64,000 bases of DNA, from positions 149,496-213,495 of the forward strand of contig NZ_FPAF01000006.1 in assembly GCF_900116295.1 (NCBI RefSeq), given 5' to 3'. The notes under the pieces are model-generated. The model was not told the DNA's origin. It searched no databases and saw only the letters and a list, made by a program, of their open reading frames with translations. Positions 1-64,000 of this stretch are shown one piece after another. Both the position numbers and the translations under genes were made by a program. The number at the start of each line of letters is the position of its first letter. Position 1 is the stretch's first letter. The DNA is from Bacillus sp. 103mf (GTDB taxonomy: Bacteria > Bacillota > Bacilli > Bacillales > Bacillaceae_G).

Positions 1-1
1 T

Positions 2-1162
2 GGTTTATCACTATTAGCAATTGTTGCAGTTGCATTAGCAGGAGGTAGCTTCAAAACCCTTGCAAGCCGTGTTCATCCAAAATTCGCAACGATTTTTGCC
101 ATCATTATTTACCTTTCGATTGGACCGCTTTTCGTTATCCCGCGTACAGGATCTGTTTCATACGAAATCGGAATTGCACCGCTTTTTCAAGATCACTGGT
201 ATTCTATGTTGCTCTTTACAGGAATTTTCTTTACGATTACCTACTTCCTATCGTTAAATCCTTCCAAACTAGTGGATCACATCGGAAAAATTTTAACACC
301 TATTTTACTCATTATTATTGCGGTTATGGCAACAAAAGCAATTCTTTCACCAACAAGCTCGTTCGCTACTCCTGTTGGTGACTACAAAGAAATTCCATTT
401 TTCAAAGGTTTCTTAGAAGGCTTTTTAACATTAGATGCGATTGGAGCACTTGTATTATCTAACATTGTTGTAAATGCGATTCGTCAAAATGGAGTAAATG
501 ATAAAAAGGCAATTACAAAATATACGATTATATGCGGAAGTATTGCAGCTTTATTTTTAACAGTCATTTATTTTGCATTAGGTTATATTGGCGCATCAAA
601 CGGGCACCTTGGACAATTCGAAAACGGTGGCCAACTATTAGCGACGATTATGTACCAATTATTTGGGACAAGCGGCAACATACTATTAAGCCTAGCCATT
701 ATTTTCGCTTGTTTAACGACAGCAATTGGTGTTGTTAGTGCATTTGCAAACTACTTTTCAAACGTATTAACAAATGTCTCATACAAAAAACTTGTATTGT
801 GGGTTTGTATTTTTAGCTTTATCATTTCTAACTTAGGATTAAGCATATTAATTAAACTGACACTACCGGTATTAATCATCCTTTATCCGATTACAATTAT
901 CTTAATTTTCGTATCGTTTATTGATAAATATACGAAAAGAAAACCTAGTGTGTATATCGGCGCAATGATTGCGGCCTTTATTATAAGCTGCATTCATGCA
1001 CTTGATAACATCGGCATGATACCATCTGCCATTACATCCCTTGCAAGTGCAATTCCATTTTACAAACTAGGAATTGGCTGGATCGTTCCAGCGATTATCG
1101 GCGGTATTGTCGGTTACTTTATTCCGCAATCACAAGCTGAAGGTGAAGTTTCTGCAAAATAA
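2..1162 (+). CDS. brnQ: Branched-chain amino acid carrier BrnQ (5' end outside window)
   Basis: Na+-coupled leucine/isoleucine/valine uptake carrier of the LIVCS family in the cytoplasmic membrane. The reading frame is already open at base 2 and gives 386 visible residues, so only a short N-terminal part is missing from the usual length of about 440. The protein is almost wholly hydrophobic with about ten visible membrane spans, and it contains the family-typical segments GSFKTLASRVHPKF and IGPLFVIPRTGSVSYEIG near its start. An in-frame ATG at 206 is internal and not the true start. A strong terminator follows at 1245-1290, so the gene ends its transcript here. Family assignment is confident; the exact paralogue is not. 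Confidence 0.93.
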   Translation, partial: GLSLLAIVAVALAGGSFKTLASRVHPKFATIFAIIIYLSIGPLFVIPRTGSVSYEIGIAPLFQDHWYSMLLFTGIFFTITYFLSLNPSKLVDHIGKILTPILLIIIAVMATKAILSPTSSFATPVGDYKEIPFFKGFLEGFLTLDAIGALVLSNIVVNAIRQNGVNDKKAITKYTIICGSIAALFLTVIYFALGYIGASNGHLGQFENGGQLLATIMYQLFGTSGNILLSLAIIFACLTTAIGVVSAFANYFSNVLTNVSYKKLVLWVCIFSFIISNLGLSILIKLTLPVLIILYPITIILIFVSFIDKYTKRKPSVYIGAMIAAFIISCIHALDNIGMIPSAITSLASAIPFYKLGIGWIVPAIIGGIVGYFIPQSQAEGEVSAK

Positions 1163-1244
1163 GAAGACTAGGGGGCCCTAGTATAGCTTTAAATTAAGGG
1201 TTGCTCTAATAACACCTCGCAAATCCGAATTTTACGTTAAATTA

Positions 1245-1290
1245 AAAGAACCCACTTTGAAAAAGATTGTTCAAAATGGGTTCTTTCTTT
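1245..1290 (+). terminator. Rho-independent terminator after brnQ
   Basis: AAAGAACCCACTTTGAA pairs with TTCAAAATGGGTTCTTT (one mismatch) around an 8-nt loop, followed by a T-rich tail. Confidence 0.85.
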
Positions 1291-1458
1291 GTAAAGTATT
1301 GTTCAACTTTCATAAAAAAGTTTGATCATTTTCTACTATTGATCCTCAACAATCGCTCATAAGTTATTGTTTTTCAAGCCCCTTACTTCTCTTTTTCCGT
1401 CAATAATAATAACGGACCCTATCCCCACAATAATTACACCGGTATTCATATTCTCAAA

Positions 1459-1659
1459 CTATGATTTCTCTTTCTTGCTATAAATTCCAAAAGCAATAAC
1501 TCCAAATAAATAGCCTATTCCAGTTCCTAAACTAACTGTAAATACTAGAAAGATTGGTTTGAAAAACATGCCAAAAATTACACCGATAGCACAACCAAAA
1601 ATTATTCCCATTGGTATTAAACTATCTATTAAACCTTTAGCTTCTCCTGACTTTTTCAT
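1459..1659 (-). CDS. Small two-span membrane protein, unknown function
   Basis: A 66-residue protein with a short charged N-terminus, two glycine-rich hydrophobic segments (about residues 13-31 and 36-58) and a basic tail ending YSKKEKS. A GAAAGGAAC ribosome site lies 8 nt upstream of the ATG, which supports real translation. It stands alone between the brnQ terminator and the first repeat copy. I recognise no family. The glycine-rich spans could pack as a hairpin in the membrane, but this is inference. Confidence 0.6.
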   Translation of the reverse strand: MKKSGEAKGLIDSLIPMGIIFGCAIGVIFGMFFKPIFLVFTVSLGTGIGYLFGVIAFGIYSKKEKS

Positions 1660-1735
1660 ACCTAATGTTCCTTTCTGTGTAAATAAAGTATCAAACTTTA
1701 TTCCAAATCAACACCTAGTCTTTTTATTTTACCTT

Positions 1736-1885
1736 TAACATATAAGTCACTGCTACGCAAAACAAAACATCTCCTGCTCTCATTTCCTACATTTGTTTTA
1801 AAGCCATGTACGTGGCAAAAATAGGCCCTGACCGCTTCTACGCACGGCCAGTCTCTCTCGCCCACCTAAAAAAGGTTTTTTAGAG
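1736..1885 (+). repeat. Family A interspersed repeat, copy A1
   Basis: Shares with the other copies the order ATAAGTC, CTGCTACGCA, TGTTTTAAA, CGTGGCA, GGCCCTGACCGCTTCTACGC, ACGGCCAG, CTCTCGCC, CCTAAAAAA. It lies directly downstream of the first permease pair. It resembles the bcr repeats of the B. cereus group; the exact bcr class was not checked. Confidence 0.85.
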
Positions 1886-1896
1886 TTTTAAGTTCT

Positions 1897-2898
1897 TCAC
1901 ATCGTATGCTTAAACACAAACAATTCTTCCTTCGTTTGCGTTATAGATTGTGTCGTCTCTATTTCTTCCAGTTCTCTTCTCTCTCCTAGCTTTGCTTTCG
2001 CCACCGCATCCTGTATACATTTTACAATCACATTCCCTGAAAAAATGGTTAATCCAAAACAGGTAATCGGTACAAGCGGAATCCATGGATGCACTGATAA
2101 AGAACGAAAGTATACCCCAATTAATCCTGACCATTCATGAGTAAAAGAATCAGTCTCTCCTCCATAAAACTTTACCGTTCCCCCAAAGAATAAATCTAAT
2201 AAACCGAGGTGCAATAAGATGATAAGTGTCTGGACAAATTGCTGCATAAATACAATGACGAAAGTTGGGTACAAATGCGGAAACACGTGTTTTATAAGAA
2301 GATGTCGTTTACTTCCTCCTAAAATTTTAGCAGCATCAATAAATTCTTCTGTTAATACCTTACGTATTTCATTAGCAACGTACAAAGAAAGGGTCGGAAC
2401 TGCGAGCGCCGTTAATAAAATGATTTCAAACGAAGCTCGTTCAAAAAAAGTTGACATTTCTTCGCCATTCTCAAATTTAATCGCATGTTTTAATAAAAAA
2501 GCTGCAATCATAACCATCGGAATAATTGTGAAACTATCAAAAAAAGCTTCTAATTTTGGAAATCCTCTCTTTACGTACATACCGAGACAAACACCGAAAC
2601 AAACTCCAAATACAATACGTAACAATGCGATCAGTATCGAAACTCCAATTGTCCATTTTGCCCCTTCAATTACTAAGTTTAGTAAATCAAATCCCTTTCC
2701 ATCTGTTCCAAGTAAAAACTGAAACGAGGGTGGAAATGGGGGTACTTCTGGTATTCCATCTTTATTAAACTGAATGGACACCTTCCGAATATGCCCATCA
2801 TTAAAAATTGTATTTCCAATGCTTAACAAAAGAAATATAGTAATGAATGCACTACTAATCCAAAAGCGCTTATCACGTTTCAAATGTTGCCACATCAT
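1897..2898 (-). CDS. ABC transporter permease, DppC/OppC type
   Basis: Inner-membrane permease of the peptide/nickel ABC importer type (BPD_transp_1 fold), 333 aa. It has an N-terminal span, a segment containing LLGTDGKGFDLL as in DppC proteins, several further spans, and the EAA-type loop EFIDAAKILGGSKRHLLIK that contacts the ATPase. The ATG overlaps the stop codon of the upstream permease gene (TAATG), so the two are translationally coupled. No ATPase or binding-protein gene is adjacent, so the pair must borrow partners encoded elsewhere or act differently. It is clearly paralogous to the gene at 19863-20840. Confidence 0.85.
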   Translation of the reverse strand: MMWQHLKRDKRFWISSAFITIFLLLSIGNTIFNDGHIRKVSIQFNKDGIPEVPPFPPSFQFLLGTDGKGFDLLNLVIEGAKWTIGVSILIALLRIVFGVCFGVCLGMYVKRGFPKLEAFFDSFTIIPMVMIAAFLLKHAIKFENGEEMSTFFERASFEIILLTALAVPTLSLYVANEIRKVLTEEFIDAAKILGGSKRHLLIKHVFPHLYPTFVIVFMQQFVQTLIILLHLGLLDLFFGGTVKFYGGETDSFTHEWSGLIGVYFRSLSVHPWIPLVPITCFGLTIFSGNVIVKCIQDAVAKAKLGERRELEEIETTQSITQTKEELFVFKHTM

Positions 2899-3800
2899 TA
2901 AACCCTCTCTTTCATTGCATTTGGAACAAAATAATGAAACAGCTTAAAAATAATAAAAATAGGTACATAAAGCAGCAGCAAACTCACTGTAAACAGAGGA
3001 ATACCTGTTGCAAAATGCGTATCAGCAGCTACTCTTACAAATACAAACATGCCGTATGTATTAAACATCCATTCAATAATGTACAAATTGGATAACATAA
3101 ACCAAATGTTTGTTTTTGTAAAAAAGAGCGTACTTAATAACACATTACGTAAAACATGATGATTTAAAATATAAAGCTTATCCAGCCCTTTTGCCTTTGC
3201 AAATAGAACATAATCTTTTTCAAGTTCTGTTTCAAAACGCAATAAGACTAGTTTCACAAACATAATCGTTGTCGGTACACTTAAACAAATAATGGGTAAT
3301 CCTCGAACGGATTGCTCCCCTACCCCTGAAATACTTACAGCTAAAATACCTGTTTGTTTAAAAATCCAAATGACGAAAAGCTGTGAGCCAATAATAAGAA
3401 GAATATCTGGAATAGATTCAAGAAAGAGTAAAAATGATTTAATTTTCTTCTGAACATTAGCATTACTTCGTAAAACGATATAGACAATTAAAAAGGCAAT
3501 CAAAAGTGAAATAAAAAAAGCTGCTAAAAAAATAATCATCGTTTCTTTATAGTGGATAAATAGTTGTGGAAATAGTGGTTTTGGTGTTGGTCTTGCACTA
3601 TTACTAACTGGCATATACGTCATCGATGATAGATGCAGTAGACTATTGCATACCATCTTAATCGTTTCTATATATTTATGAAAATCTACTTTTAGGCCTT
3701 GAAACAAACCAGGTAATGCTCCTACACAAATAATTCCGATCACCGATAAGAAAAATTGCACAATGACTTCCGAACTATTTATAAACACCCTCTTTGCCAT
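2898..3800 (-). CDS. ABC transporter permease, DppB/OppB type
   Basis: Partner permease of the preceding gene, 300 aa, about six spans, with the EAA-like loop ELEKDYVLFAKAKGLDKLY. The upstream ATG at 3830 has no ribosome site. I chose the ATG at 3800 because the start then aligns residue for residue with the paralogue at 20841-21707 (MAKRVF against MKTITI, both entering the first span at the same distance). The substrate is unknown; peptides are the usual cargo of the family. It is flanked upstream by repeat copy A2. Confidence 0.83.
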   Translation of the reverse strand: MAKRVFINSSEVIVQFFLSVIGIICVGALPGLFQGLKVDFHKYIETIKMVCNSLLHLSSMTYMPVSNSARPTPKPLFPQLFIHYKETMIIFLAAFFISLLIAFLIVYIVLRSNANVQKKIKSFLLFLESIPDILLIIGSQLFVIWIFKQTGILAVSISGVGEQSVRGLPIICLSVPTTIMFVKLVLLRFETELEKDYVLFAKAKGLDKLYILNHHVLRNVLLSTLFFTKTNIWFMLSNLYIIEWMFNTYGMFVFVRVAADTHFATGIPLFTVSLLLLYVPIFIIFKLFHYFVPNAMKERV

Positions 3801-3904
3801 ATTTTTCCGACCCCAATCCTTTTTCCCCATTTTATAAAACGTTTTCTAAATTGTAAATATTTTCTGTTAATTATTAATTTATTTTGTTTCTCTATGAAGA
3901 ACCC

Positions 3905-4062
3905 TCACTATAATTCGCTGCTATGCAGAACGAAACATGCCCCGCTCTTGTTTTCTCTCTTTGTTTTAAATCTTGCACGTGGCAGAAGAAGGCCCTGACC
4001 GCTTCTATGCATGGCCGGTTGCTCTCACCCACGTAAAAAAAGAGGCCTTGGCTTTTTTTATT
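3905..4062 (+). repeat. Family A interspersed repeat, copy A2
   Basis: Contains CGCTGCTATGCAGAACGAAAC, the GGCCCTGACCGCTTCTATGC core, GGCCGG and the CACCCACGTAAAAAAAG end. Same orientation as A1, so the first permease pair sits between two direct copies. Confidence 0.85.
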
Positions 4063-4095
4063 TCACGCTTAATCCTACATCTCTTAATTTAAACC

Positions 4096-4159
4096 TTACA
4101 AAAATGTAATACTATTGTAAGATAAAACACTTTGTCAGATTTAGTCTCCCCCTTATACT
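4096..4159 (+). promoter_or_regulatory. Predicted promoter with TGTAA repeats upstream of the MacAB-like operon
   Basis: A sigma-A-like promoter is visible: TTGTCA at 4132-4137, a 16-nt spacer, TATACT at 4154-4159. Just upstream are TTACA and two TGTAA pentamers exactly 11 nt apart (4105-4109 and 4116-4120). That spacing is typical of OmpR-family regulator sites. Regulator unknown. Confidence 0.5.
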
Positions 4160-4202
4160 AAGAGTTACAGAGACAAAAACGACACGAAAAGGTGAAAATA
4201 CA

Positions 4203-5303
4203 ATGAAAAAGAAAACAAAATTATTAATTGTCGGTTTAGCAACAATCGGAATTGGTGCTGGTTCTTATTTTGCGTTAGCTGGCGGATCTGACACGGCTAT
4301 GGCGTACAGCGGTTATAAGGTAACAGAAAAGAAAATTGAAAATGCGCAAAAATTTGGCGGTGAAGTCATCCCGAACGGTATCGAAACAATTGCATTTGAT
4401 CCAACGAAAGGTAACTATGAGCTTGCCGTTAAAAAAGGAGATCAAGTAAAAAAAGGGCAGTTATTATTTAAATATAACAATCCATCTATTAAACTAGAAA
4501 AAAACGAAGCGGAAATGCAAAAGAAACTAGCCGAGAAAGAAGTTGCACTCCTACAAAAACAACTGGATGCAGCAAAACAAAAGCTACAAACAGCAAAACA
4601 ATCTGGTGCTACGAGTGAAATGTTAAAAGCTGCTGAGCAAGAAGTTCAAGGACAAGAAGCGCAGCTTGAAACAAAAAAGTTTGAAGTCGAAAAAGCGAAT
4701 CAAATGATTGAAAATAATAAAGAAAAAGAAAATGCACTATCAGTAACAAGTCCTGTAGATGGCACAATCGAAGATATTAACAAAGGTACAGACGAAAAAG
4801 CTGCTATGAGCGGTATTACGATTCGCACTGCTGGCCCATTAAAAGTAAAAGGACAATTATCTGAATATGAACTCTCTCAAATGAAAGTTGGCCAAGAGGT
4901 TTCTGTTACATCTAAAACAGTGCCAGGAAAAACATGGACAGGAAAAGTAACAGAAATTGGAACAACACCATTGAAAAATCTGGATGAAAACAAAACAGTT
5001 TCTAATTACCCTTTCATTATTACATTGGATAATAATGATGACTTGCAACCTGGCTTCCATGTTTATGTAACAGCAAAATCAGGTGAAGCAAACGGTATGG
5101 TTGTTCCAAAAAGCAGTATCGTGAAAAAAGGTGATAAAAATGTCGTATTCGTTGTAAAAGATGGAAAAGCAAAAGAACAAGCCATTGCCATTGAGTTTGA
5201 AACAGACAGCGAAGCAAAAATTTCCGGTTTAAAAACAGGTGAGCAAGTAATCTCAAAACCAGAAAAAGATTTAAAAGATGGTATGGAGGTTGTCATTAAA
5301 TGA
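4203..5303 (+). CDS. Efflux adaptor subunit, MacA/YknX-like (HlyD family)
   Basis: Membrane-fusion-type adaptor of a MacAB/YknXYZ-like exporter, 366 aa. An N-terminal membrane anchor (about residues 5-25) is followed by a lipoyl/barrel-sandwich part, a long K/Q/E-rich coiled-coil hairpin (about 95-180), the second lipoyl half beginning SVTSPVDGTIEDI, and C-terminal beta-barrel domains. AAAAGGTGAAA provides the ribosome site. The stop overlaps the ATG of the ATPase gene (ATGA), so the three genes form one operon. In Gram-positives this family exports or protects against peptides such as SdpC; the cargo here is not determined. Confidence 0.88.
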   Translation: MKKKTKLLIVGLATIGIGAGSYFALAGGSDTAMAYSGYKVTEKKIENAQKFGGEVIPNGIETIAFDPTKGNYELAVKKGDQVKKGQLLFKYNNPSIKLEKNEAEMQKKLAEKEVALLQKQLDAAKQKLQTAKQSGATSEMLKAAEQEVQGQEAQLETKKFEVEKANQMIENNKEKENALSVTSPVDGTIEDINKGTDEKAAMSGITIRTAGPLKVKGQLSEYELSQMKVGQEVSVTSKTVPGKTWTGKVTEIGTTPLKNLDENKTVSNYPFIITLDNNDDLQPGFHVYVTAKSGEANGMVVPKSSIVKKGDKNVVFVVKDGKAKEQAIAIEFETDSEAKISGLKTGEQVISKPEKDLKDGMEVVIK

Positions 5304-5974
5304 TTGAACTAAAAGGCATCACGAAGTCTTTTCAAAACGGAGAAGAAGTTGTTCAAGTTCTACATGGAATTGATGTGAAACTAAATCAAGGTGAATTTAC
5401 TTCCATTATGGGACCATCTGGTTCCGGGAAATCAACATTAATGAATATCATCGGTTGCTTAGATCGACCTACACTAGGCACATACACGTTAGCTGGGCAA
5501 AATATTTCAAACATGTCCGAAACAGAACTAGCGCACATTCGTAATAAAGAAATTGGATTTATATTCCAAAACTTTATGCTGCTCCCTCGCCTAAATGCAA
5601 TGCAAAATGTCGAACTACCCCTTATCTATGCTGGCGTAGATAAAAAAGAGCGACGTGAACGTGCGTTAGCTGCATTAACAAAAGTAGGGCTAGCTGACCG
5701 AGCAACTCACTTACCAAATGAATTATCAGGCGGACAAAAACAACGTGTCGCTGTCGCCCGTGCAATTGTGAATAACCCGAAATTCATTTTAGCTGATGAG
5801 CCGACTGGTGCACTTGATACGAAAACAAGTACACAAATTATGGATCTCTTTTACGAATTAAATAAACAAGGCTCTACCATTATTATGATCACCCATGACC
5901 GGGAAATTGGGGAAGCGGCATCACGCCAAATTGTAATTCGTGACGGAAAGATCGTCCAAGATTGGAGAGGTTAA
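5300..5974 (+). CDS. ABC transporter ATPase, MacB/YknY-like
   Basis: Cytoplasmic nucleotide-binding subunit, 224 aa, the usual length of the LolD/YknY family. Visible motifs: Walker [10 protein letters not shown] (about residues 39-47), Q-loop FIFQNFMLLP, signature LSGGQKQRVAVARA, Walker B FILADEP followed by TGALD, and the switch histidine in MITHDRE. It overlaps the adaptor gene by 4 nt and is followed 2 nt later by the permease start, so subunits are probably made in fixed ratio. Confidence 0.93.
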   Translation: MIELKGITKSFQNGEEVVQVLHGIDVKLNQGEFTSIMGPSGSGKSTLMNIIGCLDRPTLGTYTLAGQNISNMSETELAHIRNKEIGFIFQNFMLLPRLNAMQNVELPLIYAGVDKKERRERALAALTKVGLADRATHLPNELSGGQKQRVAVARAIVNNPKFILADEPTGALDTKTSTQIMDLFYELNKQGSTIIMITHDREIGEAASRQIVIRDGKIVQDWRG

Positions 5975-5976
5975 AC

Positions 5977-7161
5977 TTGAACATGAATGAAAATATACGT
6001 ATGGCCCTTTCCTCCATCTTCGCTCATAAAATGCGTTCTATTTTAACAATGCTTGGAATTATTATTGGAGTAAGTGCGATTATTACCATTATCTCTATTG
6101 GTGATGGAACAAATGCTAAATTCCGTGAACAAATCGGGAAAGAAAAGAAAGATCAGTTTACAGTAAACTATAGCACAGAAGATATTGCAGATATGGACGG
6201 TAAAATTTCAGCGAGCATGTATGACAATGTCTTAAAAATTCCTGGTGTTCAAGATGTTTATCCTGATGTTGGAAGCAAAGCGAAAGTATATGCAGGAAAA
6301 AAAGACTTAGATATTGATGTAACTGGTGCTAAAGGTGATTATTTTGATGATCCTTCTAAATTTCGACTTGAACACGGCAAATTCTTAACAAGTGCTGATT
6401 TAGATAAGCCTGGACATACAATTGTATTAAGTAAAGATGCCTTTAATAAATTATTCTCTTCCTGGGAATCAAATTTATATGTAGATATAAAAGGTACCCC
6501 TTATAAAGTAGTCGGCGTATATTCTAAGAAAGGAATGGGGGGTGGTATCACCGAATTAAAAGAAGGTATCATCTCTGCTGAAAATTGGCCTGTTTTATTT
6601 GGAAAAAATAAGTATGATGGTATCACAGTAAAAATCGCTCCTGGTCAAGATAAGCAAGCTGTACAAGATGCAGTTGTAAAATCATTAAACGATGCTAAAA
6701 AACCAGAGCAAACAGGAAAATTCAAAGTACCGGATCCACAAGAAGTGCTAAAAGAAATTGATAACTTCACAGGTATCTTAAAAAGTGTATTCGGTGGTAT
6801 TGCAGCCATTTCATTATTAGTTGGTGGTATCGGTGTTATGAACATCATGCTTGTATCCGTCACAGAGCGTACACGTGAAATCGGAGTCCGTAAAGCACTC
6901 GGTGCAACGCGCGGAAAAGTATTAATGCAATTTCTCATTGAATCTTGTATCTTAACAGCATTAGGCGGCTTGATCGGATTTGTACTCGGTATCTTCTTTG
7001 CATGGGTCGTATCAATATTTGCTGAATGGCCACTCGTTGTCTCAGTGAAATTAGGCTTAATCTCGGTCGGACTATCCATGTTAATCGGTATTGCATTCGG
7101 CTTACTTCCAGCAAACAAAGCGGCGAAGCTAGATCCGATTGAATGCTTGCGATATGAATAA
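5977..7161 (+). CDS. ABC transporter permease, MacB/YknZ-like
   Basis: Permease with one N-terminal span, a large extracytoplasmic MacB_PCD domain (about residues 45-260) and a C-terminal FtsX domain with three spans; the FtsX part contains RTREIGVRKALGATRG. I chose TTG at 5977 because GGAGAGG at 5964-5970 is 6 nt away. An ATG at 5962 overlaps that ribosome site, and the ATG at 5983 is 12 nt off. It is the last gene of the operon, closed by the terminator at 7163-7196. Confidence 0.88.
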   Translation: MNMNENIRMALSSIFAHKMRSILTMLGIIIGVSAIITIISIGDGTNAKFREQIGKEKKDQFTVNYSTEDIADMDGKISASMYDNVLKIPGVQDVYPDVGSKAKVYAGKKDLDIDVTGAKGDYFDDPSKFRLEHGKFLTSADLDKPGHTIVLSKDAFNKLFSSWESNLYVDIKGTPYKVVGVYSKKGMGGGITELKEGIISAENWPVLFGKNKYDGITVKIAPGQDKQAVQDAVVKSLNDAKKPEQTGKFKVPDPQEVLKEIDNFTGILKSVFGGIAAISLLVGGIGVMNIMLVSVTERTREIGVRKALGATRGKVLMQFLIESCILTALGGLIGFVLGIFFAWVVSIFAEWPLVVSVKLGLISVGLSMLIGIAFGLLPANKAAKLDPIECLRYE

Positions 7162-7162
7162 T

Positions 7163-7196
7163 AAAAAAGGTTGCTAAATATGGCAACCTTTTTTTC
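7163..7196 (+). terminator. Terminator of the MacAB-like operon
   Basis: AAAAAGGTTGC, loop TAAATAT, GGCAACCTTTTTTT. Confidence 0.92.
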
Positions 7197-7256
7197 TACA
7201 GATATATGAAAAACAAAACCTAACTTACTATTAAGAAAGAAAGAAAATTTTAAAAA

Positions 7257-7287
7257 TGTAAATAACTTGTAATATTCTTTTTAATAA
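7257..7287 (+). promoter_or_regulatory. TGTAA direct repeats and possible -10 upstream of the LCP gene
   Basis: TGTAA at 7257-7261 and again at 7268-7272, 11 nt apart, the same spacing as the pair upstream of the neighbouring exporter operon. A TAATAA that could serve as -10 begins 9 nt later. A shared regulator is inference. Confidence 0.35.
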
Positions 7288-7354
7288 CAAAGAATTATAA
7301 TTAATTGATGCAGGGGCTAAATTAGCTCCCATTATTGATGAAGGAGCATATAAA

Positions 7355-8521
7355 ATGGATGAAAAAACGGATTTACGTGAAAATAAGCATAAAAAAAGCT
7401 ATAAAAAGCTAAAAATTACAATGTTCATTATTGTCTTGTTTTTAATGTGCGGCGGCGGTTACGCTTGGTTTTTAGTAAATAAAGCTTCTTCCGCTGTTCA
7501 AAATGCCTCTCAAAATTTAGAACGTGGTGAAAAGTCTGAATTACGCGAACAAGCGGTTAAACCCGTTTCCAATAACGTATCTGTGTTAATTATGGGAATT
7601 GATGAAAATCAAGGGCGTGAAAAAGAGTATTCTGGTGCATTTCATCCAGACGCACTGCTACTTGCAACGTTTAATAAAGATAATAAAACAGTAAAACTAG
7701 TAAGTATTCCGCGTGATACATACACATACATTCCAGTAGAGAAGAAAAAAGATAAAATTACAAACTCATATTCACTCGGGGTTGCAAAAAACGGAAAAGA
7801 CAGTGGGCCTCAATCTACGATCGAATCAGTAGAAAAACTCTTCAACGTTCCGGTCGATTATTTTGTGAGGTTTAATTTTAAATCTTTCATAAAAGTTGTC
7901 AACGATTTAGATGGAATTGACTTAGATGTACCTGTTACATTTACAGAACAAGATAGTAACGATACAGCTGATGCGATTCATCTCAATAAGGGGTATCAAC
8001 ATCTAAATGGAGAACAAGCTCTTGCGCTAGCAAGAACGCGTAAAATTGATAGCGATGCGATGCGCGGCCAACGTCAACAACTTGTCATTGAAGCGATTGT
8101 TAAAAAACTAGCAAGTGCTGGATCCATCACAAAAGTAGGAAAAATTATTGATGATATTAATGGGGAATTTAAAACAAACTTCTCATTTGACGATATGTTA
8201 TCATTCTACAAATATGGTATAAATTCTTCAATTGGAAAACTTCAACTAGCCGGGGAAGACTGCTATATGGCGGAGGATAAAGTTTGTAAGCCTACTTCCG
8301 CTCCGAAACACACGTATTACTACATGCCTGATCAAAAAAACATAGCTGACATATCAAAGCAGCTCCGCGAACATCTTGGGCTCCCTGCTGATACAAAACC
8401 TGTAATGCAAGATAAAGATACTGATGCAGATAAAAATACCGATACAGATAAAAAACAAAACCAAGAGCATAAACAACAAGCGCCAAAGAAGACAACTACT
8501 AACGAAACCAATGACAATTAA
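7355..8521 (+). CDS. LCP (LytR-CpsA-Psr) family cell-wall ligase
   Basis: Predicted enzyme that transfers teichoic acid or other polymers from lipid carriers to peptidoglycan outside the membrane. 388 aa: basic cytoplasmic start, one span (about residues 21-42), then the LCP domain (about 75-270) with VSVLIMGIDENQ, the SIPRDTYTYIP arginine/aspartate loop and RQQLVIEAI. The tail after about residue 345 is an unusual low-complexity stretch rich in Asp, Lys, Thr and Gln, probably a flexible wall-facing extension. GAAGGAGC lies 8 nt before the ATG. A second, lipoprotein-like LCP gene lies at 36142-37029. Confidence 0.9.
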   Translation: MDEKTDLRENKHKKSYKKLKITMFIIVLFLMCGGGYAWFLVNKASSAVQNASQNLERGEKSELREQAVKPVSNNVSVLIMGIDENQGREKEYSGAFHPDALLLATFNKDNKTVKLVSIPRDTYTYIPVEKKKDKITNSYSLGVAKNGKDSGPQSTIESVEKLFNVPVDYFVRFNFKSFIKVVNDLDGIDLDVPVTFTEQDSNDTADAIHLNKGYQHLNGEQALALARTRKIDSDAMRGQRQQLVIEAIVKKLASAGSITKVGKIIDDINGEFKTNFSFDDMLSFYKYGINSSIGKLQLAGEDCYMAEDKVCKPTSAPKHTYYYMPDQKNIADISKQLREHLGLPADTKPVMQDKDTDADKNTDTDKKQNQEHKQQAPKKTTTNETNDN

Positions 8522-8524
8522 TGC

Positions 8525-8562
8525 AAAAAGATAAGTCCTATGAAAATAGGGCTTATCTTTTT
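8525..8562 (+). terminator. Terminator after the LCP gene
   Basis: AAAGATAAGTCCTA, loop, TAGGGCTTATCTTTTT. Confidence 0.9.
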
Positions 8563-8571
8563 ATAAATGCA

Positions 8572-8925
8572 TAAAGTGAAACTTCCGTCACCAATCGGGC
8601 TTTTACAGACAGTTATCCCTCACCTATCTTCTTTAGAAAAGCGGAAGCGGCTCGCTCAGAAGCGCAGACGCCCACGTCCCCTCCGCCGAGGCGCTTTTTG
8701 CCTCGGCGGAGGGGGCGAAACGACCGGAGATTCTAGCCGCTAGAGCTGGACAATGAAGAAAAGTGGAAGTGGCTCGTCCAGAATGTGAGGGGGATGGAGC
8801 TTCTGACGTAGAGGTGTATTTTACCTCGTAGGAAGAAGCGAAGTCACCGAACATTCTAGCCACTGGAACTGGACAATATTCTCTCTGAGTCTTGAGGCGG
8901 GGGTCTTACTGCCCGCAAATAGCTG
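8572..8925 (+). repeat. Family B interspersed repeat, copy B1, interrupted by nested units
   Basis: The outer parts match the other B copies: GTGAAACTTCCGTCA, AATCGGGCTTTTAC, CACCTATCTTCTTT on the left and CTCTCTGAGTCTTGAGG, GGGTCTTACTGCCCG on the right. Between them 240 bp of unrelated, GC-richer sequence is inserted (see 8638-8878). Together with the gap to 8988 this fills the space between the LCP and sugar-transporter genes. Confidence 0.75.
8638..8878. repeat. Two tandem ~120-bp GC-rich units nested in B1
   Basis: Unit 1 (about 8638-8757) and unit 2 (about 8758-8878) both start AAG(C/T)GGAAG(C/T)GGCTCG and end ATTCTAGCC(G/A)CT-GA(G/A)CTGGACAAT. Unit 1 holds a perfect 15-bp stem, CCCCTCCGCCGAGGC (8678-8692) with GCCTCGGCGGAGGGG (8700-8714) around GCTTTTT. 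The GC content is far above the surroundings. Confidence 0.75.
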
Positions 8926-8988
8926 TATAAAATGTCGCTATTTTATACATATGTTTTCTCTAGTAAAACATTTAATCGTTTGAAAATA

Positions 8989-9020
8989 AGAAGACTACCT
9001 CAGCTTTCAAGGTAGTCTCT
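8989..9020 (-). terminator. Terminator of the sugar/glycerol-phosphate importer operon
   Basis: On the minus strand AGACTACCTTGAAAGCTGAGGTAGTCT is followed by a T-rich tail. Confidence 0.85.
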
Positions 9021-9055
9021 GTGTATTTTATGAATTTTTCTCTTTACAACATCTA

Positions 9056-10447
9056 TTATTTTTTACCATTTGTTCTGTTTGCAATTTCAATAGCACGGTC
9101 TGTTGCTTTCGCTGCATCATCTAATGCTTGTTTACTATCTGTTCCACCATACATTGCTTCTAGTGATTTTACAACCGCATCACGTGATTCAGGAAATACA
9201 CTAATTAATGCTCCTTGTGTCGCTGGTAATGCTTTTGTAGACTGAAGTTGATTAACTGTTACTTTCAACTGTGGATATTTCTCATATTGTTCTTTTACTA
9301 ATGGTTCATTATACGCAGCTGGTGTAATAGCGAAATACCCTGTTTGTGTATGCCATTTCGCTTGTACATCTGGCTTAGTTAAATACTTCATGAAATCCCA
9401 TGCGCCTTGTTGTGTCTCTTTTCCAACCATATTTGTCATCCATAATGATGCCCCGCCAATTACAACACCTTTTGAATCTACGCCATCTGGATGAGGAATA
9501 TATGCAACACCTACATTAAATTTGGATGTATCAATGATATTACGAACACCAGCAGAAGAATCTAAATACATCGCCACTTGTCCAGATTGAAATGCTGCCC
9601 GCATACCATCCCAATCGTTACCGTATTTTCCAAGTTCCCCACTTTTATTTAAGTTATTAAGCATTGTAAACACTTTTTGTCCTTCTTTACTATTAAATAA
9701 TGCTTTTTCAGCCGAACCTTTACGGCCATTCTCATTGTCCACATACAAGCCGCCTTGCGTTGCCAATAATTCTTCAAAGAACCAACCATAGTTTAACATA
9801 GAGAAGCCGTATTGCTTAGTTGTATTCCCTTCTTTTATTGTCAATTTCTTCGCAGCTTCTTCTAGTTCCGAATATGTGCTAGGTGCTGTTTCAGGATCTA
9901 AACCTGCTTTCTTAAATGCATCCTTGTTATAGATTAATACAGGTGTAGATGAGTTAAATGGCATAGAATACATTTTGCCATTTACTGAATAATAGTTTGT
10001 AATAGCTTTTTCTAATTTCGATGTATCATACTTATCTTTGTCAATCCACTCTTGTACAGGCGTAATTTTTTTACTATCAATCATATATTTAGTTGTAATT
10101 TCACTGGATTGTACTACCGCTGGCACCTCTTTAGATGTAGCTGTACTACGGAATTTTGTTAATAATTCCTCGTATGTGCCTTCAAATTCAGGTTTAATTT
10201 CATACTTATCTTGTGACTGATTATATTCTGCTGCAAGTGCATCTAATTTCTTTTGTAGATCTCCGCTCATTGCGTGCCAAAAACGTATAACAACTTTATT
10301 TCCATTTTTTTCAACGTGTGCTGTTTCAGCTTTTTCTTGTGAAGAATTTTTAACTGAAGTTTGCGAACTTGAACATGCTGCTACTGACATTGCCATTGCC
10401 ATTGCCACTGCTGTAAGTAATAAAGAGCCTTTTTTTACTAACTTCAT
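9056..10447 (-). CDS. Extracellular solute-binding lipoprotein, UgpB/MalE type
   Basis: Captures a sugar or sn-glycerol-3-phosphate-like substrate at the outer face of the membrane for the permeases encoded upstream in the same operon. 463 aa with a lipoprotein signal whose cysteine is residue 25 (AMSVAAC), followed by a Ser-rich linker and a family-1 binding-protein fold; KVVIRFWHAMSGDLQ near residue 50 is typical of UgpB-like proteins. The start at 10447 is preferred because AAAGGTGG sits 8 nt upstream, whereas the GTG at 10459 overlaps it. It is the last gene of the operon, as binding proteins often are when expressed at high level with a strong terminator. Substrate is inference. Confidence 0.85.
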   Translation of the reverse strand: MKLVKKGSLLLTAVAMAMAMSVAACSSSQTSVKNSSQEKAETAHVEKNGNKVVIRFWHAMSGDLQKKLDALAAEYNQSQDKYEIKPEFEGTYEELLTKFRSTATSKEVPAVVQSSEITTKYMIDSKKITPVQEWIDKDKYDTSKLEKAITNYYSVNGKMYSMPFNSSTPVLIYNKDAFKKAGLDPETAPSTYSELEEAAKKLTIKEGNTTKQYGFSMLNYGWFFEELLATQGGLYVDNENGRKGSAEKALFNSKEGQKVFTMLNNLNKSGELGKYGNDWDGMRAAFQSGQVAMYLDSSAGVRNIIDTSKFNVGVAYIPHPDGVDSKGVVIGGASLWMTNMVGKETQQGAWDFMKYLTKPDVQAKWHTQTGYFAITPAAYNEPLVKEQYEKYPQLKVTVNQLQSTKALPATQGALISVFPESRDAVVKSLEAMYGGTDSKQALDDAAKATDRAIEIANRTNGKK

Positions 10448-10479
10448 GTTTTTATCCACCTTTTCTCATTTTTTTAACA

Positions 10480-11298
10480 TTATTTAATCGCACCTTTTGT
10501 CAATCCTTGTTGTAATTGTTTTTGACCTAAAAATAACAATATCAATGTTGGAAGAATCACAATTGTAATGCCAGCCATAACACCTCCCCAATCATTTGCT
10601 ACTTCTTGTGTCTGCAATTGTTTAATCCCAATTTGTACTGTACGAGCTGTTGCATCATTCGTTACGAGAAGTGGCCACAAATACATGTTCCAAGTTGTTA
10701 AAAATCCGTACACCCCTAACGTAATAAAGCTCGTTTTACAATACGGAACGACTACTTTAAAAAGGAATCCAAAATGACCAACACCTTCAATTAATGACGC
10801 TTCCCGAAGCTCATGCGGAATTGTAAGGAAATGTTGTCTTAATAAGAAAATTCCAAAAGCCATTGCAAAAAATGGTACTGTTAATCCCATCAAAGTATTT
10901 GTCCATCCAAATTGCTGAACCAATAAGAAATTTGGAATCATTGTTGCTTCCCATGGAATAAGCATCGTTGAGATAAATAAGAAAAAAATTGCATTCCTTC
11001 CTTTAAATCGTAAAAACACAAACGCGTATGCTGCTAAACTAGATACAATAAGTTGTCCGATCATAACAGTTGTTGAAACGATAAAACTATTTCTCAAATA
11101 TAAAAGCAATGGTACTTTCTCAAAAATATGAACAAAATTATTAAAAGTGAAATTCGTTGGAAAAAGATGCCGCATTTGGATATCATCAGGTGTCATAAAT
11201 CCGATTGAAACTGCATATAGCACTGGAAAGAATACAAGTATTGCACTAAGAAAAAGTAATATGTATAACAATACTTTCCGTCTCCATGTGTAACTCAT
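10480..11298 (-). CDS. Sugar ABC transporter permease, UgpE/MalG type
   Basis: Membrane subunit, 272 aa, six predicted spans, with the EAA loop containing ELREASLIEGVGHFGFLFK and the family C-terminus LGQKQLQQGLTKGAIK. The ATG overlaps the end of the upstream permease gene by 4 nt, so it is coupled to it. It forms a heterodimer with the product of 11295-12227. Confidence 0.9.
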   Translation of the reverse strand: MSYTWRRKVLLYILLFLSAILVFFPVLYAVSIGFMTPDDIQMRHLFPTNFTFNNFVHIFEKVPLLLYLRNSFIVSTTVMIGQLIVSSLAAYAFVFLRFKGRNAIFFLFISTMLIPWEATMIPNFLLVQQFGWTNTLMGLTVPFFAMAFGIFLLRQHFLTIPHELREASLIEGVGHFGFLFKVVVPYCKTSFITLGVYGFLTTWNMYLWPLLVTNDATARTVQIGIKQLQTQEVANDWGGVMAGITIVILPTLILLFLGQKQLQQGLTKGAIK

Positions 11299-12227
11299 TG
11301 GTAATGCACCTTTCTTTCCGCAAATTTAAACTGAAGTATTGTTGCAATAAAGATAAAAGTAAACAACACTATAGCTTGAGCGCTTGCCGTACCAAACTGG
11401 TAATTCACAAATGCTTCTTTATAAATTGAATAAACAATTAAATTCGTTGCATTGTTTGGACCACCCTTTGTTAAAATATCGATTTGTCCAAAGCTTTGAA
11501 CTGCATTGATAAGCGTAACAGTTGCTATAAAGAATAAAGTTGGTGATAACATGGGCAATGTCACTTTACGAAGCTTATAAAAGTAAGATGCACCATCAAT
11601 TGATGCACTTTCATAAAGTGTCGTATCAATATTTTGCAAGCCTCCTAGAATTACTAAAAATGAAAAACCAATATTCATCCAAATAGTTGGAATAGATACC
11701 GAGATTAATGCCCATTTTTGGCTTGTTAACCATTCAATTGTAGGTAGATGAAGAATGCCTAGTATATTATTAAATACACCAACACTTGGATGAAATAAAA
11801 ATAACCAAATCACCGCACTCGCGGCCACAGAAATTCCCATTGTGGAAGAAAAAAGTACACGGAAAACGCCAATCCCTCGTAACTTTTCATTCGCTAGCAA
11901 TGCTAGAAATAAAGAAATGCATATGCTAGCCGGAACAGTATATAAAGTAAATAAACACGTCGATTTTATACTTTGATAAAAAGAAGGATCCGTTAATAAA
12001 TATTGATAGTTTTCTAGACCTACAAAGACACTTGCTTCACCCTGGGCGTTCGTTAAATGAAAACTATAAAATAGCGTTTTAATCAACGGGTAAAACAAAA
12101 ATACCGAAAATAAAATAAGTGATGGAGCCAAAAATAGAAAAGCTATACGTAAATCTGATGTTCGGTTCCATACATTCAGTTTTCTTACACTTTGCTGCTT
12201 TGTTAAAGATTTCGTCGCATCTATCAT
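11295..12227 (-). CDS. Sugar ABC transporter permease, UgpA/MalF type
   Basis: 310 aa, six spans after a short cytoplasmic N-terminus. EAA loop LYESASIDGASYFYKLRKV and the typical GGPNNATNLIVYSIY segment between spans are present. It overlaps the ATPase gene upstream and the second permease downstream by 4 nt each, giving the gene order ATPase, permease, permease, binding protein. Confidence 0.9.
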   Translation of the reverse strand: MIDATKSLTKQQSVRKLNVWNRTSDLRIAFLFLAPSLILFSVFLFYPLIKTLFYSFHLTNAQGEASVFVGLENYQYLLTDPSFYQSIKSTCLFTLYTVPASICISLFLALLANEKLRGIGVFRVLFSSTMGISVAASAVIWLFLFHPSVGVFNNILGILHLPTIEWLTSQKWALISVSIPTIWMNIGFSFLVILGGLQNIDTTLYESASIDGASYFYKLRKVTLPMLSPTLFFIATVTLINAVQSFGQIDILTKGGPNNATNLIVYSIYKEAFVNYQFGTASAQAIVLFTFIFIATILQFKFAERKVHYQ

Positions 12228-13315
12228 GTTATAGCCACCCCTTGCTCACTATATAACAATAATGATTTTAATGTAGATTGTTCAAAGAAGTGCAGCTTAT
12301 CTACTTGAAACTGTACATGTACAATTTCATCTCGTTTACACTTCAATTGTCCGGTCACCTTAGCACGCCACATGTGATTGTCTACTAGAAAGTTAACAAT
12401 TGATTCATTTCCTAATACTTCAACAGATTGTACAATAACAGGCTGCCCCTGCTCGCCAATACTAATATATTCGGGCCTTATACCGATACGTACATCTGTA
12501 TGCTGCAATTGACTTACTAACGAATCTATAAGCGGAATACGTAAAGATCCTACATGAGCAGTATTTTGCGTCATATCAATTTGACAATTAGCAACATTCA
12601 TAGAGGGAGAACCAATAAAAGTAGCAACAAACTCATTTTTTGGCTCGTTATATATATCAAGCGGTGTTCCTACTTGTTGGATTTCGCCATTATTTAATAC
12701 CATCATACGATCTCCCATCGTCATCGCTTCAATTTGATCATGTGTTACATAAATCATTGTAATGCCAAGACGCTGTTGAATATCTCGAATTTCCATGCGC
12801 ATTTGTGCCCTCAGTTTTGCATCAAGGTTAGATAACGGTTCATCCATAAGACAGATCGGCGCTTGACTGACAATTGCCCGCGCGAGTGCTACACGCTGAC
12901 GCTGTCCTCCTGATAATTCTCTCGGTTTCGCCTTTAAATATGAAGTTAATCCAATTAGTTCAGCCGCTTCAATTAAACGTTTTCTCTGTTCCGTTTTCTC
13001 TATTTTTCGTACCTTTAAACCAAATAAAATATTTTCTTCTACTGTAAGATGCGGATATAAAGCATAGTTTTGAAACACCATTGATAAGTGACGCTCTTTC
13101 GACTGCAAGTCATTTGAAACAATTTCATCGATTAAAAGATGGCCTGATGAAATATTTTCTAACCCAGCAATCATTCGAAGTAATGTACTTTTCCCACATC
13201 CTGAAGGGCCTACTAGAACAAAAAACTCTCCTTTTTGAATCTGAACAGAAACATCTTGTACTGCTTTTTGATTTGAGTTTTCATATGTTTTACATACGTT
13301 TCGCAAAGTAATCAT
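12224..13315 (-). CDS. Sugar ABC transporter ATPase, UgpC/MsmX type
   Basis: Energises the importer encoded downstream. 363 aa: Walker A GPSGCGKST, signature LSGGQRQRVALARA, Walker B CLMDEP with LSNLDAKLR, switch loop VTHDQIEAMTMGDR, then the C-terminal TOBE/OB regulatory domain typical of MalK/UgpC. I start it at ATG 13315 with AGAGAGGG 8 nt upstream; a longer in-frame start at 13339 would run through that ribosome site. First gene of the operon; a long imperfect hairpin lies upstream at 13383-13486. Confidence 0.9.
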   Translation of the reverse strand: MITLRNVCKTYENSNQKAVQDVSVQIQKGEFFVLVGPSGCGKSTLLRMIAGLENISSGHLLIDEIVSNDLQSKERHLSMVFQNYALYPHLTVEENILFGLKVRKIEKTEQRKRLIEAAELIGLTSYLKAKPRELSGGQRQRVALARAIVSQAPICLMDEPLSNLDAKLRAQMRMEIRDIQQRLGITMIYVTHDQIEAMTMGDRMMVLNNGEIQQVGTPLDIYNEPKNEFVATFIGSPSMNVANCQIDMTQNTAHVGSLRIPLIDSLVSQLQHTDVRIGIRPEYISIGEQGQPVIVQSVEVLGNESIVNFLVDNHMWRAKVTGQLKCKRDEIVHVQFQVDKLHFFEQSTLKSLLLYSEQGVAIT

Positions 13316-13382
13316 GTTATAACCCTCTCTTATTCTCAAATATTAAAGAACGAAAAATCAGTCTATTCTCACAAAAATAAAT

Positions 13383-13486
13383 AACACCTACTTGCATATA
13401 TAGGCCATCATTCACGCACAATACATAGACACCTTTTATGATCTCTTATTGATTGTGAATGGCACTATTCTATGCAAGCGGGTGTT
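13383..13486. repeat. Long imperfect inverted repeat upstream of the importer operon
   Basis: Left arm about 13383-13415 and right arm about 13455-13486 pair over roughly 33 bases: AACACC-ACTTGCATA and CCATCATTCAC against GTGAATGGCA and TATGCAAG-GGTGTT. The intervening 39 nt have no obvious structure. It sits 68 nt before the ATPase start. It could be a leader RNA hairpin, a terminator without a T tail, or a small mobile repeat. Confidence 0.65.
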
Positions 13487-13632
13487 CTCAAAGTATCTCT
13501 GCCCATACATTCTCACAAGTATTATTTTTTTATCGAAGTTTGTTCCTTTTGATATTTTTACTATAACCTTTAATTATTAAGGGATTTTTAACCATATGTG
13601 AAGTTAAAGTAAAAATCTAAATTTTCGTAACA

Positions 13633-13669
13633 TTCCGTTCATATTCCGTTCATATTCTTATTTTAAAAT
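13633..13669 (+). promoter_or_regulatory. HssR-like direct-repeat promoter of the MMPL gene
   Basis: TTCCGTTCATA occurs twice in tandem (13633-13643, 13644-13654), then 9 nt, then TAAAAT as -10 (13664-13669). The repeat fits the S. aureus HssR box GTTCATATT-N2-GTTCATATT as I remember it. The same geometry recurs at 16298 and 18293. Confidence 0.75.
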
Positions 13670-13701
13670 CTTCTTGAAGATAATAAGAGGAGGTTATAGA
13701 T

Positions 13702-15903
13702 GTGATTCATAAACTTGCTCGCTTCATCAGTAGTCCAAAAGGTGCTAAAATCGTGTTAATCGCTTGGATTCTTGCTATTGGCGTTTTAAGTTTCATCGCA
13801 CCATCAGCCAAAAAGTACGCAACAAGCAGTGGTGAAGGAAGCATACATGAGGATACGCCGTCTGCTGTAGCCCAAAAGATATTAGACGATCAATTTCCAT
13901 CCAAAGATGGAGCAGTCGCCTTACTTGTTTTTCATGGAAAAGACGCAATCACTGAGGCCGAGCGCGCAAAAATTTCAGAAATTAGCAAATGGCTTTCCTC
14001 AGATGATAAACCGAAAAATGTCGCAAGTGCCTTACCATTTCACCAACTCCCCAAAGCCACACAAGATAAAATGTTCTCCAAAGATAACACAACTATTCTG
14101 TTAAATGTTGCCCTAACAAAAGATTTAGAATCAGATCAAATTTATGACACATTACAGCAAATCCGAAAACATGTAAAACAAATGGATATCGGAGACTTAA
14201 AGCTTGAGATTACAGGTCCAGCTGGAATTGCAGCGGATACAATTACGCTGTTCAAAAATGCTGACTTCGTATTAATGTTTGCAACAATAGGATTAATTCT
14301 CATTATATTAATCATCATTTATCGCTCCCCATTGCTGGCTGTCATTCCCTTAATCATTGCCGGTATCGTATATCAAGTAGTCGATCGCATTTTAGGATTA
14401 GCAGGCCAAAATGGATGGTTCGTTGTCGAGAAACAAGCTCTTTCCATTATGATGATTCTACTCTTTGCAGTTTTGACGGATTATTGTTTATTCATCTTAG
14501 CTCGTTATAAAGAAGAGTTAAAAAAGGTGAATTCGAAGTACGATGCGATGCAAACCGCATTAACGCAAGTAATGGAACCTATTCTATTCAGCGGCGGAAC
14601 AGTGCTGGTCGCGATGCTTACATTGTTCTTTGCTGTTTTTAAACCGTATCATCACTTTGCCCCAGTATTTTCAGTTGCCATGGTGTTCATTCTTCTTGGA
14701 GGCATTACACTCATTCCAGCTCTATTTGCACTAGTAGGCCGAAAAGCATTTTGGCCGTTCATTCCAAAACTAGCTGAAAAAGAAGAGAAGCTGGGCGGCT
14801 TCTGGACAAATGTAGGCACTTTTGTAAAGAAAAAACCTTCCATCACAGCAGTTATACTGTTCATTATGCTCATTCTTGCCTCGCTGAACGTTGGATCTAT
14901 GAAATATTCATTTAATTTAATGAAGTCATTTCCGAATGACATTTCATCGCGGCAAGGTTTTGAAATTTTAGAGAAAAACTTTCCACCAGGACAACTAGCA
15001 CCTGTAACTGTCATTTTAAAATCAGACAAGGAAATTGCATTAGACCAATCCTTTCTTGATAAATTAGCTTCATTATCAAACGCAATGAAAAAACTAGATG
15101 GGGTAAACACCGTCACACCGGAAATCACTTCCGCATTAGCGAATGCGAACTTGCCAAAAAATTTCTTATCGGAAGAAAAACATGCGATCAAACTGCAATT
15201 AACTTTACAAGCTAACCCTTACGACCAGGAAGCTTTAAATACAATCAATACACTCCGAGAAAACAGTAACAGTTTATTAACAAAGAGCGGCTTTGATTCC
15301 CAGCAATATTCCTTACATTATAGCGGGCAAACCCCGCAGCAATTAGATGTGCTATCTTTAAACCAAAAAGATACAATCGTGACGTTCTCACTCATTTCCC
15401 TGTTCATTCTCATTATGCTGACATACCAATCACGCTCGATCATTATCGCGTTAACAATGATGATCACAATGCTACTTTCTTATTCAGCAACGCTAGGGCT
15501 AGGTTGGATGATCTTTCATTATATTTTAGGTTACCACTCAATTAGTTATCGCCTACCTGTCTACACCTTTGTGTTTCTCATTGCATTAGGGGTCGACTAT
15601 AATATTATGCTCGTATCCCGAATCAAAGAAGAAGCGCAAAAATATGAATGGAAAGAAGCTGTAGCACGCGGGATTGCTTTAACGGGGGGCGTCATTTCAT
15701 CAGCTGGTATTATACTCGCAGCTACATTCGGCGTACTCATTACACAACCACTTCAAGAACTCTTTCTGTTCGGTTTAACAATGACAATGGGGATTTTAAT
15801 CGATACATTTCTTGTTCGTGGTATGCTGCTCCCTTCAATTTTGATTTTTTTCAAACCAAGCCGTTCCAAGCATATTTCTTCACTTCCAACGGATTTAAAA
15901 TAA
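13702..15903 (+). CDS. MMPL/RND-family membrane exporter
   Basis: Large exporter of the MmpL/YdfJ group, 733 aa, with two halves each made of one span, an extracytoplasmic domain (about residues 40-170 and 400-540) and a five- to six-span block. Segments such as LFAVLTDYCLFILARYKEE and IALGVDYNIMLVSRIKEE carry the paired aspartate/tyrosine expected of proton-driven members. The start is GTG at 13702 with AGAGGAGG 9 nt upstream; the overlapping ATG at 13700 hits a stop at once. Such proteins export lipids or toxic hydrophobic compounds. The promoter element suggests induction by haem or a related membrane stress (inference). Confidence 0.9.
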   Translation: MIHKLARFISSPKGAKIVLIAWILAIGVLSFIAPSAKKYATSSGEGSIHEDTPSAVAQKILDDQFPSKDGAVALLVFHGKDAITEAERAKISEISKWLSSDDKPKNVASALPFHQLPKATQDKMFSKDNTTILLNVALTKDLESDQIYDTLQQIRKHVKQMDIGDLKLEITGPAGIAADTITLFKNADFVLMFATIGLILIILIIIYRSPLLAVIPLIIAGIVYQVVDRILGLAGQNGWFVVEKQALSIMMILLFAVLTDYCLFILARYKEELKKVNSKYDAMQTALTQVMEPILFSGGTVLVAMLTLFFAVFKPYHHFAPVFSVAMVFILLGGITLIPALFALVGRKAFWPFIPKLAEKEEKLGGFWTNVGTFVKKKPSITAVILFIMLILASLNVGSMKYSFNLMKSFPNDISSRQGFEILEKNFPPGQLAPVTVILKSDKEIALDQSFLDKLASLSNAMKKLDGVNTVTPEITSALANANLPKNFLSEEKHAIKLQLTLQANPYDQEALNTINTLRENSNSLLTKSGFDSQQYSLHYSGQTPQQLDVLSLNQKDTIVTFSLISLFILIMLTYQSRSIIIALTMMITMLLSYSATLGLGWMIFHYILGYHSISYRLPVYTFVFLIALGVDYNIMLVSRIKEEAQKYEWKEAVARGIALTGGVISSAGIILAATFGVLITQPLQELFLFGLTMTMGILIDTFLVRGMLLPSILIFFKPSRSKHISSLPTDLK

Positions 15904-15914
15904 TTGTTCAAAAT

Positions 15915-15950
15915 GAAAAGTGTGCGATCCAGCACACTTTTCGTTTTCTT
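15915..15950 (+). terminator. Terminator after the MMPL gene
   Basis: GAAAAGTGTGC, short loop, GCACACTTTTC and a T-rich tail. Confidence 0.9.
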
Positions 15951-16087
15951 TCCAATTATAATAACGTGTTCATAAACATTTCTTATTCTACAAAAGTAAA
16001 ACCCCATCAGTTTTTTCTTCCTCCCCATTGCTCTTCTTTATTTTTTCAAAATGTTAAGGGGAAGGATTACCATATATATCTATTTTA

Positions 16088-16252
16088 ATTTTCCGACACA
16101 TAAGCCGCTGCTATGCAGAATAAAACATGATCGCTACTTGCTTGCTCCATTTGTTTGAAACCTCGTATGTGGCAGGAGCAGTCCCTGACCGCTTCTATGC
16201 ATGGCCAGATGCTCTCGTCTCCCTAAAAAAGAAGGAAGGTTTTAAGCCTTTT
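16088..16252 (+). repeat. Family A interspersed repeat, copy A3
   Basis: ACATAAGCCGCTGCTATGCA, TTGTTTGAAACCTCG, TCCCTGACCGCTTCTATGC, ATGGCCAGATGCTCTCG, CCCTAAAAAAG. Lies between the MMPL and HrtBA-like operons. Confidence 0.85.
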
Positions 16253-16297
16253 TTCATTTGTATTTATCTATAAACTATAGACTCGTCTTTTGTAATC

Positions 16298-16334
16298 TTC
16301 TGTTCATATTCCGTTCATATTTCCTCTTTATGAT
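16298..16334 (+). promoter_or_regulatory. HssR-like direct-repeat promoter of the HrtBA-like operon
   Basis: TTCTGTTCATA (16298-16308) and TTCCGTTCATA (16309-16319), 9 nt, then TATGAT as -10 (16329-16334). This is the position where S. aureus carries its HssR site in front of hrtAB. Confidence 0.8.
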
Positions 16335-16369
16335 AAGAACATAGAACGAAACAAGGAGGAACGAGCCTA

Positions 16370-17434
16370 ATGTTTTTAGCACTTAAAGAATTAAAACAAT
16401 CGAAATTACGTTACGGATTAATCGGTACAATCATGATGTTATTATCATTTCTTGTACTTATCATATCAGGTCTAGCAAATGGTTTATCTCATGATAATGC
16501 CTCTTCTATTATCGAGATGAAAGCAAACAAATTTATATTATCAGATGATGCAGATGGTAAATTGCTACGCTCTCAAATTAAGAAAGAAGATGTAGATAAA
16601 GTATTAGCACAAGTTGATGCAAAAGATGCAGTTCCAATGCACATTAAAGTGTCAACATTTGAAAAAGAAGGAACTTCAAATAAAGTTGATGTTGCGATTT
16701 TCTCAAGTAAACAAGATTCATTCATTGCACCAAAAGTAATCGAAGGAAAAAATGGTACGTTAGCAGATAATGAAGTTGTCGCTGATGAATCAATTAAAGA
16801 AAAAGGAATTAAGCTTAACGATGTACTAGTAGATCCTATTTCTAAAAAAGCTTTCAAAGTTGTCGGATTCTCGCAAAATCAAATGTTTAGTCATACACCT
16901 GTTATTCACATGAATGAAAATGTATGGGACGCTATTGCCTTGCCAAATCAAAAAGATTACAGTGTAATCGCTCTAAATACTGATAAGAAAATCGATAATG
17001 CAAAAGTTGTTGATAAAAAAGAAGTACTACAAAGTATTCCAGGTTATAAAGAAGAACAAGGAACATTAACGATGATTATTGCGTTCTTACTTGTCATTTC
17101 AGCATTGTTAATTGGTGTTTTCTTCTATGTCATTACATTACAAAAAACACATCAATTAGGTGTATTAAAAGCAATCGGAACGAAAAACTCATATTTAGCA
17201 AATACTTTAGTTGTACAATCTATATTCTTATCTGGCGTTGCTCTTATTATCGGCATTGGTTTAATCTTTGCGGTGGAGGCTATTTTACCAGCTAGTATGC
17301 CGTTCTTATTAACAACAACAACAATCCTGCAATACACAGGTATCTTTATCTTAATTAGTATATTCGGTACACTCATTTCTCTATATCAAGTATTAAAAGT
17401 AGATGCATTAGAAGCAATCGGAGGTGGCATGTAA
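16370..17434 (+). CDS. hrtB: HrtB-like ABC exporter permease (haem detoxification type)
   Basis: FtsX-type permease, 354 aa: one N-terminal span with ISGLANGLS after it, an extracytoplasmic domain (about residues 45-235) and three C-terminal spans. From memory it matches staphylococcal HrtB at the landmarks FFYVITLQKTHQLGVLKAIG, ASMPFLLTT and the C-terminus VDALEAIGGG. HrtB with HrtA pumps excess haem from the membrane. The ribosome site is AAGGAGGA; the stop overlaps the start of hrtA (TAATG). The HssR-like box upstream independently supports the call. Confidence 0.82.
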   Translation: MFLALKELKQSKLRYGLIGTIMMLLSFLVLIISGLANGLSHDNASSIIEMKANKFILSDDADGKLLRSQIKKEDVDKVLAQVDAKDAVPMHIKVSTFEKEGTSNKVDVAIFSSKQDSFIAPKVIEGKNGTLADNEVVADESIKEKGIKLNDVLVDPISKKAFKVVGFSQNQMFSHTPVIHMNENVWDAIALPNQKDYSVIALNTDKKIDNAKVVDKKEVLQSIPGYKEEQGTLTMIIAFLLVISALLIGVFFYVITLQKTHQLGVLKAIGTKNSYLANTLVVQSIFLSGVALIIGIGLIFAVEAILPASMPFLLTTTTILQYTGIFILISIFGTLISLYQVLKVDALEAIGGGM

Positions 17435-18147
17435 TGGTAACGGAAGTAAAATGGGATAACCCAGCGTCATTATTGAAGCTCGATCAAGTAAGCAAAGTAT
17501 ATGGCGAAGGAGAAACGGAAGTAACTGCCCTGCACCCTATTACGTTAGATATAAAAGAGGGCGAATTTATCGGTATTGTTGGCCCATCTGGTTCAGGAAA
17601 AAGTACATTGCTTTCCATTGCAGGTGCACTTCTCTCTCCTTCAAAAGGAAACATTTATATTTCTGATCAAAACATAACAAGCTTATCAGAAAGGGAAATG
17701 ACAGATATTCGCTTACGAAAAATCGGATTTATATTTCAATTCGCAAATCTCGTACCTTTCTTAACGGTAAAAGAACAACTTCTGTATATCGCTAAGTTAA
17801 AGGGAGAAGATAAAAAAGAAGCTAGTAAGTTTGCGGAACAATTACTGAAAACATTTGGATTAGGACATCGAATGAATCATTATCCAAATCAACTTTCAGG
17901 CGGAGAAAAACAACGTGTAGCTATCGCTCGTGCGTTTATGAATGATCCAGACTTAATTTTAGCAGACGAACCGACTGCTAGCCTTGATTCAAAACGTGCA
18001 AGAGAAGTCGTTGAATTAATGAAACAAGAAGTAAAGAAAAATAAAAAAGCAGCGATTATGATTACACACGATGAAAAAATGCTTGATGTATGCGATCGAA
18101 TTTTAACACTTCGCGACGGAAAATTATTACGAGAAAACGAAGTGTAA
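17434..18147 (+). CDS. hrtA: HrtA-like ABC exporter ATPase
   Basis: 237 aa nucleotide-binding subunit: Walker [11 protein letters not shown]-loop [12 protein letters not shown], signature [14 protein letters not shown], Walker B LILADEP with TASLD, switch MITHDEK. Coupled to hrtB and closed by a strong terminator. HrtA in S. aureus protects against haem toxicity; the role here follows from the permease and promoter evidence. Confidence 0.85.
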
Positions 18148-18160
18148 ACAACAGTAGTCT

Positions 18161-18212
18161 AAAAAAACTTTCTTATCCCTATTTACATAGGGAATAAGAA
18201 AGTTTTTTCTTT
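18161..18212 (+). terminator. Terminator of the HrtBA-like operon
   Basis: AAAAAACTTTCTTATCCCTA pairs with TAGGGAATAAGAAAGTTTTTT across a 6-nt loop. Confidence 0.93.
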
Positions 18213-18292
18213 ATTCACAAGTACCTCTTCATTTTTCGTTTACAACATAATACAATTTAAATATAATAATTACGCCAATTTCATATGTAATA

Positions 18293-18329
18293 TTGCGTTC
18301 ATATTCTATTCATAATTCCCATGTAACAT
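18293..18329 (+). promoter_or_regulatory. HssR-like direct-repeat promoter of the HsmA operon
   Basis: TTGCGTTCATA (18293-18303) and TTCTATTCATA (18304-18314), 9 nt, then TAACAT as -10 (18324-18329). Slightly weaker copies than the two sites upstream but identical geometry. Confidence 0.7.
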
Positions 18330-18362
18330 GATTTATATAAGGAACATGACAGTTAGAAAGGA

Positions 18363-18743
18363 ATGATGAACGTGTTGGCATCTGCTATTACATGTATTAC
18401 AGCTGCACTCATTTTTTATACAATTGGTGTATGGAGTGAAAAATTCCAAAAGACATTAAAACCTTGGCATGTCGTCATTTTTTGGCTCGGCCTCGTCTGT
18501 GATACACTCGGAACGACATTAATGGAAAAAATGGCAGAAGCAGGTTCCCTGTTCAGTTTCCACGGAATCACAGGTCTAGCAGCCATTTTACTCATGTTAT
18601 TCCATGCTGTTTGGGCAACAATTGTGTTAATCAAAAAAGATACAAAAATGATGACAACATTCCACAAGCTAAGTGTTATCGTCTGGTTCATTTGGCTGAT
18701 CCCATATATTTCTGGTCTTATATACGGAATGACAAACCACTAA
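18363..18743 (+). CDS. hsmA: HsmA family membrane protein
   Basis: 126 aa with four hydrophobic spans; matches the HsmA/TIGR03987 family as I recall it (FYTIGVWSEK near the start, FWLGLVCDTLGT, FHGITGLAAILLMLFHAVWA with conserved histidines that could ligate haem). The start is uncertain: AGAAAGGA directly abuts ATG 18363, ATG 18366 is 3 nt away and GTG 18372 is 9 nt away, so the last may be the real one. First gene of a three-gene operon behind the HssR-like box. The family name suggests a link to haem sensing; biochemical role unknown to me. Confidence 0.75.
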   Translation: MMNVLASAITCITAALIFYTIGVWSEKFQKTLKPWHVVIFWLGLVCDTLGTTLMEKMAEAGSLFSFHGITGLAAILLMLFHAVWATIVLIKKDTKMMTTFHKLSVIVWFIWLIPYISGLIYGMTNH

Positions 18744-18800
18744 TAATCGCAGCCTACTATCCAAAAATAAACATTGCTAATGCTACCTAGGAGGTATATG

Positions 18801-19199
18801 ATGAAAAAGTTATATAATGCAGCATTCACTTATTTAATTATTGGCCTATTATCAGGTGTATTCGCGAGAGAATATTCAAAAGCGCAAGGAATTCAAGGTA
18901 CGACTTCGCTATACAAGTTGCACACACATGTGCTAGTTCTTGGATTTATATTCTTCTTACTTGCCTTAGCTCTATCGAAATTATTTGCAGTCCATGAGGC
19001 AAAAAGTTTTAACATGTGGTTCATCGTCTATAATTTAGGATTAGTTTTAACAGTTGGTTCAATGGCGACCCGCGGACTTCTTCAACTCAATGGAGCTGAT
19101 TTTAAAGGATTAAGTCATATTGCTGGAATGTCTCATACGATCATTGGTATCGCTCTCGTTTGGTTTATGATTCTATTAAAAAAATCGTTTAAAGGATAA
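18801..19199 (+). CDS. DUF2871 membrane protein
   Basis: 132 aa, four spans, with the conserved segments GVFAREYSK, HTHVLVLGFIFFLLAL and GLSHIAGMSHTIIG; the repeated histidines in membrane segments are notable. ATG 18801 is chosen because AGGAGG is 6 nt upstream. It lies 57 nt after the HsmA-like gene and 13 nt before the CcdC-like gene in one operon. DUF2871 has no assigned function. Its histidine-rich spans and promoter suggest haem or electron-transfer association (inference). Confidence 0.78.
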   Translation: MKKLYNAAFTYLIIGLLSGVFAREYSKAQGIQGTTSLYKLHTHVLVLGFIFFLLALALSKLFAVHEAKSFNMWFIVYNLGLVLTVGSMATRGLLQLNGADFKGLSHIAGMSHTIIGIALVWFMILLKKSFKG

Positions 19200-19212
19200 A
19201 AGGAGGTCAAAC

Positions 19213-19695
19213 ATGAACTTAGCTGTTCTATCGAGTATTGTTGCTCTTTGTATGGCTGTTGGAATGATGTTCCTTCGCTTAAAATCAGCAAAGAAACCTG
19301 TAACACTGAAAAAAATTATACTCCCGCCATTTTTTATGAGTACGGGAGCATGCATGTACATCTTGCCAGAATTTCGCTTAACATCAACTGAAATTATAGA
19401 AGCAGTTATCGTTGGTTTATTTTTCTCTATTTTTCTTATTAAAACATCAAAATTTGAAATACGCGGAAAAGACATCTTTTTAATACCTTCTAAAGCGTTT
19501 ATCTTTATTTTAGTCGGTTTACTTGCTGTCCGCATCGGTATGAAAGAATATTTAAGTCAATCAATTGATTTAGGACAATTAAGCGGTATGTTCTTCTTAC
19601 TTGCCTTTGCGATGATCGTCTCTTGGAGAATTGGCATGTACCGTTCGTTTATGAAATTACAAAAAGAAATGAACTTTGTAAGCAAGAGTGTTTAA
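19213..19695 (+). CDS. CcdC family membrane protein
   Basis: 160 aa, about five spans. The MFLRLKSAKKPVTLKKIILPP and PEFRLT segments are typical of CcdC/YneJ-like proteins, linked by name and location to cytochrome c biogenesis in Bacillus. Ribosome site AGGAGG 7 nt upstream. Last gene of the operon, followed by a terminator. A haem-protein-related function would fit the putative haem-responsive promoter. Confidence 0.75.
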   Translation: MNLAVLSSIVALCMAVGMMFLRLKSAKKPVTLKKIILPPFFMSTGACMYILPEFRLTSTEIIEAVIVGLFFSIFLIKTSKFEIRGKDIFLIPSKAFIFILVGLLAVRIGMKEYLSQSIDLGQLSGMFFLLAFAMIVSWRIGMYRSFMKLQKEMNFVSKSV

Positions 19696-19700
19696 TCATA

Positions 19701-19734
19701 TAAAAAAGCCCGATATTGTATCGGGCTTTTTTTA
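19701..19734 (+). terminator. Terminator of the HsmA/DUF2871/CcdC operon
   Basis: AAAAAAGCCCGATA, loop TTG, TATCGGGCTTTTTTT; also usable for the convergent permease genes. Confidence 0.93.
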
Positions 19735-19737
19735 TTA

Positions 19738-19862
19738 AAAACCTTTCTTTTTTAGATGGGCGAGAGCAGCTGGCCTTGCATAGAAGCGATCAGGGCCTTT
19801 TTCTGCCACGTGCAAAGTTTAAAACAAAGGGAGAAAGCGAGTAGCAACGACTTATATCAGTC
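19738..19862 (-). repeat. Family A interspersed repeat, copy A4
   Basis: Reverse orientation: CTTTTTTAGATGGGCGAGAG, CTGGCCTTGCATAGAAGCGA, CAGGGCCTTTTTCTGCCACG, AAAACAAAGGGAGAAAGCGA. It ends exactly at the stop of the permease gene at 19863. Confidence 0.85.
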
Positions 19863-20840
19863 TCAAAAATTAGAAGTCTGTTTTTCTTCCACTAGATCAT
19901 ATGCTACTTTCTGCACTTTTGAAGCACTTGATTTTTCAAGTGCATTTTGTAATCCTACTAACATCAAATTAGCAGCAACGACTGTTAAAGAGAAAAAGAC
20001 AATTGGAACGAGAGCAATCCAAGGGTGAACAGAAAGCATATGAAACGTATCTCCAATTAACCCAGACCATTCAAATGATAACGTTCGCGGTGGTTCTTTT
20101 GCAGGACTGTGATCAATAACTGTTCCGCCAAAGAACATCTTCAATACTCCTAAATGCGCCAAAACGAGAAGAACTTTATTGAATTGCTGAACTAATAAGA
20201 TGACTAACGTAGAGCGAAGCTGCGGGAATATATGTTTACGTAAAATATGAAACTTTGATCCGCCTAATACAGAAGCAGCTTCCACAAACTCTGTTGTGAA
20301 TAGTTTTTTTACTTCGTTCGCTACATAAAAAGACGTTGTAGGAAGTGCAAGAATGGTAAGAATAAACATTTCAAAAAGAGCACGTTGATAAAACGGCTGC
20401 TGAAATCCATCTATCGGCATCGACATCACATTTACTAGCAAGAAGTACGCTATAATCGTCAGCGGCATAATCGTAAAACTATCAAAAAACGCTTCAATCT
20501 TACTGCTCCAGCTTTTCAGAAACGTACCGATTCCGACGCCAAACACAATTGCAAATCCGACCTGAAGCATGGCAATACAAGCCGATAAACCAATGGTAAA
20601 CTTTGCACCTTGTATAATGACATGAAGTAAATCATATCCATGCATATCAGTACCTAGCAAAAAATGAGTAGATGGGGGAAATGGCGGCGCTTCAATCAGG
20701 TTCCCGTTCTCATAAAGGGCCGTCACTTGCCTAATTTGCCCATCATTGAAGATCGTATTCGCAATACTAGCAAGTAACAGTATGACTAAAAACAAAAAAC
20801 TAAACAGAAATTGCTTCTCCCGTACAAGATGTTTCATCAT
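19863..20840 (-). CDS. ABC transporter permease, DppC/OppC type (second pair)
   Basis: 325 aa, paralogue of the gene at 1897-2898: the same MMxxHL start, the LLGTDMHGYDLLH segment and the EAA loop EFVEAASVLGGSKFHILRK. The start codon follows the stop of the partner gene directly (TAGATG). Again no ATPase or binding protein is nearby. The final 20-odd residues run into repeat copy A4, which may have replaced the original 3' flank. Confidence 0.85.
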   Translation of the reverse strand: MMKHLVREKQFLFSFLFLVILLLASIANTIFNDGQIRQVTALYENGNLIEAPPFPPSTHFLLGTDMHGYDLLHVIIQGAKFTIGLSACIAMLQVGFAIVFGVGIGTFLKSWSSKIEAFFDSFTIMPLTIIAYFLLVNVMSMPIDGFQQPFYQRALFEMFILTILALPTTSFYVANEVKKLFTTEFVEAASVLGGSKFHILRKHIFPQLRSTLVILLVQQFNKVLLVLAHLGVLKMFFGGTVIDHSPAKEPPRTLSFEWSGLIGDTFHMLSVHPWIALVPIVFFSLTVVAANLMLVGLQNALEKSSASKVQKVAYDLVEEKQTSNF

Positions 20841-21707
20841 CTACACTCCCTCCCCTCTCATAACAGCAGGTACAAATAAATCGTACGCTTTGTAAATAAT
20901 GAAAAACGGAATGTATAACAATAAAAGTGTCACAACAAACACTTCTGGAAACGGATATTTCAAAACAAAATACACAATACCAGGAACATTAAACAAAGAT
21001 TCAATCATCAATAGATTAGAAAACATAAACCATACAATCGTCTTGGAGTAATGAAACATCGTAAACAACACATTGCGGAGCACATGATGACGAAATATGT
21101 GGTAGAAATTCAAACCTTTCGCATGAGCATACGCAATATAATCTTTTTGCAACTCTGCTTCTACTTGCAGCAGGAAAATACGAGTTAACATAATCGTGGG
21201 GGGAATACTTAAACAAACAACAGGCATCAAAATGGACTTCTCCTGCCATGTAGTAGCGATATTGAATACCATAATATTCGTCTTTTGAAATAACCAAAGC
21301 ACCAAAATTTGAAAACACATAATGATGAACAAGTCTGGTACTGATTCTAATATAACTAACACAAACTTCATTCTTTTCAATTTCTCATAGAAAAAGCGAA
21401 TAATCAGATAGGTAAAACAAAAAGCACATACAACCGAAATGAAAAGTGCCAACATAAATAACCACAAAGACTGCCAATAAAACTCAAAAATTTGCGGAAA
21501 TATCGGCCGTAACCCTTTCCCATACGTCAAATGTGAAAAATCTAATAGCTTTTTACATAAGTCCCCAAGAGCTTTGAAATAATTATTTATATCAATTTCC
21601 ATTCCTTTAAACAAACTCGGTAGTGAACTTAAACAAAGAATACCAGCTACAGCTAAAATGAGTTGCATGATCGCTGTGGTTATTTTTTGGATTGTGATTG
21701 TTTTCAT
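20841..21707 (-). CDS. ABC transporter permease, DppB/OppB type (second pair)
   Basis: 288 aa, paralogue of 2898-3800, EAA-like loop ELQKDYIAYAHAKGLNFYH, about six spans. First gene of the two-gene unit; ribosome site GGGAAG about 8 nt upstream. The substrate is unknown. Conservation of both halves of the pair at two loci argues for a functional heterodimer rather than decay. Confidence 0.84.
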   Translation of the reverse strand: MKTITIQKITTAIMQLILAVAGILCLSSLPSLFKGMEIDINNYFKALGDLCKKLLDFSHLTYGKGLRPIFPQIFEFYWQSLWLFMLALFISVVCAFCFTYLIIRFFYEKLKRMKFVLVILESVPDLFIIMCFQILVLWLFQKTNIMVFNIATTWQEKSILMPVVCLSIPPTIMLTRIFLLQVEAELQKDYIAYAHAKGLNFYHIFRHHVLRNVLFTMFHYSKTIVWFMFSNLLMIESLFNVPGIVYFVLKYPFPEVFVVTLLLLYIPFFIIYKAYDLFVPAVMRGEGV

Positions 21708-21812
21708 ACTTCCCTATCCTCCTATATATCTCTTAACCTTCCAAAAATTACTATATAAATTCTATCAATATTTAACTGAATATTCAATAAAATTAAGATA
21801 CACAAAATTAAA

Positions 21813-22222
21813 TATACCGTAACTACTCAGTCACTCTATGAAAAAACGATAGAAAAGCATTTTTTTAAGTGGTCGAGAGGGACTGGCTATGTATATTCCT
21901 GCCACGCGCAAAGTTTTAAAACAAAGAAAGGCAGCGAGGTGTAGGTTCATTTTTATCCCGCTATTCGTGGGCAGTAATACTCCCACCTCAAAATTTGGCG
22001 AAAGCATTTTCCAGCTCCAGTGGCTAGAATGTTCGGTGGGAGATAAACTGCCCGTAAAAGCCCGATTGGGAGGGCTGATAATCAGTGGGGGATGAAGCCC
22101 CCCCACTGATTAAAGTTTCACTTTATCTTCATGGCGGCAATTATAGGTAAGCGTATTTTCGCTGGAATTATACTCCTTACCAAACTTCTAAATGAAATGT
22201 ATGGCTGAGTAGTTACAATATA
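21813..22222. repeat. Composite A/B repeat flanked by 21-bp inverted repeats
   Basis: The outer arms ATATACCGTAACTACTCAGTC (21813-21833) and GGCTGAGTAGTTACAATATA (about 22203-22222) are near-perfect inverted copies. Inside are a truncated family A copy (A5, about 21860-21945, minus orientation) and a family B copy (B2, about 21955-22135, minus) that itself holds a remnant of the nested unit (CAGCTCCAGTGGCTAGAATG). No gene is supported here. Confidence 0.65.
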
Positions 22223-22412
22223 CCTTTATTTGTTTTAAGTGACTATAAGGTCCAATACCAGCGTAGCTACGATTAAGGGCAAAGTAATTTGTTTTGTAAC
22301 AAAATACCGTATCAAAAATAATTCGTAACATTATTAATTAAACCCCTTTTTGTTACTGAAAAAACACGTATCTCGGCTGTACCCCTAAATAACTGTTCTT
22401 TTTCCATACTAA

Positions 22413-22973
22413 TCACACACCTTTTGTAAAGTAATACTATCAGTATGTCCAAGATTTATAAAAAAGAAGTTCCTTTTTTCTGAAAAATGTATATAAACTC
22501 AAGATAAATAATAAAAATTCAAAAAGGATCTTATATTTCCTTAATTCATTCCTTTCCATCTACATTAATCATTTATTATAACAGCTTTCACGTCTAAAAT
22601 AAGATGTTTCAACAAAGCAAAATATAAGTATCTTCATAATAATTTTCCAATATAATCAATGTGTTAATCAAAGGAACTCTGTATTATTTTTGCTTTTCGA
22701 CTAACTAATACAGCTTCAAACAATGGACACAATTGCTACATGCCAAGTGTAATTTATTATCTATTCAAGATTCTGTTTATTCAATCTTTCTAAAAACAAA
22801 AAAATATTAAATTCATAAATATACAAGTTATAATGAGGACGTCGAGAGATAATCTATTACCTCCGGAGAAAATATCAAACCTGGTTCTGGCGCAAAAATT
22901 CTAAAGACCTTGCAAGTAATCTTCTAAAATTGGACATACTGATACGATTACTTTACAAAAGGTGTGCGATCAG
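22413..22973. repeat. ~560-bp element bounded by ~37-bp inverted repeats
   Basis: Left arm 22416-22452 and right arm 22930-22966 read CACACCTTTTGTAAAGTAAT followed by -TATCAGTATGTCCAA in opposite orientation with only two mismatches; weaker similarity extends a few bases outward. The interior is AT-rich with no ORF. It may be a non-autonomous element, or the arms may pair in a leader RNA of the sda genes. Confidence 0.6.
22829..22920 (+). promoter_or_regulatory. Possible promoter and structured leader (glycine-riboswitch-like?) before sdaAB
   Basis: A perfect TATAAT at 22829-22834 would start RNA near GTCGAGAG (22841). What follows (CTCCGGAG, TATCAAACCTGG, CTGGCGCAAAAATTC, AAAGACC) has the general order of conserved patches seen in glycine riboswitches, but matches are imperfect and I cannot fold it. 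GTAATC at 22915 and GATTAC at 22945 could form a downstream hairpin. Low confidence. Confidence 0.25.
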
Positions 22974-22998
22974 AAGAAAAATTTATTTCACATAAAAA

Positions 22999-23012
22999 TG
23001 AAAGCGCTATCA
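22999..23012 (+). promoter_or_regulatory. CcpA cre site upstream of the sda genes
   Basis: TGAAAGCGCTATCA agrees with every fixed position of the Bacillus cre consensus TGWAANCGNTNWCA. It is 82 nt before the sdaAB start, and would be inside the transcript if RNA starts near 22841, as in roadblock repression. Confidence 0.75.
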
Positions 23013-23093
23013 GCTGGAACGTATGTTAAATTGGTTATTCTAATAACTTAGATTCAACTGTAATTAAAAATAATAAATTATGGGGGTGCTTAT

Positions 23094-23792
23094 ATGAACA
23101 TGAATGTAGCATCTATTAAAGAAAAAAAGGTTGTTAAATACAAAAGTTGTTTTGATGTGATTGGACCGGTAATGATAGGTCCTTCAAGTTCACATACTGC
23201 GGGTGCTTTAGCTATTGGAGCAGTTGCCAATAAATTATTTCAAGGTCTTCCAAAAAAAGTCGTGGTAAAGTATTATGAATCATTTGCTGAAACCCATAAA
23301 GGACACGGAACTGATTTTGCAATTATTGCTGGGATATTAGGATTTGCTACCGATGACAGCAAAGTGCCAGATGCTATTAAAATAGCAGAATCTAAAGGAA
23401 TGGACATTACCTTTATTGAAAAAGCAGGTGATAGTCCTGCTGGTCATCCAAATACGGCAGATGTATATTTAGAGGATGAAAAACGAAGTATTAGAACGAT
23501 GGGTATTTCGGTCGGCGGCGGATTAATTGAAGTCAAACATGTTGAAATTGACGGATTTAGCTTAGATCTGCAGGGGCCATTGCCAGTTATTATTGCGATT
23601 TCCGAAAGAGCTGACTTTGAATTTGTCTTACGCAGGATCTTTAAACAATATGATGTAGAAATTAACAACTTTCATAGTTTAGAAGAAAACGGAAAATATT
23701 TATACGCATTCGCTTTGGATTCGCTATTGCCTGGTGATGCTCATAAGGAACTTAGAAGTTTAAGCAGTATAGCTAATATCATTATTCTTTAG
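23094..23792 (+). CDS. sdaAB: L-serine dehydratase, beta chain
   Basis: Small subunit of the iron-sulfur L-serine deaminase that converts serine to pyruvate and ammonia. 232 aa with the family start SCFDVIGPVMIGPSSSHTAG, GHGTDFAIIAGILGF, GHPNTADV, and a C-terminal ACT-like region (about residues 155-232). Ribosome site GGGGGTG 5 nt from the ATG. The alpha chain follows 22 nt later. A cre site upstream implies repression by good carbon sources, sensible for a catabolic enzyme. Confidence 0.93.
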   Translation: MNMNVASIKEKKVVKYKSCFDVIGPVMIGPSSSHTAGALAIGAVANKLFQGLPKKVVVKYYESFAETHKGHGTDFAIIAGILGFATDDSKVPDAIKIAESKGMDITFIEKAGDSPAGHPNTADVYLEDEKRSIRTMGISVGGGLIEVKHVEIDGFSLDLQGPLPVIIAISERADFEFVLRRIFKQYDVEINNFHSLEENGKYLYAFALDSLLPGDAHKELRSLSSIANIIIL

Positions 23793-23814
23793 TTACATTA
23801 AGGGGTGAAAAAAT

Positions 23815-24705
23815 ATGTATATGACTATAAAAGAGATTGTAGATGCAGCTAATAAAAGGCAAAAGCCAATTTATGAATTAGCAATCGAACAGGAAATCGA
23901 ACAAACTAAAACTTCTTATAAAGAAGTTTGGAGCAAAATGAAAAAAAATTTAGCGACTATGGAAAGTTCCGCAAATAAAGGTATCGAGGGCGACGGGGTA
24001 TTTTCTCCGACCGGTTTAACCGGAGGCGATGCTGTTAAAATAAAAAAATATCGAGAAAAAGGAAAAACTCTTTCTGGAGATTTGATGGTGTTAGGGATTC
24101 AAAGTGCTATCGGTGTTAATGAAGTAAATGCTTCATTAGGGGCTATTTGTGCAACTCCAACAGCAGGTGCGAGTGGGACGATCCCGGGAGTCCTATTTAG
24201 TATTAAAGATACGTTGCAGTTAAGTCATGAAGACATGATCCATTTTCTATTCACTTCAGCGTTATTTGGAACGATAGTCGCAAATAACGCTTGTATTTCC
24301 GGAGCGTACGGAGGATGTCAAGCTGAAGTAGGCAGTGCCTCAGCAATGGCGGCTGCAGCGGCGGTAGAAGCTGCCGGAGGAACAGCGCAGCAATCTTCTG
24401 AAGCTTTCTCAACCGCATTACAAAATTTACTCGGTTTAGTTTGTGACCCGGTTGCTGGTTTGGTAGAAATTCCTTGTGTAAAGAGAAACGCCATTGGAAC
24501 GGCAAATGCTTTAGCAGCAGCGGACATCGCATTAGCCGGCGTAAACAATATCATCAATGCTGACGAAGTTATTGAAGCGATGTATAGAGTTGGAAGACAG
24601 ATGCCTCGCGAATTAAGAGAGACAGGTTTAGGCGGAGTTGCGGCCACACCTACAGGGATTGCCATTAAAAGTAAAATTTTTGGAGAGAAACAATCAAAAC
24701 ATTAA
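23815..24705 (+). CDS. sdaAA: L-serine dehydratase, alpha chain (iron-sulfur subunit)
   Basis: 296 aa catalytic subunit. Cysteines expected to hold the 4Fe-4S cluster are in NNACISGAYGGCQAEVGSA and LVCDPVAGLVEIPCVKRN. GATPTAGASGTIPGVL-type substrate loop is present as ATPTAGASGTIPGVL. Ribosome site AAGGGGTG. It pairs with the beta chain upstream. The next gene, a serine-type transporter, lies 258 nt downstream beyond a transposase remnant. Confidence 0.94.
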   Translation: MYMTIKEIVDAANKRQKPIYELAIEQEIEQTKTSYKEVWSKMKKNLATMESSANKGIEGDGVFSPTGLTGGDAVKIKKYREKGKTLSGDLMVLGIQSAIGVNEVNASLGAICATPTAGASGTIPGVLFSIKDTLQLSHEDMIHFLFTSALFGTIVANNACISGAYGGCQAEVGSASAMAAAAAVEAAGGTAQQSSEAFSTALQNLLGLVCDPVAGLVEIPCVKRNAIGTANALAAADIALAGVNNIINADEVIEAMYRVGRQMPRELRETGLGGVAATPTGIAIKSKIFGEKQSKH

Positions 24706-24890
24706 ACAGTTATTGGAAATATTGTGAAATACTTAACAATCCTATTCTCTATTGTTCTCCTAAGGATGCCTGTGTATTGAGAGCCATTATCACTAAAATA
24801 TACTACTATGCAATTAAAATGTTTTGTGAACGCTAACAAATCTATCAGGTTGATGACTAGCGAATATGTGGCACACCTTGGAAGCAATTC
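24702..24890 (-). pseudogene. Remnant of an IS3-family transposase (OrfB)
   Basis: The minus-strand frame contains LVINLIDLLAFTKHFN and YFSDNGSQYTG, which correspond to the HSDxGSQYT block around the second catalytic aspartate of IS3/IS150 transposases. Only about 60 codons remain, with no terminal repeats recognised and no full DDE triad. It fills the gap between sdaAA and the transporter gene. Confidence 0.65.
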
Positions 24891-24963
24891 ATTTTCAAGA
24901 ATAGTCTATATTCCTAAGCCTTAAAAAGAGACGTAAGAATAAGATACAAGGAGGAATTATTAT

Positions 24964-26283
24964 ATGAATGGAAATACTGCAAAAAAAATAGAATTTCAAG
25001 CTGAAAATACTGCAGCAAAAAATGAGAAATATCCAGACCCTAAAAAGTGGCATAAACAGGATACTACCTGGGCATTGAGCCTTTTTGGAACAGCAATTGG
25101 AGCCGGAGTACTCTTTTTACCTATTAATGCAGGTTCAGGTGGTTTATTATCATTACTGTTAATTACCATACTTGCATATCCTGTTATGTATTACTCACAT
25201 AGGGCGCTTGCTAAAATGATATACGCTTCTAATTCTGCTGATGAGGGGATTACAGGTACAATAAGAGAGTATTTCGGAAATAAGGCAAGTAGCATTTTTA
25301 ACATAGTATATTTCGTCTCAATTTATACGATCGTGCTGATGTATTCGGTTGCACTTACAAATACCGCAAGTAGTTTTATCGTGCATCAATTGCACATGCC
25401 GGAGCCTCCAAGGGCCATTTTATCGCTTGTATTAGTACTCGGTCTTATAGCTATACTAAATTTTGGTCAAGATATCACTGTAAAGATAATGAGCATGCTA
25501 GTATATCCTTTCATAGCTTCGCTACTTTTTATCGCAATATCTTTGATTCCACAGTGGAATACGTCAATGCTTAGTTTTTCAAGTGTCTCTACCGCTTCAA
25601 CAGGAACAGGATATTTCGGAACGATATGGATGATACTACCAATCATAGTATTCTCGTTTAATCATTCTCCTATGATTTCGTCATTTGTTATGAAACAGAG
25701 AGCTACCTATGGAATAGAAGCTACTGATGCCAAATGTGCTCAAATACAAAAAGTTTGTTATATCATGACATTCGCTGTTGTTATGTTCTTTGTTTGGAGC
25801 AGTACCTTGAGTTTGACTCCAGATGATCTTATAATGGCAAAAAAAGAGAACTTGTCAATCCTATCATATCTTGCGAATGAGCTTAATTCGCCTATAATCA
25901 CTATTGCAGCTCCAATCATTGCTTTTGTGGCCATAACAAAGTCCTTCCTTGGCCATTATATAGGAGCATATGAGGTAATGCGTGACATGATTATCAAGTC
26001 CAGTAAAACACGCGGAAAAGATATAGGAGAAAAAACGGTTAAGACAATGATCCTTACTTTTGTCGTATTAACATGCTGGTATGTTGCTTATGCAAATCCA
26101 AGTATTCTTGGACTCATTGATGCCCTTAGCGGTCCGTTAGTTGCTGCTATCTTATGTCTATTACCAATGTATGCGATCCATAAAGTACCAGTACTAACTA
26201 AATACAAAGGGAAAGCGAGCAATGTATTTGTCATTATTATAGGTATACTTACTGTCCTAGCAAGTATTAAGTCATTATTCTAA
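24964..26283 (+). CDS. Serine/threonine permease, SdaC-like (HAAAP family)
   Basis: Proton-coupled hydroxy/aromatic amino acid carrier, 439 aa, eleven spans after a 40-residue polar N-terminus that ends KWHKQDTTWALSLFGTAIGAG, the family hallmark. AAGGAGG supports the ATG. Placed after sdaAB-sdaAA it most likely brings in the serine that the deaminase consumes; serine rather than tryptophan or tyrosine is inferred from context. Confidence 0.88.
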   Translation: MNGNTAKKIEFQAENTAAKNEKYPDPKKWHKQDTTWALSLFGTAIGAGVLFLPINAGSGGLLSLLLITILAYPVMYYSHRALAKMIYASNSADEGITGTIREYFGNKASSIFNIVYFVSIYTIVLMYSVALTNTASSFIVHQLHMPEPPRAILSLVLVLGLIAILNFGQDITVKIMSMLVYPFIASLLFIAISLIPQWNTSMLSFSSVSTASTGTGYFGTIWMILPIIVFSFNHSPMISSFVMKQRATYGIEATDAKCAQIQKVCYIMTFAVVMFFVWSSTLSLTPDDLIMAKKENLSILSYLANELNSPIITIAAPIIAFVAITKSFLGHYIGAYEVMRDMIIKSSKTRGKDIGEKTVKTMILTFVVLTCWYVAYANPSILGLIDALSGPLVAAILCLLPMYAIHKVPVLTKYKGKASNVFVIIIGILTVLASIKSLF

Positions 26284-26339
26284 TTCACTATTGAAAGATT
26301 CCTAGTGGATAAGATATATAGATGCAAATTGAAAAACTA

Positions 26340-26490
26340 ACATAAAAACCCTTTTCTTTTTCGGTGGGCGAGAGCAACTGGCCATGCATAGAATCGCTCA
26401 GGGCCTAATTCTGCCACATGCGCAGCGAAAACCAAAAAGAGCAAACAAGTGCAGGTTCCTTTTTTTCATAGTAGCAATCTATATGTAAAA
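26340..26490 (-). repeat. Family A interspersed repeat, copy A6
   Basis: Reverse orientation: GGTGGGCGAGAG, CTGGCCATGCATAGAATCG, CAGGGCCTAATTCTGCCACA, AAGAGCAAACAAGTGCAGGT. Together with the IS fragment at 26500 it fills the gap after the permease gene. Confidence 0.85.
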
Positions 26491-26499
26491 AAAAACAAA

Positions 26500-26656
26500 T
26501 TGGATTTATATATATCTGTTTTTGGACAGACTCCTCACCTTGGGGAGTTTGTTCTTTTTTAATCATATGCATAACTTCTATTCCAGCAATCACTTTTTTA
26601 GCTGTTTGCAATGATTTTAATCCAAGCATATTTGGGTGCTGCCCCACATCCATCAA
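26500..26656 (-). pseudogene. C-terminal remnant of an IS6-family transposase
   Basis: NMLGLKSLQTAKKVIAGIEVMHMIKKEQ resembles the C-terminal end of IS6/IS240-type transposases (PMLGFKSF-SA--TI-GIE--HMI-KGQ). The catalytic domain is absent. No intact terminal repeats seen. It indicates a past insertion close to the sda cluster. Confidence 0.65.
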
Positions 26657-26784
26657 CTTAAGGATTTAGACTATTTTTGAAGTTAAAAGCACGTTACTAT
26701 TCTCTTATGTTAATGAGAAAGGGTGAGGTGCTTTTTATGAATATGAACCAAAAACAAGAATTATCTTTATTGGGCCTATAAACA

Positions 26785-26818
26785 AAGAGCTTGGATTATT
26801 TCCAAGCTCTTAATCTAT
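26785..26818. terminator. Bidirectional hairpin before the ceramidase-like gene end
   Basis: AAGAGCTTGGA, loop TTATT, TCCAAGCTCTT. Likely terminates the minus-strand gene at 26841. A 14-codon ORF just upstream (26737-26781) is not supported further. Confidence 0.7.
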
Positions 26819-26840
26819 AAACTGCTTCATTATAAAAGTT

Positions 26841-28097
26841 TTAAGAATTATATAGTTCCAAAACTTTGTCCATTACAAGCTCAGCAGTATTCTCTTCTGG
26901 AGGCATCCACAAATTTGTAACCGGTCCATATACCACAGGATTTAGTTCTACTTCATACCCTCCGTATCTATATTCTTCTTTTGTAGGTAAATAACCAAGA
27001 TAACCGTTCGTATAACCACCCAAAAAAGCGAGTTCGTTATTCAGTTGTTCTTTAATCTCTAGAGCTGTTTCTGAAAATGGCTCCATCGGTATCCCAGAAA
27101 ATGAACCTTCATTGATTTGAAGTAACTGAATTTCTAAATCAATTGTTAACTGTCTCATATTTTGTTTGTATTTATCTAACATGCTAGTCAGCCATTCGTC
27201 AGTATTTATGCCCCAATGTTTTTCAGCTAATAGCGCCATCTTCTTTATTTCATCAGGTTCAGGAATATCCTTTAATTTCATTGGTAATGTGCTTGAAATA
27301 GTTTTCAACTTTGAAATTGAGTTGTAAGTAATTGTTGGCAACATCGTTAAAACATTTCGACTTACTATGTAAGCCATTTGTTTTAATGCTTCCATTGAAC
27401 CACGATATTTTGCATTTACATTTCCCGAGGCTCCCTGAACAATTGTTACCGGACAATTAAGTGTTTGTTCGAGAATTCCCCTTGTTAAGCCTGGGTAATC
27501 GGCTGATAATCTATCACTATCTCCCTTTAAAACATTTGGATGTGCCGTACAAAATACAATGATTCCAATTAAATCCTTTGTTTGGTCGTTTCTGATTGCT
27601 AAAACACCGATTCGTTTATCTACAACTCCATTTTCATTTACACCCATTTTTGCTTTACCATCAGGTGTTTTTTCTCTTCGATTTACTCCTATTTCACCAA
27701 TTGTTACGTTCCAACCAACTTCAGATGGTTGCATATTGTCATTTGCAATAACAGCAGCTCTTACCACATTGTTAATTAGAATCGTTTTATAAGACTTTAT
27801 TAATTTATCATCACCAACTGTTTCCGGACCAGAATGGGTATGAGTAACCATTATGTTTTCAAATGGAACATTTAACTCATTTGCAATTTGTTCCCGAATT
27901 GTTACGGTATCTTCTATTAGCATTCCTATGTTATCAATGCTAATAAATATGGTCTTTGTTTGATTGCTTTCAAACACGTATACTGTTGCATAAATGTGTT
28001 CATCAATATTACAGACCCCTGTTTCTCTATGGTATCCAATAAAATCAATACCTAAAGGAGGTGTAATATCTACCTTATGTATTCCTACTTTACTCAT
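26841..28097 (-). CDS. Neutral/alkaline ceramidase-like N-terminal domain protein
   Basis: 418 aa. Begins VGIHKVDITPPLGIDFIGY and contains MVTHTHSGPE with metal-type histidines, VFCTAHPNVL and VQGASGNVN, all as in the neutral ceramidase N-terminal domain family. No signal peptide is seen and the typical ceramidase C-terminal domain is missing, so it is probably a cytoplasmic hydrolase of unknown amide substrate rather than a true ceramidase. GGAGAGG lies 5 nt before the ATG. Confidence 0.82.
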   Translation of the reverse strand: MSKVGIHKVDITPPLGIDFIGYHRETGVCNIDEHIYATVYVFESNQTKTIFISIDNIGMLIEDTVTIREQIANELNVPFENIMVTHTHSGPETVGDDKLIKSYKTILINNVVRAAVIANDNMQPSEVGWNVTIGEIGVNRREKTPDGKAKMGVNENGVVDKRIGVLAIRNDQTKDLIGIIVFCTAHPNVLKGDSDRLSADYPGLTRGILEQTLNCPVTIVQGASGNVNAKYRGSMEALKQMAYIVSRNVLTMLPTITYNSISKLKTISSTLPMKLKDIPEPDEIKKMALLAEKHWGINTDEWLTSMLDKYKQNMRQLTIDLEIQLLQINEGSFSGIPMEPFSETALEIKEQLNNELAFLGGYTNGYLGYLPTKEEYRYGGYEVELNPVVYGPVTNLWMPPEENTAELVMDKVLELYNS

Positions 28098-28181
28098 TTG
28101 GACCTCTCCAGTTATCTTTGTAGTTTGTTATTTCATTCAACTAAATTGCCCGGAATTCGCTTCTGCTTCTTGGAATTTCTT

Positions 28182-28751
28182 TTAAATTTTAGTCCCTAAT
28201 TCCTTTTTAATTCTACTATAATATTCATCTTTAGAAATATTATAGAACCAACTGCTCACTACTTTATCTTCTAATTGCTTTAAAGTGATATCATGACTAA
28301 ACTTATAATTAAAGCCACATTTTTCAACCACTCTTTTGGATTTTAAGTTAAAATCGTAATGTCCACACCAAATTATAGCCAATTTCATCTCTTCAAATCC
28401 GTATTTAATTACGGTATTAACAACTTCAGGAACATATCCTTTTCCCCAGTATTTTGGATTTAAAACATAGCCAATTTCTCTTTGTTTTAAGTCTTTAAGT
28501 GATTCGTCAGGGATCCTATCATGCAATCCAAGTCCACCAATTACTTTGTTTTCAGATTTCAGAACAATCGCATAGGAATCACCATTTTCGATAAACATGT
28601 TTATAATAGATTTGCTTTCTTCTATATTTTTATGAGGAGCCCAACCTGCATTCGGACCAACTCTTCCATCACTTGCATACTCGTACAAGTCCAAATAATC
28701 GCTTTCTTGCCAATTCCTTAACATTAACCGCTCAGTTTCTAACATTTTCAT
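28182..28751 (-). CDS. GNAT N-acetyltransferase, RimJ/RimL type
   Basis: 189 aa. Starts with the RimJ/RimL-like LETERLMLRNWQESDYLDL; the acetyl-CoA loop region is REIGYVLNPKYWGKGYVPEVV and the end-of-fold segment FNLKSKRVVEKCGF is typical. Ribosome site GGAGGG 6 nt upstream. Substrate unknown; family members acetylate protein N-termini or small molecules. Possibly co-transcribed with the downstream ceramidase-like gene 84 nt away. Confidence 0.88.
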   Translation of the reverse strand: MKMLETERLMLRNWQESDYLDLYEYASDGRVGPNAGWAPHKNIEESKSIINMFIENGDSYAIVLKSENKVIGGLGLHDRIPDESLKDLKQREIGYVLNPKYWGKGYVPEVVNTVIKYGFEEMKLAIIWCGHYDFNLKSKRVVEKCGFNYKFSHDITLKQLEDKVVSSWFYNISKDEYYSRIKKELGTKI

Positions 28752-28942
28752 AAAAATCCCTCCACCTTACTCTTGATTCAATAACGTTTCAAGTATTATA
28801 CAACCTACCGGAATATTCAGAATAGTCTAAACATAAAAGAAACTAACATAGAATTCCATAATCATTTTGATTGCTAATAAAGGTGAAGAAGTAATTCCTT
28901 ATGAAAACACCGCCATCCCTAGAACCAAATCTCCATTCACTA

Positions 28943-28968
28943 TAAAAAAGCCGCTAATTCCAGCGGCC
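28943..28968 (-). terminator. Terminator after spoVR
   Basis: On the minus strand GGCCGCTGGAATTAGCGGC followed by TTTTTTAT. Confidence 0.88.
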
Positions 28969-28969
28969 C

Positions 28970-30388
28970 TCACACATACTTCCGATGCACCATCTTCCCA
29001 TCATATGAAAACACAACACTCTTATTTTCTACGGTAGACTCCATATGCACCGTTCTTCCCCATACTTGATAAACATATGGCAATACTTTCTCTAAATATT
29101 TTAAATCCAGTTCAATTCCTTCATAACAATGCTTAATGTACAATTCGCCATTCTTTAAATAGTCCCCATCTTCGACAACTAAATACGGAAATCCACCGTT
29201 TGTTCTCATATTGACTAGCTGATCACGAACATTTTCCCAATTTTTATCAATGACTTTATAATCTTTTCCTTGGCGCTGGAATAAATACATATCTTCGCGC
29301 ATGACAAGTTCTTTGTTTAAGTAATTTCGCAGGAATGATACGTCCCATTCAATTTCGCGCACTTCAAAGATTTTTTCTCTTCCTGAGTTTGGTTTTACGC
29401 CTTGGCGTATCATTTCTTTTGTCGGATTGTTATAGCGTTCTTCGATGTCTTCAAAAATTTTGATACCGAGGTAGTACGGGTTAATGCTCGTTTTTGACGG
29501 CTGCACGACTCCTGCGTTTAGCTTCGCGAATTCAATGGCTTCATCCGAGCTTAAGTCCATTTCGCGGAGGATGCGTTGGTGCCAATACGAAGCCCAGCCT
29601 TCATTCATGATTTTTGTTTCAAGCTGCGGCCAGAAGTACAGCATTTCCTCACGCATCATCGTTAAAATATCGCGCTGCCACTCTTCTAGTTCGCGGCTGT
29701 ATTTTTCAATAAAGAGAAGTAAATCTTTTTCTGGTTGCGGCGGAATTTTTCTTTTCTTCCGTGCATTAGGTAATTCACGTTTCTTATTTCGATTCTCTAA
29801 GTTCCATAAATCATCATATGGCGTAGGAGCCTTTCTTGTTTGTTTTTCCTCTTCTTGATTATCTGCACTCCACGAAAACTTTGGTCTCATAAGTGAAGGA
29901 TCAATGTGCTCTTGAATAGCCAACACTGCATCTAAAAACGTTTCGACTTCTGCTTTTCCGTATTTATGTTCATAAATTTTTACTCTCTCTGCAGTTGCTG
30001 CCATACTTTCCACCATATCCCGTTTTGTGTTAGAAAACCGAATATTATTTTTAAAGAAGTCACAATGCGCCAATACGTGAGCAACAATAAGTTTATTTTG
30101 AATGAGTGAGTTTGTATCTAATAAAAATGCATAGCACGGATTAGAGTTAATTACGAGCTCATATATTTTACTCAGTCCTAAATCATAATGAAGTTTCATC
30201 TTATAAAATTGTTTTCCAAAACTCCAGTGTGAAAAGCGTGTTGGCATCCCGTAGGCACCGAATGTATAAATAATATCGGCTGGACAAATTTCATAACGCA
30301 TCGGATAAAAATCTAACCCAAATCCTGTCGCGATTTCCGTAATTTCCGCAATTGCATATTGCAATGCTTGCTCCTCACTGCTTCTCAT
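28970..30388 (-). CDS. spoVR: SpoVR family protein (spore cortex stage V)
   Basis: 472 aa. The family features [42 protein letters not shown] and the middle [18 protein letters not shown] are all present. SpoVR is needed for normal spore cortex formation in B. subtilis; its biochemical action is unsettled. I start it at ATG 30388 with AAGGAGGG 7 nt upstream; 17 extra in-frame codons to 30439 would contain that ribosome site. The N-terminal third of the longer reading is not family-like, which supports this choice. Confidence 0.92.
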
Positions 30389-30555
30389 CTCTTTTCCCTC
30401 CTTACACCTTCCCTTATGAAAGTGTATGAATAGAAGCAAGCTTTCATGAAGATTAAAGAAACTACCTCTATTTATTTTATCTTTTAGATGCGATTAACTT
30501 GAAAAACATGTAAAATTTTCTTTAGGAAAACAGTCATTACAAAGGGGACAATACT

Positions 30556-30897
30556 ATGAAAACAATCATGAAAGTTATGACAGTACAAGCGTGGGAGAAC
30601 GCAAAGGAAACAGGAGCAATTGTCGAACCTTCTTTACACGATGAAGGCTTCATTCACTGCTCATTTCTTCATCAATCATTACGAGTTGCTCATAAACATT
30701 TTGCATCAAAACCTTCTCTTGTATTGTTAGCGATTGATGCCGAACGTGTACAAGCAGAAATTAAGTACGAATTAGCTGCAAACGGTGAACGATATCCGCA
30801 CATTTACGGTGCCATACATACAAGTGCGATTACACACGTCTACACATTACATCAACATAACGATGGAACATTCACTCTTCCAGCAGAACTCGCATAA
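30556..30897 (+). CDS. DUF952 family protein
   Basis: 113 aa, compact soluble protein with the family markers EGFIHCSF near residue 35, and ERYPHIYGAI. Family members are distant relatives of glutathione-S-transferase/glyoxalase-like folds in some annotations, but no activity is assigned. AAAGGGG is 9 nt upstream. Converges with the nitroreductase gene at a shared terminator. Confidence 0.88.
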   Translation: MKTIMKVMTVQAWENAKETGAIVEPSLHDEGFIHCSFLHQSLRVAHKHFASKPSLVLLAIDAERVQAEIKYELAANGERYPHIYGAIHTSAITHVYTLHQHNDGTFTLPAELA

Positions 30898-30928
30898 CAA
30901 AAAAAGGATGCTCATGCATCCTTCTTTG
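30898..30928. terminator. Shared bidirectional terminator
   Basis: AAAAAAAGGATGC, loop, GCATCCTTCTTT between two convergent genes. Confidence 0.88.
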
Positions 30929-31489
30929 TTATCCTTCAATAATCTCCAGCTTCTCCATAATCGGCGTACGCTCTTTTCCTTCTGGTACTTTATCAAAATA
31001 TCCAACATGTAAAACACCAACAATTCTGTGTCCTTTCGTTAAACCAATTGCTTTCATAAAATCAGGATTGTAAATGAGTCCGCCCGTTTTCCAAACAGTT
31101 CCTAATTGATGTTCCCAAGCTAGAAGCTGAAAGTTTTGTATAAATGCACATACAGCAGCATAGTCTTCATCACGCTGTACTTGGCGCGGGTCTTCATCCA
31201 TATAAACAACGATTTGAGCTGGTGTATTCATAAACCGTTCTGTTAGCATTTTTCCGCGTTTTTCTCTTTCCTCTGCTGAAAATGAGCTTAAAACAGCGTT
31301 TACAAATGTTTTGCGGCCGTCTCCCATAAATAATTTACATTGCCACGGCTCGCGGTGTTTATGATTCGGTGCCCACGTTGCATCATTTAATAATTCAATC
31401 AATAATTCTTTTTCTACTACTTTATTTATAAATGTCCGAATTGATCTTCTTTCTTTCACAACAGTTGCGATGGAAGTATAAGTTGTCAT
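30929..31489 (-). CDS. Nitroreductase family protein
   Basis: 186 aa FMN-dependent oxidoreductase fold. RRSIRTFINK and DATWAPNHKHREPWQ give the phosphate- and isoalloxazine-contacting regions; GGLIYNPDF and VGVLHVGYFDKVPEGKERTP are typical of YdjA/YfkO-like bacterial members. GGAGAGG is 7 nt upstream. Physiological substrate unknown. Confidence 0.9.
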   Translation of the reverse strand: MTTYTSIATVVKERRSIRTFINKVVEKELLIELLNDATWAPNHKHREPWQCKLFMGDGRKTFVNAVLSSFSAEEREKRGKMLTERFMNTPAQIVVYMDEDPRQVQRDEDYAAVCAFIQNFQLLAWEHQLGTVWKTGGLIYNPDFMKAIGLTKGHRIVGVLHVGYFDKVPEGKERTPIMEKLEIIEG

Positions 31490-31616
31490 CTTTTCCTCTC
31501 CTTCATCATTTTATATCTATATGTATACTCTTTTAGTTGATAAAGATTATCAATTTCAATTATAAGTTAGTTTCCTTATATAAATCAATATTTAATACAA
31601 AAAAACTCTTTTCTTT

Positions 31617-31725
31617 TTATCCCGCTATTCGTGGGCAGTAAGACTCCCACCTCAAGATTCAGAGAGAAGCAAAGAAGATAGGTGGGGGATGAAGAAAACC
31701 CCCACTGACGGAAGTTTCACTTTCT
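31617..31725 (-). repeat. Family B interspersed repeat, copy B3
   Basis: Reverse orientation: TATCCCGCTATTCGTGGGCA, CCCACCTCAAGATTCAGAGA, GATAGGTGGGGGATGAAG, CCCCCACTGACGGAAGTTTC. It lies in the gap between the nitroreductase gene start and the sensor kinase gene end. Confidence 0.85.
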
Positions 31726-31765
31726 GGACATGTATAGAAGCGATTAAATCCTTTTCCTGACGTAA

Positions 31766-31802
31766 CAAAAAATCGCCTTACTTTATGTAAGACGATTTTT
31801 AT
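31766..31802 (-). terminator. Terminator of the two-component operon
   Basis: Minus strand: AAAATCGTCTTAC, loop ATAAA, GTAAGGCGATTTTTT. Confidence 0.88.
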
Positions 31803-33208
31803 GACCTGAGAAAACGTATGATAAACGTTGTTCCTTTATCTTGTTCACTCGTTACTTCAATCGTTCCATCGTGCAGTTTCACAAGTTCCTTGACAATCGA
31901 TAACCCTAATCCAAATTCACCATAGCTATTCGTTCTAGAAGCATCCGCTTTATAAAAACGCGACCATATGACAGCGACTTCTTCTTGCTTCATTCCTATT
32001 CCTGTATCTGTAATTTCAATACTTATTGTTTGTCCTTCTTTTTTTCCTCGTAATAGAATCGTTCCGTTCTCTGTAAATTGCAGACTATTTTTGGTGATGT
32101 TCAGTAAAATTTGAAGCAACCGGTCATAATCAGCGTAAACAAATAAACGAGCCGGGACATCGATTTCAATTTTATTTCCTTTTTCTTCTGCTTGCAGTTC
32201 TAATTGTTCACTAATGACTTCAAAGATTTCCTTTACGTCAATTTCTTCTTTTTGAAGTGTAATTTCATTTGAAAGAATTTTTTCATAGTCTAACGTTTCA
32301 TTAACGAGGCGAATCAATCGCTTCGTTTCTTGTTCCATCATTTCATAGCAGCGCTGCTTTTTCTCCTCTGGAATGAGATCATTCTTCATCCCTTCTACTA
32401 AACCATTCATTGTTGTAAGCGGTGTTTTTAATTCATGGGAAACATCAGCAATAAATTGACGTTTTCGCTTTTCTAAACGATTGATTTCTGTCTGTGCTTT
32501 CTGAAGTTGCTGTGCCATATTATTAAAATCGTTTCCGAGCAAACCAATTTCATCATATTGTCCAATAGGAATATGTACATCATACTGACCTTTTGCAATC
32601 ATTGCGGTTGCCTTGCGAAGGCGCTGCACCCGTTTTACTAAAGAGCGCGAGAAAAAAATACTGACTACGAGTACAATTAGAAACGTAACACCTGCTGCAA
32701 TTAATAAATAACGATTTAATTCCGTAATAATTTCAAGTGTACTGTGAATGGGAGACGTTAACATCACACCTCCTTGCAGTTCACCATTTCTCATATATGG
32801 AATCGCAACAATTGATACAGGCTGTTCAAATCTGTTCACGTCTCGTTTTATTTTCAATGTTTCACCATGTTGAATTTTCTTCCATTCCGCCTCGCTTAAC
32901 AATGGATTTTTCTTTACATGAACGGGTGATTGCGTAATTTCTCCCTTTTCATTAAAGATGAAAAACTTTGTGTCACGTGCACGTAATAGACTAGAAAAAT
33001 GTTTCAATTTCACAACATGAACATCCATTTCTTTTTTCTCAAGCTCATCAATAATTTTAGTCCCATAAGAAGTAAGCTCTTCTACCTTTGTTTCATAAGC
33101 AAGATTTTCAGCTAAACTTAAAAACATGACGCTTAATAGAATAAAGGCAACAAGTAAAACAAAAATGTAACTAAACAATAACTTATAAAAATATTTAATC
33201 CTTTTCAC
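31799..33208 (-). CDS. Sensor histidine kinase
   Basis: Membrane sensor, 469 aa: span 1 about residues 10-32, extracytoplasmic sensor domain about 33-165, span 2 about 168-190, HAMP 190-242, HisKA with the phosphorylated His in VSHELKTPLTT, and HATPase_c with the N box region, DTGIGM and GLGLSIV motifs. Its start overlaps the regulator gene end by 14 nt. The signal is not readable. It does not look closely like staphylococcal HssS in the sensor domain as far as I can recall. Confidence 0.92.
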   Translation of the reverse strand: MKRIKYFYKLLFSYIFVLLVAFILLSVMFLSLAENLAYETKVEELTSYGTKIIDELEKKEMDVHVVKLKHFSSLLRARDTKFFIFNEKGEITQSPVHVKKNPLLSEAEWKKIQHGETLKIKRDVNRFEQPVSIVAIPYMRNGELQGGVMLTSPIHSTLEIITELNRYLLIAAGVTFLIVLVVSIFFSRSLVKRVQRLRKATAMIAKGQYDVHIPIGQYDEIGLLGNDFNNMAQQLQKAQTEINRLEKRKRQFIADVSHELKTPLTTMNGLVEGMKNDLIPEEKKQRCYEMMEQETKRLIRLVNETLDYEKILSNEITLQKEEIDVKEIFEVISEQLELQAEEKGNKIEIDVPARLFVYADYDRLLQILLNITKNSLQFTENGTILLRGKKEGQTISIEITDTGIGMKQEEVAVIWSRFYKADASRTNSYGEFGLGLSIVKELVKLHDGTIEVTSEQDKGTTFIIRFLRS

Positions 33209-33881
33209 AGACAGCTACCACTTCATCAAATTTGTAACCGATGCCCCATACAGTATGAATCCATATATGCGAGTCAGTCCTAATTTTTTTACGAAGCCGT
33301 TTAATATGTACATCCACCGTTCGTTCATCTCCGTAAAATTGATATCCCCAAATGCGTTCTAAGAGCTGCTCTCTTCGAAATACTTGGCGTGGGTGCTTCG
33401 TAAAAAAGAGGAGTAATTCAAATTCTTTTGGCGTTAAATTATTCACTTTCACGCCGTCTAAAAATACTTCTCTCGTTTCTTCATTAATATGAAAATGATT
33501 CGTTTCACTTTTTACCTGTTTTTTGGATAAACGACGAACAACTGCCTTCATCCTTGCGATTAATGCAAGCGGGCTAAACGGCTTTGTAACATAATCATCT
33601 GCCCCAATTTCTAACCCTAGCACTTGATCTGCTTCGCTATCTTTTGCTGTTAACATAATGATAGGAACGTCACTGCTTTCTCTTATTTTTTTACATAGTT
33701 TTATACCATCCATCCCTGGAATCATCCAATCTATAATAAGCAAATCCCATTCTTTCTTTTGAACCAATGCATATGCTTCTAAGCCATCTGCGACAAATGT
33801 TACTTGAAAGTTTTCTTTCAAAAAAAACATTTCAAGCATGGAACACACACTCTCATTATCCTCTACAATTAATACATGCAT
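33195..33881 (-). CDS. OmpR-family response regulator
   Basis: 228 aa. Receiver domain with LIVEDNE, the phospho-Asp in LLIIDWMIPGMDG, MLTAKDS and the lysine in VTKPFSP; C-terminal winged helix with GDERTVDVHIKRLRKKI as recognition helix. As I remember it, S. aureus HssR has the same GDERTVDVHIKRLR stretch, so this protein could read similar direct repeats. Start moved to ATG 33881 with GGAGAAG 8 nt upstream; the 38 extra codons before it are not receiver-like. Followed by its kinase. Confidence 0.92.
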   Translation of the reverse strand: MHVLIVEDNESVCSMLEMFFLKENFQVTFVADGLEAYALVQKKEWDLLIIDWMIPGMDGIKLCKKIRESSDVPIIMLTAKDSEADQVLGLEIGADDYVTKPFSPLALIARMKAVVRRLSKKQVKSETNHFHINEETREVFLDGVKVNNLTPKEFELLLFFTKHPRQVFRREQLLERIWGYQFYGDERTVDVHIKRLRKKIRTDSHIWIHTVWGIGYKFDEVVAVCEKD

Positions 33882-33977
33882 CGCAGCATCTTCTCCATTC
33901 ATTGAAATCTTTTTCTTCATTTTAAAACTCTTATCATATAGAAACAACTTGCTACCTCTCTTTTTTCGTACATACAT

Positions 33978-34135
33978 ATAAAGTGAAACTTCCATCAGCG
34001 GGGGTTTTCTTCATCCCCACTGATGGAAAGCCCGCCCAATCGGGCTTTTACGGGCAGTTATCCTCCACCTATCTTCTTCGATTCTCTCTCAATCTTGAGG
34101 TGGGGGTTTTACTGCCCGTTAATGCGGGATAAATC
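33978..34135 (+). repeat. Family B interspersed repeat, copy B4 (full form)
   Basis: The most complete copy: AAGTGAAACTTCCATCAG, GGGGGTTTTCTTCATCCCC, AATCGGGCTTTTACGGGCAG, CCACCTATCTTCTTC, TCTTGAGGTGGGGGTTTTAC, TGCCCGTTAATGCGGGATAA. Confidence 0.87.
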
Positions 34136-34142
34136 TATTTTA

Positions 34143-34236
34143 AATTTTTAACATATAAGTTGCTTCTATGCATGGCCAGATGATCTCGCCTACCTAAAAA
34201 GAAAGAGGGTTTTTATGTCGATTTTTTAATTTGTAC
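34143..34236 (+). repeat. Family A repeat copy A7 with internal deletion
   Basis: TTTAACATATAAGTTGCT joins directly to TCTATGCATGGCCAGATG and CTCGCCTACCTAAAAAG. About 70 bp of the usual middle are missing. It lies immediately after B4. Confidence 0.75.
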
Positions 34237-34250
34237 CTATTTAAAACATA

Positions 34251-34287
34251 ATTTGTTCATAGTTTTGTCATACTTTTTGGATAAGCT
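34251..34287 (+). promoter_or_regulatory. Degenerate HssR-like promoter of the secreted-protein gene
   Basis: ATTTGTTCATA (34251-34261) and GTTTTGTCATA (34262-34272), 9 nt, then TAAGCT (34282-34287). Same layout as 13633, 16298 and 18293 but with several mismatches. Confidence 0.4.
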
Positions 34288-34326
34288 ATAACAAAAGCAA
34301 TCAACTACATATAGGAGTGATAGAAC

Positions 34327-34926
34327 ATGAAGAAAAAGCTAGTAACAGGAATGTTAGCGGTATCATTATTATGCGGAGCAACATCGCTAACTGCATACGC
34401 TTCTACGGATAACTCACGAGCAGAAACGAAACACCACAAATTTATTTCTGAAGAGCAATACAAATCATTAACAGAAAAAGGCTATCAAAAGCATGAAATT
34501 TGGAAAGCGGCTCGTATCGCAAAGTTAAGCGGCAAAGATATTAACACTGTATTAGACTACTATAAACAAAAACGAGTATGGAAAGAAACTGCGCAGCACT
34601 TCGGCGTTGATGCGAAGAAACTACATAAACATCATATGAGTAAAGAGATGAAAGCAAAATTGTTTCAAAAAGTAGCAGACATGCAAAAATCAACGCCAGA
34701 CCAAGTGAAACAAACAATGCGTGACTATGAAGTATCTTTATTCCAGCTTGCTGCGCTCAACATTATTTCACAAAAGAGTAACACACCTTTAAATGACGTT
34801 TTAAAAATGAAGAAAGACGGTATGAATGTAAAACAAATTGCTGAAAAATTAAATGTGAAAAAAGAGGATATAAAAGCTGAAATGAAGAAATTAAAAGCTG
34901 AAATAAAAGTGAAAAAAGCAAAATAA
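34327..34926 (+). CDS. Secreted helical protein, unknown function
   Basis: 199 aa with a Sec signal peptide (cleavage probably after AYA, residue 25). The mature part is very basic and almost entirely helical: a histidine-containing stretch ETKHHKF, an HTH-like helix pair KGYQKHEIWKAARIAKLSG, and a Lys/Glu-rich coiled coil at the C-terminus. AGGAGTGA is the ribosome site. It is divergent from the two-component genes and may be their target. I do not recognise the family. Confidence 0.72.
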   Translation: MKKKLVTGMLAVSLLCGATSLTAYASTDNSRAETKHHKFISEEQYKSLTEKGYQKHEIWKAARIAKLSGKDINTVLDYYKQKRVWKETAQHFGVDAKKLHKHHMSKEMKAKLFQKVADMQKSTPDQVKQTMRDYEVSLFQLAALNIISQKSNTPLNDVLKMKKDGMNVKQIAEKLNVKKEDIKAEMKKLKAEIKVKKAK

Positions 34927-34960
34927 GGAAGGAGTGTATATTCGCTCCTTCTTTTTTACT
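34925..34960 (+). terminator. Terminator after the secreted-protein gene
   Basis: AAGGAAGGAGTG, loop, CGCTCCTTCTTTTTT. Confidence 0.85.
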
Positions 34961-35070
34961 TCTAAAAGTGAGCTACGCTTAATATATGTTTAATACCTGT
35001 CCATTTCTCGTAGGAAACAACTGAGGAGACTGTTACAATTTCAGTAAAGTGAAAATAAAGGGGGATGCCA

Positions 35071-35580
35071 ATGAAAAAGCCGCTTTTGTTATGTTGTATG
35101 ACGGGAATACTTACATTTACAATGATAGGCTGCAACAATACGGAACAAAAACAACCAGCAAAAGAAACGAGCTCATCACATAAACATCATACAGAAGAGC
35201 AAAGAGATATTGCCGAAACAACAAAAGGAATCGATACACTTCCTTCTTTCTTATCTGAACATGATGCACAAATTAAAAAAGTTTACGATGTGGCAGGACA
35301 GCACGCTGAATTACTTCAATGGATTCCATGCTACTGCGGATGCGGTGAGAGCGCGGGACATAAAAGCAATAAAAACTGCTTTATTCGTGAAATCAAAAAA
35401 GATGGTCAAGTTGTTTGGGATTCTCACGCAACAACTTGTGTAAATTGCTTAGAGATTGCACTAGAATCAGCAAGATTACAAGAAAAAGGTAAATCGCCGC
35501 TTGAAATTCGAAAATACATTGATAATAAATATAAAGAAGGATATGCAAAACCAACACCTACTCCAATGCCAAAATCGTAA
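35071..35580 (+). CDS. PCYCGC-motif lipoprotein
   Basis: 169 aa. Lipobox TMIGC puts the lipid-bearing cysteine at about residue 21, followed by a charged His/Lys linker. The PCYCGCGE motif (about residue 87), a further Cys in NKNCF and TCVNCLE define the PCYCGC family of Bacillus lipoproteins, probably metal- or haem-binding or redox active (inference from the cysteine spacing). ATG 35071 is preferred because AAGGGGG is 6 nt upstream while the ATG at 35065 abuts it. Confidence 0.85.
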   Translation: MKKPLLLCCMTGILTFTMIGCNNTEQKQPAKETSSSHKHHTEEQRDIAETTKGIDTLPSFLSEHDAQIKKVYDVAGQHAELLQWIPCYCGCGESAGHKSNKNCFIREIKKDGQVVWDSHATTCVNCLEIALESARLQEKGKSPLEIRKYIDNKYKEGYAKPTPTPMPKS

Positions 35581-35625
35581 AATAAAATTTTTTGATGTAT
35601 TAAAATATTCCCCATTTAAACGAAA

Positions 35626-35658
35626 GAAAAACGAGGAATTATCTCCCTCGTTTTTTTA
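35626..35658 (+). terminator. Terminator after the PCYCGC gene
   Basis: AAAAACGAGG, loop, CCCTCGTTTTTTT. Confidence 0.85.
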
Positions 35659-35763
35659 TGTAAAGCCTCATTAATTCCATCGCACTGTTAACAAATTCTT
35701 TCAAGTGTATTTCTTTTTTTCTGTCACACACTATATATAACTCCTCATTAAAGGAGGCACACA

Positions 35764-36003
35764 ATGCACACATACACCGACTACGATAAGGCCCTTTATT
35801 ACACATATTGCTGTAATTGGGAGAAACTGCTTGTACTTATGGTACAAACAGAAGATCAGTTGTTTTCGAAACGAATTGAACACTTCCTACATGCGTATCA
35901 ATACGGCAAAGATTTATCAGAAATTGACAAACAGCTTCAACTTTTGTTTCAATATATTGATCATGCTACGCAGAAAACATATACAGAACAAGTCCATATG
36001 TAA
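35764..36003 (+). CDS. YhdB-like small protein
   Basis: 79 aa, soluble, tyrosine- and histidine-rich start HTYTDYDKALYYTY, then LVLMVQTEDQLFSKRIEHFLHAY, which resembles B. subtilis YhdB as I recall it. AAGGAGG 8 nt upstream. Function unknown. A single-gene unit with its own terminator. Confidence 0.7.
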   Translation: MHTYTDYDKALYYTYCCNWEKLLVLMVQTEDQLFSKRIEHFLHAYQYGKDLSEIDKQLQLLFQYIDHATQKTYTEQVHM

Positions 36004-36043
36004 ATCACAACATATAAAACGAATTGAGCTCCTACTATGATAA

Positions 36044-36080
36044 GACGCTATCCCTATGCACCGGGGTAGCGTTTTTGTAT
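36044..36080 (+). terminator. Terminator after the YhdB-like gene
   Basis: ACGCTATCCC, loop, GGGGTAGCGTTTTT. Confidence 0.8.
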
Positions 36081-36096
36081 ATTTTGCCAAGCTATT

Positions 36097-36118
36097 GTTC
36101 ATAATGCATATTATGAAC
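36097..36118. promoter_or_regulatory. Palindrome upstream of the second LCP gene
   Basis: GTTCATAAT, GCAT, ATTATGAAC: perfect 9-bp arms, 24 nt before the LCP start. A candidate operator. Confidence 0.45.
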
Positions 36119-36141
36119 ATTAAGCAAACGGACGTGATGGT

Positions 36142-37029
36142 ATGAAAAAACACATTTACTTACTTTTACTTATCGTACTATTGATAATTGGTTGTCAAAA
36201 ATCACCAAAACAAACACCGCCTAAGTTTCAAGGAGTGAAAAACGAACAAGGATTACTTAATGTACTCCTAATTGGAAGCGATTCACGCGGGGAAGCACAA
36301 GCTAGAGCTGATACGATTATGATTGCACAATATAATAAACAAGAAAAAACGGTCAAGCTTGCTTCTATTATGCGCGATAGCTACGTAGAGATTCCTACAT
36401 ACGATAAAAAGTATAATAAAATTAATGCCGCCTACTATTATGGCGGTCCTGAATTATTACGAAAAACCATCCAACATAATTTTGGAATCGATGTATCCCA
36501 TTACGTTACCATCGACTTTGCCGCATTTGAAAAAATTGTAGATACCGTTGCTCCAGAAGGAATTGCCGTAAATGTAACACAGACAATCATCAACGATATG
36601 GGATTACATGTACAACCTGGTTCTCAGCGATTACACGGAAAAGAATTATTAAAATATGCACGCTTCCGTCATGATGCTGAAAGCGACTTTGGACGTGTAC
36701 AGCGCCAGCAAGAAGTACTACAAGCATTGCAAAAAGCCTTTACTGAAAAAGTGCAATCCGTAGACGGAGTCTTCCAATTACCTATGATGGTACAAGACCT
36801 TCTCCCTTATATTCAAACTAGTATGGATACTCAAATGCTATTCTCACTTGGCAGTAACGTTCTCGTTCATCCTATCGAAAAAGTGAAAACGATGCGAATT
36901 CCAGTAGCAAATGGATATGAACCAAAAACATACGAACATGCCGGGGCAGTATTAGAACTTGATCCACACAAAAATAAAGAAGCAATTTACGACTTTTTTA
37001 TGAATTCAACGAAAGCTGTAAACCATTAA
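36142..37029 (+). CDS. LCP family protein, lipoprotein-like
   Basis: 295 aa. Instead of a plain membrane anchor it has a signal with lipobox LIIGC (Cys about 18). The LCP domain shows NVLLIGSDSRGEAQARADT, SIMRDSYVEIP, NKINAAYYYGG and RFRHDAESDFGRVQRQQ, so the active-site arginines and aspartates are kept. Likely attaches wall polymers outside the cell, like its longer relative at 7355-8521, but tethered by lipid. It lies before the disulfide-forming pair with its own terminator between. Confidence 0.88.
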   Translation: MKKHIYLLLLIVLLIIGCQKSPKQTPPKFQGVKNEQGLLNVLLIGSDSRGEAQARADTIMIAQYNKQEKTVKLASIMRDSYVEIPTYDKKYNKINAAYYYGGPELLRKTIQHNFGIDVSHYVTIDFAAFEKIVDTVAPEGIAVNVTQTIINDMGLHVQPGSQRLHGKELLKYARFRHDAESDFGRVQRQQEVLQALQKAFTEKVQSVDGVFQLPMMVQDLLPYIQTSMDTQMLFSLGSNVLVHPIEKVKTMRIPVANGYEPKTYEHAGAVLELDPHKNKEAIYDFFMNSTKAVNH

Positions 37030-37040
37030 AATCCAATGAA

Positions 37041-37073
37041 AAACAAGGTGTATATCACCTTGTTTTTTTATTC
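37041..37073 (+). terminator. Terminator after the second LCP gene
   Basis: AAAAACAAGGTG, loop TATAT, CACCTTGTTTTTTT. Confidence 0.92.
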
Positions 37074-37182
37074 CCGAGTTTTCAGCGTAAAAAACTTTTA
37101 TTTTGTCGAATATTTTGCTTTCTTTTTCCCTCCTCCTCATACTATAATTTTGTATGTAACTATTATAAGAGAGGTATAAAAA

Positions 37183-37614
37183 ATGGACCGCGAAAAAAAA
37201 CAAGAAGCTCTGTTATTTACCGCTTGGGGAACTTCATTTATTGCTACACTCGGAAGCTTATATTTTTCCGAAATTATGAAATTTGAACCTTGTGCATTAT
37301 GTTGGTACCAACGTATTTTTATGTATCCATTTGTGTTACTGCTTGGAATTGCAGTGGCACGCAAAGATTACCGCATTGCCACATATTCTTTTCCAATCGC
37401 AAGCATCGGCGCTTGTATATCGCTATACCATTATGCCATTCAAAAAATTCCTGCTTTCTCAGAAGCTGGTACAATATGCGGACGAGTTCCTTGTACAGGA
37501 CAGTATATTAATTGGTTCGGCTTCGTCACAATTCCATTTTTAGCACTAATTGCGTTTGTAACGATTTCAATTTGTAGTTTTCTTTTACTAAAGACAAATA
37601 AGGAGATGAAATAA
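37183..37614 (+). CDS. bdbC: Disulfide-bond formation protein BdbC (DsbB family)
   Basis: Membrane quinone-linked oxidase that recharges a thiol oxidase outside the membrane. 143 aa, four spans. First redox pair CALC in FEPCALCWYQRIFMYP, second pair in GTICGRVPCTGQYINW. GAGAGG ribosome site. The stop overlaps the ATG of the thioredoxin-like partner (ATAATG), so both are made together. Confidence 0.93.
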   Translation: MDREKKQEALLFTAWGTSFIATLGSLYFSEIMKFEPCALCWYQRIFMYPFVLLLGIAVARKDYRIATYSFPIASIGACISLYHYAIQKIPAFSEAGTICGRVPCTGQYINWFGFVTIPFLALIAFVTISICSFLLLKTNKEMK

Positions 37615-38030
37615 TGAAGAAAATGTTTCTTTTCGGCGGTATTGTCATCGCTTTATTAATCGCTATTTTTGCTGTATCAAACATAGAACAAAAAGAAGAA
37701 GCCAAAACAGATTACTACACAAATAAAATTTCTCTAGACGATATTCGAAAAAACATACAAGAAAAGAAAGATCAAACGATATACTTCTACCAAACAAGCT
37801 GTCCACACTGCCATAAAGTATCACCAATTATCGTTCCAATGGCAAAAGATATGAACATCGATGTGAAAGTTATCGACTTAGAAAATGAACCAAAGGCTGT
37901 GTGGGATGAACTTAAAATTACAGGTACACCAACTATCATCCACTTTAAAGAAGGTAAAGAAGTAAGTCGTATTGAAGGAGAACAACCGAAAGACGAATTT
38001 AAAAAGTGGTTTACACAAAATAAAAAGTAA
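37614..38030 (+). CDS. Membrane-anchored thioredoxin-like protein
   Basis: 138 aa: N-terminal anchor (about residues 5-22) and a thioredoxin fold with the active site CPHC in YQTSCPHCHK and the cis-proline in TGTPTIIHF. The CPHC dipeptide is oxidising in DsbA-like enzymes, so with BdbC upstream it may act as a thiol oxidase on secreted proteins; a TlpA- or BdbA-like role is possible. Confidence 0.88.
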   Translation: MKKMFLFGGIVIALLIAIFAVSNIEQKEEAKTDYYTNKISLDDIRKNIQEKKDQTIYFYQTSCPHCHKVSPIIVPMAKDMNIDVKVIDLENEPKAVWDELKITGTPTIIHFKEGKEVSRIEGEQPKDEFKKWFTQNKK

Positions 38031-38105
38031 CAAGAAAAGGAAACTTCCTGTATACATGAAGTGTGCTCAAAAACCTCACACTATTTGTATAAGGAGGGGG
38101 ATCCT

Positions 38106-38321
38106 ATGCCAGAAGTACGATGCTCTGTCTCTAACTGCTCATTTTGGGGACAGGGTAACTTTTGTCAAGCAAATGCCATCTTCGTACAACCTGACTCTCA
38201 AGAGTCTATACATTCAGAGGACGAGTCATTTACAAATTCAATCTTATCTGGACAGATGATAGAAAGTTCGGCAACAACAAGTGTAGAAACATGTTGCCAT
38301 ACATTTCAGCCAAAATATTAA
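38106..38321 (+). CDS. DUF1540 small cysteine-rich protein
   Basis: 71 aa. PEVRCSVSNCSFWGQGNFCQA at the start and TSVETCCHTF near the end give the CX5C/CX6C and CC pattern of DUF1540, probably a metal site. AAGGAGGGGG lies 6 nt before ATG 38106; longer in-frame starts lie beyond this site. Family members in Bacillus are often sporulation-associated small proteins, but the function is unknown. Confidence 0.85.
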   Translation: MPEVRCSVSNCSFWGQGNFCQANAIFVQPDSQESIHSEDESFTNSILSGQMIESSATTSVETCCHTFQPKY

Positions 38322-38324
38322 ACC

Positions 38325-38368
38325 GCTGCCCATCTCATCACACTACATGAGATGGGCTTTCTTTTTCG
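38325..38368 (+). terminator. Terminator after the DUF1540 gene
   Basis: GCCCATCTCAT, loop, ATGAGATGGGC and T-rich tail. Confidence 0.9.
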
Positions 38369-38387
38369 CCTTTATCATCGTACGCTC

Positions 38388-38660
38388 TTATATCCAAATA
38401 AACCCTTGCTTCCAAACATCATGCATCATTGCAATATATACAATAAGAATAAAAGCCGTTCCGCCCAATGTAATCCGGCGATATATACTATCTTCACACT
38501 CTCTCGCTTCAACAAATGCCCATACAAATCCCACCAATAACAATAAGTCTATATACGGAATGTACATAGAAAAGATAAATGAAATAAACAAATATATAAC
38601 AAATAAGCACAATGCGATTAAAAAAATTTTAAATGCAAATTTACCGTCTTCCTTTTCCAT
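38388..38660 (-). CDS. Small three-span membrane protein, unknown function
   Basis: 90 aa: acidic/basic start MEKEDGK, span about 9-31, span about 36-52, a cytoplasmic-type loop EARECEDSIYRRI, span about 66-82. GAGGGGG is 8 nt upstream, so it is likely real. Convergent with the DUF1540 gene. I recognise no family. Confidence 0.65.
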   Translation of the reverse strand: MEKEDGKFAFKIFLIALCLFVIYLFISFIFSMYIPYIDLLLLVGFVWAFVEARECEDSIYRRITLGGTAFILIVYIAMMHDVWKQGFIWI

Positions 38661-38721
38661 TGCATATTCCCCCTCACCTTTACAACATTCTATTCAAGGA
38701 AGAATTCAGATGCGATATAAA

Positions 38722-38825
38722 ATAAAACTTCCATCAGTGGAGAGTTTTTTCATCTCTCACCTATCTTCCTCGTTTCTCTCTGAATCTTGAAGTGGCGGAT
38801 CTTACTGCCAGTTAATGCGGGATGA
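38722..38825 (+). repeat. Family B interspersed repeat, copy B5
   Basis: AAAACTTCCATCAGTGGAGA, CACCTATCTTCCTCG, TCTCTCTGAATCTTGAAG, TGCCAGTTAATGCGGGATG. Lacks the central AATCGGGCTTTTAC part of B4. Confidence 0.82.
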
Positions 38826-38826
38826 A

Positions 38827-38858
38827 AAAAGGATACCATGCCCAAACGGTATCCTTTA
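38827..38858 (-). terminator. Terminator of the L,D-transpeptidase gene
   Basis: Minus strand: AAAGGATACC, loop, GGTATCCTTTTTTC. Confidence 0.87.
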
Positions 38859-39629
38859 CTTTACTTCGTATTTTCGTTTATATATATTGCTTAATACGGA
38901 GTAAGGAACTTGCTCATACTTTACTGTCGTTTCTTTTTCATCCATAATATATAAATTATTCCCTATATAATAAAATCCTTTCTTTCCTTGCGAATACACA
39001 GGATATACTTCATTCGGTAATACTGTTTGAATTTCTGTAAATTGTCCGTTCGGCTCTTGCCAATATATTTTCGTCTGATCGATCGTTGTAATCTTCCCAA
39101 TCTGCTCTTCCTCTAGCATACGTCCGTTCCAGCTGACAACCCGGTATCCAAATTGATGCGCTGCATATTCAGGAGATGTATGAAAATGAGTAATAATTAC
39201 CCTCGTTTGTAATGGAATTCGCTCATACAACCATTGAATATCTCGGTCATACATACGAATACATCCGTTCGACTCACGTCTGCCAATCGTCCATTCACGA
39301 TTTGTCCCATGAATTCCATATTCATTTTTATTTAAGCCCATCCATCTAGTACCAAGTGGATTATTAGGTGCACCACCTGGAATATTTTTTCGATGATATT
39401 CTTTATTTTTATATTTATTAATAATGCAAAATGTTCCTTCTGGTGTAGGCGTGTTTTTCCTGCCTGTTGTAATAGGAAAAGTTCGTACATAGTTTCCATC
39501 TTCAAAAAAAGATAATTGATTTGTTGCTAAATTTATAAGCAATAAATGATCTGCCTTCTCAGCAAAAGCAATTGGTACCCATAAAAAAAAGAAAAGAAAT
39601 AATAATGCAAGTGAACATGCTTTTTTCAT
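38856..39629 (-). CDS. Secreted L,D-transpeptidase (YkuD domain)
   Basis: 257 aa. Signal peptide with cleavage after AFA (about residue 23). YkuD domain about residues 30-150: YGIHGTNREW carries the catalytic His and SNGCIRM the nucleophilic Cys, so it should form 3-3 peptidoglycan cross-links or trim them. The C-terminal ~100 residues are a separate, unrecognised beta-rich domain. ATG 39629 has GGAGGTGA 5 nt upstream. Stands alone, often a spore- or wall-related enzyme in Bacillus. Confidence 0.9.
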   Translation of the reverse strand: MKKACSLALLFLFFFLWVPIAFAEKADHLLLINLATNQLSFFEDGNYVRTFPITTGRKNTPTPEGTFCIINKYKNKEYHRKNIPGGAPNNPLGTRWMGLNKNEYGIHGTNREWTIGRRESNGCIRMYDRDIQWLYERIPLQTRVIITHFHTSPEYAAHQFGYRVVSWNGRMLEEEQIGKITTIDQTKIYWQEPNGQFTEIQTVLPNEVYPVYSQGKKGFYYIGNNLYIMDEKETTVKYEQVPYSVLSNIYKRKYEVK

Positions 39630-39717
39630 CAATGTCACCTCCACATTCCCCTCAAAATCTCACCATGAAAATACTATGGTTCATTTAGTTTTTACTATAA
39701 GTCCCATTCTTATGAAT

Positions 39718-39852
39718 GAGAGACTGATCTTTACGATCAGTCCCTTTTTATGCGCTCTCAAAAATATCAGCGCTTTTTACAATATATCGGCGGAAATGGT
39801 ACATTTATCGGCGGAATTTGTGATATATCGGCGATTCGACACAGTTTAAAGA
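39718..39852. repeat. Hairpin and TATCGGCG short direct repeats
   Basis: A terminator-like hairpin GGACTGATC/GATCAGTCC type stem lies at about 39720-39750 with T-rich tail on the plus strand. From about 39765 the unit ATATCGGCG recurs at 22-25-nt steps (ATATCAGCG, ATATCGGCG, TTATCGGCG, ATATCGGCG). Neighbouring genes diverge from or run away from it, so no gene needs a plus-strand terminator here. Confidence 0.55.
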
Positions 39853-39882
39853 CCTTTCGACACCGTTCGGCACGAGAGTATC

Positions 39883-40746
39883 CTAACCGTTAACAATCAC
39901 GCCCCCGTTAACGTGTAGGATTTGTCCCGAAACATAAGTAGAATCATTTGAAGCTAAATATACATAAGCCGGTGCTACTTCATACGGTTGTCCCGGCCGT
40001 TTCATCGGAACATTGCTGCCAAATTCAGATACTTTTTTCTCATCGAAACTTGATGGAATAAGCGGTGTCCAAATTGGTCCTGGCGCAACGCCGTTAACTC
40101 GAATACCTTTTGGAACTAAAGATTTTGCCAATGAACGTGTAAAAGAGACAATCGCTCCTTTTGTTGCCGAATAATCAATGAGCTGCTCATTTCCTTCATA
40201 CGCCGTAATGGAAGCAGTGTTCACAATGACATCACCTTGTTTTAAATGAGCAAGTGCCGCTTTTGCTATATAAAAATACGAGAAGATATTAATTCGAAAT
40301 GTCTTTTCCAGCTGCTCTGCTGTAATAAATTCTAAGCCTTGCTGCGGATATTGCTGCGCAACATTATTCACAACAATATGTAAACCTCCCAATTGCGTGG
40401 CAGCCTCTGCTACAACTTGTTGGCAATGCTGCTCTTCACTTACATCTCCTGGAAATAAAAAACACTTTACGCCTTGCGCTTCGACCCAGCGCTTCGTTTC
40501 CTCTGCATCTTCATGCTCATCTAAATACGCAATCGCTATATTTGCTCCCTCTTTTGCAAAAGCGATCGCTACCGCTCTTCCAATTCCGCTGTCTCCTCCT
40601 GTAATCAGTGCCGCTTTTCCTTGAAGCTTCCCACTTCCTACATAATTCTCATCTATACATTTCGGACGTGGATTCATAATCTTCTCAATTCCCGGCTGTT
40701 TCTCTTGATGTTGCGGGGGTAATGTTTTCTTCGGTTGTTCCGTCAT
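39883..40746 (-). CDS. SDR family oxidoreductase (YhdF/YghA-like)
   Basis: 287 aa NAD(P)-dependent short-chain dehydrogenase. It has the longer N-terminal extension rich in Pro/Gln (KTLPPQHQEKQPGIE) of the YhdF/YghA group, cofactor loop ALITGGDSGIGRA, NNVAQQYPQ, catalytic Tyr-Lys in YSATKGA and the C-terminal GQILHVNGG. AAGGAGG upstream. In B. subtilis this subgroup belongs to the general stress response; here no clear sigma-B promoter was found. Confidence 0.9.
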   Translation of the reverse strand: MTEQPKKTLPPQHQEKQPGIEKIMNPRPKCIDENYVGSGKLQGKAALITGGDSGIGRAVAIAFAKEGANIAIAYLDEHEDAEETKRWVEAQGVKCFLFPGDVSEEQHCQQVVAEAATQLGGLHIVVNNVAQQYPQQGLEFITAEQLEKTFRINIFSYFYIAKAALAHLKQGDVIVNTASITAYEGNEQLIDYSATKGAIVSFTRSLAKSLVPKGIRVNGVAPGPIWTPLIPSSFDEKKVSEFGSNVPMKRPGQPYEVAPAYVYLASNDSTYVSGQILHVNGGVIVNG

Positions 40747-40907
40747 ACTATAAAAACCTCCTTATCATATGTCTTTCTTATGATGTACGAAATCAAAAAA
40801 ATATACTTAATTCTTACAAAAAACGAAATATATACATAGAAAACGCGTTTAACATTCGAAATTTCTCCATAAAAAACCGAAAAAATGAATTTCTTTCTCT
40901 AAAACTC

Positions 40908-40964
40908 TTGCCAAAAAACAAAATAACGAATATTATATATAACTGTTGTGACAATTATTCGTAA
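40908..40964 (+). promoter_or_regulatory. Promoter with PurR-like boxes upstream of the purine permease
   Basis: TTGCCA (40908-40913), 17 nt, TATTAT (40931-40936). AATAACGAATATT (40922-40934) and AATTATTCGTAA (40953-40964) are inverted CGAA-type boxes 18 nt apart, as in PurR-controlled genes of Bacillus. Confidence 0.55.
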
Positions 40965-40981
40965 AAAGAAAGGATGTTTTT

Positions 40982-42283
40982 ATGTTTAACCTTTCAAAAC
41001 ATCAAACTTCTATTAAAACTGAAATTATGGCTGGTATTATTACCTTCTTAACAATGGCATACATTATCGTCGTAAACCCAGTCATCCTTGGTGATGCAGG
41101 TGTTCCATTTGAACAAGCATTTACAGCAACAATCATCGCTGCTGTTGTCGGAACATTATGTATGGCATTCTTTGCAAATTTACCAATTGCAATTGCACCA
41201 GGTATGGGATTAAATGCTTACTTTGCTTACTCAGTTGTCAAAACTCATGAAGGCATGACATTTGCAATTGCTTTCTCTGCTGTATTCGTAGCAGGTATGA
41301 TTTTAATTTTGCTATCATTAACTTCTTTCCGTACAAAATTAATGGAAGCTATTCCTGAAAACTTAAAACATGCGATTACAGCTGGTATCGGCTTATTTAT
41401 CGCATTTATCGGCTTACGTCTAACAGGGATTGTTACGAAACATCCTTCAAATTTAGTTGGGCTTGGAGATCTTCACTCTCCGTCTGTTTTACTTGCATTA
41501 GCTGGACTTGGGATTACGTTAGTACTAATGTGTTTAAACGTGAACGGTGCATTATTTATCGGTATGTTATTAACAGGAGTTATCGCTTACTTTACTGGAC
41601 AATTAACGTTTTCAAACGGAGTTACCTCTCTGCCAGGTTTACCAGAAGGCGTAATTGTTTCTAATCCAATTACAGCAGTGTCCGATGTCATTCACTACGG
41701 ATTATACGGCGTTGTCTTCTCGCTCTTCCTTGTAACATTATTCGATACAACAGGTACACTACTTGGTGTTGCACAGCAAGGCGGCCTGATGAAAGATGGC
41801 AAACTTCCAAATTCCGGACGTGCTCTTCTTTCCGATTCTATTTCAGCAACGATTGGTTCTATGTTTGGGACAACACCAACAACTGCTTATATTGAATCTT
41901 CTGCTGGTGTTGCGGCTGGTGGTCGTACAGGCTTAACAACATTAACTGTTGCGGCACTGTTTGCAGCAACTGCATTCTTCGGACCACTTGTCGGTGCAGT
42001 ATCTGGCGTTTCCGCTATTACAGCACCATCATTAATTATTGTTGGTAGCTTAATGATGGGCGCAGTTCGTCACATTGATTGGGATGCATTTGATGAAGCT
42101 TTCCCTGCATTTTTAGTGATTTTAAGCATGCCGCTTACATCAAGTATTGCAACAGGTATTGCGCTTGGCTTCATTTCATACCCTCTTATGAAAGTGGCAA
42201 AAGGACAATTCCGTGCGGTTCATCCGCTTGTATACGTATTTGGTATTTTATTTGCTTATCAGTTAGTATTTATACCACATTAA
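40982..42283 (+). CDS. NCS2/AzgA-type purine permease (PbuG/PbuO-like)
   Basis: 433 aa carrier for hypoxanthine, guanine or adenine. Thirteen or so hydrophobic segments; family signatures include IAPGMGLNAYFAYSVV, ITAGIGLFIAFIGLRL, LFDTTGTLLGVA and TTPTTAYIESSAGVAAGGRTG. Ribosome site AGAAAGGATG. PurR-like boxes upstream fit a purine salvage role. The preceding gene is divergent, and a shared terminator with the patatin gene follows. Confidence 0.92.
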   Translation: MFNLSKHQTSIKTEIMAGIITFLTMAYIIVVNPVILGDAGVPFEQAFTATIIAAVVGTLCMAFFANLPIAIAPGMGLNAYFAYSVVKTHEGMTFAIAFSAVFVAGMILILLSLTSFRTKLMEAIPENLKHAITAGIGLFIAFIGLRLTGIVTKHPSNLVGLGDLHSPSVLLALAGLGITLVLMCLNVNGALFIGMLLTGVIAYFTGQLTFSNGVTSLPGLPEGVIVSNPITAVSDVIHYGLYGVVFSLFLVTLFDTTGTLLGVAQQGGLMKDGKLPNSGRALLSDSISATIGSMFGTTPTTAYIESSAGVAAGGRTGLTTLTVAALFAATAFFGPLVGAVSGVSAITAPSLIIVGSLMMGAVRHIDWDAFDEAFPAFLVILSMPLTSSIATGIALGFISYPLMKVAKGQFRAVHPLVYVFGILFAYQLVFIPH

Positions 42284-42321
42284 AAAAAGGTGACTCATAT
42301 TACTTTGAGTCACCTTTTTAC
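42284..42321. terminator. Bidirectional terminator
   Basis: AAAAAGGTGACTC, loop, GAGTCACCTTTTT between convergent genes. Confidence 0.92.
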
Positions 42322-43172
42322 TTACTAAGAAATTGCACCAAGTCTCCATACATTTTCTCAGCATCTCGAAATCCTTGATCATACAAGCGCTGTAATTTTT
42401 CTGGATTCTTCTCCATACGATTCACTTGTAATTGTTCTGTCGGCCGAATCACAAATATATTTCCAGCTGCTTCTTCTTTTTCAATATAATGAAGGGTTTC
42501 ATTATACACTTCGTAACGAGTTAACATTGCGTCTACTAATTTAGGATATTTTTTATATGCTTTCCCTGCAATCCATCCAAATTTTGATTTTTTCTTCGCA
42601 TACCCTTTATTCCTTGTCAAAATAACAACTGATTTTCTGTAACCATCTTCCTGCGCTTTTCGAACAGGAATTGGATCTGAGATGCCACCATCCAATAACT
42701 TTTTCCCGTCAAATTCTACGACAGGCGCGACAAAAGGCAATGAACTTGACGCTTGTAATACTGTTAATGCTTCTTCTTGTGAATGGCCTTTTTCAAAATA
42801 GACAGGTTGTCCCGTTTCACAATCCGTTGTTCCAACAAGAAATTGCTGCTCCGTATTAAAATACGTTTCAAAATCAAATGGTACATGTTGCATCGGAATT
42901 TCACGAAAAATAAAATCCATATCAAAGAGCTGACGCTTTTTCCAAAAGTTTGTATACGATAAATATCTTGGATGTGTCACATATTCAATGTTTACTGTTT
43001 TATTTCTCTCTTTTTGTCTTGAAAGATACGACGCTGCATTACACGCACCCGCTGATACACCAATCACATATGGAAAATGTAAATCGTTTTCCATAAAATA
43101 TTCTAATACACCAGCTGTATATACGCCGCGCATACCGCCGCCTTCTAATACTAAACCCGTATTTTCAAGCAT
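42318..43172 (-). CDS. Patatin-like phospholipase family protein
   Basis: 284 aa serine lipid hydrolase. LEGGGMRGVYTAGVLE gives the oxyanion loop, VIGVSAGACNAAS the nucleophile Ser, and LDGGISDPIPV the Asp of the Ser-Asp dyad. No signal peptide, so it should act on internal lipids. ATG 43172 with GAGGAGAG 5 nt upstream is preferred to the ATG at 43214, which lacks a ribosome site. Confidence 0.9.
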   Translation of the reverse strand: MLENTGLVLEGGGMRGVYTAGVLEYFMENDLHFPYVIGVSAGACNAASYLSRQKERNKTVNIEYVTHPRYLSYTNFWKKRQLFDMDFIFREIPMQHVPFDFETYFNTEQQFLVGTTDCETGQPVYFEKGHSQEEALTVLQASSSLPFVAPVVEFDGKKLLDGGISDPIPVRKAQEDGYRKSVVILTRNKGYAKKKSKFGWIAGKAYKKYPKLVDAMLTRYEVYNETLHYIEKEEAAGNIFVIRPTEQLQVNRMEKNPEKLQRLYDQGFRDAEKMYGDLVQFLSK

Positions 43173-43295
43173 GGCTCTCTCTCCTCGTTCTATATATACT
43201 TTATGATGATTCACTTTGTTAAATATCTCTTTCTATTATATATAAAACTTTTGAGAAACCATATTCAGACGACTTGCCTGAAACGAAATATCTCT

Positions 43296-43766
43296 TTATC
43301 TCTCCTTCGTTCCTATATGCATCGTTACATCCGCTATGAATTGTTGAATAACCTCCAGCTCTTCTTTTGTATATTTATCTAAAAATAATAACCACTCTTC
43401 TTCAGCTTGATTATGTAACGTTTCATGAGCAGTATATATTTCTCTCCCTTTGTCTGTTAAACGGAAGAATATTTCTTTTTGGTTGTTCAACATTTTCATC
43501 TTTTCAACAAAATTCTTATTAAATAATTTTGTACAAATTTTAGAAATGGCCCCTTTTGTCATTCCCATACTTTCAGTAATTGCCGTTACATTCATTAAGC
43601 CTTCTTCTCCTATACAGGCAATCACATGTAATTCTGATAATGAAATATCATTTATCCCCATTTCACCTAAAAATTGTTCATGTACTTCTTTCATGTACTC
43701 TTCTTTCTTATGAATAAGTGCTTGCATATCAACTAATATTTGTTTTTGCTCAGCTGTGCAGTTCAA
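43296..43766 (-). CDS. MarR family transcriptional regulator
   Basis: 156 aa winged-helix repressor-type protein. LSELHVIACIGEEG, VTAITESMGMTKGAISKICTKLFNKNFVEK (recognition helix) and FFRLTDKGREIY (wing) are visible. TTG 43766 is chosen since GGAGGG lies 7 nt upstream; a longer start at 43808 would run through the GTTTCC operator palindrome. Divergent from the MFS exporter and probably represses it and itself. Confidence 0.88.
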   Translation of the reverse strand: MNCTAEQKQILVDMQALIHKKEEYMKEVHEQFLGEMGINDISLSELHVIACIGEEGLMNVTAITESMGMTKGAISKICTKLFNKNFVEKMKMLNNQKEIFFRLTDKGREIYTAHETLHNQAEEEWLLFLDKYTKEELEVIQQFIADVTMHIGTKER

Positions 43767-43792
43767 TTTGTTTCCCTCCAAACACAAATTAC

Positions 43793-43806
43793 GTTTCCTT
43801 AGAAAC
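43793..43806. promoter_or_regulatory. Operator copy near the marR start
   Basis: GTTTCCTTAGAAAC, same half-sites as at 43891-43904. Confidence 0.6.
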
Positions 43807-43884
43807 AATTATACTTTATAGTATTCCATATTTTAAATATAATTTACACTATCTATTTACAAAAAAGAAAATTATGTTAAAATT

Positions 43885-43910
43885 ATTTTAGTTTCCAAGG
43901 AAACTAAAAT
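43885..43910. promoter_or_regulatory. MarR operator overlapping the MFS promoter
   Basis: ATTTTAGTTTCC, AA, GGAAACTAAAAT: perfect 12-bp arms, 15 nt before the MFS start codon. Confidence 0.7.
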
Positions 43911-43924
43911 AAGGAGGGTTATTT

Positions 43925-45112
43925 ATGACAACTACAACAAACCGAACACCTATTTTCTATGTCGTTTGTATTAGCGCTTTATTAGGCTCACTAGCCCAAA
44001 ATATGTATACTCCTATCTTGCCAATGATTCAGGGGTCATTTCATACATCATTATATTTAGTCAATCTTACTGTTTCCTTTTTTACTTTTGTACTTGCGAT
44101 TATGCAAATTGTATATGGCCCACTTATTGATACAAAAGGACGAAAATACATTCTCATTCCAGGGCTATTGATGAGTTTCATCGGCTCAATAGGTTGTGCT
44201 TTTTCATCAAACATTTATGTATTTCTTGTATTTAGAGCCATTCAAGCTTTTGGAACAGCAGCTATTCCAGTTGTTTCAGCTACCATCATTGGAGATTTAT
44301 ATGAAGGTAATGAACGCGGCAAAGCAATGAGCATCTACCAGATGCTTTTAGCACTGGCACCTGCTATTGGTCCTTTAATGGGGGGCTATTTAGGAAATAG
44401 AAATGGTCACGTTTCTATCTTTCTCTTTTTAGGGACGATTAGTATCATTTTATTACTTATAAACATTGTTTTACTTCCAGAAACAAAGCCTGTTTCTTCT
44501 ATAAAACAACAAGCAGCAAAACACTACTTTCGCGTTTTACAAAATAAGATTGGTTTTACCATTGTTATAATTGGTTTTATGCAATTTTATCTTTACTTTT
44601 GCTTCCTTGTCTTTTTACCATCCATATTAAAAACTTTATTTCATCTTCATCCAGATACGATTGGGCTCATCTTTGTTCCCATGTCATTATGTATGATGGT
44701 AGGCAGCTATTGTTATAAAATATTGCAAAAGAAAATCCAGACAAAACATGCTTTACTCTTTACAAGTTTCTTTCATATTGCATGTATCTTATTATTTTCT
44801 ATCACCTATAGCATGAATGTCCCTATCCTTATTATCGTCATTTCTTTATACGGATTCAGCATGGGATTATCAATGCCAACTCATACAACATTATTAACAG
44901 AAGAATTTGTGGATGAACGTGCAACTGCTATTGGCATCTATAACTTTATTCGCTACTTCGGAATGGGAGTCGGTCCACTCCTTGGAAGTTTTCTATTATT
45001 TGATCAAAATTACTTTTGGATTTTCTTTTCAGGATCTATAGTTTTTCTATTGTTTCTCTTATATGCAATTAAGAATTTTATTCATTCTCAAACAAGAAAA
45101 GAAGCAATTTAG
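43925..45112 (+). CDS. MFS drug-efflux transporter (Bcr/CflA-like)
   Basis: 395 aa, twelve predicted spans. Loop 2-3 motif GPLIDTKGRKYILIPG and motif C region LLALAPAIGPLMGGYLG identify a proton-driven drug antiporter of the DHA1 group. AAGGAGGG ribosome site. Divergent from marR with palindromes in between, so expression probably rises when an effector releases MarR. Substrate unknown. Confidence 0.9.
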   Translation: MTTTTNRTPIFYVVCISALLGSLAQNMYTPILPMIQGSFHTSLYLVNLTVSFFTFVLAIMQIVYGPLIDTKGRKYILIPGLLMSFIGSIGCAFSSNIYVFLVFRAIQAFGTAAIPVVSATIIGDLYEGNERGKAMSIYQMLLALAPAIGPLMGGYLGNRNGHVSIFLFLGTISIILLLINIVLLPETKPVSSIKQQAAKHYFRVLQNKIGFTIVIIGFMQFYLYFCFLVFLPSILKTLFHLHPDTIGLIFVPMSLCMMVGSYCYKILQKKIQTKHALLFTSFFHIACILLFSITYSMNVPILIIVISLYGFSMGLSMPTHTTLLTEEFVDERATAIGIYNFIRYFGMGVGPLLGSFLLFDQNYFWIFFSGSIVFLLFLLYAIKNFIHSQTRKEAI

Positions 45113-45129
45113 AAAGATAATATTTTCAA

Positions 45130-45290
45130 TCACTCAGGACGTATAAGTCACTGTTATGCAAAATACAACATGACCGCGACTTGTTTTCTCTCTTTGTTTT
45201 AAACATTGAATGTGGCAGGAAAAGGCCCTGACCGCTTCTATGCACGGCCAGATGCTCTCGTCCTCCCCTAAAAAAAGTTTTTTTAACTTG
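45130..45290 (+). repeat. Family A interspersed repeat, copy A8
   Basis: ACGTATAAGTCACTGTTATG, TTTGTTTTAAACATTG, GGCCCTGACCGCTTCTATGC, ACGGCCAGATGCTCTCG, CCCCTAAAAAAAG. Confidence 0.87.
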
Positions 45291-45303
45291 TATATAGTAA
45301 TCG

Positions 45304-45342
45304 TGAAAAAAGAATCTCTAAAAACTACTTTTAGAGATTCTT
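45304..45342 (-). terminator. Terminator after the kdpD-like gene
   Basis: Minus strand: AAGAATCTCTAAAA, loop GTAGT, TTTTAGAGATTCTTTTTTC. Confidence 0.9.
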
Positions 45343-46486
45343 ATCCTCTTTGATCCGCCACAATATGAATATCAATATTCTTCGTCTGTCTCATAATTTC
45401 ATTTACAATGGAACCTTTGCGAATTTCTTCCCATCTTGTTCTTGCTGATTGTCCAAGCAAAATTTGTGTGACTTGTCGCTCTCTTGCCACCTTAATAATT
45501 GCATCTGCCGGCTTACTTCCTTTTGCTTCTTCTAATAAAAAGGTTGCATCAAATTGATTCGTTAACGCTTTCCATTCTTCAATAACTTGTTTTTTTGCTT
45601 CTGATATAGATTCAATCGTTTCTCTTTCTACATTTAGTACATATAATTCTGCATTTAAACGGTTTGCCATGCGCCATCCACGGCGAATAAGCTTTTCTGC
45701 TGTAGAACTGTACTGCACGCAAACAAGAATCTTTTCCTTTACTCCAATTGGTTCCTCAGTAAATTGACTAATTTTCTCATCCATATCATCCGCAACTTCT
45801 CGAAGTGATAATTCGCGGAGCGCCCCTAAATTATTAAGGGTAAAAAAATGATTTAAGCTCCGTTGAATTTTTTCTTCCTTATATATCTTTCCGTCCATCA
45901 ATCGTTTTCGAAGTACTTCTGGCGTTACATCCACAAGCTGAATTTCATTTGCCTTTTGTAAAATGAAGTCAGGAACGCGCTCTCTTACTTTGACTCCTGT
46001 AATTTGCTCAACAATATCGTGAACACTTTCCAAATGTTGAATATTAAATGCAGACAAAACATCAATGCCAGCATCCAATAATTCTTCCACATCCTGATAG
46101 CGTTTTTTATGTTTCGAACCAGGGATATTCGTATGGGCTAACTCATCCACAATAACAACTTGTGGTGCACGTTTTATAATTGCTTCAACATTCAGTTCTG
46201 GAAACACTTTTCCTTTATAATGAATTTCTTTTAAAGGAACCGCTTCTAAATCAGCAATCGCCTCTTCTGTTTCTTTTCGCTCATGAGTTTCGATGAGACC
46301 AATTACAACATCAATGCCTTCTTTTCGCATCTCTCTTGCATCAAAAAGCATTTTATAACTTTTTCCGACTCCAGGAGCTGCTCCGACATAAAGCTTTAAC
46401 TTCCCCCTGTTTAGTTGACGAATATATTCTAAATATTCTTCTGGCGTTCGTCTTTGAAACGTTGGCTTATAGTCATCTGCATACAT
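45341..46486 (-). CDS. kdpD: Truncated KdpD (KdpD plus USP domain, no kinase)
   Basis: 381 aa. The KdpD N-terminal domain shows Walker A GAAPGVGKS, GLIETHERKETEEA and VDELAHTNIPGSKHKKRYQDV; a universal-stress-like domain follows (about residues 240-380, VCVQYSSTAEKLIRRGWR, ILLGQSARTRWEEI). The membrane, HisKA and ATPase domains of a full KdpD (about 900 aa) are absent and no kdpE is in the window. As the USP domain of S. aureus KdpD binds c-di-AMP, this form could be a c-di-AMP or potassium sensor acting directly on KdpFABC (inference). ATG 46486 is 8 nt after AAAGGGTG. Confidence 0.9.
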   Translation of the reverse strand: MYADDYKPTFQRRTPEEYLEYIRQLNRGKLKLYVGAAPGVGKSYKMLFDAREMRKEGIDVVIGLIETHERKETEEAIADLEAVPLKEIHYKGKVFPELNVEAIIKRAPQVVIVDELAHTNIPGSKHKKRYQDVEELLDAGIDVLSAFNIQHLESVHDIVEQITGVKVRERVPDFILQKANEIQLVDVTPEVLRKRLMDGKIYKEEKIQRSLNHFFTLNNLGALRELSLREVADDMDEKISQFTEEPIGVKEKILVCVQYSSTAEKLIRRGWRMANRLNAELYVLNVERETIESISEAKKQVIEEWKALTNQFDATFLLEEAKGSKPADAIIKVARERQVTQILLGQSARTRWEEIRKGSIVNEIMRQTKNIDIHIVADQRG

Positions 46487-46512
46487 TACAAATGCACCCT
46501 TTCCGACCAAAC

Positions 46513-46552
46513 AATGCTACCTCAATCTAAACGATTGAGGTAGCATTGTTAT
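46513..46552 (-). terminator. Hairpin between kdpC and kdpD
   Basis: AATGCTACCTCAATC, loop, GATTGAGGTAGCATT: a perfect 15-bp stem in the gap between kdpC and kdpD with little T tail. It may attenuate kdpD expression or mark the operon end. Confidence 0.75.
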
Positions 46553-47139
46553 TATTTAATCATTTTTTGTAATTCTACATTTAACTTCAACACGTTGACA
46601 CGATCTTCTCCAAATAACCCAAGTGCTTGCCCTTCTGTTTGCGATTCAATCAGCTTATTAATTTCTTCTTTCGGAATATTCGTTATTTTAGAGATACGAT
46701 CTACTTGTACGTAAGCCGATTGTGGGCTAATATCTGGATCTAATCCTGAACCTGAATTCGTTACTAAATCCATCGGAACTTCCGTAACAGGAACTTCCCG
46801 ATTTTCCTTCTTCCAATTTTCCACACTTTCTTCTACACGTTTTACTAAATCTGGATTGGACGGTGCATAGTTATTAGATCCAGATGCTTCTGACTTATAT
46901 TCTATACTAGAGACACGTCCATGAAAATAACGTGGGTCTGTAAAATTTTGACCAATTAATTTCGAACCAATGACTTCATTGTTTTCATTATATATAAGGC
47001 TCCCGTCTGCATTATCTTTCATGACCGCTTGTGCAATTCCTGTAACTAGCAGTGGATATATAAGCCCGCATATAACAAGAAATGTAAAGGTTACACGAAT
47101 GACAGGTGAAAGTATCTTTTGTTTTTCAAACATTTTCAT
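46552..47139 (-). CDS. kdpC: Potassium-transporting ATPase subunit KdpC
   Basis: 195 aa; one N-terminal span then the periplasm-side domain with [46 protein letters not shown], all diagnostic of KdpC. It stabilises KdpB with ATP. An ATG two codons in (47133) is also possible. 12 nt after kdpB. Confidence 0.96.
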
Positions 47140-47151
47140 TTCCCCTTTTCT

Positions 47152-49251
47152 TTAAATAAACAATCCGACAATCATGTCAATCAGCTTAATGCCGACGAAC
47201 GGAACAATGACTCCACCAAGTCCGTAAATAAATAGGTTACGTCCTAACAATGCATTAGAACTCATCGGTTTATAAGCAATCCCTCTCATCGCTAGCGGAA
47301 TAAGCATCGGGATAATAATCGCGTTAAAGATAAGCGCTGATAAAATCGCTGATAGCGGTGAATGTAATTTCATCACGTTCAGAGCTTCCATTTGCGGAAT
47401 TGCCAATGTAAACATCGCTGGGATAATCGCAAAGTATTTCGCAATATCATTTGCGATACTAAATGTTGTTAGCGCACCGCGTGTCATTAATAACTGCTTA
47501 CCAATCCCTACAACCTCAATAATTTTCGTTGGGTTTGAATCTAAATCAATCATATTTGCTGCTTCTTTCGCTGCAGCTGTACCACTATTCATCGCCAGAC
47601 CAACATCCGCTTGCGCTAAAGCTGGTGCATCATTTGTACCATCACCTGTCATCGCAACAAGCTTTCCTTTGTCTTGCTCTGCTTTAATGACCGCAATTTT
47701 ATCTTCTGGTTTACATTCTGCAACAAATTCATCTACACCAGCTTCTTTCGCAATGGTTGCGGCAGTAAGCGGGTTATCACCTGTACACATTACCGTTTTA
47801 ATCCCCATTTGACGAAGCTGTTCAAATCGTTCGCGCATACCTGGTTTTACAGTATCTTTTAAATAAATTAATCCGTAAATACGATCATTCGCTGCAACTG
47901 CAAGCGGTGTACCGCCTTCTTTTGCAATTAAATCCGCTTTTTGATTTAAGTCTTTCGGAACTGTACCGCCTTGCGATTGTACCCATTCAATCACAGCGCC
48001 AACCGCACCTTTTCGTACTTTTACACCATCCGTTAAGTCCACACCACTCATACGTGTCTCAGCTTTAAAGGGAACAAACTCACCTTGTTCAGCAAGTGTA
48101 CCGTTATAAGAGAGTGCTTTTGATTGTACGTATTCAATAACCGAGCGTCCTTCTGGCGTCTCATCTAACACAGAGCTAAGCGCTGCCCATTTTGCAACTT
48201 GTTCAATTGTTTCATTTCCTACTGGTAAAAGCGTATGTGCCATACGATTACCAAATGTAATTGTACCTGTTTTATCTAAAATAATTGTGTTAATATCACC
48301 AGCTGCTTCCACCGCTTTACCACTCATCGCTAACACGTTAAACTTCGTTACACGGTCCATACCTGCAATCCCAATTGCGGATAACAAACCACCAATTGTT
48401 GTTGGAATTAAACAAACAAGAAGTGCAACGAGTATAGATGTATCAATTTGAAAACCAAGATAATTCGTAAAGATCGGCAATGTCACAACAACGATTAAGA
48501 AAATAAGTGTTAAACTCATTAAGACCGTATTAAGAGCAATTTCATTTGGTGTTTTTTGACGAGATGCCCCTTCTACTAAAGAAATCATTTTATCTAAGAA
48601 AGATTCACCAGGATTACTTGTAATTCGAATTGTAATTTCATCACTTACCACCATTGTTCCGCCTGTAACGGAGCAAAAATCGCCGCCAGCCTCTTTCATA
48701 ACTGGTGCGGATTCCCCTGTAATAGCTGATTCATCAACAGACGCTAAACCTCGGATGACTTCTCCATCACTAGGAATCATTTCACCTTGTTTTACAAGAA
48801 CAACATCACCTTTTTTTAGTTCAGTTGCTGAAACTCTAGCAACACTTCCATTTTCTTTTATTACATTTGCAAATACATCTTTTTTCGATTGTTTTAAAGA
48901 ATCAGCTTGTGCTTTCCCGCGTCCTTCTGCTAATGCTTCTGCAAAATTAGCAAACAAAACAGTGAATAAAAGAATAAGAGAAACCGTTATATTGAACCAC
49001 CCTGGGATACTACTAGATCCATTAGGTAAAAATGATAAAATTAATGTTAGGAAAAACCCAATTTCTACCACGAACATAATCGGATTTTTTACCATCACTC
49101 GTGGATTCAATTTTGTAAAAGCTTCTTTTATCGCATGTGTAATAATGTCACGATCCATCGTTTTTGCTTGTCTCACTTCATTTTCGACTGCCGTTTTTGG
49201 CGATACAATCGATTGATTCGGTTGTTTATCTTTTACCACTACAGGTTTCAT
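47152..49251 (-). CDS. kdpB: Potassium-transporting P-type ATPase subunit KdpB
   Basis: 699 aa P-type ATPase. Phosphorylation motif [15 protein letters not shown] loop [10 protein letters not shown], hinge [21 protein letters not shown], and seven spans. Subunit of the high-affinity K+ pump KdpFABC. Second ATG at 49251 chosen because GGAGGG is 6 nt upstream; the first ATG at 49254 is only 3 nt away and equally in frame. Confidence 0.97.
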
Positions 49252-49264
49252 CATGTACCCTCCA

Positions 49265-50932
49265 TTACTTCAATGTAAGAAATTCCGCAATTGGTCCTAA
49301 CACTAGCATTGGGAAGAACGTTAATGCTCCAACAATTACAATTGTTCCAATGAAAATGCCGCCAAATAAACTATTATCTGTTCGGAATGTTCCGATTGTT
49401 TCTGGTACTACCGTTTTTTCTTTTAATGAAGCCGCTACAGCCAGCATTGTAATTAAACTGAAATAACGTCCTAAGAACATCACGATACCAGTCGTAATAT
49501 TCCAAAATGCTGTATTGTCTGCTAAACCTTCAAAACCTGAACCGTTATTAGCTGCCGAAGAAGTATATTCATATACAACTTGTGTCAAACCGTGAAAACC
49601 GGAGTTTGAAATTGCATCTGTTCCAAAATGAGTTGAAAGAGCTAATGCTGAAAATCCTAAAATAAGTAAAGGATGGAATAGTATTGTTACTGCAATCAAT
49701 TTCATTTCCTTTCCTTCAATCTTTTTCCCTAAAAATTCTGGTGTACGTCCAACCATTAATCCCGATATAAAGACCGCGATAATCGCGTACATAATAATAT
49801 TAATAAATCCTGCACCAACCCCGCCGTATACTGTATTTAACATCATGTTTACAAGTGGTACGAGTCCTCCGATTGGTGTCAACGTATCATGCATTGTATC
49901 AACAGCACCTGTTTCCGCTGCAGTTGTTACTGTTGCGTATAGTGAAGAAAATACTGTTCCAAAGCGGACTTCTTTTCCTTCTAAGCTGCCTTGGGTATGC
50001 TGCATTCCCATTTCATTTAACGCTGGGTTTCCATGTAACTCTGACGTTACAATTGTTGCAAATCCCATTAAAAATACGATGAATAAAGAAACGAAAAGAA
50101 CGCGTCCTTGTTTTTTATTCCCTACCATTCTTCCATATGTGAATGGTAAAGCTGTTGGTAACAGCATCATAAGCATCATTTGTAAAATGTTACTGATTTG
50201 ACCTGGGTTTTCAAATGGATGCGTTGAATTTGCCCCGAAAAATCCTCCGCCGTTGTTCCCTAATTCCTTAATAGAAACGAAAGAAGCAACCGGACCACGT
50301 AATATACTTTGTTTCACACCTTCAATTGTATGAGCTGTAACCGCTCCTTCTAACGTTTGCGGTACACCAAGCGCAACGAAGATCAATGCTGCTATAAATG
50401 CAATTGGAAGAAAAACTCTCGTTAAAGCACGTGTAAAATCTACGAAGAAATTTCCAAGTTCTTTCCCTGCTAAACCTCTTATAAAAGCCATTACAATTGC
50501 TAATGTTGTTGCCGGTGCTGTAAACATTAAAAACGTAATTCCGATTAATTGTGATAAGTACGAAACACCATTTTCACCGCTGTAATGCTGTAAATTTGTA
50601 TCTGCCATAAAACTAATCGCTGTATTAAAAGCGAGTGTAGGTTCCATCCCCTCAACATGAGCTGGATTTAATGGCAATACACCTTGTAGGCGAAGTATGA
50701 AATAGACAACAACAATCATAAATCCATTAAGCGCAACTAATGATAATGCGTATTGCTTCCAACTCTGGTTATAAGGTTTCACACCGGAAATTTTAAAAAT
50801 AATATTTTCAAAAGGTCCAAACACTTTATCCAATTTGCTATTCCCTTGAAACGCCTTCTCTAAATAAATCCCGGTTGGCTTTGCAACAAGAACAAATAAT
50901 AACATTGTGACCAAAACGGCAATCCAAATCAT
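49265..50932 (-). CDS. kdpA: Potassium-transporting ATPase subunit KdpA
   Basis: 555 aa ion-channel-like subunit with four repeated P-loops; filter regions visible in [44 protein letters not shown] and [16 protein letters not shown] upstream. Follows kdpF by 19 nt. Confidence 0.97.
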
Positions 50933-50951
50933 AATAAATCTTTCCTCCTAA

Positions 50952-51032
50952 TTAAAACTTTTCTGGATTTAATAGCGCATAAACTAAGTACACAGTAAGT
51001 AAGCCAACAATAATGGATACTGCAATAGTCAT
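50952..51032 (-). CDS. kdpF: Potassium-transporting ATPase subunit KdpF
   Basis: 26 aa single-span peptide ending YLVYALLNPEKF, the typical KdpF C-terminus. Its ATG overlaps the TGA of a 34-codon ORF upstream (ATGA), so the two are coupled. GAAGGGAAG serves as ribosome site. It stabilises the KdpABC complex. Confidence 0.92.
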   Translation of the reverse strand: MTIAVSIIVGLLTVYLVYALLNPEKF

Positions 51033-51133
51033 TGCTTCTTCCCTTCCTTCACAACATGATCCGACCATCCTGCAAGACCAATCATTGATCCAACTAACAC
51101 AATTAAAATTCCGATCATAGCGATATCTAACAT
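51029..51133 (-). CDS. Small membrane peptide upstream of and overlapping kdpF
   Basis: 34 aa: MLDIAMIGILIVLVGSMIGL then AGWSDHVVKEGKKQ. One hydrophobic span followed by a basic, cytoplasm-type tail. GTGAGGGATGA 5-8 nt upstream of the ATG is a good ribosome site, and the TGA overlaps the kdpF ATG by 2 nt. First gene of the kdp transcript after the riboswitch terminator. I know no name for it. It could be an extra KdpF-like subunit or a leader that sets kdpF translation. Confidence 0.65.
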   Translation of the reverse strand: MLDIAMIGILIVLVGSMIGLAGWSDHVVKEGKKQ

Positions 51134-51174
51134 AATTCATCCCTCACTAAATGTAAATTTTTTCCATAAAAAAG

Positions 51175-51215
51175 CATAAAAAAGAACACTGAGGATCTAC
51201 TCAGTGTTCGAAAAT
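51175..51215 (-). terminator. Riboswitch-controlled terminator before kdp
   Basis: Minus strand: GAACACTGAGTAGATCCTCAGTGTTC then TTTTTTAT. It lies between aptamer and first gene. Confidence 0.9.
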
Positions 51216-51243
51216 GAACAACACAAAAGTAAACCTCCTCTCC

Positions 51244-51370
51244 AAACGCTTACGAGGTTAGCTGTCGGATTCGGGCCTAAAGAGTAGCCCTACTTTCATC
51301 ATGAAAGATTCACCCCAAGTGACAATGCACAAAATTGGTTCCCCCGCTCCATTTCTGGACTCAGCGATAT
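51244..51370 (-). promoter_or_regulatory. c-di-AMP riboswitch (ydaO-yuaA class) of the kdp operon
   Basis: Minus strand: CGCTGAGTCCAGAAATGGAG, CGGGGGAACCAATTTTGTGC, ACTTGGGGTGAATC, GTAGGGCTACTC, CCCGAATCCGACAGCTAACC, TCGTAAGCG, the conserved patches of the ydaO class in order. A terminator follows, so high c-di-AMP should shut off the K+ pump (known behaviour of the class). Confidence 0.95.
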
Positions 51371-51604
51371 CAGGTTGTTTTCTGGAAATTTTATGAACAA
51401 TTTATGAATGTAAATATACTCCTCTAAATTTCACTTGTAAAGAGGTAAAATAGCTAAAATATAAAAGTATAAGACCTTTTAAACGCTTACATTAAGGATA
51501 AATACATCTTTATCATCTTTTTTCTTTTATTTTCTTCTTTTTTCATTATGTATACGTTCTTTTGCAAATAAAAAAAGAAGATTATCTCTAAAAATCAAAT
51601 TTAA

Positions 51605-51745
51605 CTTCCAGGCATATGAGTCAAATACAGTATAACCTGCTCTTCTCTTTTTGTTTGAAACCTCGCTCGTGGCACAAAAAGGCCCTGACCGCTTCTATGC
51701 ACGGCCAGAGCCTCTCGCCCTTCCTAAAAAATGCAGTTTTATACC
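51605..51745 (+). repeat. Family A interspersed repeat, copy A9
   Basis: GCATATGAGTCAAATACAG, TTTGTTTGAAACCTCG, GGCCCTGACCGCTTCTATGC, ACGGCCAGAGCCTCTCGCC, TTCCTAAAAAATG. First of a tandem pair. Confidence 0.87.
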
Positions 51746-51749
51746 GTTT

Positions 51750-51915
51750 TTTCAACATAAACATCACTGCCACGCTGAATAAAAAAGGGCCACTACTTGC
51801 TTGCTCCCTCTGTTTTACAACTCGCTCGTGGCACAAAAAAGCTCTGACCGCTTCTACGCACGGCCAGGTGCTCTCGCCCACCTAAAAAAAGAGGTTTTTA
51901 TACTAGTTTTTCAAT
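51750..51915 (+). repeat. Family A interspersed repeat, copy A10 (tandem with A9)
   Basis: ATAAACATCACTGCCACGC, CTGTTTTACAACTCGCTCG, GCTCTGACCGCTTCTACGC, ACGGCCAGGTGCTCTCGCC, CACCTAAAAAAAG. Both A9 and A10 end with TTTTATAC then TTTTTCAA, so the boundary is repeated. Confidence 0.87.
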
Positions 51916-51940
51916 TCATATTGATAGATAACCTTCGAAA

Positions 51941-52177
51941 CTATAAAAAAGACCGTAAGTTACGACCTCGAATATATACTTGCACCAATTCTGCATGTCG
52001 CTTCTCATATTCGATAATGTCTTGTTCTAAATATAAACGGATATCTTCTGGCGGAAGAATCACATATGGCTTCGGAAAGAATGGATCATGTTCTGCTAAT
52101 TCATGTACTCGTTCTAACGATACTGCCCAGCGCCTTGCTAATTCACGGCACAATAATACTTTCATCGCTTCTCTCAT
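51941..52177 (-). CDS. Small winged-HTH-like protein in a c-di-AMP-riboswitch operon
   Basis: 78 aa: LLCRELARRWAVSLERVHEL looks like a helix-turn-helix of the excisionase/MerR type and is followed by FPKPYVILPPEDIRLYLEQD, a wing-like part, then a charged helix. DNA binding is inference. GGAGG lies 8 nt upstream of the ATG, 17 nt after the end of the upstream gene, so the two form one operon under the riboswitch at 52702-52826. No named family recognised. Confidence 0.7.
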   Translation of the reverse strand: MREAMKVLLCRELARRWAVSLERVHELAEHDPFFPKPYVILPPEDIRLYLEQDIIEYEKRHAELVQVYIRGRNLRSFL

Positions 52178-52194
52178 ATCCGATTCCTCCGCCC

Positions 52195-52596
52195 CTACTC
52201 TAAAGTCAAAAACGAAATATTATCACAAGTTGTAAACACCACTAACTTAATGCCAATCGTTTCATAGAGGTGCTTGGGATATTGTTTATTTCGCGTGACA
52301 ACTGTAATAGGCGCGGTAAAAGAAGAGCGAATACGTTCAGCGAAGAAGCTAATTGTAGACAATTCATCTCCTAGTAAAATCGCTTTTTTAGCTCCTTTGC
52401 ATATGTTCACAATCATGCTCGGATCATCCGGACAGCAATATGCTTGTTGAAATCCACATGCTTTCACTTCACTTACCACATACTCACTCGCTGCAAAAAT
52501 GACCATTTCACTTTGAAACGGTACTAAATCCTTTAAACTCTTTACTTTCGCAGCTTCTCCTACACAAATGAGCGTGTACTCTTTTTCTGCATCCAT
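52195..52596 (-). CDS. RCK/TrkA-N-like protein under a c-di-AMP riboswitch (uncharacterised)
   Basis: 133 aa, soluble. The pattern SEMVIFAASEYVVSEVKACG, FQQAYCCPDD, GAKKAILLGDELSTISFFAERIR, ITVVTRNKQYPKHLYETIGI and LVVFTT has the alternating strand/helix rhythm of RCK nucleotide-binding domains of K+ transporters, though the glycine-rich loop is weak. Family assignment is inference. ATG 52596 is 9 nt after AAGGAGG; the ATG at 52605 abuts it. The c-di-AMP aptamer and the kdp neighbourhood suggest a role in K+ or osmotic control. Confidence 0.68.
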   Translation of the reverse strand: MDAEKEYTLICVGEAAKVKSLKDLVPFQSEMVIFAASEYVVSEVKACGFQQAYCCPDDPSMIVNICKGAKKAILLGDELSTISFFAERIRSSFTAPITVVTRNKQYPKHLYETIGIKLVVFTTCDNISFLTLE

Positions 52597-52616
52597 GCAC
52601 TGCATCCTCCTTCACA

Positions 52617-52650
52617 TAAAAGAATTTTTAAGTATAGATTAAAATTCTCT
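52617..52650 (-). terminator. Putative riboswitch terminator before the RCK-like gene
   Basis: Minus strand: AGAATTTTAATCTATACTTAAAAATTCT followed by TTTATG. AT-rich stem, modest strength, correctly placed between aptamer and gene. Confidence 0.55.
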
Positions 52651-52701
52651 TATACTAGTCGGACCGATGAATTGCTGTATTCACTTGCACCATCCTCTCT
52701 C

Positions 52702-52826
52702 AACACGCTTACGGAGTTAGCTGTCGGATTCGGGCTTTGAGAGTAGCCCTACCTTCGAAAAAGGATTCACCCCAAGTGACAATGCACAAAGTTGGTTCCC
52801 CCGCTCCAAAGTCTGGATTAAGCGTT
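52702..52826 (-). promoter_or_regulatory. Second c-di-AMP riboswitch (ydaO-yuaA class)
   Basis: Minus strand: CGCTTAATCCAGACTTTGGAG, CGGGGGAACCAACTTTGTGC, ACTTGGGGTGAATC, GTAGGGCTACTC, CCCGAATCCGACAGCTAAC, CGTAAGCG. The same class as the kdp aptamer 1.4 kb away; it precedes the two-gene RCK/HTH operon. Confidence 0.95.
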
Positions 52827-52883
52827 CTTAAAAATAGATTCTGGCTGATATATTACTCCTAATTTTGGAAAAAGTAAATATAA

Positions 52884-52916
52884 AAAAAAGCCAATTTTTT
52901 TAATTGACTTTTCTAA
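52884..52916 (-). terminator. Terminator of the thi operon
   Basis: Minus strand: AAAAGTCAATT, loop, AATTGGCTTTTTTTT. Confidence 0.8.
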
Positions 52917-52928
52917 GAATATACATAT

Positions 52929-53741
52929 TTATGCATGTACATTTCTACGTCCATACGCAAAATGGTTCGTTGGTCCGTGACCGCTGCCTATGTTCAGCTC
53001 ATCTTCAATTGCTATACTAATAAAGTTCTTCGCTTCCCGAACTGCATCTGCAATTTCGTAACCTTTCGCGAGTCCTGCTGTTACAGCTGCGGCAAACGTA
53101 CAACCACTTCCATGTGTTTGTATAGAAGCAATCCGTTTACTTCTATACCCTATAAACACATTTCCATCAAACAATAAGTCAATTACTTCATTTCTTTGGT
53201 AAGCTGCATGTCCGCCTTTCATAACGACAAACTTTGCACCTAAATCATGCAGCATCTTCGCCGCTTCTTTACTGTCTTCAATCGTATGAATCTTCATTCC
53301 TGTTAATACTTCTGCTTCAGGAACATTCGGCGTAATTACCGTTGCAAGCGGCAATAAATGTTCTTGTAATGCCAAAACAGCTTCTTGTTGTAATAACGAT
53401 GCTCCGCCTTTTGCGATCATAACAGGGTCTAGTACAATATTATTCCATGAAAATGATTTAATATTTTCAGCTACGATTTTAATAATTTCACTACTAAATA
53501 ACATCCCTAGTTTCACTGCATCTGGCGTTAAATCCGTACCGATAGAATGTAACTGCTTTTCAATTCCTTCTACAGGAACAGGATACACCCCTTGTACACC
53601 AAGCGTATTTTGAGCCGTAATCGCTGTAATAGCTGTCATTCCGTACACACCGAGCTCTTGAAATGTTTTTAAATCTGCTTGAATCCCCGCACCGCCGCCG
53701 CTATCGGAGCCAGCAATCGTTAATGCTTTATTCACTCTCAT
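52929..53741 (-). CDS. thiD: Hydroxymethylpyrimidine/phosphomethylpyrimidine kinase ThiD
   Basis: 270 aa, cytoplasmic kinase acting twice on HMP to give HMP-PP. ALTIAGSDSGGGAGIQADLKTF, LDPVMIAKGGASLL, and the anion-hole/catalytic GSGCTFAAAVTAGLAKG motif are present. ATG 53741 follows AAAGGGTGA by about 6 nt; a GTG at 53750 overlaps that site. Last gene of the operon. Confidence 0.95.
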   Translation of the reverse strand: MRVNKALTIAGSDSGGGAGIQADLKTFQELGVYGMTAITAITAQNTLGVQGVYPVPVEGIEKQLHSIGTDLTPDAVKLGMLFSSEIIKIVAENIKSFSWNNIVLDPVMIAKGGASLLQQEAVLALQEHLLPLATVITPNVPEAEVLTGMKIHTIEDSKEAAKMLHDLGAKFVVMKGGHAAYQRNEVIDLLFDGNVFIGYRSKRIASIQTHGSGCTFAAAVTAGLAKGYEIADAVREAKNFISIAIEDELNIGSGHGPTNHFAYGRRNVHA

Positions 53742-53755
53742 TTCACTCACCCTTT

Positions 53756-54781
53756 TTAACCAAAATATCGATGATAAATCGTTTTTGCTTCCGCTATATC
53801 CTTTGTCCCATGCACAAGCACACGGCCGTCTTGAAATGCTACTAACCGTTTATTCTCAACAGAAAACGATAATAAATACGGATTCACTGTTAAATCCGTT
53901 ACACGGTTTTGCAGCAGATTTTTATACATAGACAAATGAATATGCTCTTTATGCGGCGGACGAATTTGTACTGTATTTCTACCGCATAAAACAGCCGCCC
54001 TGGAAGTATTCTCCTTGCTTAAATACGGATAAACAGCTTCTTCTCCGCACGATAAGCAGTACTTGTTTCGCAACTTTTGTACATTCATGCATGAATATTC
54101 ATTTTTCCACACATCAAATGACACAAGCCCCTCACGAAGTGCCTCGTAATCTTCTACTAAAATCTTTAATGCTTCCGCAACTTGATGTGAGACAACAATA
54201 GATACAGCAGGCGAAATAATCCCCGCTGTATCACATGTCGCTCCCCCAAGCGGTATCGACTGCAATAAACAAGATAGGCACGGCGTCTTTCCTGGTAAAA
54301 TCGTATAAGAAAGACCGTAACTCCCAACACAAGCTCCATAAATCCATGGAATAGAATGCTTTTGCGATATATCATTTACAATAAACCGTGTCTCAAAGTT
54401 ATCTGTTGCATCAATAATGAGATTTACACCTGTGACAAGTTCTTCTAGCTCTTCTGCTGTTACATCTTGCACATAAGTTTCTACAACTACATCACTATTA
54501 ATGGCTTGTAAACGCCGCTTAGCTGCCACTGCTTTTGGTAAATGATTTTCTACATCTGCCTCACAATATAACTGTTGGCGCTGCAGATTACTCCAGTCAA
54601 TGTAATCACGGTCAACAATCGTCACTTTGCCAACTCCAGCGCGAACGAGCATCTCTGCATTTGCACTACCAAGCGCTCCCACGCCGATAATAAGTACATG
54701 TTTTTCTCTTATTTTGTTCTGCCCTTCTTCCCCAATTGGAGAGAACAATACTTGACGGGAATATCGGCTATTCAAGAACAC
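53756..54781 (-). CDS. thiF: Sulfur-carrier adenylyltransferase ThiF
   Basis: 341 aa E1-like enzyme that adenylates the ThiS C-terminus. ATP loop [37 protein letters not shown] pairs CLSCLL and CLSCGEE for zinc. The C-terminal ~80 residues extend beyond ordinary ThiF and look like a separate rhodanese- or unknown-type tail without a clear active Cys. Start codon uncertain: GTG 54781 or TTG 54775. Overlaps thiG by 14 nt. Confidence 0.92.
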
Positions 54782-55538
54782 TCATTCCTTCTAACGGACT
54801 ACTCGCGACCCCGCAGCGCTTACATGCAATACGTCCTGCTTCAAAACCTAATCTTCCTGCCTGAATACTGAGCTTCATTGCTTCTGCCATTTTCACAGGA
54901 TCTTTTGCCCCGGAAACAGCTGTATTTAATAACACGCCTTCTGCGCCTAATTCCATCGCAAATGCTGCGTCAGCTGGACTACCAATGCCCGCGTCAACAA
55001 TAACGGGAACAGTTGCTTGCTGAATAATAAATCCTAAATTTAATGGGTTTACAATGCCAAGACCAGAGCCGATTGGTGATGCACCCGGCATAATCGCATG
55101 GACGCCTAATTCTTGTAATTTACGCGCTAACACAACATCATCAGACGTATACGGCAAAACGATAAACCCTTCTTTCAATAGCATTTCTGATGCTTTTAAC
55201 GTTTCAACTGGGTCTGGTAATAACGTTTGATCATCACCGATTACTTCTACTTTAATCATGTCGCATAAACCTGATGCTTTTGCTAGTTTTGCAATGCGCA
55301 CGGCTTCTTCTGCTGTTTTTGCTCCTGCTGTATTTGGAAGAAGGGTATACTTTGTTACATCAATTTTTTCTAGTAAATTGGGCTGCTCTGCATCAAAAAT
55401 ATCCATACGACGCACCGCAAACGTTAAAATTTCTGCTTCTGATACTTCAATTGCTTTCTTTTGTACATCAAAATCTGGAAATTTACCTGTTCCTAATAAC
55501 AGTCTAGAATGAAAATTAAATGGTCCAATCTTTAACAT
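54768..55538 (-). CDS. thiG: Thiazole synthase ThiG
   Basis: 256 aa TIM barrel that condenses deoxyxylulose-phosphate, dehydroglycine and ThiS-COSH sulfur. [13 protein letters not shown] at the start, the catalytic lysine in [11 protein letters not shown], and [31 protein letters not shown] 55538 has AGGAGG 9 nt upstream. Two nt after the thiS stop. Confidence 0.95.
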
Positions 55539-55540
55539 AA

Positions 55541-55744
55541 TCAACCGCCTCCTACGAATGTTACAATTTCAATTTGATCTCCCTCAAAAACAGATGTATC
55601 TTGATGATCCTCTTTTTGTAAAATATCTTGATTGCGTTCTACTACAACAATTTTCGTCTCTAATCCTAAATGAATAAGCAAATCAGCCACCGTCTTAACC
55701 TCAATTGGTACCTCTACTTGCCTTCCGTTAATTTTTAAATTCAA
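55541..55744 (-). CDS. thiS: Sulfur carrier protein ThiS
   Basis: 67 aa beta-grasp protein ending VTFVGGG, the GG tail that is adenylated and thiocarboxylated. [12 protein letters not shown] and [11 protein letters not shown] are family-typical. The start is TTG 55744 with GGGAGATG 5 nt upstream; longer readings run into repeat copy A11. Between thiO and thiS lies that repeat, which is unusual inside an operon. Confidence 0.92.
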
Positions 55745-55764
55745 GCTTTCATCTCCCTTACAAT

Positions 55765-55922
55765 ATATAAACCTAAAACCCTTTTCTTTTAGGGTGGGCG
55801 AGTGGTCCTGGCCTTGCATAGTAGCGGTCAGGGCCTTTTTCTGCCACGTCCTGTGCTAAAACAAAAAGAGAACACGAGTGCAGGTCTCCTTTTTCCCTAA
55901 CAGCAACTTATATATCGAAAAT
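55765..55922 (-). repeat. Family A interspersed repeat, copy A11, inside the thi operon
   Basis: Reverse orientation: TTTAGGGTGGGCGAGTGG, CTGGCCTTGCATAGTAGCGG, CAGGGCCTTTTTCTGCCACG, AAAACAAAAAGAGAACACGAG. Sits in the only large gap (187 nt) of the operon, between thiO and thiS, in the same direction as the genes, so it must be transcribed. Confidence 0.87.
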
Positions 55923-55931
55923 AAAATTGAT

Positions 55932-57041
55932 TTACATAGATTGAGAAAGTAATGAATCTAGTAAACCATTTTCTTGCTTTCCTTCAATAAGATCAGCCAT
56001 ATACTCCCCTGAAACTGGACTTAATAAAATTCCATTTCGATAATGGCCCGTACAAGCATATAAACCAGTAATGTCTGTATGTCTGCCGATATATGGCATA
56101 CTATGATTCGATTGTGGACGTAATCCTGCCCATGCCCCGTCCCATTCTGCTTCCTTTAATGCTGGAAGAATCCGATACGCACGCTCCAATATAGAAGTAA
56201 TACTTTCTGGACGCACCGCCTTGTTATATGTATGAGGTTTCATTGTTGCTCCAATGACATAGCGTCCACCGCGCTTCGGTGCGATATAAAATCGCTCTTG
56301 AAAAATAGGTGCTTGTAATAATGGTTTACGACTGCGCACTGCAACGACTTCACCTTTCACAGGATATGTTCCCCACTCACGGTGAAAATATTTTAATAGT
56401 TTTGTACTCCATGAACCGCCTGCAACTACTACATTTTCACATGAAATCGCGCCTTCTGTCGTAAGTAATCCTGTTACATGATTATCGTTCATTTGAATAT
56501 CAAACACTTCAGTTTCTTCATATATATCCGCTCCAGATAGCGCAGCAGAGTGAGCGAATGCTTTCGTCAGCTCTGGGGCAATCACATGACCATCTTTTGG
56601 GTGGTAGACTGCTCCAATAATAGAAGTAGATAAATAGGGCTCTTTTTCCCGCAATTCTTCTCCTGAGATAAAATGAGACTCTTCTCCTGTTTGCTGTTGC
56701 CATTTCATAATATGAAGAAGCCGTATACTCTCTTCTTCATTTTGAGCAATGCGGTAAATCCCTTTTTCTTCATATCCAATATCAATTCCGGTTTTATCAC
56801 GTAATAGACTTGAAAGTTTTGGAAACATCGCGCGGCTTTTCCTGCCTAACTCAAACAGCGGATCGTATTCATCCCATTCCGCCTGTACGCCTAATAATCC
56901 GGCTGCTGCTTTAGAGGCTTCAGAAGCAATCTTTTGTTTTTCAATGATGGCAACTTTATAACCTCTTTCAGCAAGGAAATGTGCAACCGAACTTCCGATT
57001 ACACCGCCGCCAACGATGGCAACATCATATACTTTTTTCAT
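55932..57041 (-). CDS. thiO: Glycine oxidase ThiO
   Basis: 369 aa FAD enzyme oxidising glycine to the imine used for the thiazole ring. Dinucleotide motif DVAIVGGGVIGSSVAHFLAE, GLLGVQAEWDEYDPLFEL, VVVAGGSWSTKLL, and ACTGHYRNGILLSPVSG with the usual C-terminal RNG segment. Start ATG 57041 lies within the end of tenI (16-nt overlap) with a weak GGGCGAG site; length fits the family. Confidence 0.94.
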   Translation of the reverse strand: MKKVYDVAIVGGGVIGSSVAHFLAERGYKVAIIEKQKIASEASKAAAGLLGVQAEWDEYDPLFELGRKSRAMFPKLSSLLRDKTGIDIGYEEKGIYRIAQNEEESIRLLHIMKWQQQTGEESHFISGEELREKEPYLSTSIIGAVYHPKDGHVIAPELTKAFAHSAALSGADIYEETEVFDIQMNDNHVTGLLTTEGAISCENVVVAGGSWSTKLLKYFHREWGTYPVKGEVVAVRSRKPLLQAPIFQERFYIAPKRGGRYVIGATMKPHTYNKAVRPESITSILERAYRILPALKEAEWDGAWAGLRPQSNHSMPYIGRHTDITGLYACTGHYRNGILLSPVSGEYMADLIEGKQENGLLDSLLSQSM

Positions 57042-57654
57042 GATTTCTCGCCCACTTTCGTATCGTTTCCTTATATAATTTCGCCTGTTCATTCGGTTTT
57101 ACTGCACTTAAAATTCCAGACATAATTGCGATACCATCAGCGCCGGTGCCGAGTACTTCTGCCGTATTATGAGGAGTAATCCCTCCAATAGCGGTAATTG
57201 GGATTGTTAAACGGTTTGCTATTTCCGTAATCCCGGCTAATCCTCTTGGCGGAACTCCCTTTTTAGAGTTTGTTTGAAACAAATGCCCATACAGAAGAGA
57301 ATCTGCACCACTTTGAAAAGCAGAAACAGCTTCTTCAAATGAGTGCACGGAGTAACCAACATGCAAATAAGAAAATTTTTCTTTAACAGACTTTATATCC
57401 GCGCTGCGATATCCAAGTTGGACACGTCTAATATTGAATAAAATTGCAATATCAATCCGATCATTGATGACAAGTTTAGAAGAAGGAAACCCCTTATGTA
57501 AGAGCTTTTCCACACCTTCATATAACTCTTTCGTACTTTTCTCTCGCTCACGAATGTGCAAATAATCTATTTCACTTTCAATATCAGTTGCTATATGTGC
57601 TAACTCTTCAAATGACATACGACCATTTGATATAACGTGAAGCTCAGCTTTCAT
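57025..57654 (-). CDS. tenI: Thiazole tautomerase TenI
   Basis: 209 aa ThiE-like TIM barrel. LHIREREKST replaces the ThiE pyrophosphate contacts, HVGYSVHSFEEAVSAFQSGAD, GLFQTNSKKGVPPRG type loop and TAIGGITPHN are as in TenI, which aromatises the thiazole product rather than making thiamine phosphate. True ThiE is not in this window. ATG 57654 has GTAGGCG 8 nt upstream. Confidence 0.9.
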   Translation of the reverse strand: MKAELHVISNGRMSFEELAHIATDIESEIDYLHIREREKSTKELYEGVEKLLHKGFPSSKLVINDRIDIAILFNIRRVQLGYRSADIKSVKEKFSYLHVGYSVHSFEEAVSAFQSGADSLLYGHLFQTNSKKGVPPRGLAGITEIANRLTIPITAIGGITPHNTAEVLGTGADGIAIMSGILSAVKPNEQAKLYKETIRKWARNHEKSI

Positions 57655-57709
57655 ATCCATTCGCCTACTTTAAAATGGTTTCAAACTATTCGTTTGCCGA
57701 AAAGAAACG

Positions 57710-58405
57710 TTACGAAATTGTAGTATGTTCTTGCTCCTCAAAACCCCACATCTCCTTGCGATATGCCATATCCCAAAATAAGTATTCAAACCGACTGGAA
57801 TATAAGAAGATTTCTTCTAAACGATTTAGTTCTTCTTCTGTTTTCCCAATTGTAATTTCATTAAATAAATCAATTAACCATATACAAAGATCCCCATATT
57901 CTTCAGAGCTGTATCCTCGAATCCACTCACCAAAAAATTCATGATCACGTGCTCCTGAAATAGCATTCAAACGCTTTCCACTCTCCCAATAACTCCACAT
58001 ACATGGAAGCAATGCTGCAATTAACTCAGCAAGTGTACCGTTTTGTGAGACAGACATCATATAGTTTGTATATGCTAGATTCATAGCAGACGGCTTTGCT
58101 AATTCCATGTCTTCAACAGAAATTCCTAAACGTTTTGCATATTGTTTATGAATCTTCATTTCCCCATTTAAAATGCCATCAATTTGTTCAGCAAACTTCG
58201 CCATCACTTTTGGATTTGTTGCTTTTACAACACCGATTGCATATAACTTTGCGTAATCTAACAAATACAAATAATCTTGAACAATATAATGTTGAAATCT
58301 ATCTTTCTCTAACGTTCCATCTCCCATACCTGTTACAAATGGATGATTATGACTTTTTTCCCAAACAGGTTGCACTTTTTCAAATAGTCTTTCACAAAAT
58401 GTCAT
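57710..58405 (-). CDS. tenA: Aminopyrimidine aminohydrolase TenA (thiaminase II)
   Basis: 231 aa all-helical enzyme that salvages aminopyrimidines from degraded thiamine. HPFVTGMGDGTLEKDRFQHYIVQDYLYL, the active-site Cys in LLPCMWSYWEIG-like LLPCMWSYWES, and EFFGEWIRGYSSEEY. AGGAAGGGG is the ribosome site at ATG 58405. First gene of the operon, behind two TPP riboswitches. Confidence 0.95.
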   Translation of the reverse strand: MTFCERLFEKVQPVWEKSHNHPFVTGMGDGTLEKDRFQHYIVQDYLYLLDYAKLYAIGVVKATNPKVMAKFAEQIDGILNGEMKIHKQYAKRLGISVEDMELAKPSAMNLAYTNYMMSVSQNGTLAELIAALLPCMWSYWESGKRLNAISGARDHEFFGEWIRGYSSEEYGDLCIWLIDLFNEITIGKTEEELNRLEEIFLYSSRFEYLFWDMAYRKEMWGFEEQEHTTIS

Positions 58406-58437
58406 CTCAGTTTCCCCTTCCTGTATATATGTTCCCA

Positions 58438-58469
58438 AATAAAAAACCACTTCTATATAAGAAGTGGCC
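58438..58469 (-). terminator. Terminator of the second TPP module
   Basis: Minus strand: GGCCACTTCTTATATAGAAGTGGTTTTTT. Confidence 0.9.
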
Positions 58470-58503
58470 ACAGCAAACAAAAGAAAACCTCATTTGTTGT
58501 TTC

Positions 58504-58587
58504 CACTTCCCTACGCTAGCATCACCTAGATCAGGTCATAAGGGTTAAGGTTTTTACCTCTCTCAGCTTTTAAGCACCCCTAGTGGT
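58504..58587 (-). promoter_or_regulatory. thiM-like element: TPP riboswitch, gene-proximal copy
   Basis: Minus strand: CACTAGGGGTGCTT, GCTGAGAGAGG, ACCCTTATGACCTGATCTAGG, GATGCTAGCGTAGGGAAGTG: the THI-box consensus with CUGAGA and ACCUGAUCUGG-type core. Followed by its own terminator at 58438-58469. Confidence 0.97.
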
Positions 58588-58605
58588 GTTCTATAAAATT
58601 TTCAA

Positions 58606-58643
58606 TAAAAAATCCCCGTTTCTATGCATAAAGAAACGGGGAC
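58606..58643 (-). terminator. Terminator between the two TPP modules
   Basis: Minus strand: CCCCGTTTC, loop, GAAACGGGG then ATTTTTTAT. Confidence 0.9.
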
Positions 58644-58661
58644 GTTATTTATATCGTCCAA

Positions 58662-58755
58662 GTTGCTTCCCTACGCTAGCATCATCTAGATCAGGTTCAA
58701 GGGTCAAAGACTATAGGTCTTACTCTCAGCTAGCAACACTAGCTCCCCTAGCATT
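58662..58755 (-). promoter_or_regulatory. TPP riboswitch, promoter-proximal copy
   Basis: Minus strand: TGCTAGGGGAGCTAG, GCTGAGAGTAAG, ACCCTTGAACCTGATCTAG, GATGCTAGCGTAGGGAAGC. With the copy at 58504 it forms a tandem aptamer-terminator arrangement. Confidence 0.97.
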
Positions 58756-58816
58756 ATATTCATTTAACATAGTCAGTATACCATCGCCATATCTCATCGG
58801 CAACTCTTTTCATTTA

Positions 58817-58922
58817 TGAAGTGAAACTCCCATCGGCAAAGTTTCTTTATCCCTCACCAATCTTCTTTGTTTCTCTCTGAATCTTGAGGTGGGGATCTTA
58901 CTGCCCGTTAATACGGGATAAA
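58817..58922 (+). repeat. Family B interspersed repeat, copy B6
   Basis: AAGTGAAACTCCCATCGGC, CACCAATCTTCTTTG, TCTCTCTGAATCTTGAGG, TTACTGCCCGTTAATACGGG. Lies just upstream of the thi leader. Confidence 0.85.
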
Positions 58923-59079
58923 GTAAAACACTAATCGTTTAAACAAAATAAAACATTATAAAAACATATTGTAAGTTCAGAAAAAAACGAATTTCTTCTA
59001 TCTATTTCCATAACAGCTATAAATCTGCTATCCTTTTATTATATAGCTTTATAATCTATATCCATTTAAATTTTCCGAC

Positions 59080-59236
59080 ATATAAGTCGCTACTATGCAG
59101 AATATAACATGACCGCTACTTGCTTTCTCCTTTTGTCTTCTACCTTGCGTATAGTAGGAAAAGGCCCTGACCGTTTCTATGTATGGCCAAATGCTCTCCC
59201 TAAAAAGAAAGGAGTGTTTATGTCAATTTTTTAACT
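59080..59236 (+). repeat. Family A interspersed repeat, copy A12
   Basis: CCGACATATAAGTCGCTAC, ACATGACCGCTACTTGC, GGCCCTGACCGTTTCTATG, ATGGCCAAATGCTCTCCC, TAAAAAGAAAGGAGTGTTTA. With B6 it fills the gap before the peptidase gene. Confidence 0.87.
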
Positions 59237-59355
59237 TGTATATATAGAGAAAAAGCATTCGCTTGTTTTTAATCAACGAATATATTACAAACTCAATATC
59301 TTTACATTATGATTTTAATCATAATAATTCATTACATAAGGAGGTCTATGAATAT

Positions 59356-60516
59356 ATGAATTTAAAAGTCGCAACAATAACAGCTACTACTGTAGCAGTT
59401 GCTTCTATGCTCCCCTCTATAGCAGAATCTAATGTACATACTGTAACAGCAGAGCAAACATCAAAAGCAAAAATTGGTTATGTAAAAACGGAAACATTAC
59501 AAATGTACAATAGTCCTAATGGGACAGATTATGTTATTGACAGCATTACGCGTGGCACTCCCATTACAATTCTTGAAGCAACAAATGAATGGTATAAAGT
59601 TCACGTTCACAATAAAACTGGCTATGTAAAAAAAGAAGCAATTTCTTTAACAAAACCACACGATAGTGGAAATCAATATATCGTAAATACGGATGCAGTA
59701 AACGTTCGCTCTGAACCAAATACACAATCTGAAATTGTTACTGTATTACCAAATGGAAAATTTGTTACTGTTCAAGAAGAACAAGAGGGATGGTATAAAG
59801 TTATACAAAATGGAACAAGCGGCTATGTAAAGAAAGAATTTTTATCTAACGCCGATCAGCCATTAGTAAAAGGACTTACTGTGCAAGGTGGAAGTTCTTA
59901 CTATGTTGCCACTCCGACATTAAAAGTACGTAGCGGAGCAGGAACAAATACAGCTATTATTGGTTCTTTAACCAATGGGACACAAATACAAGTCGTTGAA
60001 AATATGGGAACATGGTATAAAATTCGCTACGGATCAGGATATGGCTATGTCGCACAGCATTGTATAATGCAAAGACAACAGCAGCAGCAACCAAAACAGA
60101 AAGCTACACCATCTATTCCAGCTGTATTTAAATATCCTGCTCAAGGAAAAATCAGCTCGGAATTTGATATACGCTGGGGAGAAATGCACTATGGCGTAGA
60201 TATTGCAGCAACAGGAAATGTTCCAATCCAAGCTGCAGCACCTGGAACTGTTGTTAAATCATATTATTCTACAAGCTATGGAAATGTTGTATTTGTTGCT
60301 CATCGTATAAACGGGAATTTATACACAACTGTATATGCTCACATGAAAAGTCGAGTTGTCAAAGCAGGAGACACAGTGACAACAAGCCAATTGCTCGGTT
60401 ATATGGGAAATACAGGACATTCGCATGGACAACACTTACATTTTGAATTACATAACGGGGAATGGAATTTTGAAAAAACAAATGCTGTAAATCCACTTCC
60501 TTTCTTAGTTAGGTAA
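59356..60516 (+). CDS. Secreted M23 peptidase with three SH3 domains
   Basis: 386 aa. Signal peptide (cleavage near residue 20-28), three bacterial SH3 repeats (about 40-100, 105-170 and 190-250, each with NVR/KVRSGAG-type and GYVKKE ends), a Gln-rich linker, then a LytM/M23 domain with HYGVDIAATG and the metal-binding HSHGQHLHFEL. It likely cuts peptide bridges in peptidoglycan outside the cell. ATG 59356 follows AAGGAGG by 11 nt; no better in-frame start exists. Followed 6 nt later by a small membrane protein gene. Confidence 0.9.
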   Translation: MNLKVATITATTVAVASMLPSIAESNVHTVTAEQTSKAKIGYVKTETLQMYNSPNGTDYVIDSITRGTPITILEATNEWYKVHVHNKTGYVKKEAISLTKPHDSGNQYIVNTDAVNVRSEPNTQSEIVTVLPNGKFVTVQEEQEGWYKVIQNGTSGYVKKEFLSNADQPLVKGLTVQGGSSYYVATPTLKVRSGAGTNTAIIGSLTNGTQIQVVENMGTWYKIRYGSGYGYVAQHCIMQRQQQQQPKQKATPSIPAVFKYPAQGKISSEFDIRWGEMHYGVDIAATGNVPIQAAAPGTVVKSYYSTSYGNVVFVAHRINGNLYTTVYAHMKSRVVKAGDTVTTSQLLGYMGNTGHSHGQHLHFELHNGEWNFEKTNAVNPLPFLVR

Positions 60517-60522
60517 CGCATA

Positions 60523-60876
60523 ATGGCACGTAATATTGCATTAATTATTGAGTGTTTCGCATTTTTCGGTTTAGTTTATTGCTTATTAATTTATAACACA
60601 AACATTGTATTTTTAAGCATTATTATTGCGTTTGTTGCTTGTGAAGTGATGATGGAAACATTCAAAATTCGACTAAAGCGACATATTTCACACATATATA
60701 CCACACTATTCATTATAAGTTCTTTATTAACAAGCATCATTTTTAATGGCTTACATGTCTCCGCAATGTTTCCAGTATTTTTTATGACTATTCTTCTGAT
60801 AGTATCTCAGTATATATATGTTCCAAAACATCGTAAACAACAACAACATGAAGAAACATGGAAAGTGGGAAAATAA
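60523..60876 (+). CDS. Small membrane protein downstream of the M23 peptidase
   Basis: 117 aa, four hydrophobic segments and a basic, Gln/His-rich tail KHRKQQQHEETWKVGK. It starts 6 nt after the peptidase stop; the segment TTAGTTAGGTAACGC offers only a weak ribosome site, so translation may depend on coupling. Unknown family, possibly a membrane partner of the peptidase. Confidence 0.7.
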   Translation: MARNIALIIECFAFFGLVYCLLIYNTNIVFLSIIIAFVACEVMMETFKIRLKRHISHIYTTLFIISSLLTSIIFNGLHVSAMFPVFFMTILLIVSQYIYVPKHRKQQQHEETWKVGK

Positions 60877-60918
60877 TGCCACGATTCTTTGGGATTATTT
60901 TCTTTTTTCTTTACTATT

Positions 60919-60955
60919 AAATAAGGATTCCACATGATGTGGAATCCTTATTTAT
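60919..60955 (+). terminator. Terminator of the peptidase operon
   Basis: AAATAAGGATTCCACAT, GATGTGGAATCCTTATTT. Confidence 0.9.
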
Positions 60956-60974
60956 GTTCTATATATACAAGTTT

Positions 60975-61128
60975 TCAAAAAATATAACTCTTTCTTTTTT
61001 GGGGAACGAGAGCATCTGGCCGTGCATAGGAACGATCTGCTCTCACCTCATGCAAAGTTTAAAACAAAAGGAGAAAGCAAGTAGCGGTCATCTTATATTC
61101 TACATAGCAGTGATTTATATTTCAGAAA
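60975..61128 (-). repeat. Family A interspersed repeat, copy A13 (diverged centre)
   Basis: GGGGAACGAGAGCATCTGGC, CGTGCATAGGAACGATC, AAAACAAAAGGAGAAAGCAA, GTAGCGGTCAT. The usual CAGGGCCTTTTTCTGCCACG is replaced by TGCTCTCACCTCATGC. Confidence 0.8.
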
Positions 61129-61187
61129 ATTCAAACGTATATATATAAATACAAATTAAAAATCTAACATAAAACTACTTTTCTATT

Positions 61188-62339
61188 TTACCCGCATGCA
61201 TACTGCTCATAAATAAAACTTAAATTATATTTATGTTCTAAATTCATACGTTGTTCGTCGCTACACCAATAAAATAAAATATCATGTATTGATGCATAGC
61301 GCTTATTCTTTAAAAATTGCTTAATAAAGGAAGGAAAACAATTTGGTAATTGTATAAATATATAATTGCGTAGTAGTTCCTCTTTATAATCGATTCCTTT
61401 ACATATATGCATAAGTTCTTCACAATAATACATTTGCTGTGGAACTTGAATCATTTCAAAAAATGGAATGTATGATAGTAATTGCCCAATAAAGTGCTCA
61501 TATTTTGTTATAAATTCCAACGACACATGTTCCATCATCTCTTTTATAACAAACAAATAATCATCAACATGAGTTGTCTTCAACGGATTAAGACGATCAG
61601 ATATTTGTGCAATCACTGCACGCTGGCATGCTACAGCAGCATGGCTTGGTTCATAATATGTTAAGAAATCCGTACATTTTCTATATTTTTTTAATAAATC
61701 TAACGTGTATACATCACAAATATACGTATTGCAATATATTGCTAACTCCATTAAAATTTCATCTAACTTCTCTTTTGATAATCCCTTTGCTTGTTTACAA
61801 AGATAGAGAAACATAAACTCCATCATTTCTTTATGAGACAAAAGTGTCTTATACTTTTCAATACACTCTACATTAAACTTAATTCTTTCCCAAATAAAAT
61901 CATCATTACTTTCTAATTCCGTAACCTTTTGTTTTATAACTAAATAATTCCAAGCAACTACTTGTGTAAATGCATCCCATGATTCATACTCTAGCGATGT
62001 TTGTACGAATTCCTCTAATCCTTCAGCAATCATAAAATCATAAGCCTGTTGATACCATCCTACTTCTTGGCATAAACGAATAATTCGAACCAAAGTTGGC
62101 ATTTCATCTTTATGAAACTTCGGTAAATCATGTAATTTTTTCATTCCATATAAAATAAAAAGAATTAAATTTTCTTTCTTATAAAATTCTTTTTCTTTCC
62201 AAGCCAGAATAGTTCGTTCTTTTCCTTCTCCTTTTGGATACTTTGGTATAAGTAAAGAGAGTAAATCTGCAAAATTTTCCGGCTCTGTATACGCATCCGT
62301 AACCAAGTTCCAATTGGGTTCGGTTTGCACAATCCCCAT
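61188..62339 (-). CDS. Large helical protein, unknown function
   Basis: 383 aa, soluble, no signal peptide, nearly all helix, rich in Tyr, Phe, Leu and Cys. Repeating helix pairs with aromatic pattern (GWYQQAYDFMIAEGL, WDAFTQVVAWNYLV, KRYASIHDILFYWC) suggest TPR- or HEAT-like helical repeats, but no known motif is clear. A GGGGGAAT ribosome site lies close to the ATG. Isolated gene between repeat copy A13 and the CBS gene. I recognise no family. Confidence 0.7.
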   Translation of the reverse strand: MGIVQTEPNWNLVTDAYTEPENFADLLSLLIPKYPKGEGKERTILAWKEKEFYKKENLILFILYGMKKLHDLPKFHKDEMPTLVRIIRLCQEVGWYQQAYDFMIAEGLEEFVQTSLEYESWDAFTQVVAWNYLVIKQKVTELESNDDFIWERIKFNVECIEKYKTLLSHKEMMEFMFLYLCKQAKGLSKEKLDEILMELAIYCNTYICDVYTLDLLKKYRKCTDFLTYYEPSHAAVACQRAVIAQISDRLNPLKTTHVDDYLFVIKEMMEHVSLEFITKYEHFIGQLLSYIPFFEMIQVPQQMYYCEELMHICKGIDYKEELLRNYIFIQLPNCFPSFIKQFLKNKRYASIHDILFYWCSDEQRMNLEHKYNLSFIYEQYACG

Positions 62340-62518
62340 ATAATTCCCCCTCCATTTTCTATATGTATGATAAAATATTTGAATGCTATTAAACTATTCA
62401 TCAATATTATTATATTCAAAATAACATATAATGCTTATATTTATTAGTATATCATTTTTTTCATATGTTAATAGTTATTAACAAAAATTCCAAAAATAAT
62501 TTACATAAAATGTGAATT

Positions 62519-62546
62519 TAATCTGCGGGGAAGCCCCCACAGATTA
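62519..62546. repeat. Short hairpin related to family B
   Basis: AATCTGCGGGGAAGCCCCCACAGATT. The same type of C/G stem as AATCAGTGGGGGATGAAGCC in B2. The rest of 62340-62673 shows nothing I recognise, except a GCAAACAGA/TCTGTTTGC stem overlapping the end of the CBS gene. Confidence 0.45.
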
Positions 62547-62673
62547 TGAATTAAACTAATGAGGCGCATATTAACATGCTTATCCTTCACTACATCATTG
62601 CTTTCAAATAAATTTTCAGATGAAGCATTCCTGCCCTCAAATAGCAAATTGCAAACAGAATAAAAGTATTTCT

Positions 62674-63093
62674 TTAGTCTGTTTGCTCTGATATTTCACT
62701 TAAGGCAACGCCTGCCTGATCATCTGCATATTTAGTTGTTGCTAAATCACCAAGTGATAGCATTCCAACAAGTTGCCCATGTTCAACTACTGGTAATCTT
62801 CTTATTTGGTAACGTGCCATTAACTCTGTCACTTTTTCAATAGCATCATCAGGTGACACTGAAATAATTTGTGTTGTCATAACATTTGTAATTTGATTGG
62901 AACCTGGATGCTTTTCTGCAATTCCTCGCACAACCAAATCACGGTCTGTTACAAGACCGATAACTTGATTATTCTCCACAACAGGAATCATTCCTATATC
63001 TTCTTCTTTCATTTTCACCGCTGCTTCATATACGTTGTCTAGTGGTGTACATTGTACAATATTCGTGCTCATCAATTCTCGAACAGTTGTCAT
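62674..63093 (-). CDS. CBS-domain pair protein
   Basis: 139 aa of two CBS motifs (about residues 1-60 and 70-128): VRELMSTNIVQCTPLDNVYEAAVKMKEEDIGMIPVV, GLVTDRDLVVR, MTTQIISVSPDDAIEKVTELM, RRLPVVEHGQLVGMLSLGDLA. Stand-alone CBS pairs of this Hrp1/YhcV type bind adenosyl ligands and often act in stress. ATG 63093 follows AAAGGAGGG by 10 nt; 13 extra codons to 63132 would contain this site. Confidence 0.92.
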   Translation of the reverse strand: MTTVRELMSTNIVQCTPLDNVYEAAVKMKEEDIGMIPVVENNQVIGLVTDRDLVVRGIAEKHPGSNQITNVMTTQIISVSPDDAIEKVTELMARYQIRRLPVVEHGQLVGMLSLGDLATTKYADDQAGVALSEISEQTD

Positions 63094-63805
63094 AAATATA
63101 TTACCCTCCTTTACACACTTTATCATTTCCAACCCTCTTCATTTCAATTCGCAAGTTCCTTAAAAGATAAACGAGATACCATCTCTTATTAAAAACAGAT
63201 GAAATTACACTTTATCAAATGTAGAAAACTATGTAATCATAAAACGCAAAATAAATTGGATATTCACAGCTACAATGACCAATTCTAAAAACTTTAGAAT
63301 TGCGGAGAGTAAATATAGACTTTATCGTTCTTATTTGAGAAGGCAGCTTGTAAAGATACAGAGCAATAAGCAGGATGAGGTTAGTAAAAGAAATACTTTA
63401 TACCGTAAAATATTCATGCAACATTCCGTTGTACAATCATCAAAATGAATTGATGTAGTTCAATTCTGAGTATAGCTAAAATAATCAATTGGTAAAAATA
63501 TAATGTACTATATTCTTTCCTAATTACACAAAATCATACAAAATCCTTCATTATTTATAATAAAAAATAAAACATTTTATAATATGATAAAGATATACTT
63601 ATTGTTATAATAGCTTGAAACGTCCATCAGTAGATTTTCTTTATTCGACTACTTTTGGTTAGTTGAAGCATTCTCATTCTTACTGTCCAAAAGTAGCCCA
63701 ATAAACATATGTATAAGGAGATCATTAATCAGAAGTAATTATAATTCGTTATAATAAATACGATATACGGAAAAAATAATATATAATATTATTTTTCTTC
63801 AAATA
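63094..63805. other. 712-bp stretch without a supported gene
   Basis: AT-rich. 63613-63700 (GAAACGTCCATCAGTAG, TTCTTTATTCG, TTCTTACTGTCC) may be a decayed family B copy. A 57-codon ORF at 63275-63448 lacks a ribosome site. Nothing else is recognised. Confidence 0.5.
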
Positions 63806-63836
63806 AAAAGAGTCAGCATAGTGCTGACTCTTTTTA
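63806..63836 (-). terminator. Terminator of the tRNA cluster
   Basis: Minus strand: AAAAAGAGTCAGCAC, TATGCTGACTCTTTTT. Confidence 0.92.
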
Positions 63837-63839
63837 TAA

Positions 63840-63911
63840 TGACCCGTACGGGATTCGAACCCGTGTTACCGCCGTGAAAGGGCGGTGTCTTAACCACTTG
63901 ACCAACGGGCC
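63840..63911 (-). tRNA. tRNA-Glu (TTC)
   Basis: Minus strand starts GGCCCGTTGGTCAAGTGGTT, anticodon loop CCTTTCACG with TTC, T-arm GGGTTCGAATCCC, acceptor ACGGGTC plus A. CCA is not encoded. Confidence 0.96.
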
Positions 63912-63912
63912 A

Positions 63913-63987
63913 TGGCTCCGCAGGTAGGACTCGAACCTACGACCGATCGGTTAACAGCCGATAGCTCTACCACTGAGCTACTGCGGA
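63913..63987 (-). tRNA. tRNA-Asn (GTT)
   Basis: Minus strand starts TCCGCAGTAGCTCAGTGGTA, anticodon loop CTGTTAACC with GTT, T-arm AGGTTCGAGTCCT, acceptor CTGCGGA-G and encoded CCA. One nt separates it from tRNA-Glu. Confidence 0.96.
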
Positions 63988-63990
63988 ATA

Positions 63991-64000
63991 TGGTGGGCCT
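63991..64000 (-). tRNA. 3' end of a further tRNA (cut by the window)
   Basis: Minus strand AGGCCCACCA ends with CCA and would fit a tRNA-Ile acceptor strand. Too short to be sure. Confidence 0.4.

What the first reader, a model, noticed from the sequence alone, without database searches (positions are those of the whole stretch)
51941..52826. Uncharacterised two-gene operon under its own c-di-AMP riboswitch beside kdp
A complete ydaO-class aptamer (52702-52826) and a hairpin precede an RCK/TrkA-N-like 133-aa protein and a 78-aa winged-HTH-like protein. c-di-AMP riboswitches mostly control K+ uptake, osmolyte and wall genes, so an unknown pair under one, next to a c-di-AMP-controlled kdp, is a good candidate for a new potassium or osmotic control module, perhaps a K+-channel regulator with its DNA-binding partner.
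Basis: partly seen in the sequence, partly recalled or inferred. Interest (0 to 1): 0.85.

Follow-up and report, generated by a model that had tools for sequence, protein, structure and literature searches.

The report
Unnamed potassium-pump companion protein family
A small unnamed protein made under a c-di-AMP RNA switch beside the Kdp potassium pump turns out to be one member of a family found next to that switch or that pump in many related bacteria, so it is probably a missing regulatory part of the pump.

Summary
A complete c-di-AMP riboswitch (RF00379, 110 bits, 52690-52834, minus strand) precedes a 133-aa protein (OrfA) and a 78-aa protein (OrfB), upstream of a second such riboswitch and kdpFABC with a short, non-kinase KdpD.

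OrfA is not an isolated oddity. Profile searches find its family in 23 of 397 Bacillales genomes (one weak hit dropped), all 23 among the 58 with kdpA, and in 225 of 389 Paenibacillales genomes. Of 52 Paenibacillales loci examined, 46 have a c-di-AMP riboswitch upstream, 37 have kdpA within 1.8 kb downstream, and none has neither. One clade keeps kdpA with no riboswitch detected. No Pfam or NCBIfam model covers OrfA. Its nearest solved relatives are RCK_N domains (KtrA, KtrC), but the nucleotide motif is gone.

OrfB is a probable HTH protein found beside orfA in only one relative, so the 'pair' is lineage-specific.

Best reading: an RCK-like accessory regulator of Kdp, made when c-di-AMP (hence K+) is low. 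The mechanism is inferred; structure prediction failed.

The parts
52884..52914 (-). intrinsic terminator of the upstream thi operon
   Evidence: fold -10.5 kcal/mol, z -4.13, 0 of 200 shuffles as stable
52850..52878 (-). putative promoter (TTTACT, 17 nt, TAATAT)
   Evidence: position checked; weak consensus, not listed by the scan; inference
52690..52834 (-). c-di-AMP riboswitch aptamer 1 (in front of orfA-orfB)
   Evidence: RF00379, 110.2 bits, E 2.2e-25; no other Rfam family of note in 51480-53000
52621..52650 (-). AU-rich hairpin between aptamer 1 and orfA; in the fold its base also pairs with the orfA Shine-Dalgarno region
   Evidence: no G+C-rich terminator found here; role inferred
52606..52613 (-). 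Shine-Dalgarno GAAGGAGG of orfA
52195..52596 (-). orfA: 133-aa RCK_N-like protein, the member of the family found in this window
52186..52193 (-). Shine-Dalgarno GGCGGAGG of orfB
51941..52177 (-). orfB: 78-aa probable HTH (excisionase-like) protein
   Evidence: PHROG_4745 E 0.0014; orthologue in G133, 50% identical
51804..51914 (-). copy of a 111-nt direct repeat with a terminator-like hairpin, after orfB
   Evidence: fold of this copy not better than shuffles (z -0.56)
51645..51755 (-). second copy of the 111-nt repeat (78% identical), stable hairpin then T run
   Evidence: z -3.45
51413..51441 (-). kdp promoter-like site (TTTACA, 17 nt, TATATT)
   Evidence: agrees with the start site about 370 nt before kdpF published for B. 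thuringiensis (PMC6488665, passage)
51233..51376 (-). c-di-AMP riboswitch aptamer 2 (kdp)
   Evidence: RF00379, 113.3 bits
51184..51209 (-). terminator of the kdp riboswitch
   Evidence: -14.1 kcal/mol
50952..51032 (-). kdpF
   Evidence: by eye from the sequence
49265..50932 (-). kdpA
   Evidence: matched to KdpA genes of other kdp loci
47152..49254 (-). kdpB (with TGES motif)
46552..47139 (-). kdpC
   Evidence: Pfam KdpC E 5.7e-73
45341..46486 (-). short KdpD (KdpD + Usp domains, no histidine kinase)
   Evidence: NF038185 KdpD_non_kinase 642 bits, cut-off 550; Usp

Best explanation
OrfA belongs to a so far unnamed family of about 130-residue, single-domain, RCK_N-like (TrkA-N-like) proteins dedicated to the Kdp potassium pump. 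SHOWN: gene order, riboswitch presence, conservation, and remote similarity to KtrA/KtrC-type RCK_N domains with loss of their GxGxxG nucleotide motif. INFERRED: when K+ is low, c-di-AMP is low, both riboswitches permit expression, and OrfA is made together with KdpFABC and the short KdpD. OrfA then acts at the protein level on the pump, most simply by docking on the cytosolic side of KdpA, which belongs to the same transporter superfamily as KtrB/TrkH whose gates RCK proteins control, or on the c-di-AMP-sensing serine kinase KdpD that switches the pump off. Having lost the nucleotide motif and having no RCK_C domain, it is probably not itself the nucleotide sensor. OrfB is a lineage-specific HTH add-on, perhaps an autoregulator.
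For: Bacillales: 24 of 397 genomes at E<=0.01; G177 (partial, 0.0068) dropped unexamined, leaving 23, all among the 58 of 397 with kdpA. In 18 of the 23 it lies within 1.3 kb upstream of kdpA on the same strand (in six of these orfB or an HPr-like frame lies between; L158 and L159 are short or degenerate frames); in one it overlaps the end of short kdpD (L213); in one a fragment lies near kdp; in three it is elsewhere. Paenibacillales: 225 of 389 genomes; of 52 loci examined 37 have kdpA within 1.8 kb downstream, 46 a c-di-AMP riboswitch upstream, 0 neither. Six loci have kdpA but no riboswitch detected upstream and form one clade (98/94); a response-regulator-like gene lies upstream in 4 of the 6: the kdpA link outlives a change of control. 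PDB profile search: 15 of the 26 sequences with E<=3 are named Ktr, TrkA or YuaA, none a receiver. Profile of the family scores RCK_N at a median of 15.5 bits (14 sequences), receivers 6.9 (25), Usp 2.2 (25), reversed RCK_N and receivers at most 2.8. GxGxx[GAS]: 0 of 46 members, 14 of 14 RCK_N controls. Passages read: KdpA is in one superfamily with TrkH/KtrB (PMC6987127); short KdpD is a c-di-AMP-stimulated serine kinase on KdpB (PMC11018627).
Against: hhalign cannot separate RCK_N from receiver folds (A6: 91% against 61%; A8: 61% against 90%; both far above 40 column shuffles). The best PDB E-value, 7e-7, is inflated by a chain with two KtrA copies; a single copy gives 0.13. The reverse profile test is weaker (RCK model on the 46 members: median 4.9 bits; receiver model 3.0). 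15 of 52 Paenibacillales loci and 3 of 23 Bacillales genomes have the gene away from kdpA, so co-transcription is not obligatory. 38 of 56 Bacillales kdpA loci have no counted orfA upstream, so the pump occurs without it. No physical interaction is shown. No other cereus-group genome was in reach, so conservation within the window's own group is untested.
Confidence: 0.5

Rival explanations
1. OrfA is a transcription-side regulator: with OrfB (HTH) or with KdpE-type proteins it controls kdp or other K+ genes, not the pump itself.
For: OrfB matches a phage DNA-binding family (PHROG_4745, E 0.0014; relatives 1e-11 and 1e-13) and directly follows orfA; receivers are the second-best profile match; in four loci without a detected riboswitch a response-regulator-like gene lies upstream.
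Against: OrfB is beside orfA in only one other genome; no DNA-binding part is seen in OrfA; in the other Bacillales kdp loci listed no orfB relative lies between riboswitch and kdpA.
Confidence: 0.17
2. OrfA acts in trans on other K+ systems, for example by mixing with KtrA/KtrC RCK rings to tune Ktr when Kdp is induced.
For: RCK_N-like single domain; riboswitch-controlled copies without adjacent kdpA in 15 of 52 Paenibacillales loci (one of these, L281, lies by kdpC-kdpD) and in G266/G328.
Against: All 23 Bacillales carriers have kdpA, while TrkA_N genes occurred in 8 of 8 genomes tested, so Ktr-type partners would not predict that restriction; kdpA adjacency is the commoner state.
Confidence: 0.13
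3. OrfA is a pseudo-receiver-like protein rather than an RCK_N derivative, perhaps docking on KdpD or KdpE.
For: hhalign gives receivers 90% against RCK 61% with alignment A8; the receiver ArlR appears at E 1.4 in the PDB search with A1; near-invariant Glu and Thr fall near receiver active-site places in a by-eye comparison.
Against: HMMER against PDB and Pfam with A8 finds RCK/TrkA_N and no receiver; profile medians 15.5 against 6.9 bits; the KtrA alignment is nearly gapless over 107 positions; strand count judged by eye.
Confidence: 0.12
4. Bystander: a c-di-AMP-regulon gene of unrelated function that tends to sit by kdp because both use the same riboswitch.
For: 46 of 52 examined Paenibacillales loci carry the riboswitch.
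Against: Six loci keep the kdpA neighbour with no riboswitch detected upstream and form one clade.
Confidence: 0.08

Closest known systems
KtrA/KtrC, RCK regulators of the Ktr potassium channels (PDB 5but, 6i8v, 2hms)
   Same: Cytosolic K+-uptake regulators; best profile matches over nearly the whole length; ktrAB is likewise under this riboswitch class in Bacillus (PMC6488665, passage)
   Different: OrfA has no RCK_C domain; GxGxx[GAS] absent in 46 of 46 members; linked to kdpA, not ktrB
c-di-AMP riboswitch upstream of kdpFABC in B. thuringiensis / B. anthracis (PMC6488665, PMC11302148; passages read)
   Same: Aptamer 2 and its terminator here lie at the published distance (147-346 nt upstream of the kdpF start)
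   Different: The passages seen do not mention the upstream riboswitch or orfA-orfB
Short c-di-AMP-sensing KdpD serine kinase (PMC11018627, passages; NF038185)
   Same: The window KdpD is this short type; KdpB keeps TGES
   Different: OrfA is a different protein, not described in the passages seen
PHROG_4745 and a Geobacillus phage TP-84 DNA binding protein (HTH)
   Same: OrfB matches PHROG_4745 over residues 3-63 and TP-84 over 1-60
   Different: OrfB is chromosomal, under a c-di-AMP riboswitch, and scores weakly

Membership tests
c-di-AMP riboswitch (RF00379) | Covariance-model score above the curated gathering score, full-length aptamer | tested here: met
   110.2 bits against 38, model 1-134
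c-di-AMP riboswitch (RF00379) | Binds c-di-AMP and switches expression | not testable with these tools
   Shown for the kdp copy in B. thuringiensis (PMC6488665, passages); aptamer 1 untested
RCK_N / TrkA-N (PF02254) | Score above the curated Pfam cut-off | tested here: not met
   No hit for OrfA; TrkA_N in 7 of 46 members at E<=0.1, best 0.0039
RCK_N / TrkA-N (PF02254) | Profile similarity to solved RCK_N domains over the domain length | tested here: met
   remote, and hhalign ambiguous against receivers
RCK_N / TrkA-N (PF02254) | GxGxxG nucleotide-binding loop (motif recalled) | tested here: not met
   0 of 46 members, 14 of 14 controls; the separate GKG-type relatives keep part of it
RCK_N / TrkA-N (PF02254) | Rossmann fold with RCK strand order; ring assembly | not tested
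KtrA/TrkA regulatory subunit | C-terminal RCK_C domain | tested here: not met
   Open frames of 127-172 aa stop shortly after the last matched strand; excess length is N-terminal
KtrA/TrkA regulatory subunit | Encoded with or assembled on a KtrB/TrkH-type membrane subunit | tested here: inconclusive
   Near kdpA, a distant relative of those subunits (PMC6987127), in 37 of 52 and 18 of 23; assembly untested
KdpD_non_kinase (NF038185) | Score above cut-off, no kinase domain | tested here: met
   642.1 bits against 550; 381 aa
HTH DNA-binding protein (OrfB) | Significant match to an HTH family | tested here: inconclusive
   PHROG_4745 E 0.0014; no Pfam hit for OrfB; relatives HTH_3/HTH_7 at 0.015, below cut-off; no useful PDB match

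The most novel reading that the evidence does not exclude
KdpFABC in Bacillales and Paenibacillales has an unrecognised RCK-derived regulatory subunit that controls the KdpA channel subunit of a P-type ATPase, as KtrA controls KtrB. Its production is gated by c-di-AMP and its own nucleotide sensing has been lost, so sensing has moved to the RNA and to short KdpD.
Probability: 0.25. Interest if true: 0.88.

Novelty: new variant of a known kind. Interest (0 to 1): 0.72.

Why it matters
Kdp is a high-affinity potassium pump of bacteria and, in these groups, is controlled by c-di-AMP at the RNA level and through short KdpD. A conserved, unnamed RCK-like companion, found here by profile in 248 genomes of two orders, would be a missing piece of that control and would join RCK gating to a P-type ATPase. 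It turns an 'uncharacterised two-gene operon' into a concrete target: one small soluble protein with a named candidate partner.

Tried and rejected
A single-protein scan of genome contigs and tblastn of plasmids and phages found no OrfA relatives; that wrongly suggested an orphan until whole genomes were searched. OrfB as an obligate partner: rejected, 1 of 23 carriers. Short KdpD as the determinant of orfA: 15 of 36 short against 3 of 20 long kdp loci, Fisher p 0.07, not significant. A strong terminator after aptamer 1: not found; Shine-Dalgarno masking is possible but not shown. The GKG-type relatives (L104, L105, L106, L161, L215) sit on a very long branch (4.4; L105 not in the tree) and may be a separate RCK_N derivative. 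G339 (L180) carries a divergent candidate (E 0.0065) that was not counted. Rows dropped before counts: three weak partial KdpA hits (G053, G200, G226), leaving 58 genomes with kdpA; of these fragmentary G001 and split G330 were left out, giving 56 full-length loci; for OrfA, G177 and the second hit of G009.

Full report
What is there. On the minus strand, after a clear terminator of the thi operon (52914-52884), lie a complete c-di-AMP riboswitch (52834-52690, RF00379, 110.2 bits), orfA (52596-52195, 133 aa) and orfB (52177-51941, 78 aa), two copies of a 111-nt repeat with terminator-like hairpins, then a kdp promoter-like site, a second c-di-AMP riboswitch with a strong terminator, kdpF-A-B-C and a 381-aa KdpD that scores 642 bits against the NCBIfam model KdpD_non_kinase. 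The kdp half matches the geometry published for B. thuringiensis and B. anthracis (riboswitch 147-346 nt upstream of the kdpF start; passages of PMC6488665 and PMC11302148; kdpF ATG at 51032). From this I infer a Bacillus cereus-group genome. The species was not told, and none of the 80 loci listed (the cap) in a kdpD search of genome contigs names that group, so conservation inside it is untested.

OrfA is a family. Pfam, NCBIfam and a close-relative scan find nothing. A six-frame search of 397 Bacillales genomes finds relatives in 19 at E<=0.01 with the single sequence (some of these are weak) and in 24 with a 19-row profile; I dropped G177 (E 0.0068, partial) unexamined and keep 23. The same 397 genomes hold KdpA in 61 by Pfam; three weak partial hits were dropped, leaving 58. 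All 23 carriers are among them (hypergeometric 7e-22, which ignores relatedness). In 18 of 23 the gene lies within 1.3 kb upstream of kdpA on the same strand; in six of these orfB or an HPr-like frame lies between, and L158 and L159 are short frames. In G009 it overlaps the 3' end of short kdpD (L213); in G211 only a fragment was found; in G266, G328 and G163 it is elsewhere, in the first two under tandem riboswitches, in G163 with none detected. G133 (L103) has the window's order: riboswitch, orfA, orfB, riboswitch, kdpA. G070, whose kdp riboswitch and KdpD score the same as G133's, has an orfB remnant interrupted by a frame that looks like a transposase by eye, and no orfA hit.

Paenibacillales. 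A 22-row profile finds the family in 225 of 389 genomes (limit E 0.001; weakest genome 6.4e-14). I examined 52 loci: L265-L296 (best-scoring, four of them from the three genomes) and L297-L316 (20 rows picked by hand further down the listed ranking). Riboswitch upstream on the same strand within 1.8 kb: 46 of 52; kdpA downstream within 1.8 kb: 37 of 52; both 31, riboswitch only 15, kdpA only 6, neither 0. The set is biased toward sequences like the kdp-linked seeds; nine of the riboswitch-only loci (L272-L276, L278-L280, L283) look like close relatives of one another, and one (L281) lies by kdpC-kdpD. The six kdpA-only loci form one supported clade (98/94); in four a 235-254 aa response-regulator-like gene lies upstream. 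For three of the six only 1.5 kb of flank was searched for riboswitches; the longer loci L062 and L069 show none, and L064 only one on the other strand. The tie to kdpA therefore seems to survive loss of the riboswitch, which argues for a role with the pump itself.

What kind of protein. Profile search of PDB sequences with 46 members: KtrA 5but 7.2e-7 (a chain with two copies; one copy alone 0.13), 'TrkA domain protein' 4gvl 0.0011 (GsuK, name recalled), KtrC 6i8v 0.011, YuaA 2hms 0.015; 15 of the 26 sequences with E<=3 are named Ktr, TrkA or YuaA, several others are de novo designs, none is a receiver; with the first 19-row profile the receiver ArlR appears at 1.4. In Pfam the commonest sub-threshold hit is TrkA_N, 7 of 46, best 0.0039; NCBIfam gives scattered single-member hits only. 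My profile scores 14 RCK_N domains at a median of 15.5 bits, 25 receivers at 6.9, 25 Usp domains at 2.2, reversed ones at most 2.8; the reverse test is weaker (RCK model on members median 4.9, receiver model 3.0, with one reversed member at 5.3 for the latter). Against this, hhalign gives RCK 91% and receiver 61% with one alignment and 61% and 90% with another (raw scores 32-43 against at most 17 in 40 column shuffles). I take RCK_N as likely (about 0.8), not proven. The nucleotide loop is lost in 46 of 46 members and present in 14 of 14 controls, and frames end shortly after the domain, leaving no room for RCK_C. Purifying selection: of 12 pairs tried, eight gave dN/dS 0.05-0.19, the window against L103 gave 0.24 with saturated dS, and three could not be computed.

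OrfB. It matches PHROG_4745 'DNA binding protein' at E 0.0014, two relatives at 1e-11 and 1e-13, with weak Pfam HTH hits in such relatives, and a Geobacillus phage TP-84 protein at 33% (E 1e-4). In 397 genomes 13 have a match at E<=0.01, some broken by stops, but only G133 has it beside orfA.

How it may work. Passages read: in B. thuringiensis c-di-AMP falls when K+ is limiting and the riboswitch then lets kdp be read (PMC6488665); short KdpD is a serine kinase stimulated by c-di-AMP that inhibits KdpB (PMC11018627; B. anthracis KdpD binds c-di-AMP, PMC11302148); RCK rings gate KtrB and TrkH, and KdpA is their distant relative (PMC4714889, PMC6987127). From these and the gene linkage I infer that OrfA is made with the pump at low c-di-AMP and acts on KdpA or KdpD. 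No step of this action is shown. The leader of orfA lacks a G+C-rich terminator, so control there may be at translation; that too is inference.

In print. Nine full-text searches of the held library (some listings capped, for example 15 of 68 and 10 of 52) listed no paper whose title or abstract start names such a protein. I read passages, not whole texts, of nine papers. The two original riboswitch surveys (PMC3830699, PMC2916388) are not held, so they may list some of these genes.

Noticed in passing
L104-L106, L108, L111, L118, L156, L158, L159, L165, L167-L170, L173, L175, L177, L181, L184-L186, L194 (for example L106:7087-7223): A variant of the c-di-AMP riboswitch in kdp loci (72-85 Rfam bits in the six copies scored, against 89-113 for the others). 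Picked out by a 23-nt core, all 22 copies also share the surrounding 53 nt with one ambiguous position. Such invariance, with a swapped helix, suggests an extra constraint or altered ligand specificity.
   Followed up: partly
56 Bacillales kdpA loci (L103-L119, L150-L191): A c-di-AMP riboswitch lies upstream of kdpA within 1.8 kb in 53 of 56, including 17 of 20 loci with a long KdpD; PMC6488665 reported 12 species and mutual exclusion with KdpDE (passage). kdpE was not checked.
   Followed up: partly
L115-L117, L119, L163, L176 upstream of kdpA: A 90-112 aa HPr-like frame between riboswitch and kdpA; the one tested (L117) passes PF00381 (26.5 bits, cut-off 23) from residue 18, beyond the usual phospho-histidine (site recalled).
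   Followed up: partly
L112:9000-9437 and L106:6373-6762: MpsC/DUF2294-type genes near kdp; the L112 one (Pfam MpsC) follows its own c-di-AMP riboswitch; the L106 one is similar by eye.
   Followed up: no
window 51645-51755 and 51804-51914: Two 111-nt direct repeats, 78% identical, each with a terminator-like hairpin; an exact 14-nt core was found in none of 316 loci.
   Followed up: partly
window 58491-58759: Two tandem TPP riboswitches in front of the thi operon.
   Followed up: no
L254 (G070): orfB remnant beside kdp interrupted by a transposase-like frame, with no orfA hit in that genome: an apparent natural loss of both genes with kdp kept.
   Followed up: partly
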